Below, piece after piece: positions 1-64,000 of a stretch of DNA of 64,000 bases. The notes beneath the pieces are model-generated. The model was not told the origin of the DNA, did not search any database, and saw only the letters and a program-made list of their open reading frames with translations. Both the position numbers and the translations under genes were made by a program. Source of the DNA: Phycisphaerales bacterium. GTDB taxonomy: Bacteria > Planctomycetota > Phycisphaerae > Phycisphaerales > UBA1924. Within the stretch, counting starts at the first letter, position 1. Each line of letters starts with the position of its first letter. The stretch spans positions 1 to 64,000 of the forward strand of contig JARGPA010000004.1 in NCBI GenBank assembly GCA_029213305.1. The letters are read 5' to 3'.

Positions 1-2
1 AC

Positions 3-779
3 CAAATGGGTAACCCGAGTGATGCTATCAAAAGTCTTGAAAGAGCTCATTCAATATCAAGTGAGTTGCTTGGGTCAGAGCATGCACGTTCACTTGAAAC
101 TCAAGTGTATTTGATTAAATCATATCAGTTGCTTGGAGAGTTTGAGAAAGTACGAATTTTGGTTGCTGAAGTACTCCCCAAAATGAATGTGGCATTTGGT
201 GTGAATGACCCTAGGACTTATCGAATAAGAGCGTTTCTTACAATTGCTGAAGTTGAGACAGGGTTTCCTGAACGAGCGCATGAAAGAGCGAGTGCAATGC
301 TCAAGAATAGTATTGAGCTATTTCCAGATGGACACTGGGATGTAACTCAATGCAAATTTTTGCTAGCGCACTCTTTGTTAGCTCTTGGAAAGCCTCAAGA
401 AGTAGTCGATTTGATGAATCCTGTGATGAAGTTTATGGAGTCCTCTGAGAATGTAAGACTCATTCGGAAATATCAACCACGCTATTGGTTAGCAAAGTCG
501 CATAACGAGTTAGGAAATCATCAGCACTCTATAGAGTTGCTTTCTGTAGTGCTTGAAGAGTTATCTTTAAACTTGGGTTCGAAACATCCACATGTATTGC
601 AATGTCAGTTCGAGTATGCAAAGGCCCTCGCTGCTACTGGTGATTCTGACGGCCTAGATCACAGGATTGAACTCTTAAAAGAAGGGTTTCAAGAATCATT
701 CGGCCCTGAACATCCATATACCAAGCGTGTCGAGGCATATGAGTTCATCTCTGCTGTCATTTCAGGTCCTGCTGACTGA
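3..779 (+). CDS. TPR-repeat protein, C-terminal fragment (5' partial)
   Basis: The reading frame is open to the window edge, so this is only the C-terminal end of a gene and the ATG at 6 need not be its start. The visible 257 residues are helical repeats of tetratricopeptide type, with recurring 'G-x-x-H-P' turns (GSEHARSLE, GSKHPHVLQ, GPEHPYTKR), as in the TPR tails of planctomycete Ser/Thr kinases. A kinase-TPR protein with a similar tail lies at 26456-28699, so this may be the end of a paralogue, but no kinase domain is visible here. The protein ends in ISGPAD just before a 349-nt gap. Role: probably a protein-protein interaction or signalling module; specific function unknown. Confidence 0.75.
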   Translation, partial: QMGNPSDAIKSLERAHSISSELLGSEHARSLETQVYLIKSYQLLGEFEKVRILVAEVLPKMNVAFGVNDPRTYRIRAFLTIAEVETGFPERAHERASAMLKNSIELFPDGHWDVTQCKFLLAHSLLALGKPQEVVDLMNPVMKFMESSENVRLIRKYQPRYWLAKSHNELGNHQHSIELLSVVLEELSLNLGSKHPHVLQCQFEYAKALAATGDSDGLDHRIELLKEGFQESFGPEHPYTKRVEAYEFISAVISGPAD

Positions 780-981
780 TATACAATTTTTAACTATTTT
801 CATATTTGTTTGTCCAATTCAGGCTCTGAGCTCACTATTGCTCATTGCAGGCCTTTGGGTTTTTTGATGAGTAAGAGCAGCGTAGAAATGGGCAATCGTT
901 TCTACTCACGCTCGAGATATTCGTGTGATTATGCTTACCTTGACAATGAGATTCATTTGTAATTTCAAGGAATTATTGATT

Positions 982-1016
982 AGCTGGGACTCGATTTGGG
1001 TCCCAGCTATTTTTTT
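982..1016 (+). terminator. Rho-independent terminator
   Basis: Perfect 9-bp stem AGCTGGGAC (982-990) / GTCCCAGCT (1000-1008) with a 9-nt loop, followed by a T tract at 1010-1016. It would end transcription coming from the TPR gene or from an RNA encoded in the gap. Confidence 0.85.
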
Positions 1017-1093
1017 AATCAGGTGTAATCGTATATGCTGAAAAGGATTGACGATATTACGTGATCAAGCAAGTACTCTAGTAGAGATCAAAG

Positions 1094-1122
1094 TTGTGTT
1101 TACCCTGTGATTACACTATATT
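1094..1122 (+). promoter_or_regulatory. Possible promoter for the 1129 gene, with upstream palindrome
   Basis: A TATATT -10-like hexamer at 1117-1122 lies 17 nt after TTGTGT at 1094-1099, which is a weak -35. The predicted start would fall almost on the ATG at 1129, and that ATG has no Shine-Dalgarno sequence, so a leaderless message is possible. Just upstream is a perfect 11-bp palindrome CTCTAGTAGAG (1076-1086), a candidate operator. Confidence 0.3.
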
Positions 1123-1128
1123 CCTTCT

Positions 1129-2085
1129 ATGAGTGAAGAAATCCTTAGAAGAGATGCCCTTAAAGTCATCGGTGCGGGCTGTTTTACTTCGATGATGATC
1201 GCGAACCCCTCTAAGGGGATAAATATGGACATTTGGAGAAATAAACCACTCTTTGAAATATCAATCGCTCAATGGTCACTCCACAAGCTCCTTTTTGCAA
1301 ATGAAATCACTACAAATGATTTCGCGAAAGAAGCAAGCATGATGGGGTTCGGCGCGATTGAGTATGTGAATAGTTTCTTCAAAGATAAAGCAGAAGATGA
1401 AGATTACCTTCGCGGTTTAAACTCAAGAGCCAAGGATCATGGGGTTTCCCAGCTACTCATCATGTGTGATGGCGAAGGGGAACTCGGGAATGCAAATGCT
1501 AAAGCAAGATCAAATGCAGTTAAGAATCACCATAAATGGGTTCGCGCTGCAAAGGAGCTTGGGTGTCATTCAATTCGTGTAAACGCTGCGAGTTCAGGGA
1601 GCTATAAGGAACAGCAGAAACTTGCTTCTGATGGCCTTCGTAGTTTGACCGAGTTTGCGGCACCGTATGGAATCAACATTATTGTTGAAAACCACGGCGG
1701 GTATTCATCAAACGGGAAATGGTTATCCAAGGTGATGGACATGGTCGATCATCCAATGTGTGGTACACTTCCTGACTTTGGAAACTTCTGCATGGATTGG
1801 TCTCGTTCTGACGACCCCGAAGCTTGGTATGATCGGTACAAAGGGACAGAAGAACTCATGGTGTACGCGAAAGCAGTCAGTGCAAAGTCACATGAGTTTG
1901 ATGATGAAGGCAACGAAACAAAGACTGATTATCGTAGAATGCTCAAGATCGTTACTGATGCAGGATACCGTGGTTGGGTCGGAGTCGAGTATGAGGGATC
2001 AAAGCATTCCCCTCGTGAAGGCTGCAGACTGACTAAAGAGTTGCTTGAAACAGTCCGAGACGAACTCATGCATTCTACAGATTGA
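1129..2085 (+). CDS. Tat-exported xylose-isomerase-like TIM barrel protein
   Basis: The protein has 318 residues in the sugar phosphate isomerase/epimerase (AP endonuclease family 2-like) TIM-barrel superfamily. The N-terminus carries a twin-arginine-like signal ([12 protein letters not shown]), so it probably works in the periplasm, unlike the two cytosolic relatives at 6497 and 9713. Candidate metal ligands of the family are seen in order: the Glu of IVENHGG, the Asp of LPDFGNF, the His of AKSHEFDD and the Glu of GVEYEG. It is probably an isomerase, epimerase, hydratase or lyase on an oxidised sugar. It converges with the heme-protein gene at 2092 with a 6-nt gap. No ribosome binding site precedes the ATG. 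Substrate unknown. Confidence 0.8.
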
Positions 2086-2091
2086 TGAAAG

Positions 2092-2871
2092 TCAGGATGC
2101 GCTTGCATCATTCCCTGCAGGAAGTACACAATCAATAATCACAATGCAACCAATGAGCATTGTTCCAATCGCGTAAAGTCCGCCGCCGACCACAATCGCG
2201 AAAGCAAATCCTGCAACCTCGCGAGTGATCCACCACCCGGCCATATCAACGAGTAAACCAATCCCGGTAACAAAGACTACAAATCCAATTATTCGATTTG
2301 AGAATCGAGTCATCGCTCCGAGTAAAGCAAGTACAAGCATGACGATTGCCATCATTGGGGCATGAGTATGCTGACTCGTCGCAACGATATCTATTCCCGC
2401 AGGTTGGATATCTTTCGAAATAGCGATTTTCTGGATGTCATCCCAATACTCTAAAGGAACTTCAGGATGTGTGTTCGCGCCCGATGAACTCCGTGTATGA
2501 CAATCCAAACAACTCATCGCGATGAGTTCAGAAGGAGCATCTTCTCCAAGATCAAGATTGTCATAATCTTGCGATACCCGATCGCTTCTGAGCCAATCCA
2601 ATAGAGTAGTTCGCTCAGTATCAGGTAATGTATCAGGGTGTCCATTCTCAAGTGCAGAGATCAATGGAGACGGGGTTTGCACTCCGTGATAAGCGCCGAT
2701 GATGTCATTCATTGTTAAACCAGGTGTTTCATCGCGATTGTCATAATGCCAACGAAGATGTAAACCTGAAACAACATATCCACCCAGAAGGGTGATGATC
2801 AACGATGCAATCCCTAACCTAAATAAGTAGGGGAGTGATCGGATTGAAAGCGAACATGTATTCGACATCAT
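2092..2871 (-). CDS. Membrane protein with c-type heme motif
   Basis: 259 residues. A first membrane segment spans about 20-39, followed by a roughly 130-residue extracytoplasmic part that carries a CxxCH heme c motif (C121-L-D-C124-H125), then about three more hydrophobic segments near 170-190, 192-212 and 220-250. It is the last gene of the operon that starts at 6399, 31 nt after the preceding oxidoreductase, and AAGG lies upstream of its ATG. Membrane-bound cytochrome c-like proteins of this layout occur in planctomycetes, but I do not know a characterised member. From its position I infer that it could take electrons from the exported oxidoreductases of the same operon. Confidence 0.6.
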   Translation of the reverse strand: MMSNTCSLSIRSLPYLFRLGIASLIITLLGGYVVSGLHLRWHYDNRDETPGLTMNDIIGAYHGVQTPSPLISALENGHPDTLPDTERTTLLDWLRSDRVSQDYDNLDLGEDAPSELIAMSCLDCHTRSSSGANTHPEVPLEYWDDIQKIAISKDIQPAGIDIVATSQHTHAPMMAIVMLVLALLGAMTRFSNRIIGFVVFVTGIGLLVDMAGWWITREVAGFAFAIVVGGGLYAIGTMLIGCIVIIDCVLPAGNDASAS

Positions 2872-2902
2872 GAGACCTTCTATAAATAGATATCAGATTG
2901 AG

Positions 2903-4129
2903 TTAGAGCCCTGTGAGATCAATATCAACACTTTTGCCATTCATAATTGCTTGATTCGCAGCGATCCCAACTACAGTAGCACGAGCTGCTTCTGCGATAG
3001 AACAAGCAGGAGATTCACTCGTTGCTATTGAACTGATCCAGTCTTCTAGAGCATAATACACGGAAGGGTTAGGGAGTCCGATGCCCTCTTTGAGTTTCCC
3101 TTGTTCTGCAAGCTTTGTTGCTCCTGCGATCAGAGTAATCCCTTCATCGTTGTGGAACTGTTGCCTATTCGCATACACTTCCCAGCCTTGCGTGGGCGCG
3201 TCTGCTTCTTTGAACAACCAGCCGTGCGACCAACCGAGTTTGATTGCAGCATTCGATCCGAAGAAGATTTCTTGTTTCCCGCCGTATGAGTTTGCGAGAG
3301 TTGCATCGTACCCGAGTGTTGAACCATCTTCGAACATCAAAGAGCATGCGATTGTGTCATGGATCTTTCGTCCGTCTTGATAGAATCGGTTGCCGCCGTT
3401 TCCGATGACTCTTGAAGGATACTTGCCTGTATACCAATGGAACACATCAAACTGTTGAGTACCCCATTCCCCTGCGAGTCCATTCGCTCGTTCTGGATCG
3501 AGTTTCCAGTTGAGTGCCGCTTTACGGACAGGATCATTTGATGGAGTCACCCAGCTTGTCTTCCGGTTGTTCTGTGCACGCATTGAAATCAAATCGCGTA
3601 CAGAGTCAGATCTAAAAAATCCCCTTGCAAGTTTATATACAGGATTTGATCGTCCATGTAATCCAGCGGCGATCACTCCCGCGGAGGAGCGAGCTGCTTC
3701 TGATATTGCGATACAATCTTCTTTTGTATGTGCTAATGGGCATTCAAGGTAAACATGAACCCCTGCATTGATACATTCGAGAGCAACTTCGCGATGTGTA
3801 TGGGTAGGTGTCGCGATCGCAACTGCATTCACAGTTCCTGATGCGAGTAGTTCTTTAACCGTTGCGTATCCAGTCGCGCCAGAAGCTCGGCGTAGTCCCG
3901 AGCTTAATCTGCGTTCGTCAACATCACAAACTGAGACTACCGATACGCCTGCGATTTTACCGAGTTCCCCCATGATCTCTCGGCCTTGGCGACCCACTCC
4001 GATCACTCCAATGCGCATAGGATCTTCGTTTGAGAATCCGCCGAATGCTTTTAGATTCGGGATCAGCGCCATCGCGGCCATTCCGCCTGCAGTATGGGTC
4101 AGGAATTTTCTTCGATCGATCTCATTCAT
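2903..4129 (-). CDS. Tat-exported Gfo/Idh/MocA oxidoreductase, EKP motif altered
   Basis: 408 residues from the chosen ATG at 4129, which has AGAGG 6 nt upstream and a Tat signal right after it (DRRKFL, then a hydrophobic stretch). Residues 40-49 form the Rossmann dinucleotide motif (GVIGVGRQG), so it probably binds NAD(P) tightly and is exported folded. The family's catalytic EKP motif reads E129-C130-P131: the lysine is replaced by cysteine. The C-terminal alpha/beta half with the DVFHWYTG motif is intact. The gene overlaps the stop of the ApbE gene by 8 nt, so the two are translationally coupled. Likely role: oxidation or isomerisation of a sugar or glycoside in the periplasm. The altered motif makes activity uncertain. 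Confidence 0.85.
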   Translation of the reverse strand: MNEIDRRKFLTHTAGGMAAMALIPNLKAFGGFSNEDPMRIGVIGVGRQGREIMGELGKIAGVSVVSVCDVDERRLSSGLRRASGATGYATVKELLASGTVNAVAIATPTHTHREVALECINAGVHVYLECPLAHTKEDCIAISEAARSSAGVIAAGLHGRSNPVYKLARGFFRSDSVRDLISMRAQNNRKTSWVTPSNDPVRKAALNWKLDPERANGLAGEWGTQQFDVFHWYTGKYPSRVIGNGGNRFYQDGRKIHDTIACSLMFEDGSTLGYDATLANSYGGKQEIFFGSNAAIKLGWSHGWLFKEADAPTQGWEVYANRQQFHNDEGITLIAGATKLAEQGKLKEGIGLPNPSVYYALEDWISSIATSESPACSIAEAARATVVGIAANQAIMNGKSVDIDLTGL

Positions 4130-5099
4130 AACAATCCTCTGAGTATGTTCTAACAACCCCTAGTGGGTCAAAAATAGTTGGTTCTTCGTCATTCTCAAAC
4201 ACAATCAACGAGCATGAGTCGTTGTTGAGCTTCTCTTTTAAACTTGGAGATACACAGCACGCAGTAGAGTATGCATCTGCGATCGTTGCGCTTCGATGGA
4301 TACACACAACGCGTGAAACATTGTTGTCAACCGATGCGAGAGTTTGCGGGTTCATTACATGTCCGTACTCAATGCCATTTTTTGAAATGGTATTGCTGAT
4401 GTTTTCCGAAACCCCAATCGACAAATCGTTCAATTCAACAAAGTAGTTGTTTCCTATGTCTACTCGCCAATGTTTGTTGTGTTGACCCAATCCAATGCCT
4501 GTGGCGGATGATGTTCCTCCATGAACAAACGCATTTGTGATTCCATTTTCAATCAGTTCAGATTTTATTTCATCAAGAACAAACCCCTTGGCAATCGCAC
4601 CAAAGTCGAGTGCGATTCGATTATCGATTTTCTGAATTGACTGTTGTTTCGGATCAAGCTCAAATGCCTTATTCAAGTCGAGACCAGCTAAATCATTCAA
4701 TGACTCATTTTGAAATCCATGAGCTTGCATTAGTGATCCCGCGGCGATGTTAAACATGCCGCCAGTTTCAATCCTTAAGTCTTCACACATCGAGATCAAC
4801 GAATACATGTCGTCATCCAACACTAAATTTGTCTCAGAGTTAGATCTATTGATCTGAGAGATGATGGAACCAGGTTCGAAAACAGATAGTCGTGAGTGCC
4901 AATCAAATACGAGTTCGCGTAAATCTTCGCAAACAGCAATACAATCGCCCTGATCAAAGGGCGATCGATTGACATCAACGATTATCTCGAATCGACATCC
5001 CATCGCATCGAACGCGAGTGGGGCATAAAAGTCTTCCGAGAATCGGTTGCCTTTAAGACTTTGATGCACGCATGGTTTTCGGGTCAAAGGTGAATGCAT
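4122..5099 (-). CDS. apbE: FAD:protein FMN transferase, ApbE family
   Basis: ApbE covalently attaches FMN to a Thr/Ser of target proteins, using FAD and a metal ion. Family features seen: an FEIIVDV start to the fold, a GGMFNIAAG segment, the LDFGAIAKGFVLD motif (family DLGGIAKGYAVD) and a HGGTSSATG glycine stretch. The frame is open to 5276, but homology starts only near 5050. The ATG at 5099 gives 325 residues, close to family length; a GTG at 5069 is an alternative. Either overlaps the upstream oxidoreductase gene. No signal peptide or lipobox is visible, so it seems cytosolic. I found no convincing flavinylation target (D-x-x-[ST]-G-A-[ST]) in the neighbours. Its place between two Tat-exported oxidoreductases is unusual. 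Confidence 0.85.
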   Translation of the reverse strand: MHSPLTRKPCVHQSLKGNRFSEDFYAPLAFDAMGCRFEIIVDVNRSPFDQGDCIAVCEDLRELVFDWHSRLSVFEPGSIISQINRSNSETNLVLDDDMYSLISMCEDLRIETGGMFNIAAGSLMQAHGFQNESLNDLAGLDLNKAFELDPKQQSIQKIDNRIALDFGAIAKGFVLDEIKSELIENGITNAFVHGGTSSATGIGLGQHNKHWRVDIGNNYFVELNDLSIGVSENISNTISKNGIEYGHVMNPQTLASVDNNVSRVVCIHRSATIADAYSTACCVSPSLKEKLNNDSCSLIVFENDEEPTIFDPLGVVRTYSEDCYE

Positions 5100-6399
5100 G
5101 GCCTTCCCACATTGATCGGGTTGCGAGATCCACCGCGACGAGCACCTTTGATGCAAGGTCGATGTTGCTCTTTGCAGGTTCGCGTGTTCGGATACATTCG
5201 AGCCAATTGAGTCGGAGTTGATCCTGATCGTTTCCGATATCTTCACATTCAATGCGTTCTGCATCAATGTCATCAACGAAGATCCGCTCTGGACGAACTT
5301 CGCAATGGCGCGAGTTGAGATACATATTTGCTTTGTGGCCTCGGATCATGGTTTCAAGTCCAACCTCATTTGCGGTAGACCCTGCAATAACCATCGTGTG
5401 TCCATCTTCGAACTGGATCGTTAAGTTCACTTGATCATGATTTTCCATATCATGATCAATCACATGAGCCCCGGTTGCAACAACTCGTGTAGGCCAACCT
5501 GAGTCAAGTGCAAAGATGAGTGGAGTCATTACATGTACTAAGAGGTCGCCGATGATACCTGTTGAAAAGTCTTTGTATCGGCGCCAGCGTGCATACACCT
5601 TTGGATCCCATTCGCGTGGGCCAAGATCTCCAAGCCATGCTTTCCAATCTAGGTTAACTCCTGGTTTCCACTCAGGATCAATCCCGTAGTAGTTCCATTC
5701 TCCAGTAGTTGAGTTTCGACAGTAACTTGTCTGCGACCAGACTGGTTTACCAATCATTCCAGTTTTGATCACTTCGCGTGCCTTGTTGTACTTGGGCAAC
5801 ATGATCATTTGTGTACCAACCTGGAAGATTCGTTCAGGATGATCAAGGACTGCTTTTCGAACTTCCAATGCTTGATCGAGTCGGAGTGTCATCGGTTTTT
5901 CAGTGTACACATCTTTCCCCGCGGTCAACGAATCGATGATGTGCTGAGCATGCCAATGCTCAGGAGATGCGATGAGGACTGCGTGGATGTCATCTCGTTT
6001 AAGAATTTCTCGATAATCGCGATAGATATCAACATCAATGCCCTGTCGATCTTGTGCAGTTTTGTGTGCACCTTCAAGTCTTGAATCACAGACATCGGAG
6101 AGTGCGACAATCTTTGTATTTGTTTTACCAGATTCTGTGAGCGAGATAATCGAGTTGAGATGACCCCCGCCCATACCCCCTGTCCCGATGATCGCCATTC
6201 GGATCGCTTCTCCAGCTTTTGGAGGTTTGCCAGCAGCTGCTTTAACAGAGGGAACAAGTCTTTGAGCAGTATTTGTATTATGGCCGGCGCCAAGCATGGC
6301 TGCGCCCGCAACTCCAGCGAGGGCCGCAGTTTGTGCTAAAAATGCCCGGCGGGAATCGTTCGCCCGGTTGGTGTCAGTTGAGCCATTGTCATTATTCAC
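5053..6399 (-). CDS. Tat-exported Gfo/Idh/MocA oxidoreductase
   Basis: The first gene of a four-gene operon (this gene, apbE, a second oxidoreductase, a heme protein). GTG at 6399 is the preferred start because GGAGG lies 8 nt upstream; a TTG at 6414 is also in frame. A Tat signal follows (SRRAFLAQTA plus an alanine-rich hydrophobic core). The Rossmann motif IGTGGMGGGH and an intact catalytic EKP (TEKPMTL) are present, and the C-terminal substrate domain is full length (about 448 residues overall). Probably an NAD(P)-dependent sugar or glycoside dehydrogenase acting in the periplasm with bound cofactor, as in 3-keto-glycoside pathways. The promoter region is shared with the divergent operon at 6497. 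Confidence 0.88.
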   Translation of the reverse strand: MNNDNGSTDTNRANDSRRAFLAQTAALAGVAGAAMLGAGHNTNTAQRLVPSVKAAAGKPPKAGEAIRMAIIGTGGMGGGHLNSIISLTESGKTNTKIVALSDVCDSRLEGAHKTAQDRQGIDVDIYRDYREILKRDDIHAVLIASPEHWHAQHIIDSLTAGKDVYTEKPMTLRLDQALEVRKAVLDHPERIFQVGTQMIMLPKYNKAREVIKTGMIGKPVWSQTSYCRNSTTGEWNYYGIDPEWKPGVNLDWKAWLGDLGPREWDPKVYARWRRYKDFSTGIIGDLLVHVMTPLIFALDSGWPTRVVATGAHVIDHDMENHDQVNLTIQFEDGHTMVIAGSTANEVGLETMIRGHKANMYLNSRHCEVRPERIFVDDIDAERIECEDIGNDQDQLRLNWLECIRTREPAKSNIDLASKVLVAVDLATRSMWEGHAFTFDPKTMRASKS

Positions 6400-6440
6400 G
6401 GATGAAACCTCCAAGATCAGATGAGCGATGATGTGTTTGG

Positions 6441-6466
6441 GAGCGTGTCAGCGTACCATGATCTCA
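6441..6466 (+). promoter_or_regulatory. Shared upstream motif, copy 1
   Basis: GAGCGTG (6441-6447), TACCA (6454-6458) and ATCTCA (6461-6466) recur in the same order and nearly the same spacing at 9650-9673. Both copies sit 30-40 nt before a TIM-barrel gene, in a divergent promoter region. Possibly a common operator; unproven. Confidence 0.35.
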
Positions 6467-6496
6467 CATGCTTTACAAACCCGAATGGAGTGTTCA

Positions 6497-7321
6497 ATGG
6501 TAAAAAACATTGCTGTTTGCTCTTGGTCGTTACAGCCTGCCAATCCAGGTGATCTCATCGATTCAATAAATGAATGCGGTTTGTCACAGACTCAAGTCGC
6601 ACTCGACCAGTTTGTTTCAGGAGATTGGGATACCACATCATTTATAGATCTATGCGAGCCCTCAGGGATTTCCCTTTGCTCTGGTATGTTTTCAACAATC
6701 GGTGAAGATTATTCCACTCTTGAATCAATCAAAATGACAGGTGGGATATGTCCAGATGATCTATGGATCGAAAATCTTGAACTTGCAAACAACGCAGCGA
6801 TTGCTGCATCTCAACTTGGTATTCACTTAGTTTCTTTTCATGCAGGATTTATTCCCCACCAAGGGACTGGTGCGTATAGAACGATCGTGGATCGTATTAA
6901 ACAGATCACAGATGTATTCGCAAGTCATGAAATTGAACTTGCACTTGAAACAGGGCAAGAGCGTGCAGAGTCTTTGCTCGAAATGCTTGATGAACCGAAC
7001 ATGTCATCAGTTGGAATAAACTTTGATCCCGCAAACATGATTCTCTACGGCATGGGAGATCCTGCAAAGGCTCTGATGCTCTTGCAGGAAAGAGTCGTTC
7101 AAGTCCACATGAAAGATGCAATCAGTTCGAAAATGCCAGGACAATGGGGAGAAGAAGTCCCTGCGGGAAATGGACAAGTAGATTGGGATCATTTCTTTCA
7201 TACGATACATAAGGTTACTCAGCCGATCGATGTTGTTATCGAAAGAGAAGCAGGGTCCAAAAGAGTTGAAGATGTGATCAAAGCGGTTTCGATCACGGAT
7301 CAATATGGATGCACTCGATGA
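6497..7321 (+). CDS. Sugar phosphate isomerase/epimerase-like TIM barrel protein
   Basis: 274 residues from ATG 6497, chosen because GGAG stands 6 nt upstream; the frame is open to 6428. No signal peptide, so cytosolic. Family metal ligands are visible: the Glu of LALETGQE, the Asp of INFDPANM, the His of VQVHMKDA and the Glu near the C-terminus (VIEREAG). A His/Glu-rich AP-endonuclease-2-type barrel of this sort isomerises, epimerises or dehydrates sugars and keto-sugars. The stop codon overlaps the start of the next oxidoreductase (ATGA at 7318-7321), so the two form a coupled pair, repeated in kind at 9713-11859. Exact substrate unknown. Confidence 0.85.
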   Translation: MVKNIAVCSWSLQPANPGDLIDSINECGLSQTQVALDQFVSGDWDTTSFIDLCEPSGISLCSGMFSTIGEDYSTLESIKMTGGICPDDLWIENLELANNAAIAASQLGIHLVSFHAGFIPHQGTGAYRTIVDRIKQITDVFASHEIELALETGQERAESLLEMLDEPNMSSVGINFDPANMILYGMGDPAKALMLLQERVVQVHMKDAISSKMPGQWGEEVPAGNGQVDWDHFFHTIHKVTQPIDVVIEREAGSKRVEDVIKAVSITDQYGCTR

Positions 7322-8364
7322 ATAATCAAAGCGAACATTTGAATATGATCAATGTAGGAATCATTGGGTATGGGTTCATGGGACAAACCCACGCGAAAGC
7401 ATATCAACTTGCACATAGTGACGATTATCCTTGTCGACTTTTTGCAATCGCAGATTCAGGCATTCAAGATGTTCAGAATGTACCCAAAGCAGGCAATATT
7501 GAGATAGAGCAACATGATGTAGATCTTGATAGTGTACTTTTGTTTGAATCCGCGAATGATATTCTCAAAAATCCTGAAGTAGATTTAGTTTCCATTTGCA
7601 CACACACAGATTCGCATGTCAACCTTGCGATTGAGGCGCTAAAAGCAGGCAAGCATGTCGTAGTTGAGAAGCCCATAGCGATTGATACAAAGGATGTTCA
7701 GCGCTTAGCAGACGCTGCGAAAGCATCGGATCTACTTTGTGTTCCCGCGATGTGTATGCGCCATTGGCCAGCGTGGATAAAGATACATGAAATTGTCAGA
7801 TCAAACGAACACGGAAATATCCGCAGCGCCGAGTTCCATCGTCTTGGTTCGCAACCAACTTGGTCTACGAAGTTTTACAAAGATATCACGCGATCCGGAG
7901 GCGTCCTCCGTGATCTCCATATCCACGATACTGATTTTATTGTTCATTGCTTCGGAGTTCCTGATGCTGTGACAACAGTTGGAGATCCTCTTCATCTCAC
8001 GACACTGTTCAAGTATCCATCGAACTCAGATTATCCGATACATGTCAGCGCTCAAGCAGCATGGGATCATCAGCCCGCAATCGGGTTTCAGATGCGTTGC
8101 ACAATTGTATTTGATAATGCAACACTTGATTTTGATATCAACAGAGATCAACAACTGGTCCTGCATCAGGGTGATGATTCAACAGTGATCGAAGTAGGAA
8201 CCCTGAGCGGATACGATGGGGAAGTCCGCTGGGCAATCGAGCAGATTCGCGATGGAAACAAAAAGGGCTCTACATATATTGATGAGGCTGTTCAAGTCTC
8301 TCGTGTACTTGATGCAGAACAGAAGAGCATGTCCGTAGGACGACAAGTTCAGATACGTTTATGA
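7318..8364 (+). CDS. Cytosolic Gfo/Idh/MocA oxidoreductase
   Basis: 348 residues from the ATG that overlaps the preceding stop codon (ATGA). A later ATG at 7345 starts right before the conserved INVGIIGYGFMG and is an alternative. The Rossmann motif GYGFMGQTHA, the EKP motif (VVEKPIAI) and the substrate-domain GGVLRDLHIHDTD motif are all intact, so it is probably an active NAD(P)-dependent sugar dehydrogenase. No signal peptide. It converges with the MFS gene and overlaps it by 6 nt. Together with the coupled TIM-barrel partner it probably processes in the cytosol a sugar imported by the neighbouring transporter. Confidence 0.87.
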   Translation: MNNQSEHLNMINVGIIGYGFMGQTHAKAYQLAHSDDYPCRLFAIADSGIQDVQNVPKAGNIEIEQHDVDLDSVLLFESANDILKNPEVDLVSICTHTDSHVNLAIEALKAGKHVVVEKPIAIDTKDVQRLADAAKASDLLCVPAMCMRHWPAWIKIHEIVRSNEHGNIRSAEFHRLGSQPTWSTKFYKDITRSGGVLRDLHIHDTDFIVHCFGVPDAVTTVGDPLHLTTLFKYPSNSDYPIHVSAQAAWDHQPAIGFQMRCTIVFDNATLDFDINRDQQLVLHQGDDSTVIEVGTLSGYDGEVRWAIEQIRDGNKKGSTYIDEAVQVSRVLDAEQKSMSVGRQVQIRL

Positions 8365-9612
8365 TTCTGATACAACTTCTGATTCAGTTTGCGCGACAGG
8401 TTGATTCTTAAAAAGTAAAACAAAGATGACTAGGACAGTAAATGAGAAAATAGCTGGATACATCCAGACTTTGTTCCAATCTGTTGTACTGACATCATCA
8501 ACAGTAGTTGAATAATGTCCCACTAGTTTTCCAGATAGTTGTGCTCCGATAAACATACCTAGGCCTTGAGTAATCAGAACAAGGAATCCTTGAGCTTGTC
8601 CACGGATCTTTGCTCCTGAAACTTGGTCGGTGTAGATCTGTCCTGTGACAAAGAAGAAGTCATAACAGATACCATGGAGCACAATCCCACTCAGTACCAT
8701 CCATTTAATTTGCTCATCTGCGGCCCCTGCGAAGAAGCCATAGCGTGCAACCCAAGCAAGCATCCCGATCGCGAGCATCCATTTGACTCCGAGTCGAGCG
8801 AAGAATAATGGCATTACAACCATGAACATAACTTCGGACATCTGCCCGTAGGACATGGTTTGCCCAATATTCTCGATACCAGAATCTCCGACAAACTTGC
8901 CTGCAAAGCTGTAATACGCAGCGAGGGGGATGCAGATTAAGAATGAACAGAGTGCGAAGACAGCAAATGATCGATTCTTCAACAATGAAAGAGCGTCAAG
9001 ACCAATCGCGTCTCTTGCAGAGAACTTCTGCCCCTTAGAAGGTGGGGGAGTATGTGGAAGGAAGAAGCTGTAGAGACCAAGGAGAATTCCTGAACCACCT
9101 GCGAGGTAGAACATGTTTGGAGATTTGTCGAAACTCAATTTCGAAATTGTAATACCAGCGAGGATCCAACCAATCGTACCAAAGACTCGGATTAAAGGGA
9201 ACTGCTTTTCAGCATTCGTCATATTGTGCATCGCGAGCGTGTTCGTTAATCCAAGTGTCGGCATGTAGAAAAGCATGTGCAGAAGGATTACCCAGATAAA
9301 GAACGATGGATTCTGTTCTGCTGCGTAAGGAGCGAGACAAAGACAAGCGCCTCCGAGTAAATGCAAGATTCCCAAGATTCGTTCAGTTGCAAAGTACCGA
9401 TCGGCAAAAAGCCCTAGAATAAAAGGAGAAATGATCGCAGCGATCGGACCTACCGAATATGCCCAACCGATGGTTTCGTCAGCCATCTTTGCTTCGCCCA
9501 TAAACGGTCCCATTGTGACATACCATGCTCCCCAGAGGAAGAACTGCAGAAACATCATCACCGAGAGTTGTATCCCGACGATATTGCCGAGCCGTTGATC
9601 ATTGAGAGCCAT
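8359..9612 (-). CDS. MFS transporter, nucleoside:H+ symporter-like
   Basis: 417 residues with about 12 membrane segments. The N-terminus ([21 protein letters not shown]) and the FADRYF loop after helix 2 fit the NupG/XapB-like major facilitator branch that is common next to Gfo/Idh/MocA clusters in planctomycetes and Bacteroidetes. In these settings the substrate is more likely a sugar or keto-sugar than a nucleoside; that is inference from context. It is divergent from the 9713 gene and ends inside the end of the 7318 gene. It ends in a short hydrophilic tail (TESEVVSES). Confidence 0.85.
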
Positions 9613-9649
9613 TCTGGTGTATCCTCTTGGGTATAAACAATGGGGTAGA

Positions 9650-9673
9650 GAGCGTGAGACTACCAGAATCTCA
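9650..9673 (+). promoter_or_regulatory. Shared upstream motif, copy 2
   Basis: GAGCGTG (9650-9656), TACCA (9661-9665) and ATCTCA (9668-9673) match the motif at 6441-6466 with the first gap two bases shorter. It lies between the MFS gene and the 9713 operon. GGTAG (9644-9648) and CTACC (9660-9664) can also pair around it. Confidence 0.35.
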
Positions 9674-9712
9674 TCTCAGATGCCAGTCGAGTCAGTCTTT
9701 CCGGAGTTTGCA

Positions 9713-10720
9713 ATGTCTAGACCCGTTACTCTCTTTACAGGCCAATGGGCCGATTTGTCACTTAACGATCTCGCTGAGAAAGCAGCAGAGTGGGGATATG
9801 ATGGCCTCGAACTCGCTTGCTGGGGAGATCACTTTGAAATTGATCGTGCTCTCTCAGAAGATGCGTATTGCAAAAACCAACTCGATATTCTTGCTTCTCA
9901 TGGACTTTGTTGTTACGCGATCTCAAATCATCTTGTAGGACAGGCAGTGTCTGATCCAATCGACGATCGACACAAAGCAATTCTCCCAGATCGAATCTGG
10001 CTCGATGGGGACCCTGCCGGAGTCCAGAATCGAGCTGCCCGAGACATGATGGACGCCGCGGAAGCTGCGAGTAAACTTGGAGTAAATACAGTGAACGGTT
10101 TCACAGGTTCTCCGATCTGGCACAAACTATATTTCTTCCCTCCGACTTCGAGCGAAGAAGTCGAAGCTGGATATCAACACTTTGCAAAGCAGTGGAAACC
10201 GATCCTAGACCAGTTTTCAAAGCATGATGTTCGCTTTGCTCTCGAAGTTCATCCAACCGAAATTGCTTACGACATCATTACCTTTAAGCATGCACTCGAA
10301 GCATTAGATGAGCATCAAGCGTTTGGGATAAACTTCGATCCGTCACATCTTATTTGGCAAGGACTTGATCCTGTAAAGCTCATCAACGAGTTCCCGGATC
10401 GTATCTTCCATGTCCATATGAAGGACGCATCTACAACGCTTGATGGGACCAACTCTATTCTTGGAGGCCATCTTTCATTCGGGGACCATCGTCGCGGTTG
10501 GGATTTCAGGTCTCCAGGTAGAGGTGAAGTTGATTTTGAATCGATCATCCGTGCATTAAATCGTATTCAGTATACAGGGCCTTTGAGTGTTGAATGGGAA
10601 GACAGTGCAATGGATCGAGAGCACGGAGCGCGTGAAGCTGCTGAGTACGTTCAGAACATTGATTTCCCATCTACAAACCGAGCTTTTGATGCTTCATTCG
10701 ATAAGGAAGATCAAGCATGA
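9713..10720 (+). CDS. Sugar phosphate isomerase/epimerase-like TIM barrel protein
   Basis: 335 residues from ATG 9713, selected because GGAG lies 6 nt before it; the frame is open back to 9602. Metal-site residues: the Glu of FALEVHPTE, the Asp of INFDPSHL, the His of FHVHMKDA and the Glu of LSVEWEDS. The opening ([10 protein letters not shown], then [13 protein letters not shown]) matches a subfamily usually found with the GGGTDAFIG-type oxidoreductase, which follows here with an ATGA overlap. No signal peptide; cytosolic. It probably converts a sugar or keto-sugar intermediate made by, or handed to, the coupled oxidoreductase. Confidence 0.87.
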
Positions 10721-11859
10721 GCAGGCCAATGACTTACGCAATGATCGGTGGTGGAACGGATGCATTCATCGGAGAAGTCCATCGACGGGCAATCGCTTTG
10801 GACAACACTGCGGTTCTAGTTGCAGGAGCATTATCTTCTACTCCTGAACGTTCGATTCAGAGTGCAAAGCAACTTGGGCTCTGTCATGATCGTTCGTATG
10901 GAACCTATCAAGAGTTATTCGAACGAGAACAAGCACGGCAAGATCGAGTAGATTTTGTGGTGATTGTAACCCCAAACGACACACACTTTCCTATCGCAAA
11001 AGCTGCGTTAGAGTATGGGTTCCATGTTGTGATGGATAAACCATCTACTCATACTTCTGAACAATCCCAAGAACTGAGTGAGCTTGCAATAAAGCAAAAC
11101 TTACTCTGTTGTGTGACTTACAACTACACAGGGTATCCGATGGTTCGACAAGCACGAGCTATGGTTCGAGATGGTTCATTAGGCACAATTCGCAAATTGA
11201 TTATTGAGTACCATCAAGGTTGGCTCGCAACGGATCTTGAATCCTCCGGACAAAAACAAGCTGCGTGGAGAGTGGATCCTTCACGAGCTGGTTTGGGTGG
11301 AGCATTAGGGGACATTGGTACGCATGCAGAAAACTTAGGCTCATTCATCACAGGGTTAGAAGTGGACTCTGTATATGCTGAACTTAATGCATTTGTTCCA
11401 GGCCGACAATTAGATGATGATGCAAGTGTACTTCTTAAATACAAGCATGGAGCGCATGGAGTAATTACTGCTTCTCAAGTATGTATCGGGAGAGGGAATG
11501 GTCTCTCAATCCGAGTTTACGGCGACCAAGCTGCAATTCACTGGAATCAAGAATCTCCTGATGAACTTCTATATACGCAAATCGATGCAAACACAATGAC
11601 ATACACTCGTGGGGGTCCTGGGTTAAGTTCTGATGCTCAAATTTCGACACGAATCCCGCAAGGACATCCAGAAGGGTACTTGGAAGCATTTGCGAATATC
11701 TATCGTGGAGTAGTCGAAGCAATCCGTACAAAGCGAGATGGAACGCCAGAGACAGCGCTGTCGCAACTCATACCCACAATCAAAGATGGAGCCCAAGGTG
11801 TTCAGTTCGTTGAGCGTTGCGTTGAAAGCGCATCCAAAGGGTGTTCTATCAAGTTTTAA
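10717..11859 (+). CDS. Gfo/Idh/MocA oxidoreductase, GGGTDAFIG subtype
   Basis: 380 residues. GGAAG lies 7 nt before the ATG, which overlaps the previous stop codon (ATGA). The dinucleotide loop is the longer variant [15 protein letters not shown], and the EKP motif reads DKP (VVMDKPST) with the lysine kept. The conserved [14 protein letters not shown] segment of the substrate domain is intact. No export signal. It likely acts as a cytosolic sugar dehydrogenase or isomerising oxidoreductase with the coupled TIM barrel. It converges with the DUF1080 gene: its stop codon ends at 11859 and the other gene's stop begins at 11860. Confidence 0.87.
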
Positions 11860-13050
11860 TCAATTCAGCTCGAGCACGCGAATGTCGCGATATTCAATGA
11901 CATTCCCATCATGATGACCTTGCACCGCAAAGTGACCACGGTCATACTCGCTGAGTTCGGTATCGACCATGAGTTGTCCATTGATCCATGTTCTAATCCA
12001 ATCACCTTCGACTCGAACTCGGTAATCAAACCAAGCATTGTCGCGTGCGAGTGAACTTTTGTGTTCTACGGACCATGCTTTATCATAGACCGATCCTGTG
12101 AAGTTCTTCGGGTCGTGATTGTCCACTTGTGCTTCGTAACCAATCGGCCAAGGATTGTTGGGGTCAGGATTTGGTTTCACATGGAAATACATTCCAGAGT
12201 TCCCGTGATCGTTTACCTTGACGAGCGCACGCATTTCAAAGTCTGCGTATTCACCTTTGGTGAATAGGTGTCCAGGTCCCTTTCGGCCGACCAAACTTCC
12301 ACCTTCATTTGCCCATTCTGCATTGTCCTCTGCGAACCAACCATCGAGGTTCTGATCAATTAATGCAATCATTCCATTTGGTTCAGGATCAGGTGAGAGG
12401 TCCTTGATTTGGATGTTGCGATATCGGAACTTATGGCCATGATCTTGTAGAGAGATATATCCAGTAGTAGCGCGATCACTGAGTGGAAGAGGATTATCTG
12501 GGGATCGAAAGTAACCTCGATGATCGAGTTTCTCATTGTTAACAATGTGAACACCGTTGAGTTTCACATCAATCATGTCTCCAATTGCTTTGATGTGATA
12601 TGTATTCCATTGGCCTGCTGGGTGGACGGCCATCTCCGTTGCAGTAATTGCGGTGTACACTGATCCGCATGTATGATCGGCGGGGTCTTCACCGAATGTG
12701 TCAAGAATCTGTACTTCGAATCCTGTGAATGCTGGATCACCGTTTGATGATCCACGTAGTCCTACTCCTGAGTTTCCGCCTTCAGGCATCCAGAAATCGA
12801 GCTTGAGCTCAAAGTCTCGATACATTTTGTCGGTTCGTATCCACCAGCCTTCGCCGGGTTTGAGTGTGACAAGTTCACCATTTTTGACTCCCCATGCATT
12901 TAGATTGCCTTCACATGCCCATCCACTCAGGTCTTCGCCGTTGAACAGGTTAACCCATCCATCATTTGCTTCGTCATCTGCGATGTGTGTCATTGCACAA
13001 CCGTTTGTCAACATTCCAAACAGCAATAAGCTTGTCGCGATGAGTTTCAT
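11860..13050 (-). CDS. Two-domain DUF1080 (3-keto-disaccharide hydrolase-like) lipoprotein
   Basis: 396 residues from ATG 13050, which opens a signal sequence ending in LTNGC, a lipobox-like cysteine (not a perfect lipobox). The frame is open to 13113. Two tandem DUF1080 concanavalin-like domains are seen: the first opens with WVNLFNGEDLSGW (about residue 30), the second with MIALIDQNLDGW (about 220). Each contains the typical GNSGVGLRG or GNSGMYFHV strand and the VKLNGV or TWINGQ strand. Characterised relatives cleave 3-keto-glycosides, which fits the exported Gfo/Idh/MocA dehydrogenases upstream. Probable site: outer membrane or periplasm. Confidence 0.85.
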   Translation of the reverse strand: MKLIATSLLLFGMLTNGCAMTHIADDEANDGWVNLFNGEDLSGWACEGNLNAWGVKNGELVTLKPGEGWWIRTDKMYRDFELKLDFWMPEGGNSGVGLRGSSNGDPAFTGFEVQILDTFGEDPADHTCGSVYTAITATEMAVHPAGQWNTYHIKAIGDMIDVKLNGVHIVNNEKLDHRGYFRSPDNPLPLSDRATTGYISLQDHGHKFRYRNIQIKDLSPDPEPNGMIALIDQNLDGWFAEDNAEWANEGGSLVGRKGPGHLFTKGEYADFEMRALVKVNDHGNSGMYFHVKPNPDPNNPWPIGYEAQVDNHDPKNFTGSVYDKAWSVEHKSSLARDNAWFDYRVRVEGDWIRTWINGQLMVDTELSEYDRGHFAVQGHHDGNVIEYRDIRVLELN

Positions 13051-13570
13051 ATGAGTTGGTATCCTAAATATGGTTCTTCGGGTGATAGGAGAGCCCAAAG
13101 ATACCACAGTCATTCAAATGGGTCAACAGAGCTCGGACGAGTCAGTCTGATTCATGTGAACTCAATAATGAATGACAATGATTACTCATCGCATACTTGA
13201 AAGTGTTCAACGAAATTGCTTATCTCTCATCATTTTCGATAAGGAATGACATCTTTGGAAATTGTAACGATTTACGACCTGAGGTAATTGTTCGAATGGA
13301 ATCAGAATATGAATTCTGCTGAATACCTTTGGTCTCAATCGTTAAGAACTCGATGGTCTGATAAGTATCGCAAATGCAACGACGGATTGTAAAGGCTGTG
13401 CTTAAACACATTTGGCCTTTGTCGATTGAGAGTCGAATTCACCTGAAAACATAAAAAACGAGCTTTAAGCTCAATAGAAGGTGCGTAACTGTTAGGAAAA
13501 TTGGTATCTATGCGTTATCATACGATCCTTATTGACCACTGAGATACTTTGACTAAAGGGCTATGAACAA
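13051..13570. other. Intergenic region before the GH1 gene
   Basis: About 520 nt with no convincing gene. A 63-codon frame at 13220-13411 on the minus strand has no family features or ribosome site. Seen: a hairpin AAAGGC (13391-13396) / GCCTTT (13415-13420), a 13-bp palindrome GAGCTTTAAGCTC (13460-13472), and the LacI-type operator at 13485-13495. Confidence 0.5.
13485..13495 (+). promoter_or_regulatory. LacI-family operator, site 1
   Basis: GTAACTGTTAG, one base off the palindrome GTAACwGTTAC, 75 nt before the GH1 gene. One of five such sites in the beta-glucan locus (others at 15040, 22124, 22303 and 25131). The LacI regulator at 20034-21080 is the likely binder. Confidence 0.65.
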
Positions 13571-14950
13571 ATGCCATTCCCAGACCAATTCACATGGGGC
13601 GTTGCATCTGCAGCGTATCAAATCGAAGGCGGAGCAAATTCCGATGGCCGAGGTAAAAGTGTCTGGGATACATTCTCAGAGACTCCCGGCAAAGTCTTCG
13701 AAGGACACACGGGAGATACCGCGTGCGGTTCATATGAACGAGTTGATGAAGATGTAGATCTAATCAGTCAACTTGGAGCAAATGGATATCGCTTCTCGAT
13801 CTCATGGTCAAGACTGTTCCCAAACGGTGTCGGTGAAAAAAACGAAGCAGGTTTCGCATATTACGATCAGTTGATTGATGGGTTACTCGCAAAGGGTGTT
13901 CAGCCATGGATTACACTGTATCACTGGGACATGCCTCAAGCGCTGCAGGATAAAGGTGGATGGCTCAACTCTGAATCGCCTGTGTGGTTTGAAGAATACA
14001 CGCGTGCAGTGGTTGAGAGATACTCGGATCGAGTACAGTATTGGTTTACACTCAACGAGCCTCAGATTTTTCTGGGCCTTGGACTCAATGAAGGAACCCA
14101 CGCACCAGGCCTAAAACTGAGTCGAAAAGAAGTCCTTCTTTCGACGCATAGAGCATTGCTCTCGCACGGCCGAGCAGTCAAAGTTATCCGAGAAAACGCG
14201 GTAAAAAATCCAATTATTGGATTCGCACCAGTTGGTTCATTGCACACTCCTGAGACGGATTCGCCTGCAGATATTGAAGTAGCTCGAAAGGAAACTTTCA
14301 ATATCGACAAAGAAGGCTGGACATACAATTATTCTTGGTACTGTGATCCAGTTTTCTTAGGACACTATCCTGAACAAGGGATTGAGCTCTTCGGAGATGA
14401 TGTCCCTGAATATACCAAAGCTGATATGGAGCTCATTCATCAGCCTCTCGATATCTGTGGTGTAAACATCTACAGCGCTGGGGTTGTTCGTGCAGACGAA
14501 AAAGGTAATCCCGTAGCAGTTCCAAATGAAACAGGGTTCCCGATGACCATGTTCAAGTGGACGATCAATCCGCGATCATTATACTTTGGTCCTAAGTTCT
14601 TAAACGAAAGATACGGTCTCCCGATCGTGATCACAGAGAATGGTCTTGCATCAATGGACTGGATCCATGCAGACGGCCATGTTCATGACTCAGGTCGAAT
14701 CGATTATCTCACTCGATACTTGCATGAGCTTCGTAGAGCGTGTGATGATGGAGTAGATATTCGTGGATATTTCCACTGGTCGATTATGGATAATTTTGAA
14801 TGGGCTGAAGGGTACTCTTTGCGGTTTGGTTTAATTTATATGGATTATCAGACGCTCAAACGATTGCCTAAAGACTCGTATAAGTGGTATAGCGAAGTAA
14901 TCCGAACAAACGGAGAACATGTGCCCCTAAAACTTGCCCCTCTAATGTAA
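13571..14950 (+). CDS. GH1 beta-glucosidase
   Basis: 459 residues, full family length, no signal peptide, so cytosolic. It hydrolyses terminal beta-glucosidic bonds of imported oligosaccharides. The N-terminus FTWGVASAAYQIEG is the GH1 signature. The acid/base Glu is E163 in FTLNEP and the nucleophile is E356 in VITENG; the DNFEWAEGYSLRFG substrate-site motif near 415 is also intact. AAAGGG precedes the ATG at a somewhat long spacing. Operator site 1 upstream places it in the LacI regulon with the laminarinase and the sugar ABC transporter, so laminari-oligosaccharides or cellobiose-type sugars are the likely substrates; that specificity is inference. Confidence 0.93.
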   Translation: MPFPDQFTWGVASAAYQIEGGANSDGRGKSVWDTFSETPGKVFEGHTGDTACGSYERVDEDVDLISQLGANGYRFSISWSRLFPNGVGEKNEAGFAYYDQLIDGLLAKGVQPWITLYHWDMPQALQDKGGWLNSESPVWFEEYTRAVVERYSDRVQYWFTLNEPQIFLGLGLNEGTHAPGLKLSRKEVLLSTHRALLSHGRAVKVIRENAVKNPIIGFAPVGSLHTPETDSPADIEVARKETFNIDKEGWTYNYSWYCDPVFLGHYPEQGIELFGDDVPEYTKADMELIHQPLDICGVNIYSAGVVRADEKGNPVAVPNETGFPMTMFKWTINPRSLYFGPKFLNERYGLPIVITENGLASMDWIHADGHVHDSGRIDYLTRYLHELRRACDDGVDIRGYFHWSIMDNFEWAEGYSLRFGLIYMDYQTLKRLPKDSYKWYSEVIRTNGEHVPLKLAPLM

Positions 14951-15039
14951 CAGACGCTTTCATGCGATTTGATTTACAAAAATATTCGCAATTTAGGGGA
15001 TTTTAACATTTCAGATCAATGATTATCCTGTATCTTGAT

Positions 15040-15050
15040 GTAACAGTTAC
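15040..15050 (+). promoter_or_regulatory. LacI-family operator, site 2
   Basis: GTAACAGTTAC, a perfect palindrome around its centre base, 51 nt before the 15101 gene and just after a TATCCT -10-like hexamer (15024-15029). That position suits repression of initiation. Confidence 0.72.
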
Positions 15051-15100
15051 GCTCGTATGAACTGAGTATTACGCAAATACATGAGATAAGGAGATCACTC

Positions 15101-15784
15101 ATGAAAGTTTCGATCCTGATGCCCGTATTGTTGGGTTGTGCCGCATTCACTGCAAATGCCCAGAACTTGATATCAAATGGGAGCTTCGAGACTCCAGGCC
15201 CAGGCTTCACCCTCTTTGAGGATTGGCAAAACTTTGGAAATGTCTTCGCTTCTGATGCAGGCGAAACTGCACCTCAAGATGGAGTAGCGACAGGCAAAAT
15301 GTTTGGAGCATCTAGTGGTCTTCAAAGTGATCAAGTTCTACTACAGACAGTTGATAACATTGTTGAAGGCGAACTCTACACACTTTCAGGATTTACTCAG
15401 AATCTCTCATCAGATGCATTGGGTATGGAAAATCTGATCTTGATTCAGATGAATTTTCAAGATGCAAATGGCGAAAATATCGAGACTGTTGAAACAACAG
15501 CAATCGATGTCATCATGGATCCATTCGATACATGGATCTTCTCATCAGTAGAAGGCATTGCCCCAGCTGGAACATCACAGATTCTTGTTGCTCTGCTCCA
15601 CATCCAACTGGGTGCGGATCAAGGATTCCCAACCCAAGGCGGCGGCGCATCCTTCTGGGACAGCATTGAGCTCGTCGGCGGCGATGCTCCATGTACGAAT
15701 CCTGCTGATATTAACGGCGACGGAACTCTGAACTTCTTCGATGTTTCTGCGTTCCTTGCTGAGTTTGCGAACGGCTGTCCGTAA
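15101..15784 (+). CDS. Secreted CBM-like protein with C-terminal dockerin-like repeat
   Basis: 227 residues; AAGGAG stands 7 nt before the ATG. A signal peptide covers about 1-20 (ends TANAQ). The body opens with NLISNGSFETPG and looks like a carbohydrate-binding jelly roll of CBM4/9/16 type. A single calcium-loop repeat closes the protein (DINGDGTLNFFDVSAFL, ending NGCP), the planctomycete dockerin-like C-terminus also found in the proteins at 23620, 29443 and 33390. With operator site 2 upstream it probably binds beta-glucan at the surface for the co-regulated hydrolases. No catalytic domain is visible. Confidence 0.75.
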   Translation: MKVSILMPVLLGCAAFTANAQNLISNGSFETPGPGFTLFEDWQNFGNVFASDAGETAPQDGVATGKMFGASSGLQSDQVLLQTVDNIVEGELYTLSGFTQNLSSDALGMENLILIQMNFQDANGENIETVETTAIDVIMDPFDTWIFSSVEGIAPAGTSQILVALLHIQLGADQGFPTQGGGASFWDSIELVGGDAPCTNPADINGDGTLNFFDVSAFLAEFANGCP

Positions 15785-15796
15785 TCAAGTCCATAT

Positions 15797-15820
15797 GTAG
15801 TGGAGGAGAACACTACTTTT
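15797..15820 (+). terminator. Weak terminator-like hairpin
   Basis: GTAGTG (15797-15802) and CACTAC (15811-15816) form a 6-bp stem followed by TTTT, just after the stop codon of the 15101 gene. It is a weak terminator, and a second small hairpin (CCTCT/AGAGG) follows. Confidence 0.4.
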
Positions 15821-15939
15821 CTATCGAGTCCTCTATAAAAAGAGGCTCATTCAACTTGTGAAGTAACAGATCCTACTTTGCTTCGTCACTTACTAGAGAG
15901 TCTTCGACAAGTGTCGGAGAATCATAAAAGGAGAGAAAA

Positions 15940-16614
15940 ATGAAAACTATGTACACAGCTCTTTGTGCGGCAGCATTGCTCAGCACATCTGCACACGCAG
16001 CGAATGTTTCAGTTGAGAACTCATCAGGCGCTTGGTTGGGCTTTATGAATGTCTTTGAACTACCAGCAAACGGCGGAGGTTTCGTCTTCGGTAGCGGCTG
16101 GGGAATCGGAGACTTGGTCTCAGAGTTCGATGATGGCGCAGGCACATTAACAATGTCACCCAACACAATCGGCGATCCAGATCCATTCTGGTACCAAGGT
16201 GGAGGCGGACCAGGCGCTCTTGGAAACAAGGTCATGGAAGCAAACCTCTTCCTCCAAGTGGATGACGACTCATTGGCAGGACAGACTGTGACCTTCGAAG
16301 GCATGATCGATTCAAACTCGTTCACAGCTGCTCACGAAAGCTTTATCTTCATTCGTGACTTTGCTCCTGACTTCTCATCATTTACAGAAACCATCGTTGC
16401 AGCATCAGTTGGTGCATTCAGCATCAGTCTTGATACAGATGCAGGACTCGGCCGTCATGTTCAGTATGGTTTCCAAGTCAAAGGCGAGAATGTTTGGGTA
16501 ACTGATACTGCACCGTTTGGCAATATGGTGATCTCAACAGTTCCAACTCCAGCATCAATGGCACTCTTGGGTATGGGCGGAATGATGATGGCACGCCGTC
16601 GTCGCAACGCTTAA
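15940..16614 (+). CDS. PEP-CTERM sorting-domain protein
   Basis: 224 residues. AAAGGAG precedes the ATG; the signal peptide ends near SAHAAN (about residue 21). The C-terminus has the full PEP-CTERM pattern: VPTPAS, a hydrophobic glycine-rich stretch, and a terminal RRRR cluster. The body is glycine- and serine-rich beta structure of unknown function. Such proteins are thought to be sorted by an exosortase and displayed at the surface. It follows the CBM-like gene, and a degenerate half-operator (GTAACAGATCC at 15863) lies upstream, so co-regulation with the glucan locus is possible but weak. A strong terminator follows. Confidence 0.8.
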   Translation: MKTMYTALCAAALLSTSAHAANVSVENSSGAWLGFMNVFELPANGGGFVFGSGWGIGDLVSEFDDGAGTLTMSPNTIGDPDPFWYQGGGGPGALGNKVMEANLFLQVDDDSLAGQTVTFEGMIDSNSFTAAHESFIFIRDFAPDFSSFTETIVAASVGAFSISLDTDAGLGRHVQYGFQVKGENVWVTDTAPFGNMVISTVPTPASMALLGMGGMMMARRRRNA

Positions 16615-16639
16615 TCTTTTACATCTAAAAATGTCTAAG

Positions 16640-16677
16640 CCGGCCATCGGACTCTCCCCTCCGATGGCTGGTTTTTT
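16640..16677 (+). terminator. Rho-independent terminator
   Basis: A 12-bp stem CCGGCCATCGGA (16640-16651) / TCCGATGGCTGG (16660-16671), with one G-T pair, and then TTTTTT. It ends the PEP-CTERM gene transcript and faces the end of the minus-strand transporter operon. Confidence 0.85.
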
Positions 16678-16822
16678 AATTATCTATCAAGAATAAAACC
16701 GTCGCTAGTTGAAAATAATTACCAGGCCATGTTCAAAGAGTAATTCGTTTGTATCACTGAGCCTTAGGGGTGTCAGAGCAACACGGATTGTGAGAAACTG
16801 ACCGTAACTACCAAGAAGAGGC

Positions 16823-17677
16823 TTAACCCTTCACTGCTCCACTCGTGAGCCCTGAGATGAACTGCTTCTGGAGTAACAAGAAGAGCGCTGCTACTGGTGC
16901 AACTGAAACGACTGTTGCCGCCATGAGCAAACCATAGTCTGTTCGATAGACGCCTCGGAGTTGAGCGATCGCAACTGAAAGTGGTTGCTTAGATTCAGAT
17001 TGAAGGATGATTTGCGGCGAGATAAAGTTGTTCCACATGCCCAAGAATGTGATGAGCATAAATGCTCCGATCATTGGACGAACGAGTGGAAGAACAATCA
17101 CTAGGAAGATGGTGAGTTCTGAGCACCCATCAATCCTTGCAGCTTCAATTAGTTCATCAGGTACTGATTGACTCACTGCTTGACGAAAAAGAAATACTCC
17201 GAACGCTGGTGCAAAAGTTGGGAGTAACAACCCCCAAATCGAATCGAGTAATCCAAGAGAGTACAACAACTCATAACTAGGTGCAATAAGCAATGTTGGG
17301 GGAATGATCAGAGCACCTAACACGATAAGCGTGATGAATGATCTGCCTCTAAATCGTGACTTCGCGAGGATGTAACCTGTTGCAGCCGAGATCAGGGTCG
17401 CAAAGAGAGCGCTCGCAGAAGCATAAAAAACTGAGTTGACAAGCGAGTTGCCAAATCCAAGCTTGAACAGAGCTTTGTAGTTGTCGAGAGTGAGTTTGTC
17501 CCACCCTAATCCGAATAAGCCATCACCAGGCGGGACAAACATCCCACTGAAAAAATCTTCTTGGGATTTGAGAGATGCAATGATTAACCATGCGAATGGG
17601 AATAGGACAATTATCGCAAGCAAAATAAGAAACGCGTGCAGGCAAAGGATCTTAAAGTTGAGATTTTGTAGTTTCAC
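16823..17677 (-). CDS. Sugar ABC transporter permease, MalG-like
   Basis: 284 residues with six membrane segments and the EAA loop typical of binding-protein-dependent sugar importers (EAARIDGCSELTIF, then LPLVRP). The start is GTG at 17677, overlapping the stop codon of the other permease (GTGA). It is the last gene of the operon pseudopilin-LacI-binding protein-permease-permease. With the MalF-like permease it forms the inner-membrane channel; the ATPase is probably the unlinked MsmK/UgpC-type gene at 25287. Substrate inferred: beta-glucan oligosaccharides. Confidence 0.9.
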   Translation of the reverse strand: MKLQNLNFKILCLHAFLILLAIIVLFPFAWLIIASLKSQEDFFSGMFVPPGDGLFGLGWDKLTLDNYKALFKLGFGNSLVNSVFYASASALFATLISAATGYILAKSRFRGRSFITLIVLGALIIPPTLLIAPSYELLYSLGLLDSIWGLLLPTFAPAFGVFLFRQAVSQSVPDELIEAARIDGCSELTIFLVIVLPLVRPMIGAFMLITFLGMWNNFISPQIILQSESKQPLSVAIAQLRGVYRTDYGLLMAATVVSVAPVAALFLLLQKQFISGLTSGAVKG

Positions 17678-18567
17678 TTCGCAAGCTCCTCGCTCCGCAC
17701 CATACGGATCTGGATGAGTGCAAGCCCTATGAGCATAAACGCGAGAGCCCAGCCTATTGCGCTTGCGTATCCAAGATCACCTATCTCGAACCCGTTTTGA
17801 TATAGGTACATAACGATAGTGAGTCCTTTGTTGTTTGGACCGCCGCCCCCATCAAGTAAGACGAATGGGAGTTCAAAGAGTTGGAGTGATCCAATCATCG
17901 AGAGTAGCACTACGAATGTTGCAACTGGACGAACTGAAGGGAGAATGACATGGATGAGTTTTTCCCACGCGCCCGCGCCATCAATTTCAGCGGCTTCAAT
18001 GAGTGATTGATCAACATTCTGCAGCGCTGCAAGAAAATAGATCATGTTAAACCCGACATACAGCCACAACGAAATCAAGATTAGAGTTGACATGATGTTT
18101 GACTGGAGCCAATCAATCTCGAGAAGAGCAGGGTTTGATGTGATCCATGCGAGAGCGCGATTTACAAGCCCAGCTCGTTTCTCAAATGCGAGAACACCCA
18201 AGATTGAAACGAAGACGAGCCCCATGAGTTGTGGGCTAAAGAAAATAAGGCGATAAATAGATCGGCCTCGAAGTTTCTTTGAGTTAAGTGCCAGCGCGAG
18301 ACCAAATGCAAGCGGTAACTGGATAAAGAGCGAGCCCAAAGCGTAGATTATGGTATTGCCGATAGATTTCCAGAAGAGGGGGTCCTCTGTGAGATTGGTA
18401 AAGTTGTCAAAACCAACAAATGTTCTTGTGCCAGGCCCATAAGTCTGATTCGCAGATAAGAATGCAGATTGGATAAGTGGATACACCATAAAGATCGTGA
18501 AAAGGATCAGGAATGGAGCAAGTGTGACCCATGCAAAGACAACTCGTTGTTTTGACATGTCTTGCAT
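17674..18567 (-). CDS. Sugar ABC transporter permease, MalF-like
   Basis: 297 residues, six membrane segments. The EAA loop is EAAEIDGAGAWEKLIHVILP near residue 195, which contacts the ATPase. Its ATG overlaps the stop of the binding-protein gene (TAATG) and its stop overlaps the GTG of the next permease, so the three are translationally coupled. It belongs to the carbohydrate uptake transporter-1 type. Confidence 0.9.
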   Translation of the reverse strand: MQDMSKQRVVFAWVTLAPFLILFTIFMVYPLIQSAFLSANQTYGPGTRTFVGFDNFTNLTEDPLFWKSIGNTIIYALGSLFIQLPLAFGLALALNSKKLRGRSIYRLIFFSPQLMGLVFVSILGVLAFEKRAGLVNRALAWITSNPALLEIDWLQSNIMSTLILISLWLYVGFNMIYFLAALQNVDQSLIEAAEIDGAGAWEKLIHVILPSVRPVATFVVLLSMIGSLQLFELPFVLLDGGGGPNNKGLTIVMYLYQNGFEIGDLGYASAIGWALAFMLIGLALIQIRMVRSEELAK

Positions 18568-20018
18568 TAGTTCTCCACGCCTGTAAATGCATTTCGAGCC
18601 ATCTTGCGAACAATGTTCTGATGAGCAATCTCCAAGAGCTCCAAAGCCTTTGCTTCAAGATCTTCGGGTTGGTACATTTCGTTAGACTTTGCCCAACTTG
18701 CAAGATTTACAGCTGCGTCTCTGACTTCGAGAACTGCTGATGTGTTGTATGGGGACGAAGTCCTGGTCGGGATGTTGGGTGCAAGGTCAATGTACATTTG
18801 TCCCTTCCGCTGATTCATAAAGAACGGGTCCGGTTCATCGTAAACTGGATCATCCCATAATGAACGAACCGGAGTAATGATGTCAACAGATCGATATAGT
18901 TCTCTTGCGATTTCAGGAGAGGTGTATAAAAGCTTTGCGGATTCCCAAGATGTATCAAAGTTCTCAGAAGATCGAGGGAACCCAAGCATGGTCCCGCCTC
19001 GGACGCTTGTGCGGCGCCCTCCCTCTTTGAAGGCGGGCAAAGGAATGAGTTTCATTTTTCCTGCGATCAAAGGTACATGCATTTTCCAGATTGAACACAT
19101 CCAATCTGGACAGAGGTATGCAATTGCTTTTCCGTCAATTCGAGCTTGATGCCCTGCAGCACTAAACTCATCAATGTCTATGACTGGTTGTGATGGATCA
19201 ACACACCACGAGACGATGGTTGAGAGGATTTCAGCATTTATACTACTATTGAGCGTCGGTTTGCTTTGAGCATCAAAGAGATGACCGCCCCCCTGAAGTA
19301 GCAACAGTTCTACATTGTCAGGTTGCGTATACCAGAATGACATTGCATATCGATCATTGATTCCGTTACCATCCGCATCAGTCATCATCGGTGCGAGTGC
19401 GTCGAAGAACTCTTCCCAAGTTTCGACCTGTTCTAGATCAATGCCCGCGGCTTCTACCAAATCTGCTCGATACGCGAGCATGACTGGATGCACATCATGA
19501 GGTAATCCGAACACTCGGCCTTGAACACTCCATGGACTGAGTGAAGGTGGATTAAATAACTCGAGTAACCCTTCACTCTCCATGCGATCAGTAAGGTCAC
19601 GGAACCCAATCGCTTCGATTGGACCCATAAATGCTTGTCCAACAGTGGAGCGTTCAACTTCAATGAGATCCGCTGTTGGGAGGCCTCCGAAGAAGCCGCT
19701 CATCATTCGACTTTTGATCGCCGCGATACTCAAGAGAGATAGGTGCGGCTTGATTCTTTCATCGCCTGATTGAGACTCAATCATCGGGAGATACATTGCC
19801 TGATGTTCTGGTGAAAACACCCACATCTCAAGCTTATGTGATTTCGATTGAGTTGAAAATAGAACTCCGATACCACTCAACAGAAAGAGCGCCACGATTA
19901 CCCAGATTCCGGCCGAGAGTGATCGGAGTGAAATCAATGCGACTGAGATTGAGTGCAGCATGCGATGACCCCACGCGTATTGTCTGTATTCAGACAGATG
20001 ATCAAATGGATTTGTCAT
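18567..20018 (-). CDS. Membrane-anchored sugar-binding protein (family 1 SBP)
   Basis: 483 residues. The solute-binding fold is recognisable from the FGLPHDVHPVMLAYRADLVEAAGI segment and from position in the operon. Instead of a cleavable signal or lipobox, about 35 hydrophilic residues precede a membrane segment (about 36-55, WVIVALFLLSGIGVLF), so it appears tethered to the inner membrane by an uncleaved anchor. A loop DADGNGINDRYA looks like a calcium-binding EF-hand-type loop. It delivers oligosaccharide to the two permeases downstream and lies 15 nt after lacI. Confidence 0.85.
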   Translation of the reverse strand: MTNPFDHLSEYRQYAWGHRMLHSISVALISLRSLSAGIWVIVALFLLSGIGVLFSTQSKSHKLEMWVFSPEHQAMYLPMIESQSGDERIKPHLSLLSIAAIKSRMMSGFFGGLPTADLIEVERSTVGQAFMGPIEAIGFRDLTDRMESEGLLELFNPPSLSPWSVQGRVFGLPHDVHPVMLAYRADLVEAAGIDLEQVETWEEFFDALAPMMTDADGNGINDRYAMSFWYTQPDNVELLLLQGGGHLFDAQSKPTLNSSINAEILSTIVSWCVDPSQPVIDIDEFSAAGHQARIDGKAIAYLCPDWMCSIWKMHVPLIAGKMKLIPLPAFKEGGRRTSVRGGTMLGFPRSSENFDTSWESAKLLYTSPEIARELYRSVDIITPVRSLWDDPVYDEPDPFFMNQRKGQMYIDLAPNIPTRTSSPYNTSAVLEVRDAAVNLASWAKSNEMYQPEDLEAKALELLEIAHQNIVRKMARNAFTGVEN

Positions 20019-20033
20019 AAATCCATCTAATCA

Positions 20034-21080
20034 TTAGACGATTCGTTCAACTTCACCGTTGTGGTTGATTCTTACCGGGGTGATATTCGCAAATGATGTT
20101 GATTCCAGTGCTTCAAATGTTGTTGGACGAACTTCTCGGAATACTTCACCAGTTTCAGATTGAGCAGCGCGTGTAATCCAACGAGCGGCTTCAACTCCCA
20201 ATGCGATCGCATCTTGGCAAACAGCAGTATATCGAGGGAAGGTTTGATAGCGGGTCACGGAGTCATCGAATCCAATGATTGAAAGATCTCGTGGTACCTT
20301 GATCCCAAGGCGCAGACACTTATGGAGCGCGCCGATTGTGGACATAGGGTTTGTAAAGAAGATTGCAGTAGGGGGATTCTCAAGCTCGAGCAATCGAGTA
20401 AGCATCATGTCTCCGCCAGCGGTGTTCGCTTCAGCTTGGACGATGAGTGATTCATCAATCTCGATATCTGCGGCGAGTAACGCGTCGCAGTATCCTGCTT
20501 CTCGATCCATATGATCGGTATCAACAACACTGTGCATCGCGAGTCCGATTCGTTTGTGTCCCAGACCGATGAGATGTTCAATCGCTTTCTTGGATGTGTC
20601 ACGAGATACAGAGTCAATGTAGTTTACTCTGGGATCATCAGTTCGATCTGCAACGAGTAAGATCGGGAAGTTTTCCGCTGCGATCTTCTCAATCAATCCT
20701 GTGTCTCCAAGTGATCGAACAATAATCGCTCGTACACCTTTGCGATGGAAAAACTGTGTGTAACTCTCATCGACATGCTTATCTCTAGCGGCACTAATGA
20801 AAGTGAGATCATGCTTCTTCTCGTATACACCTCGCAGGATTCCTGAAAGCAGCGCCGCCTCGAAATCTCCAAGGTCAGATTTAACAGGTTCCTCTGGATA
20901 GACCAAACCGATAACATTCGTAGGTTTTCGACCAGTGGTAGGGCGGTAACTGTACCGATCTGCAGCCATAAGTACTTTTTTACGGGTTTCTTCGCTGACA
21001 CCTGCGTGCTGGTTAATCGCCCGTGAAACGGTAGCAACAGAAATACCTAACTCATTTGCGATTTGTCTTACTGAACTCAT
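20034..21080 (-). CDS. LacI-family transcriptional regulator
   Basis: 348 residues. The N-terminal LacI helix-turn-helix is textbook ([20 protein letters not shown] at 4-23), followed by a periplasmic-binding-protein-like effector domain ([10 protein letters not shown], then GFDDS near 255). The ATG overlaps the stop of the pseudopilin gene (ATGA), so it is co-transcribed with the transporter it probably controls. Five GTAACwGTTAC-type palindromes in the window precede glucan-utilisation genes, including this operon; LacI-family operators have this form, so this protein is the likely binder and the system is probably auto-regulated. Effector: probably a gluco-oligosaccharide (inferred). Confidence 0.9.
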
Positions 21081-22096
21081 GGGTTATTTCCAACACGACC
21101 TAATTCGCGATCCTCAACCTGTTTGTCGATTGGAGACCAAAGTACATTGTATTTGCTTCGTCCTGAACCAGACTCGAATAAGTCTTGAGGCGAATAGTAG
21201 TCTACATGTCCATCAACGAAAGTGATATTAAGTCCGCCTTCGACTTTGAATGGATCATTTCTGCGATTTGGGTGTCTGTAGTAGGGTAGGTAGCTTGTCG
21301 GATCAACATCGAGATTCGAGCCCATTTCAGGAGCACGAGGGAAACTGCCGTTCCCGCGCCAGTTTCCGATATTCCAATCGGTTACGCCCATCCCGCCTCC
21401 GAATCGTTCGCCGGGAAGGAACTTGGATCCGATACTTCCGTTTGTGAACCAGGTTCGTTCGTCGTAATCATTCTCGATTTCAGAAGTCCAGAGACCCCAA
21501 GCTTCTGCGTACAAGATCGTCGCGCTCGAACGATCCACAGTACTATCGAATGCTCTTCCCATTCGATAAGTATCTGGATTGTTTCTATTTGCTCCCGGTT
21601 TTAGGAACGGGATAGTTCCTGTATTGAAGTTTGGTTGGCCTTGCTCTGCGGCTGAAGCTGCCCAGTAGTTCATCGTGTAGGATCGAGCGCCATCAACATG
21701 ATTCGGACAGCTCATGACTGTGCCACCGATTGTTGGGTTCTCTGCACTTGTGTGAGCCAAGTTCCGGAAGTCTTCCTGAGGTAAGTATTCACCCATTCTG
21801 TTAACATCGTACCAAATCATGTTCCGTTTATCATTCTTAGGATCAATGACGAATGGGCCTCCCAAAATAGGAGCATACTTGTCCTTGAAATCAAACGCAT
21901 AAACCTGTGTCGCAACAGCCACCTGTCGGAGATTTGATTTACACAGCGCATTTCGCGAGCTGTCTCTTGCAGACCCGAGCGCGGGTAGAAGGATTCCGAT
22001 CAATAAAGCAATGATCGCAATGACAACGAGTAGTTCAATTAGTGTGAAAGCTGAAGAGTTGCGATAGGTTTTTTTATCTGTTTTTCGATAGAGCAT
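21077..22096 (-). CDS. Type II pseudopilin (DUF1559-like)
   Basis: 339 residues. The prepilin cleavage/methylation motif is clear ([19 protein letters not shown] near residues 17-35), followed by a helix ([19 protein letters not shown]) and the C-terminal H-x9-DG type motif, here [13 protein letters not shown]. Planctomycetes carry many such pseudopilin-like proteins, usually with unknown function. This one heads the operon with lacI and the sugar importer and has operator site 3 in its promoter, which points to a role in glucan binding or uptake at the cell surface. That role is inference. Confidence 0.85.
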
Positions 22097-22123
22097 TTTG
22101 GATCTCGCATGAGAAATGACAAT

Positions 22124-22166
22124 GTAACAGTTACTTAAATATCGCAGGTACTGAGTCTCTTGTCAA
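22124..22166 (-). promoter_or_regulatory. Promoter of the pseudopilin-lacI-transporter operon with operator site 3
   Basis: On the minus strand TTGACA (22166-22161) and GATATT (22143-22138) are 17 nt apart, a good sigma70-type promoter. The perfect palindrome GTAACTGTTAC occupies 22134-22124, right over the expected start of transcription. This layout is typical of steric repression by a LacI-family protein. Confidence 0.75.
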
Positions 22167-22300
22167 GCGATAGTTTTAGGATTTGCCCTAACGAAACAGG
22201 AAAATCGATCAAATAGTCCAAAAAAAGCTTGAAAGAATAGATAAAAAACAATAAATAGAAAATATTTATCCAAAATAGACCTTCCTAGTGACACTGAGAA

Positions 22301-23614
22301 ATGAAACTGTTACGCTCAATTATGCAAAAACGAAATCTCATCACAGCACTCACATTTCTCATAATGTTCACTTCTACAACAATTGGGTGTCAAAGTCATA
22401 CCAATCGAAAAAGTGTGGTGAAGATCGTTCCCACTGAAACTGGATATCAACTTCTGAGAAATGGGGATCCATACATCATCCACGGAGTTGGTGGGACTAC
22501 TCATCTTGACAAACTCAAAGAGTTTGGTGGAAACACCATCCGGACCTGGGACGCGGAAGATATTGGGCCACTCATGGATCAAGCAGATGATCTGGGAATT
22601 GCAGTCGTTGTTGGGATATGGCTCAAGCATCTCCGTCACGGCCATGATTACAACGATCCAAAGGTTCGTGCATCAGAACTTGAGCGAGTTGAGAAGTTCG
22701 TCAAGATGTACAGAAACCATCCTGCGCTTCTTGCCTGGGGAGTAGGGAACGAAGTAGAGCTCGGGAGTGATTTAGATCTTGCAATCCGGCAGATTAACGA
22801 AGCTGCGAGTGTTATCAAATCATTCGATCTTGATCACCCAACGATGGCTGTCATTGCTGAAATTGGCGATGACAAAGCTGTTAGGATCCAAGATGAATGT
22901 CCAGATATCGACATGATCGGTATCAACTCATACGGCGGTATGGCAAGTGTTGCAGAGCGTGCTAAAAAACAAGGCTACACAGGACCTTATGCAATCACCG
23001 AGTTTGGTCCTGTTGGACACTGGGAAACTGGAAACTCTCCATGGGGCGCTCCCTATGAGCAACCAAGCAGTGCGAAAGCTTCATTTATAAAAAGCAACTA
23101 CACAAGAACTGTTCAAGCAAATCTAGACAAGAACTGTCTCGGATCTTTCGCATTTCTCTGGGGATATAAGCAGGAGAAGACTGCGACTTGGTATGGATTG
23201 CTACTTGAATCAGGAGAGTCTACCGAGAGTGTTGATGTATTATCTGAGTTATGGACTGGGCAAAAGCCTTCTAATCTTGCGCCAATAGTGACAAAGATGA
23301 TTTTGGAAGTTGATCCAAGTTCATTGGCTGCAGGACAACAAATTGCTGTGACATTAGATGCTTCAGATCCAGATGATGATTTGCTTATCACACAATGGGA
23401 AGTGATTGCTGAATCGGATCGTGAAAGTGTTGGAGGAGATTTCGAGTCGAAGATCAAGCCTGCAGATTCACAAATCGAAGTCACTGGACCAGTTAGTGCT
23501 TCGATTACACTCCCCGAAATTGCGGGTGCATATCGAATCTTTGCAATTGTTCGTGATGGGAACGATCACGCAGGGACAGTAAATCTACCAATCTATATTA
23601 CAGCTGATAAATAA
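22301..23614 (+). CDS. Secreted GH2-like (clan A) TIM-barrel glycosidase, lipoprotein
   Basis: 437 residues from ATG 22301; ATG 22322 (MQKRNLITA) is an alternative, and neither has a clear ribosome site. The signal ends in TIGC (C30), lipoprotein-like. The barrel has the clan-A catalytic pattern: acid/base E151 in AWGVGNE and nucleophile E234 in AITEFGP, with the HPALLAWG strand typical of GH2-type TIM domains. After about residue 320 follows an Ig/PKD-like domain (ASDPDDDLLITQWEV). The ordinary GH2 N-terminal beta domains are missing, so the exact family is unsure. Operator site 4 overlaps the start. Likely a beta-glucan or oligosaccharide hydrolase at the cell surface. Confidence 0.8.
   Translation: MKLLRSIMQKRNLITALTFLIMFTSTTIGCQSHTNRKSVVKIVPTETGYQLLRNGDPYIIHGVGGTTHLDKLKEFGGNTIRTWDAEDIGPLMDQADDLGIAVVVGIWLKHLRHGHDYNDPKVRASELERVEKFVKMYRNHPALLAWGVGNEVELGSDLDLAIRQINEAASVIKSFDLDHPTMAVIAEIGDDKAVRIQDECPDIDMIGINSYGGMASVAERAKKQGYTGPYAITEFGPVGHWETGNSPWGAPYEQPSSAKASFIKSNYTRTVQANLDKNCLGSFAFLWGYKQEKTATWYGLLLESGESTESVDVLSELWTGQKPSNLAPIVTKMILEVDPSSLAAGQQIAVTLDASDPDDDLLITQWEVIAESDRESVGGDFESKIKPADSQIEVTGPVSASITLPEIAGAYRIFAIVRDGNDHAGTVNLPIYITADK
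22303..22313 (+). promoter_or_regulatory. LacI-family operator, site 4
   Basis: GAAACTGTTAC, one base off the palindrome, followed by GCTC exactly as at site 2. It overlaps the first codons after ATG 22301, so binding would block either initiation or elongation into the glycosidase gene. Its overlap with coding sequence also hints that the true start may be ATG 22322. Confidence 0.55.
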
Positions 23615-23619
23615 ACTGC

Positions 23620-25107
23620 TTACGGACAACCTTGCCCAAACAGCGTCAGGAATCCTGAGACATCGAAGAAGTTGAACTGTCCATCCCCGTTGATATCAGC
23701 GAGCGAATCGTTGTCGTTAAGCAAGGATAGGAATGCGGAAACATCAAAGAAGTTGAGTGAGCCATAGGGTTCTGCAACGTCTGCGAGCGAACATCCACCC
23801 ATTTGAGTGAATGTGAGCAAGTTAAAGTTGTATTCTTCATTCGAGTTTGAGTCATTTACAAATCGGATAACGTGTTCGCCTTCTTCCAGGAAGAGGGTGC
23901 CGCTTGTCGTTTGCCAGTTTTGCCAGCCATTTGTAACTGGGACTTGGATGGGCCCAGTGAGATCAATTCCTTCAACTTCGATATGGAATGAGCCGCCGGT
24001 AGTTTGTGATGAAACGAGTGCATCAACTTGGTATTCACCTGTAGTTTCGACAAGTGCCGTGTATTCAATCCATTCGCCTTCGCATATCCATCCAACATTA
24101 AACCCTGAGACAGTCGCAGCTTGGATATCGACTGCAGTTTCTCTGTAATCGCCACCGAAGTTTGTTGAGTCGCAGTCTTGATAACTCTGGCCATTCATTC
24201 CAATGTCAAAGTCTTCTGCTTCAATTGTGCCTGGGATTGCGTGTGGAGTACCTCCAAATGGAGTCTGTACACGCTCATATACTCGTACATAATCGACTTC
24301 GAGAGTTTGTGGGTAGTTTGCAGATCCGTTTGGATTACCTGGGAAATTTCCACCAACAGCAACATTCAGAAGAATATGGAATGGAACATTAAATGGAGCT
24401 TGGACATTTCCTTCTCCGAGTGATGAAAACCATTGAGCACTTGTTACGCTGTGGTATTGTTGGCCATCTAGGTACCAACGGATTTCATCTGGATCCCATT
24501 CAACAGCATACTCATGAAAATCTTGCGAGAAATCGGTTCCATTATTCACGGTGCTACCGTTCGCTTGATTGTTCGGCCATGGTGCTCCATGATGAATCGT
24601 TCCATGGATCGTTGTTGCTATGTTCACAGATTCCATGATGTCGATTTCTCCGGATGATGCCCATCCACCGTATGGGGAATCAGTGGGGAGCATCCAGAAT
24701 GCTGGCCAAACTCCGGAAGTAGACGGGATGATCATTCGGCCTTCAAATCGGCCATAAAGAAAATCTCGCATTCCCTTCGTTCTGATCCGAGCAGATGTAA
24801 ATGGGAGGCCTCCGAAGTTCTGTTCGCGAGCGACAATCTTCAATGTTCCGCCTGATACGGATACATTCGAGGCGAAGTTGGTGTAGTACTGTAATTCGTT
24901 GTTGCCCCACCCTGCTGGAAGGTTGTACGCAGTACCGTTCCCTGTTTGGTACTCCCAGGATGTCAAATCCAATGTGTTTCCATCAAATTCATCTGACCAC
25001 ACGAGTTTGAGCCCATCTTGGGCCTGCAAAGGGTTAGAAATCATTGATACCATTCCCAAAGCGAGGATTGTGGCGGTCTTAACTGACAAGAAACGGAATG
25101 AAGTCAT
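23620..25107 (-). CDS. Secreted GH16 laminarinase-like glucanase with CBM6 and dockerin-like tail
   Basis: 495 residues; GAGG lies before the ATG. The signal peptide covers about 1-29 (ends LQAQ). The GH16 domain (31-285) carries the catalytic motif E154-I-D156-I-M-E159: nucleophile E154, acid/base E159. The extra Met between D and E is the beta-bulge form typical of laminarinases. A CBM6 follows (about 293-430, opening with IEAEDFD), then two dockerin-like repeats (NFFDVSAFL and DINGDGQFNFFDVSGFL) ending GQGCP; the first repeat has lost its calcium loop. It should cut beta-1,3- or mixed-link glucans outside the cell. Operator site 5 lies in its promoter. Confidence 0.92.
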   Translation of the reverse strand: MTSFRFLSVKTATILALGMVSMISNPLQAQDGLKLVWSDEFDGNTLDLTSWEYQTGNGTAYNLPAGWGNNELQYYTNFASNVSVSGGTLKIVAREQNFGGLPFTSARIRTKGMRDFLYGRFEGRMIIPSTSGVWPAFWMLPTDSPYGGWASSGEIDIMESVNIATTIHGTIHHGAPWPNNQANGSTVNNGTDFSQDFHEYAVEWDPDEIRWYLDGQQYHSVTSAQWFSSLGEGNVQAPFNVPFHILLNVAVGGNFPGNPNGSANYPQTLEVDYVRVYERVQTPFGGTPHAIPGTIEAEDFDIGMNGQSYQDCDSTNFGGDYRETAVDIQAATVSGFNVGWICEGEWIEYTALVETTGEYQVDALVSSQTTGGSFHIEVEGIDLTGPIQVPVTNGWQNWQTTSGTLFLEEGEHVIRFVNDSNSNEEYNFNLLTFTQMGGCSLADVAEPYGSLNFFDVSAFLSLLNDNDSLADINGDGQFNFFDVSGFLTLFGQGCP

Positions 25108-25130
25108 TTTCTTACCTCGAATATGAATGC

Positions 25131-25141
25131 GTAACAGTTAC
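25131..25141 (-). promoter_or_regulatory. LacI-family operator, site 5
   Basis: Perfect GTAACAGTTAC palindrome 24 nt before the glucanase start, next to a TATGCT -10-like element on the minus strand. It may also serve the divergent ATPase gene at 25287. Confidence 0.72.
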
Positions 25142-25286
25142 ATTTAGCATATACTATTTATCGACTAACTGGAATATAGATGTACCGAAATACAGTAACA
25201 AATTGACCAATCTTGGGAGAATTGAGCGATAAAGTTCAAAATCCAGAAGAGGTTTCAGAACGAATTCAGATCTTGAAAGGTCCTTC

Positions 25287-26381
25287 ATGGCCGGAATGAA
25301 GCTCGAAAAACTAACTAAAACCTACCCAGACGGGTTTACTGCAGTTGATGAGTTGAGTCTCACGATTGATGACGGCGACTTTGTCGTACTTGTTGGGCCT
25401 TCAGGTTGTGGAAAGTCAACGACTCTTCGGATGATCGCAGGACTTGAATCCATTAACTCGGGTTCTCTCAAGATCGGAGATCGAGAAGTAAACAAGGTTC
25501 GACCTAAAGATCGAGACATCGCGATGGTGTTCCAAAGCTATGCGTTGTATCCACATTTGACAGTTTCAGACAATATGGGTTTTTCACTCAGGATGAGTCG
25601 GGTTCCAAAGAAGGAAAGATCTATCCGTGTAAATGAAGCTGCGAAACTCCTTGGCCTCGAATCGATACTCACCAAAAAACCCGGCCAACTCTCTGGAGGT
25701 CAACGCCAACGAGTTGCATTAGGTCGAGCAATAGTTCGTAAGCCGGCAGTATTTCTCTTTGACGAACCTCTCTCAAATCTCGATCCTGATCGTCGAGTTG
25801 CAACACGAGCAGAAATCCGTCGTATCCAGAGGGATCTGGGAACAACAACTGTGTATGTCACGCATGATCATGAAGAGGCAATGGCGCTGGGCGACAAAAT
25901 CGTAATTATGAAGGATGGAATCATCCAACAAGCAGGAACTCCAGAAGAAGTCTATGAGAACCCTAAGAATGAGTTTGTAGGGATGTTCCTTGGCTCGCCC
26001 CGTATGAATGCGCTGCCTGCAACCATTTGTCTCAAGGACGGATTGTGTCGAGCAACGGTTAAGAACTCACTTAAGGATATCGACATCTCCCTTGATCCGA
26101 GTAGACTACCTGCTGGAGTTACGGATGGCGCTCAAGTTACGCTCGGAGTTCGGCCTCACACAATCTCGGTAAAACCGTGCACTAAATCGTCTGAGACAAA
26201 TCAATCAGCCTTGACAGGCGCAGTAATCGATGTCGAGCAACTTGGTTTTGCATCAGACATTGTAGTCGTAGTAGGTTCATACGACTTGCGTGTCCGAATC
26301 ACAGGGGAGTGCAAGTTGAAAATGCACGAAGAAGTGGAACTCGTTCTAAATGCAGAAGACATTCATTGTTTTTACGATTGA
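25287..26381 (+). CDS. Sugar ABC transporter ATP-binding protein, MalK/UgpC/MsmK type
   Basis: 364 residues; AAAGG is 6 nt before the ATG. Complete nucleotide-binding domain: Walker A GPSGCGKST near 37, Q-loop VFQSYALYPH, signature LSGGQRQRVALGRA near 134, Walker B VFLFDEPLSNLD, and switch His in YVTHDHEEAM. A C-terminal TOBE-like regulatory part (about 240-364) is as in MalK. It energises carbohydrate importers; the permeases at 16823-18567 lack their own ATPase, so this is the likely partner, although single MsmK-type ATPases can serve several importers. It is divergent from the glucanase gene. Confidence 0.9.
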   Translation: MAGMKLEKLTKTYPDGFTAVDELSLTIDDGDFVVLVGPSGCGKSTTLRMIAGLESINSGSLKIGDREVNKVRPKDRDIAMVFQSYALYPHLTVSDNMGFSLRMSRVPKKERSIRVNEAAKLLGLESILTKKPGQLSGGQRQRVALGRAIVRKPAVFLFDEPLSNLDPDRRVATRAEIRRIQRDLGTTTVYVTHDHEEAMALGDKIVIMKDGIIQQAGTPEEVYENPKNEFVGMFLGSPRMNALPATICLKDGLCRATVKNSLKDIDISLDPSRLPAGVTDGAQVTLGVRPHTISVKPCTKSSETNQSALTGAVIDVEQLGFASDIVVVVGSYDLRVRITGECKLKMHEEVELVLNAEDIHCFYD

Positions 26382-26455
26382 TAGTCTCCCCTTAGTTGTT
26401 GATTGTTTAACAAAGTGAAATTTATCTATGATCAACTGTGTTAAGGCATGTGCAC

Positions 26456-28699
26456 TTAGGTGTCACCTTGTAAATGAAGTTGAGCCCAATCAGAGTACAA
26501 TGATTGAACCACAGAATGATTCATTCCCAATATCTCTGCAAGTGATTCCATATTGAGAATGAACTCCTCAACAAGCACAGAAGACGAATCGCCTTTTGCG
26601 TACTGGGAGATCATCAATTGCGCATTGCAAATTCTCGATTCATGATGATTCTCTCCGAGGATTGAGATCATCTTTGAGCTTGCAATCAAGTGAGATTGAA
26701 TCGCTTCATCAACTTGTTCATGATTGAAATAGATGTTGCCAAGTTGTCGATATCCCCAGGCAACATGAAAGAGATCGTCATTGGTTTGAAGTTGATTGAT
26801 CGCATTCTCAATCATTTCAATCGCTTTATCGAACTCAGAAGAATCAGCATTCCTAGCAAGATTCATACCGATCTTAAGATCGATCATGGCGACTTCGATA
26901 CCAGTCGGGTTAAACACAACAGATGAGATTTTTCTTGCTTCTAAGAGTGATTCTCTCGCATTCGATCGCTGGCCTACAGCATTGAACAAGTTGTTGAGTT
27001 CGAGAAGGCGTTCAATCTTTTCAAGGTTCTGTGACTCAGTTATTGATTCAATCAGGGTTGTAGTGTACTGGATCTGACTCGCTGCATTGTCAAATAAACC
27101 AAGCGCGATCAGAGTATTTGATTCTGCAATACTCAAATCAACGAGAAAAATAGGGGTTAAAGGGATTGTGCGATTCAGTTGTGCGAGTGTGCTCTGCGCT
27201 TGATCGATTCGCTCTAAAAACAGTAGGGTTTGTGCAAGCCCAAGCATTACCCAATTGAACTCATCATCTGACCCGATTGATTCAAACAGACGAGCTGCTT
27301 GTTTGTAATGCTCAATGGAAGAATCGTAGTTGCCTGCGATTCGCTCATGGTCAGCTAGTGAAGCGTGCATGTTTGCTCGCTCAATAGGTGTTAGTTTTAA
27401 ATCTGTTTCAATCGCATTCGACAAACTATTGATTACATTTGTTTGAGACTCAGAGTACTTTGAGCTTCTCGGATTTTGGGATGAGATATCAATTGCAACT
27501 TGTTGAGGGATTGAAAGTGTTTCAGGCTCATTCAGGATAGATGGATGAGGGGTGTTTGATGTTGGGCTATAGATAAGGAAGAGAATCGTGATAAGACATG
27601 CGCCCACGGCAAGTAGAATGAATCGTTTGTCAAATGATGCTTTGGGAATGTTCTGCGAGTCAGCGATGAAGCTCAAGACTTCAGTGACATACTGCAATCG
27701 TTCATCTGGATCAACACAAATCATAGAGTCGATGAGTAGCTTGTAGTGATTTGGTAATGATTCTATTTCTTTGAGTAGCTCTCTTGCTTTTCCAATCGCA
27801 ATAAACTGACAAGATTGTTGAGTTGTCGTGTTGGGAAACGCTTGGAGTTGTATGCCTGTTAACAACTCAGCCAAGAGTAATCCAAGAGCGTAAACATCTG
27901 TTCGTTCATCGAATGAACCATCTTGAAACAGCGTCTGTTCAGGGGCCATTGAAGTGCGAGTGCCCACGAAGGTCGGAGAGGAATTCGATGAGCAATGCAA
28001 GATCCCAAACAATCCGAAGTCGATGATCTTAGGAAAACCGTGTGGGTCAATTAAGATGTTTGATGCATTGAGATCAAGGTGCAAGATGCCAGCCTGATGT
28101 GCTGCTTGGATCGCGTTACATACTTTAGAGAACAGGTCAACTCTCGCGTCGAAGCTGAGGTTCATCGAGTTCGCATACTCAACTATGGTCTGTGAACCTG
28201 ATATATATTCCATCGCGATCCAAGGCACTTGAACTTCGCCAATCGTATAAACCCCGGTTTGATAAACATGGGCAATGTGTGGATGCGTTAATGAAGCGAG
28301 CGCTTGGGATTCAATTTCGAACCGATCTTTCATCTCATTTGAAACTAATCCGAATCGAAGCATCTTAACAGCAACTTCTCGCTCAGGATTCGTAGCATTG
28401 GCGCGAAAAACTGAACTTGAACCGCCGATACCAATTCGTTCTACAAGGGTATAGCGATCCCCGATTTTGGATGAACCGTCAAGTGCAAGTTCGATATATT
28501 GGGGGATCTGCGCTTCGAGTGACGAGGTGTTTAGAAAGTTTGGAGCATGAGACAAAGAATCAAACATCGATTTGAGTATCATGCCTTTTGATGGATCTGA
28601 TTTGATTAATGATTCGAGACGAAGGGTTAGTTCATCATTGTGAAGTTGATTGAGTTCGTGGAACAATATTTCAACTTGTTTAAATGAATCATTATTCAT
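26456..28699 (-). CDS. Membrane Ser/Thr protein kinase with TPR tail, altered catalytic loop
   Basis: 747 residues. Kinase domain about 82-350: glycine loop IGIGGSSSVF (89-98), ATP-site Lys112 in VAVK, DFG at 227-229, SMAPEQ and DVYALG motifs. The catalytic loop reads H207-L-D209-L-N211-A-S-N214 instead of HRDLKPxN: the catalytic Asp and the metal-binding Asn are kept, but both the Arg and the Lys are replaced. A membrane segment lies near 355-378 (FILLAVGACLITILFLIY), then TPR-like helical repeats to the end. The start overlaps the stop of the sigma-factor gene (ATGA). Likely a signalling kinase paired with the ECF sigma factor; the altered loop may weaken catalysis. Confidence 0.88.
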   Translation of the reverse strand: MNNDSFKQVEILFHELNQLHNDELTLRLESLIKSDPSKGMILKSMFDSLSHAPNFLNTSSLEAQIPQYIELALDGSSKIGDRYTLVERIGIGGSSSVFRANATNPEREVAVKMLRFGLVSNEMKDRFEIESQALASLTHPHIAHVYQTGVYTIGEVQVPWIAMEYISGSQTIVEYANSMNLSFDARVDLFSKVCNAIQAAHQAGILHLDLNASNILIDPHGFPKIIDFGLFGILHCSSNSSPTFVGTRTSMAPEQTLFQDGSFDERTDVYALGLLLAELLTGIQLQAFPNTTTQQSCQFIAIGKARELLKEIESLPNHYKLLIDSMICVDPDERLQYVTEVLSFIADSQNIPKASFDKRFILLAVGACLITILFLIYSPTSNTPHPSILNEPETLSIPQQVAIDISSQNPRSSKYSESQTNVINSLSNAIETDLKLTPIERANMHASLADHERIAGNYDSSIEHYKQAARLFESIGSDDEFNWVMLGLAQTLLFLERIDQAQSTLAQLNRTIPLTPIFLVDLSIAESNTLIALGLFDNAASQIQYTTTLIESITESQNLEKIERLLELNNLFNAVGQRSNARESLLEARKISSVVFNPTGIEVAMIDLKIGMNLARNADSSEFDKAIEMIENAINQLQTNDDLFHVAWGYRQLGNIYFNHEQVDEAIQSHLIASSKMISILGENHHESRICNAQLMISQYAKGDSSSVLVEEFILNMESLAEILGMNHSVVQSLYSDWAQLHLQGDT

Positions 28700-29301
28700 T
28701 TGGAATCACTCAAATTGATCTGGGATGAATTTTGTCGACTACAAAGCCAAGCTCTTGAAAACGACCAATCTCTTTCAACGGTTCTCAATGGCCTGTTGAT
28801 TAATTCCGCAATTTTGACCATAGGGATTGCTCCAAAGAATCGTAGTTCGACGATCCTTGCTTTTTGTGGGTCAATTTTTTCGAGTTCAATCAGGGAATCA
28901 TCTAGGGTAATCAAATCAATGATTAAATCAGATACGCAATCGTAACACCCTTCTACATATTGCGCATATTGATCATTCGCATTGATTCTCGATTTCCGTT
29001 TGCGTGCATGATCAACAAGAACTCGTCGCATCACTACTGCTGTTAACGATCGCAGATCTTGTGATTCAAGTTGGTTCAGTTTGTTAGTTTCTTTGTAAGT
29101 TGAAAGAAGTCGAGTATATGTTTCACTAATTAAACCATGAGTTCCAAGGGTGTGGCCTGCCCTTTCATTGAGCATTAAGCTGTGAGCAATCTGCTCTAGC
29201 TCACAATATACAACAGAGAATAGTTGGTTAAATCCATCTAGTTCAGATTGTCGAGTCGTGCCCATTTGTGTGAAGTGCGTGATATGAAGAGGTTGATCCA
29301 T
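28696..29301 (-). CDS. ECF-type RNA polymerase sigma factor (planctomycete kinase-linked type)
   Basis: 201 residues. Region 2 is recognisable (FNQLFSVVYCELEQIAH, SLTAVVMRRVLVDHARKRKS) and matches the Sigma70_ECF/TIGR02999-like group that in planctomycetes is almost always followed by a Ser/Thr kinase gene. Region 4 has the helix-turn-helix around MVKIAELINRPLRTVERDWSFSR. The translational overlap with the kinase (ATGA at 28696-28699) supports a signalling pair. ATG 29268 (MGTTRQSELDGF) is an alternative start. The controlled promoters are unknown; the adjacent secreted proteins at 29443 and 33390 are candidate targets only by position. Confidence 0.9.
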   Translation of the reverse strand: MDQPLHITHFTQMGTTRQSELDGFNQLFSVVYCELEQIAHSLMLNERAGHTLGTHGLISETYTRLLSTYKETNKLNQLESQDLRSLTAVVMRRVLVDHARKRKSRINANDQYAQYVEGCYDCVSDLIIDLITLDDSLIELEKIDPQKARIVELRFFGAIPMVKIAELINRPLRTVERDWSFSRAWLCSRQNSSQINLSDSK

Positions 29302-29442
29302 CCAACTGCCTGACTGCTCTCGTTGAGCAACATGTTATAGGGCAAAGAAACGAGAAAAACCGAGATTATTCTGGCGGGGTTCCCTGGTGCCAACCGCTTC
29401 TATCTCGGGCGAGAGTAGTTCATCGTTTCAGGAGGATACACA

Positions 29443-32400
29443 GTGTTCGGACATCATCATCAACGGTTCCTTAGATTTCAGTTGGCGATCTACTTGTTGC
29501 CAATATTTTGTGCGGGATCATTCGCTCAAGTTCAACTGAGCGGTTCTGCAACTCATTATCGGTCACTCGCTGCAGATAGGAATACTGGAAACGAGCAGCT
29601 CACAATACTTGGTATGAGTACGGATCCAAACACGGAGACGACATACTTTGTTTGTAAATCAAACTCAACACAGAATTGCCCAACATCGGATCAGCTTCGT
29701 GTGTATATTCATAACACGACGTCGAATCAGTGGGATTATCAAACTTCAATTGATCACGGGCGTTCAGTTGATATAGGTTGTATCGCTGTTGAAGGAGATA
29801 CCATCGTAATCGGAAGGACCTTTGCGAACTTCGGAGAAGACGGTGTCGACATCTATCGCAGAGGAATCTCAGGGCAGTGGACGCACGAATCCTCTTTGTT
29901 ACCTGCAGATAACTTTCCGGGGAATCGATTTGGGATCAGTGTTTCAATCGACGGTGATAAGCTTGCAGTTGGAGCTTCGAAGGATGATCCCGACGATCTC
30001 ACCCATGCATGGGAAGGGAAAGGATCTGTATACATCTACGATCGTGTTAACACGACATGGAGTTTGACAGGCCGTGTTTCTGCAGCGGATGGTTCACAAG
30101 GCGATGAGTTTGGTTCTTCCGTTGCAATCAAGTCTACATTGTCGGGTTGGGATTTAGTTGTCGGCTCACCAGATTTTAGTGCAGATTCGAGTGGGATTAA
30201 TGAAGCAGGAGCACTCTATGTCTTTCAAAATCAAGCAGGGCAATGGAATCAGACTGATCAAATACTTCATACAATTGATTCGCAGATAAGTGGAGATTTG
30301 GGCAACTCAGGAATTGGATTTGATGGTTCAATTGTTGCTGCGATTGATTTTACTGATTTACATCTTTTTGAAATCAATGCTCAGGGAGAACTTACACCAA
30401 TCGGTATTTGGGCAGGATCAAGCTCGATCAAAGATCCTGTTGTTGTTAACAGAACGGTAATTATTGGAGATCCCCAGGGTGGACTCGATGTTTCATCAGG
30501 ACAATCCAATGTCGTACTCATTTCTGAAGATCAAAGTAATGCCTGGACTGAATCACACTATGTAACTCCAGCCGAGATTGGCCCAAATGCAAACTATGGT
30601 TCAGCCCTCGCGTTTAACGGCGGTGTATTCCTTGCAGGCGTACCTCAGTTTGATGGTGCAGGAAACAACGCAGGAGGTATCTGGTCTCAGTCTGTTGTTG
30701 GGAATACATATCCGTCTGGATTAATTCTTGAAGGACAATCAGATCCATTTGGAAATTTCGGCGAAACTATCGTCGCAAACGATGAGTGGGTGGTTGTTGC
30801 AACTCCAAATACAGTAAGGTCTTGCACACCTGGTGCAAGTGGATCAGTCCGTGTCTATCGATTGATAAATGGGCAATGGACTTTGCACCAGAACATAGAT
30901 CCGCCTACAGCAGATACAAGTCATGGATTCGGGAGTGCGATCTCTCTGGATGGAAACTTATTGGCAGTCACTATTCCTCAGTATTTCCAAGCAGGAGATA
31001 CAGATCGTTTCGGGGCGGCCATCATCTACGAGTTCGATGGTCAACAATGGATTGCGATCCAGTTCCTAGAAGGGACTGAATTTGATCAGGGGTTTGGGGA
31101 TTCGATAGCAATATCGGGTAATCATCTTGCGATTGGTATTCCAGATACTCCTAACGGTGGGAGCGCATTGTTGTTTGAACGGGATATCTCAAATAGATAT
31201 CAGCCTTTCCAAACAATTCAATCAAACGCAGTTAACAACTTCGATAGATTTGGTTCTGTGTTGTCTATGCGAGCAGATCGTCTAGTAATAGGATCGCCTC
31301 TTCATAATGCAGAGACTGGATTCGTTGTTTCGTGGGATTTCGATACTCAAACGAACTCATGGGTGATTGGGCAAGAGTTCACTGATCCAACCCTCGCGGC
31401 AGGATCAAGATTCGGTTCTGCGATAGTTCAATCGTCCGACTTCATCGGGATTGGAGCACCCGGTAGTACGGTTGATCCAGGGCGGGTATTGCTTTTTCAA
31501 CAAGTTTCGCAAGGAATGAATCAAGCAAATATAATCACTCAGCCTACATCGACAACTACGAATGGGTTCGGAGCATCTCTCGCAATTCACGATCATATTT
31601 TGCTAGTTGGACATGACGATCCTTCATCTTCTGAAGCTCATTTTATGGGTTTCAATGGAAACAACTATCAGCATCTCCAGACGATGTCCATCCCAACTGG
31701 AGGTGCTGGTGCGTTGTTCGGATCCTCAGTTGCGATCGGATCGAATACGCTCTTTGTAGGTGCACCAAATGAATCAACTTCTCTCGCTGAGAATGCGGGG
31801 GCTGTACATCTCTTCGAAACTGAACTCAGATTCACAGTTCCAGAATGTGATATGGCAATGGAAAGTGATCGGATTCAATGGATCGAGGATGATTTCGTAA
31901 ATGGGAGTGAGTGGTTTGGATACTCGATTGAGGTCGATGAGGGATATGCGATCACAGGGGTCCCCTTTGAACATCACTCATTTGTTTATGACGGCGTACC
32001 CATTAACGGAAACAATGCAGGAAAAGCGACAATTTACGAGAGAACGGGATTGCGCACATGGACTCCTGTCGCATCGTTTCGAGGGGGAAACTTCGATGAT
32101 CCAATTGGAACATCACACACTGATTGGCTTGGGATATCAGTAGATATAGAAAAGACAACCGGAGTTGCGGGAGGGCCCCAAGGAAGGTTCGAGAATCAAC
32201 CGGTCGCGACGGGGTCAGTACGAGTTTACGAAAGAGGATCAGGGGGGTGGGGTGAGACTATTGAAATCTTCCCGTCTGGAACAGGTGTGCAAGGTGCTCC
32301 AATAATCCGGGAGTTTGGTACTTCAGTTGATCTTGACTCGTCAGCAAACATGATTGCGATTGGTGCACCAAACTCAGCGATTGGAGTGACCGGAACTGGA

Positions 32401-33330
32401 GCTGGATTTGTATACGAACGAAGCGGATCTGATTGGATGCCCTCGCAAATACTAATCCCGCCAACAGCACAAGTTGGTGATCATATTGGTGATAGCGCTT
32501 CGGTAGAAGAGGGATGGGCAGCTTTCGGTGCTCTCGATGATGATACCATTGCGTCATCAAGTGGTGCAGTTCATATGTTTAAGAGGGCAGGGCTCGGGGA
32601 TTGGGTTTTCCATTCTACGATTCTCTCTCCAACTACAACCAGTTCTGCAAGGTTTGGTTATTCTCTTGAATTGAGTAGGTCAGATCTTGGGTTGACACTC
32701 ATTGCAAGTTCAAGGTATGAACGAAATGGAACAGACAATAGTGTTGGTGCGGCGTTTGTCTTTGTTCTTGATGAGATATCGCTGCAATGGAATCTCATTC
32801 AGAGACTTGATCCAGAAATCATTACTACGAGCGTTCTTTACGGTACGGATGTTTCTGTTGATCACAACACGATTGCAGTTGGAGCACCATACCTACACGA
32901 TTCACCGATAAGGCCATCGGTTTGGTCAGGTGGCGCTGAAGTCTATAACCTAGACCAATCAATCGGACAGTTTGTTCGCAGAACCACTATCCGTCCACAG
33001 TCTAATCAGTGGGGTTCAAATAATGGATGGGGAAGTTCTGTAGGACTCTCAGGAGGAACTGTTTTTCTAGGGACTGAACTAGCAGATGGCGAGTTGTATG
33101 ATCCCGCGAATGTAAACCAGAACTATGGTGCGATGGTTGCGCATGACATTATTTGTGTTCCAGATTGTCCCGCAGATATGAATGGTGATGGCATTCTCAA
33201 CTTCTTTGATGTCAGTTTTTTTCTCTCTGCATTCAGTGCTCAAGACCCGATCGCAGACATCAATGGCGATGGGATCCTGAACTTCTTTGATGTCAGTGAG
33301 TTTCTTTCAGCTTTCTCCGCTGGGTGTTAA
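29443..33330 (+). CDS. Giant secreted FG-GAP repeat protein with dockerin-like tail
   Basis: 1295 residues. GTG start with AGGAGG 6 nt upstream; signal peptide about 1-29 (ends GSFAQ). Almost the whole protein consists of FG-GAP-type beta-propeller repeats of the pattern 'G-x-x-F-G-x-S-V/I ... G-x-x-L-A-V/I-G-A/S-P' (such as NRFGISVSIDGDKLAVGA), at least a dozen, in two blocks split by PECDMAMESDRI near residue 805. The C-terminus has two dockerin-like calcium repeats (MNGDGILNFFDVSFFL and INGDGILNFFDVSEFL) ending SAGC. Probably a surface or extracellular adhesion protein. No enzyme motif seen. Its last codons overlap the frame of the next gene, whose real start is later. Confidence 0.85.
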   Translation: MFGHHHQRFLRFQLAIYLLPIFCAGSFAQVQLSGSATHYRSLAADRNTGNEQLTILGMSTDPNTETTYFVCKSNSTQNCPTSDQLRVYIHNTTSNQWDYQTSIDHGRSVDIGCIAVEGDTIVIGRTFANFGEDGVDIYRRGISGQWTHESSLLPADNFPGNRFGISVSIDGDKLAVGASKDDPDDLTHAWEGKGSVYIYDRVNTTWSLTGRVSAADGSQGDEFGSSVAIKSTLSGWDLVVGSPDFSADSSGINEAGALYVFQNQAGQWNQTDQILHTIDSQISGDLGNSGIGFDGSIVAAIDFTDLHLFEINAQGELTPIGIWAGSSSIKDPVVVNRTVIIGDPQGGLDVSSGQSNVVLISEDQSNAWTESHYVTPAEIGPNANYGSALAFNGGVFLAGVPQFDGAGNNAGGIWSQSVVGNTYPSGLILEGQSDPFGNFGETIVANDEWVVVATPNTVRSCTPGASGSVRVYRLINGQWTLHQNIDPPTADTSHGFGSAISLDGNLLAVTIPQYFQAGDTDRFGAAIIYEFDGQQWIAIQFLEGTEFDQGFGDSIAISGNHLAIGIPDTPNGGSALLFERDISNRYQPFQTIQSNAVNNFDRFGSVLSMRADRLVIGSPLHNAETGFVVSWDFDTQTNSWVIGQEFTDPTLAAGSRFGSAIVQSSDFIGIGAPGSTVDPGRVLLFQQVSQGMNQANIITQPTSTTTNGFGASLAIHDHILLVGHDDPSSSEAHFMGFNGNNYQHLQTMSIPTGGAGALFGSSVAIGSNTLFVGAPNESTSLAENAGAVHLFETELRFTVPECDMAMESDRIQWIEDDFVNGSEWFGYSIEVDEGYAITGVPFEHHSFVYDGVPINGNNAGKATIYERTGLRTWTPVASFRGGNFDDPIGTSHTDWLGISVDIEKTTGVAGGPQGRFENQPVATGSVRVYERGSGGWGETIEIFPSGTGVQGAPIIREFGTSVDLDSSANMIAIGAPNSAIGVTGTGAGFVYERSGSDWMPSQILIPPTAQVGDHIGDSASVEEGWAAFGALDDDTIASSSGAVHMFKRAGLGDWVFHSTILSPTTTSSARFGYSLELSRSDLGLTLIASSRYERNGTDNSVGAAFVFVLDEISLQWNLIQRLDPEIITTSVLYGTDVSVDHNTIAVGAPYLHDSPIRPSVWSGGAEVYNLDQSIGQFVRRTTIRPQSNQWGSNNGWGSSVGLSGGTVFLGTELADGELYDPANVNQNYGAMVAHDIICVPDCPADMNGDGILNFFDVSFFLSAFSAQDPIADINGDGILNFFDVSEFLSAFSAGC

Positions 33331-33389
33331 AAATGTTATCCCGATTAGTTCATCTTGTTCTCGCCATGTTTCCTAATAGGAGGTACAAC

Positions 33390-35078
33390 ATGCGTTTGTT
33401 TACAACAGTAGTTATTTCTCTCGCGTCGATCACGGCACAAGGTCAGGTTGAATCTGATCAATGCGCAAAGAGTGGGATAAATCTTTCGCATATTCCAAGC
33501 TGGACTCCCAGTTGGCCGTTCGTTGATGCGTTTAAAATCCGTCGGCCGTGGTTATCTAGTCCATTGGATCGCTCAGTTTGGGATGATGGACAACCAATCT
33601 CAACTGACACAGATGGTTGGGTCAACTCCATCCTCCCAGGGCAACTGATACACACGCTCATCTACGACAATGCGCAGGGGCATTATCCAAGTGGCCGATA
33701 TGTCGTTTTGTATGAAGGGCAAGGGCAACTCAACTTAAGAGGTGATGCACAAATCGTTTCAGATACTCCAGGTCGGATGGAAGTTGACATAACCCCTACG
33801 AATGGGGGGATTCATTTTGAAGTTCTCACAACTGATCCTCAAGACCACATCCGGAATATTCGTTTGATCATGCCTGGGTTTGAAGATACATATCAAGAGC
33901 ATCCTTTTCATCCTGCGTTTCTTGAGTCTCTCAGTTCGTTTGATGTGATCCGATTTATGGATTGGCAGAATACAAACGGAACTTGGAATCATGATTGGAC
34001 AATGCGTCCTGAGCTAAACGATGCAGGATTTAGTCTCGGACTTGGAGTCCCTATAGAAATAATGGTGGATCTGTGTAATGAGCTCGATGCAGATCCATGG
34101 TTCTGTATGTCGCATCTCTTCGATGATACTTATGTTGACAATTTTGCATCGGTTGTTGCGTCAAGACTCGAACCTGAACGCACTGTCTATGTCGAACATT
34201 CGAATGAAGTATGGAACTCGATTTTTAATCAGTATCAATATGCAGTGCAAAGATCAGCAGAACTTGGAATACCAGGCGGAGATGATTTTCAACGAGCGAT
34301 GAGATACCACTCGCAGAGAAGTGTTGAGATCTTTGATCTCTGGGATGATCACTTCAATCAAGATCAACTTGTGCGAGTGATGGGAGGATGGCAAGTGAAT
34401 ACTTGGGTGACAGAGCAGTTGCTCGACTGGAACAATGCCTTCGAACATACAGATGTGTTTGCAACTGCTCCATACTTTGGTGGATCACTCGGTGTCGGGA
34501 ACAACCCCAACCAAACACTTCAAATGACTCCGGATGAAATCATTGATGTTTGTTTAGAAGATATTGCGGCTCAACGCATACGCACAAGCGCACAGATCAC
34601 CACTCTTGAGCAGTACGACGGAGTTGATTTGGTTGCATATGAAAGCGGACAACACATTGTCGGTGTTGGAGGACAATGGACAAACAATGCAGAGTTGACA
34701 GCTTTGTTTCATGAAGTGAATCGTCATCCAAGGATGTACGACGCGTACATCGACGATATTTCTGGATGGAACGAGATAGGAGGCGGGTTGATGACCGCGT
34801 TCGCGTCCTGTCAAACACCCTCTCGATATGGATCATGGGGTCTTCTTGAGTATCAAGATCAGCCATTGAGTGAAGCTCATAAGATGCGAGCATGGGTTGA
34901 TTTCAATACGAATCCTGCGGATTTCACAATGGATGGGCAACTCGATTTCTTCGATGTTTCCGCGTTTCTCGCAGCATTATCCATCCAAGATCAAAGTGCA
35001 GATATGAACTCTGATGGCGTATTTAACTTCTTTGATGTGAGTCAGTTTCTAATTGCGTTTGCAAAGCAGTGTTTGTAG
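33390..35078 (+). CDS. Secreted TIM-barrel-like protein with dockerin-like tail
   Basis: 562 residues from ATG 33390, chosen because AGGAGG lies 6 nt upstream and a signal peptide follows at once (MRLFTTVVISLASITAQGQ); the frame is open to 33324. The central part looks like a glycosidase-type barrel: SFDVIRFMDWQNTNG, then DPWFCMSHLFDD, then VEHSNEVWN (candidate acid/base Glu) and VAYESGQH (candidate second Glu). I recall similar planctomycete proteins labelled cellulose-binding, without proven activity. Two dockerin-like repeats end the protein (DFTMDGQLDFFDVSAFL, degenerate, and MNSDGVFNFFDVSQFL, ending QCL). It is 59 nt downstream of the FG-GAP gene, probably in one operon. Confidence 0.75.
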   Translation: MRLFTTVVISLASITAQGQVESDQCAKSGINLSHIPSWTPSWPFVDAFKIRRPWLSSPLDRSVWDDGQPISTDTDGWVNSILPGQLIHTLIYDNAQGHYPSGRYVVLYEGQGQLNLRGDAQIVSDTPGRMEVDITPTNGGIHFEVLTTDPQDHIRNIRLIMPGFEDTYQEHPFHPAFLESLSSFDVIRFMDWQNTNGTWNHDWTMRPELNDAGFSLGLGVPIEIMVDLCNELDADPWFCMSHLFDDTYVDNFASVVASRLEPERTVYVEHSNEVWNSIFNQYQYAVQRSAELGIPGGDDFQRAMRYHSQRSVEIFDLWDDHFNQDQLVRVMGGWQVNTWVTEQLLDWNNAFEHTDVFATAPYFGGSLGVGNNPNQTLQMTPDEIIDVCLEDIAAQRIRTSAQITTLEQYDGVDLVAYESGQHIVGVGGQWTNNAELTALFHEVNRHPRMYDAYIDDISGWNEIGGGLMTAFASCQTPSRYGSWGLLEYQDQPLSEAHKMRAWVDFNTNPADFTMDGQLDFFDVSAFLAALSIQDQSADMNSDGVFNFFDVSQFLIAFAKQCL

Positions 35079-35123
35079 ATCCCATGAATTAATCATATTC
35101 ATAAAGAAAAAACTGACCCAAGT

Positions 35124-35151
35124 TTGACAAAGTGCCGATAAGGGATATTGT
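35124..35151 (+). promoter_or_regulatory. Promoter of the lysW operon leader
   Basis: TTGACA (35124-35129) and TATTGT (35146-35151) are 16 nt apart. Transcription would start near 35158, two or so bases before the leader-peptide ATG at 35160, so the leader peptide may be translated leaderless. Confidence 0.6.
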
Positions 35152-35159
35152 TAACCCAC

Positions 35160-35258
35160 ATGATCAATATGCAGTCCAACTTGAAATCAGCTAAATCGAA
35201 AGCTAAAGACGCAAAACGCGTTGGGGCTGCGACATTGGCTGAGGGCTGTTTGAGGTAA
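35160..35258 (+). CDS. Lysine-rich leader peptide of the lysW operon
   Basis: A 32-codon frame (ATG 35160; a second in-frame ATG at 35169) whose middle holds five AAA lysine codons within eleven codons (35184-35216): L-K-S-A-K-S-K-A-K-D-A-K-R. It lies between a sigma70-type promoter and a strong terminator directly before lysW. This matches the layout of attenuator leader peptides, in which ribosome stalling at codons of the end product prevents termination. Only two arginine codons are present, so the sensed amino acid is more likely lysine. The peptide itself probably has no function. No good ribosome site precedes either ATG. Confidence 0.62.
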   Translation: MINMQSNLKSAKSKAKDAKRVGAATLAEGCLR

Positions 35259-35319
35259 CTATCTCAAATCAGAATCAGAGTCAAACGCACCCCTGAACGG
35301 TTTTCAGGGGTGTTTTTTT
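35171..35319 (+). promoter_or_regulatory. Putative lysine transcription attenuator
   Basis: Mutually exclusive pairings can be drawn. Segment 1 (GCAGTCCAA, 35171-35179) pairs with segment 2 (TTGGGGCTGC, 35221-35230) with one bulge. Segment 2 (GGGGCTGCG, 35223-35231) pairs instead with segment 3 (CGCACCCC, 35286-35293), also with one bulge. Segment 3 is the 5' arm of the terminator (35288-35319). Lys codons lie just after segment 1, so a ribosome stalled there would cover segment 1 and free segment 2 to act as antiterminator. A TTTGAG/CTCAAA hairpin (35249-35268) spans the leader stop codon. Confidence 0.55.
35288..35319 (+). terminator. Rho-independent terminator/attenuator before lysW
   Basis: Perfect 10-bp stem CACCCCTGAA (35288-35297) / TTCAGGGGTG (35303-35312), 5-nt loop, seven T. 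It stands 41 nt before the lysW start with no other gene between, as expected of an attenuator. Confidence 0.9.
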
Positions 35320-35359
35320 ATGTCAATCAGAAATGAAACGAAGTTAGAAGGAAATCAAC

Positions 35360-35545
35360 ATGTCACAAACAGCAACAATCCAAGCAGTATGTCCAGAATG
35401 TGCCGGCGAAGTTCAGTTCGATCGTCCGCCTTTGAATGGGGAAGTCGTCCGATGCTCACAATGCGTCTCTGAGCTCGAAGTTATCTCGCGTGAACCAATC
35501 TTGCTTGAGCTTGCACCTGAAGTTGAAGAAGACTGGGGCGAGTAA
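35360..35545 (+). CDS. lysW: LysW amino-group carrier protein
   Basis: 61 residues; AAGGA precedes the ATG. LysW carries alpha-aminoadipate (or glutamate) on the side chain of its C-terminal glutamate during lysine (or arginine) synthesis. The zinc-finger cysteines are C11-x2-C14 and C32-x2-C35. The acidic tail ends in the diagnostic EEDWGE with the carrier glutamate E61 as last residue. First gene of the operon lysW-X-Y-Z-K, after the attenuator. Acidic, cytosolic. Confidence 0.95.
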   Translation: MSQTATIQAVCPECAGEVQFDRPPLNGEVVRCSQCVSELEVISREPILLELAPEVEEDWGE

Positions 35546-35575
35546 ATCCGACTCTGAAAGCACGAGGTACATCAC

Positions 35576-36472
35576 ATGCGTATTGCAATGACCTACACCC
35601 GGATTCGGCCTGAAGAGCGATTCCTACTCGATGAGTTTGCTCGACAAGGAGTTGACATATCCCCAGTGGATATCCGTCAACATGTATTTAATCCAGCAGA
35701 TTCGTCTGAATGGGATAAATACGACGCGGTTTTTGATCGATCAATGAGTCTTTCCAACTCGATCACATCTTTGAGTATATTGGAAGGGTTTGGTCTTCGA
35801 TGCGTCAATTCACTGAAAGCAGTCGAGCTCTGTTCAGATAAGCTGTTCACATCGATTGCACTGAGTCGAGCAGGGATTGCAACTCCAGAAGTGCGAGTCG
35901 CGACAACTTACCAATCAGGGCTCGATGCGATTGAAGAGATTGGTTATCCCGCTGTTCTCAAGCCAATTGTCGGTTCTTGGGGGAGATTAGTCTCGAGGGT
36001 CAATGATCGAGACGCAGCAGAAGCAATACTCGAACATCGTGAGACACTTGGGTCAGTCCAGCAAAAGGTGATGTATGTCCAAGAGTTCATCGAAAAGCCT
36101 GATCGAGATCTGAGAGTATTTGTCGTCGGCGGAGAACCGATCGCGGCGATCGCTCGATCGAGTGAGCATTGGGTGACGAATACTGCGCGCGGGGCCACCG
36201 CAGAGGGTGTTGAGCTCACTGATGAACTATGTGATATATCGAGACAGGCAGCACAAGTTACAGGTGCAGATGTCGTTGCTGTTGATTTGCTCGAATGCCC
36301 ACGCAGGGGATTACTCGTAAACGAAATGAACCATTCGATGGAGTTTCGTAACTCGATGGATGTTACCGGCGTTAACATCGCAAGCGTGGTTGTAGAGCAC
36401 ATAGCAGAGATTGCACAAAATCTTGGTAGACATGATTCGATGAATCACTCGCAGGGAGTTGTTGTTGTATGA
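35576..36472 (+). CDS. lysX: LysX, LysW--alpha-aminoadipate ligase
   Basis: 298 residues, ATP-grasp RimK-like. It joins the alpha-amino group of aminoadipate (LysX) or glutamate (ArgX) to the C-terminal Glu of LysW using ATP. Seen: TRIRPEERFL start, ATP-site segment VLKPIVGSWGRLVSRV near 125-140, HWVTNTARGA, and the metal/substrate motif NEMNHSMEFRNSMDVTGVN. As I remember it, the lysine-type Thermus LysX has nearly the same NHTMEFKNS motif, which favours aminoadipate over glutamate. GAGG lies before the ATG; the stop overlaps the lysY start (ATGA). Confidence 0.93.
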   Translation: MRIAMTYTRIRPEERFLLDEFARQGVDISPVDIRQHVFNPADSSEWDKYDAVFDRSMSLSNSITSLSILEGFGLRCVNSLKAVELCSDKLFTSIALSRAGIATPEVRVATTYQSGLDAIEEIGYPAVLKPIVGSWGRLVSRVNDRDAAEAILEHRETLGSVQQKVMYVQEFIEKPDRDLRVFVVGGEPIAAIARSSEHWVTNTARGATAEGVELTDELCDISRQAAQVTGADVVAVDLLECPRRGLLVNEMNHSMEFRNSMDVTGVNIASVVVEHIAEIAQNLGRHDSMNHSQGVVVV

Positions 36473-37497
36473 GTATTCGAGCATCAATCATCGGGGGGAG
36501 TGGGTACACAGGGGGGGAGTTGCTTCGTTTGCTCCATTCACATCCAGAGATGGAGATCGGGCAAGTCACATCGAGAAAACTCAAGGGTCATCCAGTGTTT
36601 CGCTCACATCCCAACCTACGCGGACATGTCAGCACGATGTACTGCACGCCGGATGAAGTGGAGCCTTGTGATGTACTATTTCTGTGTATGCCTCATGGGA
36701 AAGCAGCGGGTGAGATTGAAAGATGGAGTACGTTGGCGCCATTGATTGTTGATCTCTCTGCAGATTTTCGATTAAATGATCCTGAAAACTATGAATCTTG
36801 GTATGGAGAATCGCACCCTAATCCTCAAATGCTTCAGCAGTCTGTTTATGGGTTGCCAGAGATTAACAGAGATCAGATGCGAGGCGCAAAGCTGATATCT
36901 GGAGTTGGTTGCAACGCGACAGCGATGATTACCGCGCTCAAGCCGATGGCTCAAGCAGGGCTCATTCGCAGCGCTATCGCTGATATTAAAGTTGGTTCCT
37001 CAGAAGCAGGTGCAGATCCAAGCGCAGGGTCACATCACCCTGTGCGTGCAAGAACAGTTCGTACTTATAGTGTTTCAGGACATCGACATATTGCTGAAGT
37101 TCAACAAGCACTTGGAGAGATTGATATCGACGCGACTGTCTCTGCCGTCGATATGGTGCGAGGCGTGCTTTGTACTGTTCATGTCACTCCAACAGAACCA
37201 GTTGATCAGAAAACACTTTGGGGGCTTTTCCGATCTACTTACGGTGATGAACCGTTTGTCAGAATCGTCGCAGATCGGAGTGGTCCAAATCGATTCCCAG
37301 ATCCACGAGTATTAGTTGGATCAAATCATGTCGATGTAGGATTTTCTGTCGATGAACGATCAGGGAGAGTAGTGTTGCTGAGCGCGATCGATAACTTGAT
37401 GAAGGGATCTGCAGGCTCTGCGATCCAAGCAATGAATGTGGCCCTTGGATTTCCAGAAACGACCGGGCTCGGGTTCCCGGGTCTCCATCCAGCATAA
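36469..37497 (+). CDS. lysY: LysY, LysW-aminoadipate 6-phosphate reductase
   Basis: 342 residues, homologous to ArgC. It reduces the LysW-bound aminoadipyl phosphate to the semialdehyde with NADPH. The NADP loop IIGGSGYTGGELLRLL is at 7-22; the catalytic cysteine is C148 in SGVGCNATAMI; the substrate-site segments SSEAGADPSAGSHHPVR and DNLMKGSAGSAIQAMN are intact. It is coupled to lysX by an ATGA overlap and followed by lysZ after 15 nt. It could alternatively serve arginine in a bifunctional pathway. Confidence 0.93.
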   Translation: MSIRASIIGGSGYTGGELLRLLHSHPEMEIGQVTSRKLKGHPVFRSHPNLRGHVSTMYCTPDEVEPCDVLFLCMPHGKAAGEIERWSTLAPLIVDLSADFRLNDPENYESWYGESHPNPQMLQQSVYGLPEINRDQMRGAKLISGVGCNATAMITALKPMAQAGLIRSAIADIKVGSSEAGADPSAGSHHPVRARTVRTYSVSGHRHIAEVQQALGEIDIDATVSAVDMVRGVLCTVHVTPTEPVDQKTLWGLFRSTYGDEPFVRIVADRSGPNRFPDPRVLVGSNHVDVGFSVDERSGRVVLLSAIDNLMKGSAGSAIQAMNVALGFPETTGLGFPGLHPA

Positions 37498-37512
37498 AGA
37501 AGTGAGTTCACA

Positions 37513-38352
37513 ATGAGCACAGAAAACTACACAGTCGTAATCAAAGTCGGAGGCGGAGAGGGTATTGATCCCACAATGCTCAGCAAGGAAATCGCAGAGC
37601 TCACTGAAGCAGGCACAAGAGTGGTGCTTGTCCATGGGGGATCACACGATACCAATGTACTCGCAGAGGCGCTTGGGTACCCCGCACAAACCATCAAAAG
37701 CCCAAGCGGGCACGAGTCGCGAAGGACAGATCGCAAGACGCTCGAAATCTTTATGATGGCGTATTGTGGAAGTGTCAATAAGACGATTGTCGAGGATCTT
37801 CGTAGGCACGGGGTTGACTCAGTAGGGCTCAGCGGCATTGACGCCGGGATCTGGGTAGGTCAACGAAAGGGTGCAATCCGTGCGATAGAAGACGGTCGAA
37901 CTGTACTCATCCGTGATGATCTCTCAGGGCGAGTTGAGTCTGTGAATGGAGATTTTATTGAGTATCTTCTTAGCACAGGAAAAGTCCCTGTGTTGACACC
38001 GCCTGCAGTTACACCCGATGGTATTGCGATCAATGTTGATGCAGATCGAGCAGCTGCTGCAACTGCTGTTGCGATCGGGGCTGATGAGCTGCTTTTGCTT
38101 TCAAATGTTTCTGGGCTCTACCTAGATCATCATGATCCAGAATCACTTATTGAACAAGTAGATGCGGATTCTCTTGATGAAGCAAGATCCGCTGCGAAGG
38201 GGCGAATGAAGAATAAGGTTCTCGCTGCAGAAGAAGCACTCACAGGTGGAGTCTCTCGAGTTGTCATCGGATCTGCAGGCGTTGATCGTCCGATCGAGTA
38301 TGCGAGGGTTCAAAATGGCGGCACTGTATTCTCTCACGGGGTTACTGCATGA
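37513..38352 (+). CDS. lysZ: LysZ, LysW-aminoadipate kinase
   Basis: 279 residues, amino acid kinase family, related to ArgB. It phosphorylates the side-chain carboxylate of LysW-bound aminoadipate. N-terminal phosphate-binding VVIKVGGGEGI, the VLVHGGSHDTN glycine loop and the NVDADRAAAATAVAIGAD ATP-site region are all present. The GHESRRTDRKTLEIF segment (basic, contacts acidic LysW in known LysZ) supports LysZ over ordinary ArgB. The stop overlaps the lysK start (ATGA). Confidence 0.93.
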   Translation: MSTENYTVVIKVGGGEGIDPTMLSKEIAELTEAGTRVVLVHGGSHDTNVLAEALGYPAQTIKSPSGHESRRTDRKTLEIFMMAYCGSVNKTIVEDLRRHGVDSVGLSGIDAGIWVGQRKGAIRAIEDGRTVLIRDDLSGRVESVNGDFIEYLLSTGKVPVLTPPAVTPDGIAINVDADRAAAATAVAIGADELLLLSNVSGLYLDHHDPESLIEQVDADSLDEARSAAKGRMKNKVLAAEEALTGGVSRVVIGSAGVDRPIEYARVQNGGTVFSHGVTA

Positions 38353-39467
38353 GTCAGAATCCAGATCAATCAATCGAAGAGCAAGTGCTCATTGATCTTG
38401 TTTCAACTCCCAGTTTATCTGGTGAAGAGGCAAACGCAGCTCAGGTGTTTTCTCGTTACGCAAACCAACTCGGGTACAAAGCATCGATTGATCAGGTGGG
38501 GAATGCAATTGCAGATCGTGGAGAGACTGAGTGTCCAAAACGCCATATTGTGTTGTTAGGACATATCGATACCGTACCAGGGGATATCCCTGTTCGTGTC
38601 GAAGACAGAGTTCTTTATGGGCGCGGATCAGTCGACGCAAAGGGCCCACTCGCTGCAATGCTTGTTGCAGCATCTCGCATTGAGGTTCCTGAGCAAGTAC
38701 GCGTTTCCGTTGTTGCAGCAGTCGGGGAAGAAGCCGCAGAATCTATCGGAGCAAATCACATTGTTCATCAATGGAATCCTGACGCATGCATCATTGGAGA
38801 GCCAAGTGGGTGGGATGGGGTCACACTCGGATACAAAGGGCGACTTCTCGCGGATGTTGTCGTTGTTTCTAGTAATGCTCATTCCGCAGGACCAGATGGA
38901 TCAGCGAGTGATGATCTATTCACATGGTGGACGCAATGTTTGTCTCAATTAGGCGAGATCAACAGCCAGATTAGCTCAGTAATTAATCAAATCCAATCAA
39001 CGATCCTGAATCTAGAAACACAGAATGATGGTTTCGAAGAGAAGGCTTTAATGACGATTGGTTTTCGTCTCCCAACTACTCATTCACCTGAGGATGTTCA
39101 AGAACTGCTCAATAGCTGTGTCATACCTGGAATGAAGATTAGTTATTCAGGTTCTATAGAAGCATCCATGACGGGTCGCAATGACGCGGTTGTTCGATCA
39201 ATCTCAGCTGCAATACGAAGTAATGGCGGGCGCCCAATGCCCAAGAAAAAAACTGGGACTGCGGATCTGAATGTAGTCGCGCCAATATGGGGGTGCCCAA
39301 TTGCGGCGTATGGTCCTGGTGACAGTTCGTTGGATCATACTCCGAATGAGCATATTCATCTCGATGAACTAAGTAAGTCTGTAGATGTACTCGAAGTTGC
39401 GATAAAGAACTTGATAGAAGAGTTGCTTGATCAAGAAGTTGTTCAAACTAAAAGTGAAAGCTGTTAA
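38349..39467 (+). CDS. lysK: LysK, LysW-lysine hydrolase (M20 family)
   Basis: 372 residues, zinc peptidase family M20. It releases lysine (or ornithine) from LysW at the end of the pathway. Metal and catalytic motifs in order: LLGHIDTVPG, GRGSVDAKGPLAAM, GEEAAES, IGEPSG, and DHTPNEHIHLDE at the C-terminus. It ends the operon; its stop overlaps by 4 nt that of the convergent CBS gene. The aminotransferase LysJ, needed between LysY and LysK, is not in the window; a general ArgD-type enzyme elsewhere would have to do that step. Confidence 0.92.
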   Translation: MSQNPDQSIEEQVLIDLVSTPSLSGEEANAAQVFSRYANQLGYKASIDQVGNAIADRGETECPKRHIVLLGHIDTVPGDIPVRVEDRVLYGRGSVDAKGPLAAMLVAASRIEVPEQVRVSVVAAVGEEAAESIGANHIVHQWNPDACIIGEPSGWDGVTLGYKGRLLADVVVVSSNAHSAGPDGSASDDLFTWWTQCLSQLGEINSQISSVINQIQSTILNLETQNDGFEEKALMTIGFRLPTTHSPEDVQELLNSCVIPGMKISYSGSIEASMTGRNDAVVRSISAAIRSNGGRPMPKKKTGTADLNVVAPIWGCPIAAYGPGDSSLDHTPNEHIHLDELSKSVDVLEVAIKNLIEELLDQEVVQTKSESC

Positions 39468-39934
39468 CCTTGAGTGATGTATTCACGCATTGCTTTGACT
39501 TCGATAGTCAAATCCGCATTTGATGCAGCATTGAGATCTCCAATTGAAATCATCCCGACAAGTGATCCTTTGTCAATCACGGGTAAATGACGGATACGCT
39601 TCTGGCGCATCATGTCCTTTGCTTGCGCAATTGGTGTTGCAGGTGTGCAACTAATCAGATCAGAAGTCATCACATCGCTCACAATCGTTTCCGTGGGAGA
39701 GCGCTCGCTCGCAACTACACGGGTGAGAATGTCGCGTTCGCTGACGATACCTGAAACATCGCCGAATGTGTCAGTTGCAATAAGTGATCCGATATGATGC
39801 TCATTCATCATTCGAGCAGCATCGAGGATTGAAGAACCCTGGGGGATTGTATAAACCCGTTCGTCGCGATGAGCGTTATAGTGTTCGTCGTTCCAATGTT
39901 GTTTGTTGTTAAGTAGTTGCGATACGGTATGCAT
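39464..39934 (-). CDS. Tandem CBS-domain protein
   Basis: 156 residues from ATG 39934, chosen because AAAGGA lies 7 nt upstream; the frame is open to 39994. Two CBS motifs: VYTIPQGSSILDAARMMNEHHIGSLIA with ISERDILTRVV-type ending (GIVSERDILTRV), and LISCTPATPIAQAKDMMRQKRIRHLPV with GMISIGDL. Stand-alone CBS pairs bind adenine nucleotides and act as energy or redox sensors of unknown partner. The promoter region holds an 11-bp inverted repeat. Confidence 0.88.
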   Translation of the reverse strand: MHTVSQLLNNKQHWNDEHYNAHRDERVYTIPQGSSILDAARMMNEHHIGSLIATDTFGDVSGIVSERDILTRVVASERSPTETIVSDVMTSDLISCTPATPIAQAKDMMRQKRIRHLPVIDKGSLVGMISIGDLNAASNADLTIEVKAMREYITQG

Positions 39935-39958
39935 GATCGATTCCTTTCGATGCGAGCA

Positions 39959-40013
39959 ATCAGCCGTATACAAATTCATCAGACCACAAGTCACAAGATG
40001 TGATACGGCTGAT
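39959..40013. repeat. 11-bp inverted repeat in the CBS-gene promoter
   Basis: ATCAGCCGTAT (39959-39969) and ATACGGCTGAT (40003-40013) are perfect inverted copies 44 bp apart start to start, about four helical turns. The CBS gene promoter probably lies between them, with a TGTATA-like -10 on the minus strand next to the proximal copy. They may be paired operator half-sites or a long RNA hairpin. Confidence 0.5.
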
Positions 40014-40267
40014 CAGATTCATCATCTATTATGCATATTTCAGGATTTTATGAAAGCATATTGTCTTGTAAAAGCGCCGAAACTGATTTCTTGGGCCCAA
40101 AAACGCCTGAATTCGCAAAGTATTTTTTTGAGAGTTCGAATCATATTATGGAGTTTGTAGAAATTAGAGTATCGAGAACGCGACTGTCATAGAGTTACAG
40201 ATCGTGATTTGAATACTCGATTTATTTGTATTCAGGTAGTGTGAGACTACCAGATTGAGCTGAGATA
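40014..40267. other. Intergenic region between the CBS gene and the glycosyltransferase
   Basis: No gene seen. It contains a palindrome TTGGGCCCAA (40091-40100) and a small hairpin GGTAGT (40235-40240) / ACTACC (40246-40251) shortly before the 40268 start. The promoters of both flanking genes must lie within it. Confidence 0.4.
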
Positions 40268-41296
40268 ATGCACCCATCAGTGCTCATGAACTGCAAATGG
40301 AAAACAGCTGCTCAGGTATCTGGGGTGCAAAGATATGCAATGGAAATGCATAGTGCCATGTTGCGGGCAGGGTTTGAGTTTGATAGCGCAGCGCCAAAGA
40401 ACACAAATAGATTGATGACTGTTGGCTATGAACAGTTTATATTGTCAATGAAATCACGAAAGTACAAATCGCTCTATTGTCCTGCAAATATGGCGCCACT
40501 TTTTATGTCAGATCAGACTCAGCTGATTTTCACACTTCATTGTCTTCGGTTTCATTATCATCCGGAAAATTACTCTTCAGCATTTGTCAGATGGTATCGA
40601 TTCGCTATTCCTCGATTGTTATCACGCGCTGATTCGATTGTGACAGTATCAAAGACTGCTGCAAATGAAATTGCCGATGTCTATCCGCAATCTATCGGGA
40701 AGACACAGGTGGTCTATCCCGGAGTATCAGATACATTCTGTGTTGAAGGTGAACGGGGAGATCAAAGAATTGGAGAGCGTCAGTACTTTGTGTATATCGG
40801 GAATGCCTCGCCTGCAAAGAACCTAAAACTTTTACTCGAAGCGTTTGAGTTAATCAAGGGCGATTCAGTTCTTGTACTAATTGGAGTTGATCAATCCCAA
40901 CTTGATTCGATGAAGGTGGACTATTCAAGTGATCGGGTCATCCCTCTTGGGTATATAGAATCCGATATTACAATCGCATCTATCCTACGAGGAGCTCAAG
41001 GATTGCTTGCTCCCAGTATGTATGAGAGCTTTGATTTACCAACAGTTGAAGCAATGGGGTGCGGGTGTCCGGTTATCGCATCTGATACTTCTGTTCATCA
41101 TGAAATTTGCGAGAAGGCTGGAATCTTTTTATCAGCGAATGATTCTCAAACTTGGGCAGACACGATCGACAAAGTGTGCGCGAATACCACATTGTCGAAA
41201 CGACTCAAAGAGATTGGATTATTACAAGCAAAGAGATTCAGTTGGGATACAGCGGCAACTCAGATCATCAAGATCATAAATGGAAAACCCTTCTAA
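40268..41296 (+). CDS. Glycosyltransferase, GT4-like
   Basis: 342 residues, GT-B fold. The donor-site half shows family motifs: YFVYIGNASPAKNLKLLLEAF, then LLAPSMYESFDLPTVEAMGCGCPVIASD (the E-x7-E type motif of GT4 enzymes). The N-terminal half opens with SGVQRYAMEM, common in mannosyltransferase-like GT4 proteins. No signal; cytosolic face of the membrane. Followed after 3 nt by a GT2 gene. Likely adds a sugar to a surface polysaccharide exported by the ABC system at 42223-43731. Confidence 0.9.
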   Translation: MHPSVLMNCKWKTAAQVSGVQRYAMEMHSAMLRAGFEFDSAAPKNTNRLMTVGYEQFILSMKSRKYKSLYCPANMAPLFMSDQTQLIFTLHCLRFHYHPENYSSAFVRWYRFAIPRLLSRADSIVTVSKTAANEIADVYPQSIGKTQVVYPGVSDTFCVEGERGDQRIGERQYFVYIGNASPAKNLKLLLEAFELIKGDSVLVLIGVDQSQLDSMKVDYSSDRVIPLGYIESDITIASILRGAQGLLAPSMYESFDLPTVEAMGCGCPVIASDTSVHHEICEKAGIFLSANDSQTWADTIDKVCANTTLSKRLKEIGLLQAKRFSWDTAATQIIKIINGKPF

Positions 41297-41299
41297 ACG

Positions 41300-42229
41300 A
41301 TGGACAAGCAACTACCTAGAGTTTCAGTTGTGATTTGTACTCGTGATCGAGAAGCGGATTTGTCATTGTGTCTCACTAGTATTGCTCTACTAGATGATGT
41401 ACCGGAACAAGTAATTGTTATTGCTGGTAATCAAAGTTCTTGTTCACAAGATCTACTTGATCGCTTTCAATCTCTCAATATCTCCATAGAACTTTGCGAA
41501 GAGAACAACATATCGATTTCACGGAATCGAGGATTGGAACTCGCAAACCATGAAATTGTACTGTTTATCGATGATGATGCAACTGCTCGAAAAGAATGGG
41601 TAAGCGCATTCAGAAACAAGTTCTTAAAGGATTCGGATGTTTGGATCGCGGGTGGGCTCGTTTTTGATTCAAGAACCGATCCAATGGAAGTCGAGTTTGA
41701 GAATGGTGTCATTTCATCTTCAGGAAGACAAGTCGCGGTCCGTAAATTAGGCTCACCATTACTCCATGGATATCTCTCGAATGTGAAGGGGTGCAACTTT
41801 GGTGTGCGCAAAAATGAAATTCAAACTGTCGGCGGATTCGATCCGTTCTTCGCGTTTAGTTTCGATGAATCTGATTTGGTAATGACGGTTCATAAACACT
41901 GCGGCCAAGTGTGTACTGTAAACTCAGCAATAGTTGATCACGCTCATTCCCCTGGTCATTATCGACAGAGTCATGAACTCGAGCGAGATTGGAAAACAGA
42001 GTTTGCCAGCCACACGATGTTTATGCTTAAACACTCAGAAGGTGTGTTTAGATTAATTGGTTGGTCTGTTTTAATTTCGCGCCTAGTAAAATTATCTGTT
42101 CGATGTATCTTGAGTTCAATCATGAATCCGAAACAAACAGCTTCTCGATTGGGTCGCCCCATTCAAGCGGCCCGTGGGATTCAAAATGCATGTGCAATAT
42201 TCAAAAACTCGATTTCTGCGCATTATTGA
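41300..42229 (+). CDS. Glycosyltransferase family 2
   Basis: 309 residues. GT-A fold: RVSVVICTRDREADLSLCL at the N-terminus, SRNRGLELA, and the metal-binding FIDDDATA (DxD-type) near 92; KGCNFGVRK and FDESDLVM follow as in GT2 enzymes. Coupled to the preceding GT4 gene. Its stop overlaps the convergent ABC ATPase stop by 7 nt. Acceptor and donor unknown. Confidence 0.88.
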   Translation: MDKQLPRVSVVICTRDREADLSLCLTSIALLDDVPEQVIVIAGNQSSCSQDLLDRFQSLNISIELCEENNISISRNRGLELANHEIVLFIDDDATARKEWVSAFRNKFLKDSDVWIAGGLVFDSRTDPMEVEFENGVISSSGRQVAVRKLGSPLLHGYLSNVKGCNFGVRKNEIQTVGGFDPFFAFSFDESDLVMTVHKHCGQVCTVNSAIVDHAHSPGHYRQSHELERDWKTEFASHTMFMLKHSEGVFRLIGWSVLISRLVKLSVRCILSSIMNPKQTASRLGRPIQAARGIQNACAIFKNSISAHY

Positions 42230-42930
42230 GCAAATGCAGTTTCGCGATAACGAGAGATTGTTTCATCTGGGGAAAGCTCAGGTAGTGATCGTCCGTGTTC
42301 AATTTGGATGACCCGGGAGCATGTACTTTGAATAAGGTTCATCGAATGGGAGACAATCACCACAGTGAGATCAGAGCTAATCTTTTCACGGATGAGTCCA
42401 CTTGCTTTGTCACGAAAAGCTTCATCACCTGTCGCGAGAGCTTCATCGATTAGCATAATATCCGTATCAATGAAATAGGCGATCGCAAATCCGAGCCTTG
42501 CTTTCATACCACTTGAGTAAGTGCGCACTGGTTGATTTATAAAGGCGCCAATATCAGCAAGCTCAATAATTTGATCCATTCGCTCGATGACATGTTGCTT
42601 GTCCATTCCGAGTTGAAGACCGTTGAGGATGATGTTTTGCTTTCCAGTAAGGCGATCTTCAAAACCTGCACCAAATGAAAGCATTGTGGTTCTAATAACT
42701 TTTGAACGATGGAGTTCGCCTCTATCTGGGAGGATGATTCCTGCGATAATTCTCAGGAGGCTGCTTTTTCCAGCACCATTTCGACCTATCACCCCGATTG
42801 TGTCTCCTCGTTTGATATCAAAATGAACATCTTCGAGAGCCCAAAATATATCCTTTTTCCAAGGGAGGCCTCCTTGTTTTCGGTATCCGAGCCCGATGTG
42901 GTCAAGCCTCGAGATGCAATCATCGTCCAT
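42223..42930 (-). CDS. Polysaccharide ABC exporter ATP-binding protein (Wzt-like)
   Basis: 235 residues. GGAGG is 7 nt before the ATG. Walker A GRNGAGKSSL, signature YSSGMKARLGFAIA, Walker B IMLIDEAL: the pattern of O-antigen/teichoic acid exporter ATPases. It lacks the long C-terminal carbohydrate-binding domain of some Wzt proteins, so chain recognition must be done by other means. It follows the permease gene after 15 nt. Confidence 0.92.
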   Translation of the reverse strand: MDDDCISRLDHIGLGYRKQGGLPWKKDIFWALEDVHFDIKRGDTIGVIGRNGAGKSSLLRIIAGIILPDRGELHRSKVIRTTMLSFGAGFEDRLTGKQNIILNGLQLGMDKQHVIERMDQIIELADIGAFINQPVRTYSSGMKARLGFAIAYFIDTDIMLIDEALATGDEAFRDKASGLIREKISSDLTVVIVSHSMNLIQSTCSRVIQIEHGRSLPELSPDETISRYRETAFAQ

Positions 42931-42945
42931 GAAACTGCCTCCTCA

Positions 42946-43731
42946 TTATCCAATCTTCGGATAAACCTTGTCGTATCGATGAATGAGTAGAAAAGACAAC
43001 GACAATACGACGATTGCCTGGGAGATTGGGATAAGAAGCACTCCCCAGTTTGGCATTTGGTTATACATTAAGACTGTTCGAGTTTCACTGATCACAATTG
43101 CCATGGGGTTGAGCCCAAGGATATATTGAAGTCGATCAGGGAGCATTGATAAATCGTAGATGATCCCTGAGATGAAGAACATCAGTTGAAGAACTGTAGT
43201 GAGGATGTGTTGAAAATCAGGAATAAAAGGGGAGATCATTGCAGAGAAACAGCCTGCAGCCAAAATGACTAGGAGTTCGATGATTAAGAGAATCGGTAGT
43301 GTGAACCATGCAAGGCCTGGTCTGAATCCTTGTAGCTGAAGAACAGCTATTAAGATGACAAGTGTGATCCCAAACTTTACAGTGTTCACAAACACAATCG
43401 AAAAAGGGAAAACTGATTTGTGTAAGTTTACCTGCTGCATTAATGGTCGGGCAGCGATCAATGAAGTCGAGCAACGGAGTGTGGATACGGAGAACCATTG
43501 CCAGAGTACGATTCCGGTAAAGAGAAATGTTGCAAAGTGCTCTGTTCTGTTTGCCATCACATAATTAAATGCGATGTAGTACACGCCGAACATCAGAAGT
43601 GGATGAATAATCCACCAGAGATAACCAGCATATGTGCGTGAAGCTTCTGAGCGAAGTTCAGCAAATGCGCGATAGATAACAACATGGGAAAGATGGCGTA
43701 GGTTCATCGGATTCTTGCTGACTGATTCCAT
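42946..43731 (-). CDS. Polysaccharide ABC exporter permease (Wzm-like, ABC-2)
   Basis: 261 residues with about six membrane segments. LRSEASRTYAGYLWWIIHPLL is the amphipathic N-terminal motif of ABC-2 polysaccharide exporters, and the C-terminal LNPMAIVISETRTVLM is conserved too. With the 42223 ATPase it forms the inner-membrane exporter for undecaprenyl-linked glycan. It lies 7 nt after the coiled-coil methyltransferase gene. Confidence 0.92.
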   Translation of the reverse strand: MESVSKNPMNLRHLSHVVIYRAFAELRSEASRTYAGYLWWIIHPLLMFGVYYIAFNYVMANRTEHFATFLFTGIVLWQWFSVSTLRCSTSLIAARPLMQQVNLHKSVFPFSIVFVNTVKFGITLVILIAVLQLQGFRPGLAWFTLPILLIIELLVILAAGCFSAMISPFIPDFQHILTTVLQLMFFISGIIYDLSMLPDRLQYILGLNPMAIVISETRTVLMYNQMPNWGVLLIPISQAIVVLSLSFLLIHRYDKVYPKIG

Positions 43732-43738
43732 TCAGTGA

Positions 43739-45415
43739 TCATATCCGTCGTTTGATAAACTTCTTTGTCGATCGATAGACTGGTCTAAGAGCTGTCCTTA
43801 GGACTGGGGTCTTTCTTGCTACCGCTTTAGAGGTTTCAAGTGCTGCTCTGAATCTTCTTTCACGAACAACTTGTACGCATCTTTGTGGATCATTGATTTG
43901 TTGTAAATAACAATCGCATGCAAACAAGAGTTCATTTACTTGATTCGTAAGATCTGCATTCTCCTTCGAGAGTGATTCTGCCCAGTTGTTAGAATCTTGA
44001 ACAAGTGAGAGAGCGTGATCTCTCGCCTCATATGCAGTTTTTGATTCAATCTCGACAGCCTTTGCAAGAGACTCATTCTCTTGTTCTTTCTTTAAAAAAC
44101 AATCACATGTGAATAGTAACTCATTCACTTTCATATTGAGATCTTGTTTTTCTTTCTGAAGTGTCAATGCCCAGGTTCGGGTTTGTTTGAGCTTCAGTTC
44201 GATCTTTGCTTTTTCATCTTCAATGTGTTGCAGTTTAGATTCGTGATTCTCGATATCTGCTTGCAACTCTCTTTGTTTAGATAACTCTACATCACATGTG
44301 TAGAGTAACGAGTTGAGTTGTTCCTTGACATCCGCTGCGTGAGCATGCTCTTGTGACAAAAGATCTTTTAAGTTGGATATATCTTCATTTCGTGTTGTAA
44401 CTTGCTCTTTGAGATCCTCAAGTTCGGCACTATTGTCTGTGTGATCTCGATAATGCTCGATCGCTTTTTGAAGACGATTCCTGAGCAAAGGATAAACATT
44501 TTTATAGTAACCATCAGGGCTGTAGAGAACATCTGGATATCGTACTTGGATATCTTCGCAGTTCTTTGTGGCGTGTATGATCATGGTTTCGCCGAATGAA
44601 TCGACATCGATTCCGAAGGCAGAAGCAATCTCAATCGTATCTTGCTCATTCGCAACTTCTGAGTATGCATAAATCGTTTTGAATGCATTTTCTTGCATCC
44701 CTGCGCTGCCTATGAGAGTCTTGAAAACAATTGGTGTATATTCAAAGCAATGTCTAGGTTCATGTGAAAGATCGGGTTCATAGAACCAATATGTCCAAGG
44801 CGGCATCCCAGCTAAGAACTCATGGAATGCTTTGTATGAAATTGCATTCGGAACTGACATCATGAGTGTGCCGTCTAACTTCAATCGTTCGTGGATTTGA
44901 GCCATAACCCCCATAGGGTCTTGGTTGATATGCTCTAGTACTTCCAAGAATAGTACGGTATCAAACTCTTCATCGATCGGCCAAACAGATTGTGTGATAT
45001 CAAAGTTGTATGACTTGAACTGTGTCGACTTGTCGTTTAAACGAATTTCACGATGGATGATTTTATCTTCGACATCTGGGTGCCATTCAATTCCGATTAC
45101 TTCTGAGTATCCCAAATAGATTGTGAGCCACAGTCCCATGTATCCGTATGAACCAACATCTAAGCATCGTTGCCCTTCTACGTTCGCTTTGGGGATCATG
45201 GACAAGGTATGAGCTAGGCGCTTTCGATGCCCTTTGATATATGTGTATTCTGTCTCTAATTCGTGACTATTGCTGTGAGCGCCGAGGTAGTTGAGAGTTT
45301 CATCAACTATCGCCTCGGCTTGCTCATAACTCAAGTAGTCATGGTCTGTGTTGGGTTCAGTTGGGACTGAATCCAAATCCTTGAGTACGCGTTGGGTGAG
45401 CCAATCCTGATTCAT
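43739..45415 (-). CDS. SAM methyltransferase with long coiled coil (possible chain terminator)
   Basis: 558 residues. Methyltransferase about 70-260: SAM motif CLDVGSYGYMGLWL and FDTVLFLEVLEHI. From about 325 to 500 a coiled coil rich in E, K, Q. A repeat recurs about every 65-70 residues: LNSLLYTCDVEL, VNELLFTCDCFL, VNELLFACDCYL. A basic C-terminus follows (RPVYRSTKKFIKRRI). The combination of methyltransferase and coiled coil next to a Wzm/Wzt pair recalls WbdD, which caps O-antigen chains and measures their length; no kinase domain is seen here. Start overlaps the stop of the 45412 gene (ATGA). Confidence 0.8.
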   Translation of the reverse strand: MNQDWLTQRVLKDLDSVPTEPNTDHDYLSYEQAEAIVDETLNYLGAHSNSHELETEYTYIKGHRKRLAHTLSMIPKANVEGQRCLDVGSYGYMGLWLTIYLGYSEVIGIEWHPDVEDKIIHREIRLNDKSTQFKSYNFDITQSVWPIDEEFDTVLFLEVLEHINQDPMGVMAQIHERLKLDGTLMMSVPNAISYKAFHEFLAGMPPWTYWFYEPDLSHEPRHCFEYTPIVFKTLIGSAGMQENAFKTIYAYSEVANEQDTIEIASAFGIDVDSFGETMIIHATKNCEDIQVRYPDVLYSPDGYYKNVYPLLRNRLQKAIEHYRDHTDNSAELEDLKEQVTTRNEDISNLKDLLSQEHAHAADVKEQLNSLLYTCDVELSKQRELQADIENHESKLQHIEDEKAKIELKLKQTRTWALTLQKEKQDLNMKVNELLFTCDCFLKKEQENESLAKAVEIESKTAYEARDHALSLVQDSNNWAESLSKENADLTNQVNELLFACDCYLQQINDPQRCVQVVRERRFRAALETSKAVARKTPVLRTALRPVYRSTKKFIKRRI

Positions 45416-48400
45416 GAACTGGCTCCGCCGATCATTCGAGTAACTTCTTTTGGAAGATCGAACTGAGGGAATCGATCTTTCGCTTCAAGATAGATTTGGT
45501 GGCCCTTTGCGTGCTTATTCATTGACCAATAGTAGAGTCCAAGTACTTGCAACATCACCCAACGATTCTCGTCATACAACATTCCTTCTGCAAGATTCCG
45601 CAAGATGCTTTCATTGCGAGGGATATTGTTGTACCAGTTTGAATCAGTTCCAAATCTCTCTTCGATTAGTTCATTTGAAATTTTGCTTTTAGCTGTGTAT
45701 GAAACAGATCCGCCCCATTTTACTTCAGTATCAAGCTCAAAGTAATCGTCGAGTAGACCCATCGAAAGGTGAATATGTGGATGGTATTGATGGATGTAAT
45801 CTTGTTGAATTACCAGAGCTCCCTCAATGAGTCTTGGGAAGAACTCTCGCACAACAAAGTCAGTGACGGGTAATGCTTTACAGAGATCAACTCCGAGAAT
45901 CTCTATCGGTTGTTCATCATGATATCCCGCAGCGATGACATCTCCAGGGCGGACATCAAGCATGTCGGAGTACTCATTCATGTTCTCTTCAAATACACCA
46001 AGGAAACTTGATTCATTCGAGAAGTCATGCTTTGGGTAGTTTCGTCTGAGATGTTCAAGAATATAATCATCGTCAATCTGGAAAAGGTCGTATACACGAA
46101 TGAGTTTGGTGACATCTTTGTTGTCGCGAGTAACTGAGGAGTTTTGTAAGAGCCCTTGTACAAGACTCATGGTGGTGCCGCCGATGAAACAGCCGGCGTC
46201 GACAATTGAACCCTTAAACTGATATTGTTGCCCTGCATTAAAGTACAAAGCTTTATCCCCTTCGGTAAGCATGGAAGGGAATTTTTTTAGAACCTTTGGC
46301 GCATTCTTCTTGAAACGCTTAATAAGATTTTGAACTTTCACATCATTTGATTGATATGCAGATTGAGCAATGTGCTTTCCAAGATCTGTTGCCGATTCTG
46401 GTTCTGTAGTATCGGGTGTTGTTGGCCCATGTGGTATATCGAGTTCAGTTGACACTGGAACCGCGCCATGATCAGGTAGACCTGTGCCTAACCGATGACG
46501 ATAGTATTTCACCATTTGCGATGAAGGGATATTGCCAATCAACTTATGATAAAGGTTGTAATCGTATTTCTGGAAATCGAGAACGCCTCGCAAACTGTCA
46601 AGCATGTAGAAGAAGAGTTCGTCATTGAGATCGCCTTGCGCATCTTTGAGGATTGATTCAAGGACATCGTAAACCGCGGATTCAGCACCCGTTTTGATTC
46701 CATTCTGGCGCAACTTCATGATTAGGTGCTCTGCGGTTTTAACTGCTGAGTTCCCAATCAAATGCTCAAGTTTAAAACAAACTAGGTTAGAACGGATCTC
46801 TTCCCAGATGAGTCCCTGTCGGCGGATTCTTACCGAATCCCATCCAGTATTTGAGATGCTATCGCTGCGATCTCGATATGTGATAACAACTGGGCTGATG
46901 TAACGAACTTGTTTGGCATAATGATACAAGAACGGCGTATGTGGAAGATCCTCATGTTCCGCCGCGGGATACTCGAGCTTTGATTCAAGATACATAAACC
47001 GATCAATCAATGTTCCCCAAGCACGCATTGGGACATACTGTCCACCTGGTATGAAGGAAGCACCGAGGAATGCTTGATCACCTGAAACTGTCGAATCAGG
47101 ATTACCGCCATGTGATTCATCAAACTCTCGATCAAAATCACGTTTGTGTCCGTCGGACATTACCCGATCACAACTCCCAACAACCACTTGGCAGCCGCTA
47201 GATAGAGCTTCGTTGACTAGGGTTGATACTGCTTTTGAGTTGCTGAAGTAATCGTCAGAATCGAGGAAGAGAAGATATGCGCCTTCTGAATGCAAAACCC
47301 CCGTGTTGCGTGCAGGCCCGAGCCCTTGATTCTGCTCGTGTGTGATTAATCGAATACGGTTATCTTTCGCAGCATGTTTTTCTACGATTGCTCGAGATCG
47401 ATCAGGTGATTGGTCATCAACAAAGATAATTTCTATATTTGTATAGTCCTGTGAAAGAACGCTTTTAATACAATCCTCAATGAATGGTTCAACTTTATAG
47501 AAAGGGATTACAATCGAAACCTTAGGGTTGAGTCGATTGGATTGAACTGTGGATTTTTCGCTTTTATGAGTTAACCAAACACGTAAATTCTCAGTCCGGA
47601 GATCTTCCTCAGAATAAGTTTTTCGTGCAAGGTCAAAGTATTCATTTGGCTCGTTTGAACTTAAAGAAATGTCAGAATCAACATCGAACACAGAGGACAT
47701 GGCATCCAATAACTCAGATGTTGAGTTGTATTTAGAATGCGATTCAATTGATGATCCATTTGAGTCATTGATACTCTCAACTGTATCAGTTGCTTCACTC
47801 TGTGATGATCCTTGCTCTACAAGTAGATTAGTGAGATCGTCATTTGAGAGTGCGAGATGTGCCCAATCAGGAAGTCTTGAGGTTGTTTTGTGGTTCGATA
47901 GAAGCTCTAATGATGAGGTTGTTTGCAAAACTTTATCACCGTTGAGTCGTGGGCCTTGAGCCCCTGTCCAGAGATGAGATCCCTGGAGATAGATCACCCC
48001 GTCTGGTTTCAACAAACGCTTGAGAGTTACACAGAGATCATTGAAGTTTGATGATCCATCCAAAGACTCAATGCCATAAATCACATCGAAGTTCGACTCA
48101 TCGAAGTTCGCTTGAGTTACATCGCATTTGTACAATTCAATGTTCTGTGATTCGATATCTTCAGGAATTGTTACAGATGAGTTCGTTACAACAACGGATT
48201 GTGCCCCATTTGCTAAAAACATTTGTGCATTCGTTAGACTGTCATCTGAACCGATATCCAGGATTTTCAAGCCAGTTACATTCACCCTTGAACTGAACTC
48301 TTTAAACTCATCTTGTATAGATTTGGACGCTGATGCTTGAATATCCTCAGGAATCGTTGCAATTTTATCTGTCGCGTTGAGACCTGCAGATCTGTTGGGT

Positions 48401-49980
48401 TTCGATTCAATCAATACTGAGCGTTGGTTATTTAGATTCGATCCTAAGTCCTCAGCGTTTCTCGGCGAACCGAGCAGTTCGTTCATCCGTTTTTGTTGAG
48501 TTTCAAGATATGTTGAATACATAGATTGGCATTCATCTCTTAGAGAGTTTACCAGTTTAGGGTTCGCGACAATTTCAGTGGTAAGCTTTGCCAAGCTTGC
48601 GAAATCATCTGCAAGGTGGAACTTGTTTGTTGACCCCAAACCAACTGAACCACCCTTGGTCGTCATAATCGGCATGCCATGAGCAAGGGCTTCGAGAGTC
48701 TTGATTTTGATCCCTGTGCCACCCCGTTCTGGATTTACAACAATGTCGCAAATTGAGAAGAAGTCTCCAGGTTGTTCAACACGTCCAACAAAAGTTGGAT
48801 TGACTTTCTCTAGAAGAGATTTAGAGACAAAGTTTGAAAGTGTTTCACAAACTCCTCCTGCAATAAGAATCTCAGTCTTCTCTCGGAGTTGAGGGGTATT
48901 TGCCCAGCACTTGAGATACTCACCTAGGTTTTGTTCGTTCACCCAGTTGCTTGAACCAAAGTATCCGATCTTGAGTTTTTCAGTTTTAGGAGCAAAAGGA
49001 ATTTTTTGTTGCTCGAAGATAGGAGATATTACTTGCACTTTACTTGGATCACAGATTGCTCGGAATCCATCTGCTTCATCTTCTTGCATAGCAACAACTA
49101 CATCAGATCGGTCGCATGCTAGTTGTTCGCCTCGTTGGTCAATACTGATCCAGCCTGATTCTGGATACCCCTGTGCAAGCATTCGTCGATTTCGATCAAC
49201 AAAGCTATCGTGTGTAAGTAGGATTTTCTCGGTATATGCATTGAGACGATCAAAGATCGCAGACATGAACGGATAGTTCGTCACGGCAATGTCGTACTCA
49301 TATTCCGCCGCAAGTTTTTCTACCACATCGAGTGCTTCATGACCGCACCAATCATCGACATGTAAGTTCAACCCGTTGTAGTTTGCGCCAGTGAGCTTTG
49401 AAGTCACAGGGATCTCTCGATACAAATCAAAGCCGTGAAGCGCTTCACGGCGCATATCAGCACTTACTGAACCAATGTCGTACATGTAGTAGACGAGATG
49501 GGTAATGTATCCTGCTTGCTTCATGTGATCGAGCCACAGGCGCATCAAAGTAGAGTTGCCCTCTTGTTTCCCTGGATGAAAGGAAGTAAAGAACATTGCG
49601 TATTTTCGATCGCAAGGAACGGATTGTTCGAGTTGTTTTTTGAGATAATCTGGAGTTATTAGATCGCCGGGTGTGTTTCGGGAAATCCAAACATCGCATT
49701 GTTGTTTCTTGAGTGGGAAAGATTCGCATCGATCGTAGTAGGGGAGAAACTCGACACGCTCTGTGAGATCATGTTGATCGACAAAGTTCCAGACGCTGTA
49801 AATCTCTTCAGGGCATCTTCGGCCGCTAAGTACAAGTTTTACTTGATCATCTGAGGATGCAACTTTCTGAAATGCTCGAAGCAGCTGTTCGACAGGGTAC
49901 TTATCAGTGAGTATGGGCATATCCGCCGCGATCACTTTCATAGGAGAATCTGTCGAGATCCGAGAGTTGCTTTGGATCAT
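45412..49980 (-). CDS. Multi-enzyme fusion: GT4, methyltransferase, GT2, TylF-type methyltransferase
   Basis: 1522 residues. About 1-130 resemble only the back half of a GT-B enzyme (LLRAFQKVASSDDQVKLVLSG), perhaps a remnant. About 135-530: a complete GT4 unit (YAMFFTSFHPGKQEG; KIGYFGSSNW; GGTGIKIKTLEALAHGMP). About 545-710: class I SAM methyltransferase (LKILDIGSDDS; NFDVIYGIESLDG). About 825-1010: GT2 (KVSIVIPFYKVEPFIEDCIKSV; FLDSDDYF). About 1250-1490: TylF-like O-methyltransferase (GSIVDAGCFIGGTTMSL; VIQQDYIH). Cytosolic. It probably builds and methylates the exported glycan. No frameshift seen. Start poorly marked; ATG 49941 is an alternative. Confidence 0.85.
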   Translation of the reverse strand: MIQSNSRISTDSPMKVIAADMPILTDKYPVEQLLRAFQKVASSDDQVKLVLSGRRCPEEIYSVWNFVDQHDLTERVEFLPYYDRCESFPLKKQQCDVWISRNTPGDLITPDYLKKQLEQSVPCDRKYAMFFTSFHPGKQEGNSTLMRLWLDHMKQAGYITHLVYYMYDIGSVSADMRREALHGFDLYREIPVTSKLTGANYNGLNLHVDDWCGHEALDVVEKLAAEYEYDIAVTNYPFMSAIFDRLNAYTEKILLTHDSFVDRNRRMLAQGYPESGWISIDQRGEQLACDRSDVVVAMQEDEADGFRAICDPSKVQVISPIFEQQKIPFAPKTEKLKIGYFGSSNWVNEQNLGEYLKCWANTPQLREKTEILIAGGVCETLSNFVSKSLLEKVNPTFVGRVEQPGDFFSICDIVVNPERGGTGIKIKTLEALAHGMPIMTTKGGSVGLGSTNKFHLADDFASLAKLTTEIVANPKLVNSLRDECQSMYSTYLETQQKRMNELLGSPRNAEDLGSNLNNQRSVLIESKPNRSAGLNATDKIATIPEDIQASASKSIQDEFKEFSSRVNVTGLKILDIGSDDSLTNAQMFLANGAQSVVVTNSSVTIPEDIESQNIELYKCDVTQANFDESNFDVIYGIESLDGSSNFNDLCVTLKRLLKPDGVIYLQGSHLWTGAQGPRLNGDKVLQTTSSLELLSNHKTTSRLPDWAHLALSNDDLTNLLVEQGSSQSEATDTVESINDSNGSSIESHSKYNSTSELLDAMSSVFDVDSDISLSSNEPNEYFDLARKTYSEEDLRTENLRVWLTHKSEKSTVQSNRLNPKVSIVIPFYKVEPFIEDCIKSVLSQDYTNIEIIFVDDQSPDRSRAIVEKHAAKDNRIRLITHEQNQGLGPARNTGVLHSEGAYLLFLDSDDYFSNSKAVSTLVNEALSSGCQVVVGSCDRVMSDGHKRDFDREFDESHGGNPDSTVSGDQAFLGASFIPGGQYVPMRAWGTLIDRFMYLESKLEYPAAEHEDLPHTPFLYHYAKQVRYISPVVITYRDRSDSISNTGWDSVRIRRQGLIWEEIRSNLVCFKLEHLIGNSAVKTAEHLIMKLRQNGIKTGAESAVYDVLESILKDAQGDLNDELFFYMLDSLRGVLDFQKYDYNLYHKLIGNIPSSQMVKYYRHRLGTGLPDHGAVPVSTELDIPHGPTTPDTTEPESATDLGKHIAQSAYQSNDVKVQNLIKRFKKNAPKVLKKFPSMLTEGDKALYFNAGQQYQFKGSIVDAGCFIGGTTMSLVQGLLQNSSVTRDNKDVTKLIRVYDLFQIDDDYILEHLRRNYPKHDFSNESSFLGVFEENMNEYSDMLDVRPGDVIAAGYHDEQPIEILGVDLCKALPVTDFVVREFFPRLIEGALVIQQDYIHQYHPHIHLSMGLLDDYFELDTEVKWGGSVSYTAKSKISNELIEERFGTDSNWYNNIPRNESILRNLAEGMLYDENRWVMLQVLGLYYWSMNKHAKGHQIYLEAKDRFPQFDLPKEVTRMIGGASS

Positions 49981-50187
49981 AAATCTTTTTCCCGTCTATA
50001 AATACACCACGCATGCAGACATGTTCCCCTCTGGATATGTCTGAAGTGATTATTCGCTCAACGCATGAAACTGTCAATAAATGATCCCAGATCCAAGCAA
50101 AGCGGCAAGACGAATCGTAGGAAAATGCGTGGAATTATTGAAATGGGAGATGTGATTGCCAAGAAGTGAGATTAGGTAAGAGTTGAA
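49981..50187. other. Intergenic region before the fusion gene
   Basis: 207 nt with no gene or strong hairpin. It must contain the promoter of the minus-strand operon 49980-42223, but no clear -35/-10 pair stands out. Confidence 0.4.
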
Positions 50188-51048
50188 TCAGCTCATCGCT
50201 TTCTTGTGGCGTTCAACCCAAGATTCAACATGATTCGGAAACAAATCATGAAGGAAGTCATATTGAGGCTGAAGATCAGTAAAAAGCTTGGCGCGTAACT
50301 CGATAGGGAGATGAATCTTGTCTCCCGTGAACACATTCTTGGTAAGGCTTTTCTTTGGTTTGAATCGATCTACACCGACAAAATCAAGTATTTCATCTAC
50401 AACTGACTGTGGTTCTTCTCCGATTCGATCATACACAATTGCTCGAAAGTTCCCATTTCCAGTCATCGATTTCCACTTGCGGATAGAGCTCGCGTAGTCC
50501 GTATATTTCATATACGCACCAAGTTGAACTTTACCAGCCATCACAGTGTCTAAATCAAAGTCGAGAGCACCAGTCTTCGTGTGCATTCGCATATGCGACC
50601 AAGCTCGATCAACTGGATCACGCACTAGGACAAGGATCTTCATCAATGGATTGATACTCATCACATGACGTACGCCTCGTGTTGGCATACTCATATAGCA
50701 AGGGCAGATTTCGCCGCAAACATCATTGTTCGAAGCAAAGTCGAAAATACCTTTATACCAATCATCACTCGTAGAATCAGTTTCAAGATGATTTAGTTGC
50801 TCAAGTAGTGACTCTTCATAAGGAGTACGGGATTTCTTAGAGGATTGAAATTTTCTGATTTGTTCGATTTGTTCAGCGCGATGAATGGGACCAAATCGCT
50901 TCGCGTCTTCATTGTAGAGTTCTGAGAAATAATGGAGCTCTTTGATTGGAGGCAGAAACACCCCAGGAACCCAACGAATGGCGCTGTATAACCAAGTGGT
51001 CGCAGCCTTCTGAGCGCCAACACAGATAAAATCAGGGTAACTTGCCAT
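50188..51048 (-). CDS. Sulfotransferase
   Basis: 286 residues; GGAG is 5 nt before the ATG. It transfers sulfate from PAPS to an acceptor. The 5'-phosphosulfate loop is ICVGAQKAATTWLYSAI (8-24) and the 3'-phosphate loop ILVLVRDPVDRAWSHMRMH; a lysine-rich GxxGxxK-like segment is less clear. Lying between the glycan synthesis genes and the secretin/ABC exporter genes, it may sulfate the surface polysaccharide, a modification common in marine bacteria; that link is inference. Confidence 0.88.
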   Translation of the reverse strand: MASYPDFICVGAQKAATTWLYSAIRWVPGVFLPPIKELHYFSELYNEDAKRFGPIHRAEQIEQIRKFQSSKKSRTPYEESLLEQLNHLETDSTSDDWYKGIFDFASNNDVCGEICPCYMSMPTRGVRHVMSINPLMKILVLVRDPVDRAWSHMRMHTKTGALDFDLDTVMAGKVQLGAYMKYTDYASSIRKWKSMTGNGNFRAIVYDRIGEEPQSVVDEILDFVGVDRFKPKKSLTKNVFTGDKIHLPIELRAKLFTDLQPQYDFLHDLFPNHVESWVERHKKAMS

Positions 51049-51150
51049 TCCAACTCCAACTAATAGGCATCTGAACCAAAGATGATATCACGCTTTGAGC
51101 GTGTATGCATCTGAATTCTGTGCATATTCGTTTAGAGTTCAAGCCTTAGT

Positions 51151-53991
51151 TTATTCGGATAAGACACTGCTTGGTAGGCCCTCTTCAGAGTCGAGATACA
51201 TCCGAACACCTGGATTAGTAGTTGCTTCGTCAAAGTCCTTCAGGGTTTCTTCTATTCGTTTGATGATGGCCGCGTAATACAGTTCTGTATGGAAGAAATA
51301 CCTTGCAACATCCGCGTCAATAACTGAGACTGAATCAGAATCAATGTTTGGAGTATGAAGAATTTTACCAATTGAGAAGTTGTTGAGTGAAAGAGATTCA
51401 ATCCCGCCGTTGAGTTCGATCATAAATTTGAGCATCAATGCTCTTTGGAGTCTAAGGATGTCAGACGGGCTATGGATGAGGATTGTGAACTTTTCAATCC
51501 CATCTGAGCTTGGTTGATTCATGTCCCAGAGAAGCTGTTGCCATGTATCACGATCAGGACAATCAACAAGTGCAATCTCAGGGATGGGTTCTCTACCGAG
51601 AGAATCTTGTTCGAGTGAGTTCCGCGAGTAGGTGTATGTGAATGCGACTGCTTTTCCTGTATTGCGCTCAAAGAAACTCTCTGCGGTGATTCCATCTCCA
51701 AGCTTGGACAATGCATAGTTGAGGAAACGGACATTATACCCTTCGTAATCTTTTTCCTCAAAGAAGATGATTCTCTCAGCGTTCACTCGTTCGCCTACAT
51801 TTGTTCGTTTGATCACTTCGTAAATCATCCGTTGAATCAGGATCTGTTCTCCAGGGATGGTATCGTTTGCAAACTCACTGAACGGGTAGGTGTCTGCGAA
51901 CATAAAGTTGTTCTTGATCAACTCATGTGCAAGCTTGCGATAGATCATCAGTCGTTTGTTTTCAGCTAAGAAACGGAGATCGAATACATCTTCGCCACGA
52001 ATGCGATATGCATCACGGAATAGTTTGTTGCCGTAGTTGTCGAAGAGAGAATCATCTTTAGGGAGCGCACGAGTAATTGGTTTGTCTTCAGGAAGTACAT
52101 AAGGAGTGAGGACAATAATTACTTCTCGTTTCTGAGTGGATGTACTCTCTGATCGGAAAGCATGTCCAATCAAGGGGAGATCTCCGAGCAAAGGGACCTT
52201 GTCCTTTGCTACGGTTTCATCGTGACTGACTAGACCACCGATAATGAATGGAGTCTTGTTTTCAATTCTTGCGTAAGTCTGTACTCGTCGAGTCGAGATA
52301 GTGGGAGCCGTCGCAAGCAAATCCCCCGTGCTTGATCGGATTTCGAGATCTCGTCCAGGTACACGAGCAGATACAACGGTGTCTATTAACATGCTTACTT
52401 CGTCACCCTGCTCACTCAAGCGAGGTCGAATGTTGAGCAGAATGCCCGTTGGTAGATATTTGAAGTTGAACGCAACCTTGTTTGAGTTGTTGAGAACACC
52501 TTCTTGGCTGGTTGCGATCGGGATGTCTTCACCGACCCGGATTGTCGCTTGCCGATTGTTCATCGTGAGAATACTTGGACGAGAAAGAATCTCCGCTTTA
52601 CCCTCAGTAAGAAGAGCACGGATCTTGACGCCCCAATCATTTGCAACATCTCTCGAATCTAAGTTGGAAAAATCGATCGTATCAAGAAGTCCAGTTGGAT
52701 CAAGGGATCCGATTACCAGGTCCGCAGCGCCTTGCTCGTATGACCATTCAACTCCAAGTTCATCGAGTCCATCTTCACTGATCTCGAGTACTAACCCTTC
52801 AATAAACACCTGTCTCGCAGGCCGATCAATGTATTCATCTAAGATGGAGCGAACCATACTAAACTGTTCAGGATGAGCAGGGTGAAAAATTACAATCAGT
52901 TGTGAAGTTCGACCCGCATTAACATCTGCATTGAGTGAACTTGCTTTTGTTGGAGTAGTTGTCTGTCCAAATGCACCTTGACTCGAGTTTGAGTCTCCGA
53001 CAAGCCCAATTTGAGCCGCCGTCGGTGAAGGCATTGTTGTGACCATTGGGAGCTGAGCAAAGTCTAGAGTTGAAGGAAGTCCTTCAACTGCTGGGATGGT
53101 TTGGATACCAAGCCCCTTAAGCGCGTTGAGTGCGCCAGTTGTATCGACATAACTGAGTTGAATAATTTTGCGTTCAAGATCATTCTGCGTCAAGCTCGTT
53201 CTCATCTGAGCAACTTGACTCACAGAGTTCTCGACCATCTGCTGAATTTTCTCAAGCTCAGGATTCGATACCAAAATCCCATCTGGACCAATCACAACTC
53301 CCTGCGACCAGAGCTGAGGCAACTGTGATAAATATCTGACATAGCTAAACCGCATGAGTGAAGTGCTGTTATCTTCGTTTACTCTTGCAATGACAGGGCC
53401 AGCAGAAACTCCTGCAGGGAACTCGCCGAGCAACGCGGCTTCATCAGGTGTAGCAAGGTGATATCCATGCTCTGTTTGGAATCGTAAACTGATAGATCTG
53501 AGCAAATCGTAAATCTCAGAGTGACTCATTCGTTCCAAAGAAATGAGTTTCCCTGAATCCGCGGGTAGGGTAACTGATTCCAGTTTCTCAGGAACACTGG
53601 GAGTTTGCTCCACTTTGGTTTCTTTGGTACGGCTCGACATGACGGAAAGCTGATCAGAGCGATCTTGATATGACAGGAAATCACTCTGACGATACATCGC
53701 TGCGAGAACTTCTGGAGTAACAGCAGGGGAGTCCAATCCATCAAGTGCCATTGCGATTTTCTTTAGGCCATCATCCTCTGCTTCTTCGAGCATTGTGCCA
53801 GTAGATATGCGAGGGGATTCCATCTCAACAGTTTGTGATCTTTCCTCACTGTGTGTACATCCTAAAACCCAGAGTGAGATCACAGTAAGCGATATCGTGC
53901 TCAGATGAATCAAGCTTGATCGTTTCCCGAGTGAAGCAAAGACAGAGGCGCTCTCAGATTGTTCTCGTGTCATTCGGATTCGAGTGTTCAT
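51151..53991 (-). CDS. Secretin (GspD/PilQ-like) with long C-terminal extension
   Basis: 946 residues from ATG 53991, which shares a base with the ABC gene stop (TGATG). A lipoprotein-like signal ends in WVLGC. N-domains follow (KIIQLSYVDTTGALNALK; QLIVIFHPAHPEQFSMVRSILDEYI with FIEGLVLEIS). The secretin core is about 440-650: ILSRPSILTMNNRQATIRVGEDIPI, then PFIIGGLVSHDE and VPLLGDLPLIGHAFRSES, VIIVLTPYVL. Some 280 residues continue after the core without a recognised domain, unusual for secretins, which normally end in a short S-domain. It forms an outer-membrane pore. No GspE/F or pilus genes are near. Confidence 0.88.
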   Translation of the reverse strand: MNTRIRMTREQSESASVFASLGKRSSLIHLSTISLTVISLWVLGCTHSEERSQTVEMESPRISTGTMLEEAEDDGLKKIAMALDGLDSPAVTPEVLAAMYRQSDFLSYQDRSDQLSVMSSRTKETKVEQTPSVPEKLESVTLPADSGKLISLERMSHSEIYDLLRSISLRFQTEHGYHLATPDEAALLGEFPAGVSAGPVIARVNEDNSTSLMRFSYVRYLSQLPQLWSQGVVIGPDGILVSNPELEKIQQMVENSVSQVAQMRTSLTQNDLERKIIQLSYVDTTGALNALKGLGIQTIPAVEGLPSTLDFAQLPMVTTMPSPTAAQIGLVGDSNSSQGAFGQTTTPTKASSLNADVNAGRTSQLIVIFHPAHPEQFSMVRSILDEYIDRPARQVFIEGLVLEISEDGLDELGVEWSYEQGAADLVIGSLDPTGLLDTIDFSNLDSRDVANDWGVKIRALLTEGKAEILSRPSILTMNNRQATIRVGEDIPIATSQEGVLNNSNKVAFNFKYLPTGILLNIRPRLSEQGDEVSMLIDTVVSARVPGRDLEIRSSTGDLLATAPTISTRRVQTYARIENKTPFIIGGLVSHDETVAKDKVPLLGDLPLIGHAFRSESTSTQKREVIIVLTPYVLPEDKPITRALPKDDSLFDNYGNKLFRDAYRIRGEDVFDLRFLAENKRLMIYRKLAHELIKNNFMFADTYPFSEFANDTIPGEQILIQRMIYEVIKRTNVGERVNAERIIFFEEKDYEGYNVRFLNYALSKLGDGITAESFFERNTGKAVAFTYTYSRNSLEQDSLGREPIPEIALVDCPDRDTWQQLLWDMNQPSSDGIEKFTILIHSPSDILRLQRALMLKFMIELNGGIESLSLNNFSIGKILHTPNIDSDSVSVIDADVARYFFHTELYYAAIIKRIEETLKDFDEATTNPGVRMYLDSEEGLPSSVLSE

Positions 53992-56009
53992 CAATTCTGT
54001 TCCTTGTCGTGGATCCATCGAGAAGTCGTCGGTGAGTCAGTGCCGTTTCCATCGTTCAGAGGTTCGTGAACCTCTGTATTTAAGCTGGATTCGTCGGTCT
54101 CTGACTCGAAGTCAGCGTCCTCATCCTGAGTAAACTCTGCATTCTCATCAATGTTACTTTCATCGGCTACCAAGGGTGTTTCACTCCCATATACCGCTTT
54201 GCTCAGCGGGGAATCCTTGTCAAACCCCAGTTCTAACCCAAATGCGACAGAACCGCCATATTCTCGCATAACATATTCAGCTGGTGATCCGTTGAAATGG
54301 ACCCGCCCATCACGGATACAAATGACCCGATCTACCATATCAAGCAGATAAGCTTCATGTGTGACAAGGATGATCGTCTTGTCAACCATCGAGTTGGAGA
54401 TCGTGTTCATGATCGCGTGTGAAGATTCTCGATCAATTGATGCAGTCGCTTCGTCGAAAATGAGAATCGGAGAATCCTTGAGTAGTGCTCTCGCAAGAGT
54501 AATGCGTTGTTTCTCGCCGCGGGAGAGTTCCACTCCGTAATCTGACAATCGAGTCTCAAACCCCTTGGGAAGTCGAGCAATCACTTCGTCAGCGCCAGTG
54601 AGCTTGCAGGCACGCTCTATGTCATCGAGTTTAGCATCTTCTCTTGCGTATCGAAGGTTCTCAAAGATAGTCGCATTGAATAGAAATACTTCTTGGAATG
54701 CAATCCCGATCGCAGACCGAATCATCTGAATCGGTACCTCACTCGAATCAACTCCCCCGATACTGATCGTTCCATCGGTAGGTTGGATAAATCGAGGGAG
54801 TAGGTTGATCGTGGTACTTTTGCCTGATCCACTGGGGCCTGTAATCGCGACTCGTTCACCCGATTTGATCGTGAAGTTGATATCAGTCAGGACATCCGTG
54901 TCGTCATCATATGAGAATCCAACATGTTTGAACTCGATATCTCCTGTAAGTGATTCAGTTGAGAACTTTGTAGTTACAGGTGTAAGAACACCTTTGTCCT
55001 GGATCGGTTCATCGAGCATGTCTAGGACACGACTCAAACTTGCGGTAGCTTTCGATGAATGCCCAACACCGCTGATGATTTCAAGGACTGATGGGTAAAG
55101 CATCATGACATATCCGAAGAACATCATGAACTCGCCGCCTTTCATGTTGCCCTTGATGACTTCAAAGGCTCCATATGCAAGCAGTAAAATTGTGCCCAAC
55201 CCAACCAAAAGATCCGCAGTCACTTTTTGTGCAAAGTGGTAGCGTTGAGATCGTATCTGGCTTTTTCGACTCTCATCAATCGCGTTTTTAAATGTCGCGC
55301 TCTCACGAGCTTCGGCAGAGAATCCCTTGACAACTTCGATTCCGAGAAACTTTTCTACAACTCCACCATACGCGAGCGATAGATTTTCTTGAGCTTCAGA
55401 GTGACTCGCTTTGATCGGTGCTCTGAAGAATCGGTAAGTCACAAACTGTAACGGCAAGATGATAATTGATGCTAATGCAAGCTTGATGTTAACAACACTG
55501 ATTACGACAATCAGAATTTGAAACTTCAACAAGTTTAAAATCAACAACGGAAACTTGTCCTGGATGAATGATTGAATCTTGTATGTGTCATCCATCACTC
55601 TCGCGCCGACTCGGCCCGGTTGGTTCGAACGATAAAAACGTAAACTGAGTTGTTGAAGATGATCAAAGAGTTGCTTTCGCAATGAAAAACAAACATCTTC
55701 ACTCGTTCGGAGCGAAAGCATTCGACTCGAATAAAACAAGAGATTGCGAGCTATGTAACTAAGAAACAAACCGCTGAGCATGACTGCGAGGAGTTTCCAT
55801 TGTCCTCCAAAAGAATCGGATAATGATGATGGCGTGAACACATCATCGATCAGAATTTTGATTGCAAAAGGAGGAGTAAGATCGATAAGAGCAAGCAAAA
55901 TGAGCAATAAAATTACGAGAAATAGTCGATGAGACTGTTGTTTCATCAATGAAAAAATCGACACATTCGTTCGTGTATCGCTTACTCGTGATTCTCGGCT
56001 CGTTGACAT
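53991..56009 (-). CDS. ABC exporter (MsbA/LipA-like, fused permease-ATPase)
   Basis: 672 residues. Six membrane segments in about 1-320, nucleotide-binding domain about 365-605: Walker A GPSGSGKST, Q-loop IAFQEVFLFNATI, signature LSRGEKQRI (variant of LSGGQ), Walker B PILIFDEATAS, switch His in LVTHEAYLL. A 70-residue acidic tail (NIDENAEFTQDEDADFESETDE region) follows, not part of the usual fold. Translationally coupled to the secretin gene. It exports a lipid, peptide or glycan; the partner secretin suggests transport across both membranes. Confidence 0.9.
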   Translation of the reverse strand: MSTSRESRVSDTRTNVSIFSLMKQQSHRLFLVILLLILLALIDLTPPFAIKILIDDVFTPSSLSDSFGGQWKLLAVMLSGLFLSYIARNLLFYSSRMLSLRTSEDVCFSLRKQLFDHLQQLSLRFYRSNQPGRVGARVMDDTYKIQSFIQDKFPLLILNLLKFQILIVVISVVNIKLALASIIILPLQFVTYRFFRAPIKASHSEAQENLSLAYGGVVEKFLGIEVVKGFSAEARESATFKNAIDESRKSQIRSQRYHFAQKVTADLLVGLGTILLLAYGAFEVIKGNMKGGEFMMFFGYVMMLYPSVLEIISGVGHSSKATASLSRVLDMLDEPIQDKGVLTPVTTKFSTESLTGDIEFKHVGFSYDDDTDVLTDINFTIKSGERVAITGPSGSGKSTTINLLPRFIQPTDGTISIGGVDSSEVPIQMIRSAIGIAFQEVFLFNATIFENLRYAREDAKLDDIERACKLTGADEVIARLPKGFETRLSDYGVELSRGEKQRITLARALLKDSPILIFDEATASIDRESSHAIMNTISNSMVDKTIILVTHEAYLLDMVDRVICIRDGRVHFNGSPAEYVMREYGGSVAFGLELGFDKDSPLSKAVYGSETPLVADESNIDENAEFTQDEDADFESETDESSLNTEVHEPLNDGNGTDSPTTSRWIHDKEQN

Positions 56010-56263
56010 TTGCTCAAGCGACTCCTTGAGAATCTCAGTGCAATGATATAAATACTTTCACTCAATAGTCTTAAACAAAAGATCTATCGGTCGAATCAGA
56101 GTTGATTCTCAATGATGATACCTTTTTCATCGGCTCAATGCACTCTTTTTTCACACACTTCAATGCGGCGTATAGATGTATTTGAGAGAAAGATTATGTT
56201 AAGCAATGAAAAAACCGCCTCAGAAGCACTGAGGCGGCTAGGAATCAACTTTAAAAGTTCAAC
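56010..56263. other. Intergenic region with minus-strand terminator
   Basis: 254 nt without a gene. It contains the promoter side of the ABC exporter operon (AAGGAG near 56023 upstream of its ATG) and the terminator of the subtilase gene. Confidence 0.45.
56209..56237 (-). terminator. Rho-independent terminator of the subtilase gene
   Basis: Read on the minus strand: CCGCCTCAG (56237-56229), 5-nt loop, CTGAGGCGG (56223-56215), then TTTTTT (56214-56209). A perfect 9-bp stem, 26 nt after the stop codon. Confidence 0.92.
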
Positions 56264-59209
56264 TTAGAGCGGGCGAATAACAGGGTCATTGTCGCCGAAC
56301 CCGCCTGAGCCAGGCTGCGGGCGACCATTCGTGAATGGGTTGTTTCGAACATTACAGAATCCAGGAACCCATAAACCTCGGAAGATTGTGAGATCGGCAA
56401 ATGTCACTGATCCATCTCCGTTCAAGTCAGCACGCGGATCGGTATTGAGGAACCAATCAATGAAGATCTGAAGATCTGCAACTTGAACAATGCCGTTACC
56501 GTCAAGATCGCCTGGGCATGATGTCAACTGTGGTGGACATCCTTCAAACACAGGGATGTTTTGCTCTGTCCCGAACACCTTGAGTCGGTAACTCGCAAGT
56601 AACTTTTCAGTGTGATTTGGATTCCCTGGGAGTCCAAACGATCCAAGGAAGGTTACTTGCTCTAAACCGAGATCGTCAGCATCAAACGGGTCTGCAGGTA
56701 GATCACCTTCTGGGCTTTCATCGTCAGGACGGAAGTCTTGGATGACGAGTTGCCATGTACCACCTGAGATTTCGCCCCAGTGCTTATAAGTAGAGAAGGT
56801 GTGATTGAAGTAAGCATTATCATTCAGGCCATTGGAATCACCACGAGGTAACGCTAATGGAGAGACAGTGCCTCTTGGGCTAATCAATGCGATCATCAGA
56901 TCGCCTGCTCCATCGCCTTCGATGTTGAGTGTAAGTTCAACACTCTCAATTGAGATGTTATCACGTACACATGAGATAGGAATGACAAGTGGAGCACCTG
57001 GGACAAGAACATTTGTTTCAAGGTTTTCACTGATTGGGAATCGAGTTTCGAATGTCGCGTCAGCAACAGTACCATCAGTGAATAATGGATTTTGATCCAT
57101 TTCACCTTCTTCAACAAGACCTGAGTCAAGGAGAATCAATTGTCCAGCGCCACCCCATGTTGATGCAAGATTTACAGCTGCTTCTGCATCGATAACACCG
57201 AACCCGAATTCATCACTATGCAGATTGTTTGCAGAGTTGGTAGTCCAGAAGGTCGGTGTTGGGTTATTTGGATTGTCATCAGGATCGAGTGAACCCAATC
57301 CAAGAACAACACCAGCCCAATAGCTATGGGTCGGATCGAATCCTACAGGAATCGAAGTTTGTTGAACAATGTGTTGAATGTCGCGGATAGACAAGTCAGG
57401 GTTTGCTTCGAGCATCAAAGCAAATACGCCTGCAGCGATTGGCGCTGCAGCGCTTGTTCCATTAAACATGCAAGTTTCAAGATCATCATCTGCAAATGAA
57501 GTAGAGAATAATGCGGCACAATCAACGCCAATATCCGCGTCGTTGTCTGCACCATCTGCTTGTTCAAGAGTTACTACGCCTTCTCCAAGAGCCGCAAAGC
57601 CATATCCTTGCATTGGAGTAAACTCAGCACTTAGAACTGCGTCTTGTACATAGGTTGAAGCAAGTACAGATGTACCAGTTGTTGAATAACCAGTGCGAGT
57701 GTTGCTCATTCCTGCAGCGCCGATTGCGAGCGTACGAGCGAATCCTGCGAGCTGGTTATACTCAACGCGATCACCGAGATGACCACTCCAGCGTGATCCA
57801 GTTCCAACAACACCAGTGAGATCAAAGACATCTGGGATTGCGTCACCGTTTCCGTCTGCTTGGGTCGGGTCAGTTCCTGTAATATCTAGGTATCCGTATC
57901 CGGGGACCATTGGGTCAGTTCCTACGCCTGGAAGACTGATAGCATTACCAGTTCGTAGACGATCAAAACCTTGGAAGTGACTTCCGTTTCCTGCAGAGAA
58001 GACGAAAATTCTTCCCTTGCGTCCACGGCCGATTCTGATTCCTTGGTCAACCCCAAGCAACTGACTTCGTGTAGTGCCTGAATGGGTCACCTGTGGGATA
58101 TCGATTTCGAAGTCATCTGGGAATGCTTCGATATATTTACCATTTGCAAAATCTGGGAAACTCTCATTAACTGGGCCCCAAGAGTTATTGATAATATCAA
58201 TCTCTTGGAGTTCGTGTCCAAGTGATTCACCTGAATCAATCCCATTTCCATTTTTCAGCGAAACAAGCTCTGCACCATATGCGATCCCTGCACTTGCTAA
58301 ACCATTATTACCTTCTGCAGCAATCAATCCCGCAACGCTCACGCCGTGAGAATAGCTGACATTGAATGCGCCTGTCGGTACGGAAAGGTCTACGTTGAGT
58401 TTATTCGCAAGATCAGGGTGGATGAATGTCGTTCCATTTTGATCGACATGATAAAAACTGTTTTCGTCAGCTTCGAGAACACCGACAACTACTCCTGCGC
58501 CGGAAATACCTAAATCGTAAACGGGTAGGACATTCTGGTCACGATCAGTAAAACCTACAAAGTTATTGAGCATGTGCCACTGATCGTTCACCGATGGATC
58601 GTTAAGTACATCGGAGATGAGTGTTGAACCACCGAGATTTTGAACTGGGTTTTTATGATCAACTTCAGTCCAGTTGACGCCTTCGACATCTGTGAGTTTA
58701 TCTGCAAGATTGATAGCATCTTCAACTGAAAGCGCGTCAACAACAAACACATCATCCATTCCGAGGTACGGACGATATGGATGAGCGCCTGGACGATTTG
58801 TACCGAGTGCTGTTGCAGTTTGGTTGATTGCTTTCTTGAGAGTTGCTTCGTTAACTACACTAACGAGTAGTCGAGCATAAAGAGTCTTCTCAATATTATG
58901 ATGAGGGAGTGCAGGGTTGACGACACGGACAGCAACTGACTCACGCCAACTTGGGTTCTTTACAATGTACTCAACTGCTTTGCCGTCACCAAGCTTTGGT
59001 TTGAGGGCTTTACCAGTGATTACATTTTGATTCGCATTGTGGTTTGTTCCACTTTGAGCGACAACATTGGTGCTCGTTGATGTGCTCTGTGCGAGGGTGG
59101 TTTGTGAACCAATTCCTACAACAAGACCAGCAAGTGTAAACAAAGCGAAAGAGCCGGGGCGCCCACTAGTTGGACGGCAGTTGTTCGGCGAGTTAAATCC
59201 GAGGTTCAT
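56264..59209 (-). CDS. Secreted subtilisin-like (S8) protease with P-domain and dockerin-like repeats
   Basis: 981 residues from ATG 59209, which has GGAG 6 nt upstream and then a signal peptide ending in LAQS; the frame is open to 59371. A propeptide follows, then the S8 domain (about 215-650): catalytic His in SHGVSVAGLIAAEGN, oxyanion Asn in IINNSWG, catalytic Ser in FNGTSAAAPIAAG. The catalytic Asp motif is odd (GVVVGVLEADENSF in place of VAVIDTG). A proprotein-convertase P-domain (about 745-890, ISIESVELTLNIEGD) and two calcium repeats (DLDGNGIVQVADLQIF and DLNGDGSVTFADLTIF) end the protein. Probably an extracellular kexin-like protease; substrate unknown. Confidence 0.88.
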   Translation of the reverse strand: MNLGFNSPNNCRPTSGRPGSFALFTLAGLVVGIGSQTTLAQSTSTSTNVVAQSGTNHNANQNVITGKALKPKLGDGKAVEYIVKNPSWRESVAVRVVNPALPHHNIEKTLYARLLVSVVNEATLKKAINQTATALGTNRPGAHPYRPYLGMDDVFVVDALSVEDAINLADKLTDVEGVNWTEVDHKNPVQNLGGSTLISDVLNDPSVNDQWHMLNNFVGFTDRDQNVLPVYDLGISGAGVVVGVLEADENSFYHVDQNGTTFIHPDLANKLNVDLSVPTGAFNVSYSHGVSVAGLIAAEGNNGLASAGIAYGAELVSLKNGNGIDSGESLGHELQEIDIINNSWGPVNESFPDFANGKYIEAFPDDFEIDIPQVTHSGTTRSQLLGVDQGIRIGRGRKGRIFVFSAGNGSHFQGFDRLRTGNAISLPGVGTDPMVPGYGYLDITGTDPTQADGNGDAIPDVFDLTGVVGTGSRWSGHLGDRVEYNQLAGFARTLAIGAAGMSNTRTGYSTTGTSVLASTYVQDAVLSAEFTPMQGYGFAALGEGVVTLEQADGADNDADIGVDCAALFSTSFADDDLETCMFNGTSAAAPIAAGVFALMLEANPDLSIRDIQHIVQQTSIPVGFDPTHSYWAGVVLGLGSLDPDDNPNNPTPTFWTTNSANNLHSDEFGFGVIDAEAAVNLASTWGGAGQLILLDSGLVEEGEMDQNPLFTDGTVADATFETRFPISENLETNVLVPGAPLVIPISCVRDNISIESVELTLNIEGDGAGDLMIALISPRGTVSPLALPRGDSNGLNDNAYFNHTFSTYKHWGEISGGTWQLVIQDFRPDDESPEGDLPADPFDADDLGLEQVTFLGSFGLPGNPNHTEKLLASYRLKVFGTEQNIPVFEGCPPQLTSCPGDLDGNGIVQVADLQIFIDWFLNTDPRADLNGDGSVTFADLTIFRGLWVPGFCNVRNNPFTNGRPQPGSGGFGDNDPVIRPL

Positions 59210-59440
59210 TGTTATCTCCAAGATCGGGAAATGACTGACGAGGCAGGAGTCAAGTATAGAGCAAATTGCTTGTTTATGCTCATTCTTTTCTATATATCTA
59301 CAGGGATTCCAGTTGTCTTCCGTGTAACAAGTTGGATATTGAATGCCGTGATACAAGCCCCTCGACATCACCTATACGCTTGATTTTACACCCGGTTGCG
59401 TCATTCTGGGTAAGGAATGAGCATCAACAGAGCAGGGAAT

Positions 59441-60910
59441 TCATTCCATCGGCGAAGTCATCGACATCGGATCAAGAAGTGAGTTGAGTTTCTCTGCATC
59501 AACCACTCCAAGTTCAAGCGCGAGCTCACGAACGGTTTTTCCTTCTGCATATGCTTGATATGCAAGTTTAGAAGAAGCGTCGTAACCGATTACAGGAACA
59601 AGGCTTGTGCACATTGCCAGACTGCCTTCAATCAACGCATTGCAGCGTTCGCGATCTGGTTCAAGATCCGTGAGGAGATTGTCAGTAAATATCTGACAGG
59701 ATCCAGTCAATATTTTGATTGATTCGAGCACATTCGCAGCCATCATCGGCATCGCAACATTGAGATCCAGAAGTGATCCGACACCACCCATGCCACCGCA
59801 GGTCACGGCAGTATCGTTTCCGATGACCTGGCAAGCGCCCATGACGACGGCTTCGCAGATCACAGGATTTACCTTGCCCGGCATAATACTTGATCCAGGT
59901 TGGACTGCAGGGAGTTTCAGTTCTCCGATTCCACATCGAGGACCAGACCCCAACCAGCGGATGTCATTTGCAATTTTCGATAAACTGACTGCGATCGTTT
60001 TGAGCAATCCTGAAACTTCAACGATTCCATCCTTGGCGTGCTGAGCTTCAAAGTGATTTGAAGCTTCGCGGAAATGAATACCCGTAGCATCAGTGAGGTT
60101 TGCAGAAACCAGCTCAGAGAATCGAGGATGTGTATTGATCCCTGTTCCGACCGCTGTGCCTCCAATTGCGAGTTCTCCTAGAGTGTGCAACGCTCGATGG
60201 AGTCTTTCTTCTGCATGATGCATTTGAGACGCGTATCCACTGAACTCTTGTCCAAGTCGAATAGGTGTCGCATCCTGTAGGTGAGTGCGCCCAATCTTGA
60301 CGACATCATCCCAAGCTTTCGCTTTGGAATCGAGATCCTTTGCCATTCTCGATACTGCGGGGAGAAGTGATTCCTTGATCGCGACCGCCGCGGCAATATG
60401 CATCGCAGTGGGGAATGTATCATTCGAAGACTGCCCCATGTTCACATGATCATTTGGATGGACTGCTCGATCGCCTTCGAGATAAGCAGTGTTCTTACTT
60501 GAACCCACAGGAGCGCCATTAGCAATACAAACAAGATTGGAAACAACTTCGTTTGTATTCATATTGGTAGATGTACCGCTTCCGGTTTGGAAGATGTCGA
60601 TCGGGAAGTGTCGTGTGATCCCACCTCTATCTTTGAGTCCTGCTTGGATCTGAGTACAAGCATCTACGATTGCTTTTGCTTTGGAATCGCTGAGCTTGCC
60701 TAGTTTTTGATTTGCTTGTGCAGTTGCAATCTTGAGTTGTGCAAATGCATGGATCATGGGTTCTGGAACAGGATTTCCAGAGACTGGAAAATTGAGAACT
60801 GCTCGCTGCGTTGACGCTCCGTAGAGGACATCTGCGGGCACAGGCATTTCGCCCATCGAGTCTTTTTCGATACGAGTCTCGTTGCTTGCTGAGTTGATGA
60901 CTGTAGTCAT
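59441..60910 (-). CDS. fumC: Fumarate hydratase class II
   Basis: 489 residues from ATG 60910, with AGGAGG upstream; the frame is open to 60973. It interconverts fumarate and malate in the TCA cycle, cytosolic homotetramer. The superfamily signature is GSSIMPGKVNP near 347, the substrate loop is SGTSTNMNTNEV near 127, and the catalytic His region TAMHIAAA is also present; full family length. The N-terminus has about 25 extra residues. A single-gene unit between the subtilase and a divergent transglutaminase-like gene. Confidence 0.95.
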   Translation of the reverse strand: MTTVINSASNETRIEKDSMGEMPVPADVLYGASTQRAVLNFPVSGNPVPEPMIHAFAQLKIATAQANQKLGKLSDSKAKAIVDACTQIQAGLKDRGGITRHFPIDIFQTGSGTSTNMNTNEVVSNLVCIANGAPVGSSKNTAYLEGDRAVHPNDHVNMGQSSNDTFPTAMHIAAAVAIKESLLPAVSRMAKDLDSKAKAWDDVVKIGRTHLQDATPIRLGQEFSGYASQMHHAEERLHRALHTLGELAIGGTAVGTGINTHPRFSELVSANLTDATGIHFREASNHFEAQHAKDGIVEVSGLLKTIAVSLSKIANDIRWLGSGPRCGIGELKLPAVQPGSSIMPGKVNPVICEAVVMGACQVIGNDTAVTCGGMGGVGSLLDLNVAMPMMAANVLESIKILTGSCQIFTDNLLTDLEPDRERCNALIEGSLAMCTSLVPVIGYDASSKLAYQAYAEGKTVRELALELGVVDAEKLNSLLDPMSMTSPME

Positions 60911-61050
60911 TGAACCCTCCTGATCATCTGGTTTGAGATATGGTACAATGAATGGTAGAACCTGACAGTGCAATGTTCATAGCAACCGCACCGAATTTCA
61001 GCCGTACAGTCGGATACACACAACGATGACAACCTTGTAGAAATGAGAGC

Positions 61051-62388
61051 GTGACCATGATGCCTTTGAAGCTGAGATTATCGAGTCTAAATACATCATC
61101 CACTGGGTTACTGTTCTTACTTGTTGCAATCGGATTTTCGATATTCACTCAAACAAGCTTTGCACAAAGCGCATCGCACCCGGAAGCAAAGTCACCTTTA
61201 CCTGATAACCCGTATCTCAAATATACAGATCCCTGGAGATGGGATATTCGCACACAACTCTTTCTCAGTGCAGGGTTTCGGTATTACGATATTAAGAATC
61301 CTGTAAACAATTCTAGCTCCGAGCGAATTGAATCCGTCCGTTGGTATCTCGAAGATTTAGAACTCGTGTTTCCAATTATTCGCGAAGGCAGCTTCTACTG
61401 GTCCCCGAACGAGGAGATCGATGCAAGCATCCGTACGGATTCAAGGACTGAACTTCCTAATCCGAAGAGGATGTATACAAAGACCTCGGGGGCTGAATAC
61501 TCACAATGGACATCGAATATTGACGAGTATGTCTACCAACTCCATATCATCCACAACTCTCATATCGTTGTATCTGATACTGTATTTGATGAGAAGAAGG
61601 CACGTTTCTTGCCTTGGCCTGAGCAATGGCCGGCAACCCCAAATCGGTTTCTTTCACCCGTAGTCGATTCTGTAGGGGATGATGTTGCTCTTGATGCAGA
61701 TGAGACGGTTAAAAAACTACTCGATTTCTGGATCGAAGATAACGATCCAGAGTCCATTTCACAACTTGATCTCGTCAAATTTTTGACCGGGAAAGTGATC
61801 GAGCATGTTCAGGTTCGAGGGCCGCCTTCTGAGTTTGCAAGTCAACCAACGAAACGTTACGAAAACGCAGTTGTTGTCGCAGGCACTTCTTGGTCAGGAT
61901 TTGTTGTGCGACCTGCAGATGAAGTAGCACGCGATCCTAAAGGGACCAAGCACGATCTTGCGACTCTTTTAACATCAGTTTTGAGAAGTGCAAATGTCCC
62001 TGCAAGGACACTTGTTTGTGTAGATCAAACAAACGACGATGTGATAGAGCAAGTGGTAAGCCTTGTAGAGTTTGCGATGTATGATCCCGAACGAGATCTG
62101 ACGCTATGGATACCGATCGATGTGGATCGACTCAGACTTAACGGCAAACGATCTTCGCAATATAAACAGTGGTGGAACTACTTCGGTACCCACGACATGC
62201 TCAATGACTATGTGCCAGTAGCGTACTATTTTCATCCGCCAGCTGGATACATCGCGTACGACTTGCCTGCACTCTACGGTATTCGTTCATCAAGTCCGTT
62301 GCCTACCTATGCAGTGCAAACCCTTCTGATCGATCCGATCTTGTCGCCTGTTTCAGTGCCTAAACCCACACAGAATGAAAAGCCATGA
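61051..62388 (+). CDS. Secreted transglutaminase-like fold protein
   Basis: 445 residues from GTG 61051, or 443 from ATG 61057. A membrane/signal segment covers about 18-36 (LLFLLVAIGFSIFTQTSFAQ). Near residue 300 the sequence HDLATLLTSVLRSANVPARTLVCVDQ matches the transglutaminase-like core helix and strand, but the catalytic Cys expected before it (G-x-C-x-D) is a lysine (GTKHDL). So it probably has the fold but not the usual chemistry. The rest is unrecognised. It is followed by the convergent adenylate kinase gene 10 nt later. Periplasmic or secreted. Confidence 0.6.
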   Translation: MTMMPLKLRLSSLNTSSTGLLFLLVAIGFSIFTQTSFAQSASHPEAKSPLPDNPYLKYTDPWRWDIRTQLFLSAGFRYYDIKNPVNNSSSERIESVRWYLEDLELVFPIIREGSFYWSPNEEIDASIRTDSRTELPNPKRMYTKTSGAEYSQWTSNIDEYVYQLHIIHNSHIVVSDTVFDEKKARFLPWPEQWPATPNRFLSPVVDSVGDDVALDADETVKKLLDFWIEDNDPESISQLDLVKFLTGKVIEHVQVRGPPSEFASQPTKRYENAVVVAGTSWSGFVVRPADEVARDPKGTKHDLATLLTSVLRSANVPARTLVCVDQTNDDVIEQVVSLVEFAMYDPERDLTLWIPIDVDRLRLNGKRSSQYKQWWNYFGTHDMLNDYVPVAYYFHPPAGYIAYDLPALYGIRSSSPLPTYAVQTLLIDPILSPVSVPKPTQNEKP

Positions 62389-62398
62389 GTTCAGTTGA

Positions 62399-63019
62399 TT
62401 AAACTGATGCAGTCTTTGAAAGACAAGTTTCTTGTATAGGTACAACTACCTCAAGGATGTTCCGAAGTACTGCTCCGAGTGATCCGATCGCATTGATCTC
62501 GTGTACGATTGATTGATCGTAATGATCAAGCACTGGTCGTGTTTCACGATGATAGATCGCAAGGCGATTCCGAATGACATCTTCTTTCGCGTCGTCAACA
62601 CGTTTTTCCTGAAGTGCACGATTACGCAATCTAGCAACCATGTCTTCTGTGTTTGATGCAGAGAGATGGATAATGCCATGAACATCGATGTACTTCTCAA
62701 TCAACGATGTTTGTGCGACTGTTCGTGGGATCCCGTCAAGGATTAACAAATCTGAATGAGGCTTAAAAAGCCCAAGCGTCGTTTGTGCATTCACATATGT
62801 GTGCCAAAGTTCGATCGTCACTTCGTCTGGAACGAGCTCGCCTCTTGTTGAGTAATCATAGAATGTTTTGCCCAGGTCTGATTCTCGATCAAGAGATCGG
62901 AACATGTCGCCGGTCGACATATGAAAGTATCCGGGGATCTTCCCGAGGATTGCTCCTTGAGTTCCCTTTCCTGCGCCCGGTGCTCCAAAGAGCAGCACTG
63001 TCTGATACCGACCTGCCAT
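62399..63019 (-). CDS. adk: Adenylate kinase family protein
   Basis: 206 residues from ATG 63019, selected by AGGAG 6 nt upstream. It equilibrates AMP, ADP and ATP. P-loop GAPGAGKGTQGAIL at 11-24; AMP-site HMSTGDMFRS; the DGIPRT motif near 98 stands for the usual DGFPR. The LID region (about 120-145) is short and without zinc cysteines. The upstream region is rich in palindromes. Nucleoside monophosphate specificity is presumed to be AMP. Confidence 0.9.
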   Translation of the reverse strand: MAGRYQTVLLFGAPGAGKGTQGAILGKIPGYFHMSTGDMFRSLDRESDLGKTFYDYSTRGELVPDEVTIELWHTYVNAQTTLGLFKPHSDLLILDGIPRTVAQTSLIEKYIDVHGIIHLSASNTEDMVARLRNRALQEKRVDDAKEDVIRNRLAIYHRETRPVLDHYDQSIVHEINAIGSLGAVLRNILEVVVPIQETCLSKTASV

Positions 63020-63059
63020 AGCAGACTCCTGTCCCAGTCCCATCCCTCATTGGTCGACC

Positions 63060-63120
63060 CGATGCATTGCATCGTCCGGTAAGCCGACCCCATATCTGAG
63101 GGTATAGATCATAGGTCGGC
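63060..63120 (-). promoter_or_regulatory. Palindromes in the adenylate kinase leader
   Basis: CGATGCATTGCATCG (63060-63074) is a perfect 15-bp palindrome around one centre base. GCCGACC (63083-63089) and GGTCGGC (63114-63120) form an inverted repeat further upstream. They could be an operator and a promoter-proximal hairpin of the adk gene; function unknown. Confidence 0.4.
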
Positions 63121-63160
63121 AATCTGTAACACAACCTTCATATGCGTACATTCATCGCAG

Positions 63161-63194
63161 AAAGAAAACGGGCGTGATCTTTCGATCACGCCCG
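63161..63194 (-). terminator. Rho-independent terminator of the EF-G gene
   Basis: On the minus strand an 11-bp perfect stem CGGGCGTGATC / GATCACGCCCG with a GAAA tetraloop (63194-63169), followed by TTTTCTTT. It lies 58 nt after the EF-G stop codon. Confidence 0.92.
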
Positions 63195-63251
63195 AGAATA
63201 ACGAAAATACTTGCCCAGACTGAGTCCAAGCGAATCTAAGCTGCTAAGCGA

Positions 63252-64000
63252 TTAAGCTCCAGCTTCGATAACCTCTTCTTGGAGGTTGCGAGGCATCTCG
63301 CGATATTCTTTGAACTCCATTGAGTTCGCCGCACGACCCTGTGAGAGTCCACGAAGAACAGTGGTGTATCCGAACATCTCACTCAATGGGACATCAGCCG
63401 TGATTTCTTTAATCATGCCTTTGTCTTCTGTGTCCAGAATCATGCCTCGGCGTGATGAAAGGTCACCAGTTACATTGCCCAAGTAATCTTCAGGAGTCAC
63501 GATGACGACCTTCATGATTGGCTCAAGAAGGATGCTGCCAGCCTTGGAGACTGCTTCACGGAGCGCCAAACGACCAGCTTGCTCGAACGCAACCTGTGAT
63601 GAGTCAACATCATGGTACTTACCATCAACAAGGGTGACCTTGATATTGATAAGTGGGAAGGGTGCTGAAACGCCGCTCTTCGCTGTGTTTCGTACTCCGA
63701 CTTCAACTGATGGGATGAACTCCTTAGGGATCGAACCACCAACGATGCCGTTGACAAACGCAACGTTATCCTTGAAGTCCACCCCTTCAGCTTCTGCTTG
63801 TTCAGCAGTGTAAGGCTCAATGTTGACTGTACAATCGCCGAACTGTCCACGACCACCTGATTGCTTCTTGAAGAGTCCGCGGCAACCGTCTGCTGCTTTC
63901 TTGATCGCTTCGCGGTATGAAACACGAGGGCGACCAACTTCAACGCCAATCTTCATGTCACGGATCAGCTTATTCTTGATGATTTCAAGATGGAGCTCAC
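63252..64000 (-). CDS. fusA: Elongation factor G, C-terminal part (5' partial)
   Basis: The frame runs off the window end; the internal segment ELHLEIIKNKLIRDM directly before residue M63956 is typical EF-G and shows that the true start lies outside. The visible 249 codons are domain IV (YREAIKKAADG; SGGRGQFGDCTV; FVNGIVGGSIPKEFIPSVEVG) and domain V (LEPIMKVVIVTPEDYLGNVTGDLSSRRGMI; SEMFGYTTVLRGLSQGRAANSMEF). EF-G drives ribosome translocation with GTP. The end (NLQEEVIEAGA) and terminator are normal. Confidence 0.95.
   Translation of the reverse strand, partial: ELHLEIIKNKLIRDMKIGVEVGRPRVSYREAIKKAADGCRGLFKKQSGGRGQFGDCTVNIEPYTAEQAEAEGVDFKDNVAFVNGIVGGSIPKEFIPSVEVGVRNTAKSGVSAPFPLINIKVTLVDGKYHDVDSSQVAFEQAGRLALREAVSKAGSILLEPIMKVVIVTPEDYLGNVTGDLSSRRGMILDTEDKGMIKEITADVPLSEMFGYTTVLRGLSQGRAANSMEFKEYREMPRNLQEEVIEAGA

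Follow-up and report, generated by a model that had tools for sequence, protein, structure and literature searches.

The window (the whole stretch of 64,000 nucleotides that was analysed) carries a small lysine-coding frame, a terminator and a promoter-like site, all within 35124-35319 and ahead of the genes lysW, lysX, argC/lysY, lysZ and lysK (Table 1). This leader occupies the gap between lysW, at 35360, and the upstream gene at 33324-35078, the product of which harbors a dockerin-like (GC-type) domain at residues 531-583. The models over cut-off for lysZ and lysK are of the aminoadipate type and the lysine type, respectively, and the genome encodes tRNA-Lys genes with both TTT and CTT. In this genome (G000), the assembly of which is 92% complete, no lysA over cut-off, no match to homocitrate synthase at E 1e-10 and no homoaconitase at E 1e-80 were found, and a single HMGL-like protein is encoded (C20:72907). 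The homocitrate synthase model was over cut-off in 0/25 genomes tested, one of which reached 286.6 bits.

Table 1. Features of the leader region and of the downstream lysine genes, with coordinates in the window
Feature	Position	Strand	Basis
Sigma-70-type promoter-like site	35124-35151	+	TTGACA (35124-35129), 16-nt spacer, TATTGT (35146-35151)
Expected transcription start region	35152-35160	+	Predicted from the position after the -10 box
Leader peptide frame	35160-35258	+	ATG 35160, TAA end 35258, 32 codons plus stop
Putative regulatory lysine codons, five AAA in eleven codons	35184-35216	+	AAA at 35184, 35193, 35199, 35205, 35214
Segment 1 core GACGC, tip of leader hairpin	35208-35212	+	Folds, alignment, pairing
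Segment 2, GCGTTGGGGCTGCG	35218-35231	+	Able to pair with segment 1 or segment 3
Segment 3, CGCACCCCTGAACG	35286-35299	+	Putative antiterminator partner; includes terminator 5' arm
Intrinsic terminator	35287-35319	+	Stem 35287-35313, then T-run
Shine-Dalgarno-like AAGG of lysW	35348-35351	+	Read from the sequence
lysW, amino-group carrier protein	35360-35545	+	TIGR01206, 56.3 bits (cut-off 53.2)
lysX	35576-36472	+	TIGR02144, 318.1 bits (cut-off 275.6)
argC/lysY-type reductase	36469-37497	+	TIGR01850, 364.9 bits (cut-off 233.6)
lysZ, [LysW]-aminoadipate kinase	37513-38352	+	NF010659, 329.8 bits (cut-off 223)
lysK, [LysW]-lysine hydrolase	38349-39467	+	NF003367, 406 bits (cut-off 363)

A first-pass annotation of the stretch had listed, in this order, a promoter, a frame of 32 codons in which five AAA fall within eleven codons, a terminator and lysW; the sequence confirmed them all, the promoter as a promoter-like site. 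The leader peptide reads MINMQSNLKSAKSKAKDAKRVGAATLAEGCLR, and its lysines per 12 codons (locus L002) were matched by 0/200 dinucleotide shuffles of the upstream region. Folding of 35158-35320 gave -56.6 kcal/mol (z = -5.04), which none of 200 shuffles equalled. The TTGACA/TATTGT pair is the sole such match in 34500-36500, but the match alone is no proof of a promoter since shuffled versions of the stretch contain a mean of 2.9; terminator-like sites in the scanned stretch numbered 2, against 1.5 expected by shuffling.

Conservation of the leader and its codon choice

The closest lysX genes in named genomes belong to assemblies from metagenomes that are nearly all assigned to Phycisphaerales, Phycisphaerae or Phycisphaeraceae. 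At E 1e-45 or better, lysX was present in 91/163 genomes of the family of the window and in one genome of another family of the order (G081). Among the 90 loci first fetched, lysW was located in 89, including one with merely 55 nt upstream (L063), and 88 offered at least 150 nt of upstream sequence, 87 of them in the family of the window; G060 (no lysW in the 675 nt to the contig end) and G104 (none on the contig) yielded no upstream region. A leader was then defined, without reference to structure, as a frame of 10-90 codons with at least three lysine codons in 12. This rule was satisfied in 84/88 loci, compared with 10/88 on the antisense strand and 4/536 for other windows taken from these loci; when three or more AAA codons were required, the counts were 82/88, 3/88 and 0/536. 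The small frame and its lysine codons, whose persistence in relatives had been put forward as a check on the initial reading, are thus kept in 84/88. Lysine enrichment reached p 0.05 against dinucleotide shuffles in 82/87 loci. Inspected by eye, three of the loci missed by the rule (L034, L082, L083) do carry a leader, each containing two or three lysine codons, and the fourth (L066) is truncated at the contig end with its lysine run still visible. A leader with 5 AAA in 12 codons is also present in G046, a genome that stands outside all these counts.

Terminators in the relatives, namely a hairpin followed by T-rich sequence, were detected in 69/84 loci by a strict scan and in 81/84 by a looser one, which missed L027, L060 and L065; the lysW start of L065 was probably set too far upstream, placing its terminator beyond the scanned stretch. 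The largest group of loci discussed below, class A (43/84 leader loci, including the window), was chosen by eye on resemblance and is therefore selected for likeness. A terminator was found by the strict scan in 39 class-A loci, and in 31 of them it begins 27-33 nt past the leader stop. A class-A leader also precedes the operon of G081 (L005), in the other family of the same order, the lysX of which is 68% identical to that of the window; this suggests that operon and leader may have been acquired together by horizontal transfer.

A separate scan identified a promoter-like match in 49/84 relatives. In 25 of these 49, an in-frame ATG open to the lysine codons lies 7-10 nt past the -10 box (8 nt in the window). 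The remaining 24 have it at 1 or 11-47 nt, except for a single locus without any open in-frame ATG there. Upstream of the lysine codons and past the -10 box, the two alternative frames contain 4 ATGs over all 49 loci. The leader of the window and of many relatives is probably translated from a leaderless or nearly leaderless mRNA.

Codon usage sets the leaders apart from the genes that they precede. The lysine clusters of the 84 leaders contain 331 AAA and 16 AAG, and in the 39 loci for which lysX codons were counted, the leaders show a ratio of 159:11 against 17 AAA and 141 AAG in lysX (Fisher 2e-58, uncorrected for kinship). This A-bias is limited to lysine, since four-fold codons ending in A are not raised but rarer in leaders (35/1032) than in lysX (512/6536). 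According to decoding rules, a leader written with AAA would depend on a single isoacceptor, tRNA-Lys(UUU); alternatively, the bias could serve to maintain the fold of the region, or to prevent competing folds, with no codon-specific sensing. LysX itself is lysine-poor, with 3-7 lysine codons in the first 280 codons of 39 lysX genes of relatives.

Outside the family, 55 loci from named genomes were considered, 40 of them from outside Phycisphaerales and kin; a locus labelled Cyanobacteria (L100), which lies on the same contig as G053, was assigned to the kin, and one labelled Planctomycetota only (L112) to the other groups. Seven of the 40 had no lysW match and one (L132) a weak match on the other strand, so that 32 remained, three of them with less than 150 nt upstream. 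A lysine-rich leader beyond chance was absent from 30/32 of these lysW loci. The two exceptions (L124, L128) have 4 lysines in 12 codons (p <= 0.01 against shuffles) and merely 1 and 2 AAA; a spread of the leader in other phyla was rejected, as only 2/32 loci are lysine-rich beyond chance and neither is AAA-rich. In Ktedonobacteria, 12 loci of which were scanned, T-boxes were recognized upstream of lysW in L114 (514-789) and L123 (402-662), and the similar upstream peptides of other Ktedonobacteria loci may be sub-threshold T-boxes.

Alternative helices and the position of the lysine codons

Class-A leaders share a pattern similar to AAA-GACGC-loop-GCGTCCGGG, and further on the 5' arm of the terminator carries a match similar to CCCGGACGC, so that segment 1 resembles segment 3 and segment 2 resembles segment 4. 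The first-pass annotation had placed a 1:2 helix at 35171-35179:35221-35230; this helix can form (-12.2 kcal/mol) but is absent from the minimum-energy fold, and the conserved core instead joins GACGC (35208-35212) to GCGTT (35218-35222), at the apex of a hairpin spanning the leader frame. The annotated 2:3 pairing can form too, as part of a longer duplex between 35219-35231 and 35286-35299 (-16.8 kcal/mol) that joins CGUU-GGGG-UGCG to CGCA-CCCC-AACG. The lysine codons, said to lie just after segment 1, are located before and beside the conserved segment 1, from which it follows that a stalled ribosome would cover that segment.

Compensatory changes, also named beforehand as a check, are clear for 2:3 and weak for 1:2. 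In the window, 2:3 comprises 7/9 pairs in rigid register, or 12 pairs with one bulge per side. Over 27 distinct class-A loci the 2:3 pair count was 217 against 207.0 (sd 2.25) on permutation (0/20000), and over 69 loci of all classes the own duplexes averaged -24.25 against -18.67 kcal/mol (0/20000 permutations), both results being inflated by the kinship of the sequences. Alignment A1, which comprises 33 class-A rows after omission of near-duplicates and of five loci that align less well (L012, L050, L052, L054, L055) and is, like class A, chosen for similarity, has 5/9 2:3 pairs changed on both sides, in one cell each (shuffle mean 1.2, 0/500). Its 2:3 pairing reaches 90.5% and falls to 44.7-53.4% with a one-column slide; its covariation score, 0.166 against 0.156, is unremarkable (equalled by 55/500 shuffles). 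Individual loci illustrate these changes: all three segments are altered together in L015 (GACAC/GTGTC/GACAC), L012 and L020 have other segment 2 and 3 sequences that still form 9/9 pairs, and the altered segments 2 and 3 of L054 and L055 pair partially (7/9 and 8/9). Taken singly, 53/81 loci gave a shuffle p <= 0.05 for 2:3, the window giving 0.056. The 1:2 core is paired in 99.4% of A1 cells and nearly invariant, and its covariation is weakly supported because the core hardly varies (permutation, likewise inflated by kinship, 581/20000; both-side changes 13/500; pair types 123/500). In L017 and L019, one nucleotide fewer separates the lysine codon from segment 2, which is then read in another frame with the RNA segment kept, so that the RNA is conserved and not the peptide. 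Helix 2:3 would act as an antiterminator that excludes the terminator, and the paired changes argue that it is kept by compensatory change.

In the window, the whole leader frame forms a single long and imperfect hairpin of -33.7 kcal/mol (z -3.3), against -16.8 kcal/mol for the 2:3 duplex. Most of the class-A folds inspected are of this kind: the hairpin extends from close to the start codon of the frame to close to its stop, its 5' arm carries the lysine codons, and GACGC/GCGTC occupies the tip or its vicinity, a layout that would explain why the frame runs on past segment 2. Over 84 loci the mean z of leader-frame folding was -2.05, with values below 0 in 73 and below -2 in 38. On A1, RNAalifold recovered 9 pairs and no more, since alignment by sequence does not bring the two arms of this hairpin into register; the long hairpin thus rests on single-sequence folds. 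These folds suggest that the leader hairpin, formed first, may hold the switch off when no ribosome comes.

Spacing is constrained: the distance from segment 2 back to the lysine codon that precedes segment 1 is 13 nt in 31/33 rows and 12 nt in 2/33. With that codon in its A site, a ribosome would have its front edge at the start of segment 2, by the usual toeprint distances. The putative regulatory codons are so positioned that a stalled ribosome would cover segment 1 and free segment 2.

We modelled this situation by placing a ribosome at each codon of 81 loci and computing the upstream pairing of segment 3. Stalling at the best lysine codon of each locus gave a mean pairing of 0.77 (above 0.5 in 79/81), compared with 0.44 for non-lysine codons, a comparison of a best value with a mean that flatters lysine; stalling at the last lysine codon gave 0.63 (above 0.5 in 57/81). 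The values for non-lysine codons are low past the cluster and not before it; as stalls upstream of or within the cluster also free segment 2, the model does not single out the lysine codons. With no ribosome, the equilibrium model has segment 3 pairing upstream at a mean of 0.57 (above 0.5 in 51/81; window 0.56), so that default termination was not seen in this model over the 81 loci and a default-off state depends on the order of folding rather than on equilibrium.

Proposed mechanism and its rivals

We propose that a ribosome-mediated attenuator sensing lysyl-tRNA, probably tRNA-Lys(UUU), controls the lysWXYZK operon, a reading in which we have high confidence. The trp/his-type logic that the initial annotation had transposed to lysine is supported by the comparison across relatives. 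The comparison shows the component parts and how they are conserved, together with their codon choice, spacing and 2:3 covariation, and the leader with its rival hairpins very probably turns the lysine genes off when lysine is plentiful.

RNA polymerase would start within about two nucleotides of the leader ATG, and a ribosome would load at once and translate the lysine-rich frame. When lysine is scarce, this ribosome would wait at the AAA codons, above all at 35205, where its front edge, 13 nt ahead, would reach segment 2 at its start, with segment 1 covered; free segment 2 would pair with segment 3, no terminator would form and lysW would be transcribed. When lysine is plentiful, the ribosome would cross segments 1 and 2 to the stop, and helix 3:4 would form. 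It would also form if no ribosome came, the frame closing into a single hairpin that buries segment 2. Once 3:4 has formed, transcription would end near 35319.

Four other explanations were weighed. Attenuation might have another outcome, acting through lysW translation or through Rho-dependent instead of intrinsic termination, as could be thought from the three loci left without a terminator by the looser scan (L027, L060 and L065, the last with a probably misplaced lysW start) and from the mycobacterial cysteine leaders, which are described as devoid of terminators in sections of PMC1262725. This is very unlikely given the hairpin and T-rich sequence present in 81/84 loci, the strength of the window terminator and the position of the Shine-Dalgarno-like site of lysW, which stands outside it. 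Slightly less probable again is that the frame encodes a functional small basic peptide, with the terminator as the end of that gene. The motif KAKDA..V is indeed conserved across much of class A; however, the peptides of other classes have little in common except lysine, L017 and L019 retain the RNA segment in a shifted reading frame, and in most class-A folds the 3' portion of the frame complements its 5' portion.

We give even less credit to a lysine riboswitch (L-box) or a T-box controlling the operon, beside which the lysine frame would be incidental. Lysine genes elsewhere do use the L-box, as indicated in parts of PMC1262725, and a T-box precedes lysW in the two Ktedonobacteria loci, L114 and L123. 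Nevertheless, Rfam covariance models gave no match at gathering score anywhere in the window, nor in the sampled loci L002, L015, L030 and L056, so that a riboswitch and a T-box before lysW of the window were rejected; the region of about 200 nt is filled mostly by the frame and the terminator, and the conservation of lysine codons in 84/88 loci would not be that of an incidental frame. Least probable of all is that the long leader hairpin is a protein-binding RNA operator, with lysine codons that reflect ancestry: the frame does fold strongly (mean z of -2.05 across the 84 loci, < -2 in 38), as would suit such an element, but an operator would not be expected to show either the fixed spacing from lysine codon to segment 2 (31/33) or a choice of AAA that runs counter to lysX usage.

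Known attenuators and a candidate lysine regulon

The known cases of classical attenuation are mainly trp, his, leu, ilv, thr and phe, whereas the control known for lysine genes is mainly by riboswitches or T-boxes (partly from PMC1262725). The trp/his-type attenuators of proteobacteria, which PMC1262725 mentions, resemble the lysine leader by their leader peptide with clustered regulatory codons, alternative helices and intrinsic terminator before the first gene. The leader of the window differs in that it would sense lysine, in that segment 2 is inside the leader frame with the stop about 30 nt before the terminator, and in that the frame itself would be the 1:2 hairpin, with an apparently leaderless start. 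In 2005, Tsubouchi and colleagues reportedly described attenuation by a leader peptide at the Thermus thermophilus lysine cluster. That leader is also said to be lysine-coding and to serve the aminoadipate/LysW pathway, but it would precede a homocitrate synthase gene and not lysW, and it belongs to another phylum. T-boxes read uncharged tRNA; that of Ktedonobacteria precedes lysW too, but binds tRNA directly and involves no leader peptide. Leaderless starts are documented for two other attenuators: transcription of ilvBNC in Corynebacterium glutamicum begins one nucleotide from the leader start codon (PMC11857589), and mycobacterial polycysteine leaders have their start codon at the mRNA 5' end (Canestrari et al., 2020, cited in PMC9031893). 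These attenuators respond to other amino acids in another phylum, and the start of the lysine leader is predicted from sequence. No earlier report of a lysine attenuator in Planctomycetota was found in the open-access full texts searched, and PMC3356886 contains no leader or attenuation terms. Attenuators of this kind are known; several design features of the present one are new and, within the limits of the searches, so is its occurrence in this lineage.

The class-A core pattern was searched in the 163 family genomes, where it matched in 26, once each, 24 of these being lysW leaders by position; the reversed pattern gave 0 matches. A looser pattern (3 mismatches) gave 43 matches in 41/163 genomes, and 1 when reversed; five of its 3-mismatch matches lie outside leaders by position. 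In G142 (L159, G142:C11:39141) and G143 (L160, G143:C3:6777), a complete leader with terminator precedes a gene of the citrate synthase family. The encoded protein matches PF00285; its best NCBIfam model is that of citryl-CoA lyases, below cut-off, and its nearest solved structure is a citryl-CoA lyase. Close homologues (E <1e-100) occur in 11 genomes, all with lysX. Four of them directly follow a lysK-like gene (G033, G173, G174 and G104; lysK confirmed by tblastn), and six stand behind a lysine-coding frame of their own (G142, G143, G195, G118, G053, G151). In the last four of these the frame has 3 AAA in 12 codons, reached by 0, 9, 1 and 6 of 200 shuffles, respectively; no lysine-coding frame beyond chance was found for the homologue of G018.

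An HD protein and homoaconitase (TIGR00139 over cut-off in all three genomes) come next in G142, G143 and G033, with a PrpD-type protein further on (by Pfam for G143, by eye in the others). In G033, where the citrate-synthase-family gene directly follows lysK, an isocitrate/homoisocitrate-dehydrogenase-like gene lies between the homoaconitase and PrpD-type genes. All 24 genomes with any synthase-like homologue (E 1e-20) are among the 62/163 with homoaconitase (E 1e-80), a co-occurrence with a hypergeometric probability of 3e-12, uncorrected for kinship. The gene behind the lysine leader in G142 and G143 is a candidate homocitrate synthase, and its neighbors are candidates for the remaining steps of the aminoadipate route. 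Against this assignment, most lysX genomes have no synthase-like protein, and none was found in the window genome; moreover, 9/24 genomes with a synthase-like homologue are devoid of lysX, so that part of this family may serve something else. We only tentatively entertain, at somewhat short of an even chance, the wider reading that the leader marks a regulon, the citrate-synthase-family protein being a homocitrate synthase that replaces the usual DRE-TIM enzyme in some genomes and the leader reading only tRNA-Lys(UUU), by way of a codon that lysX itself avoids.

A family of covarying, probable lysine attenuators is now seen in Planctomycetota, in a family known mostly from metagenomes. Its fixed codon-to-helix distance, its codon choice opposite to that of lysX, its apparently leaderless start and its several segment classes offer natural experiments. 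As a regulon marker, the leader points to unassigned lysine-synthesis genes and, if the homocitrate synthase reading were true, a new route into lysine would have been exposed by the regulon of an attenuator.
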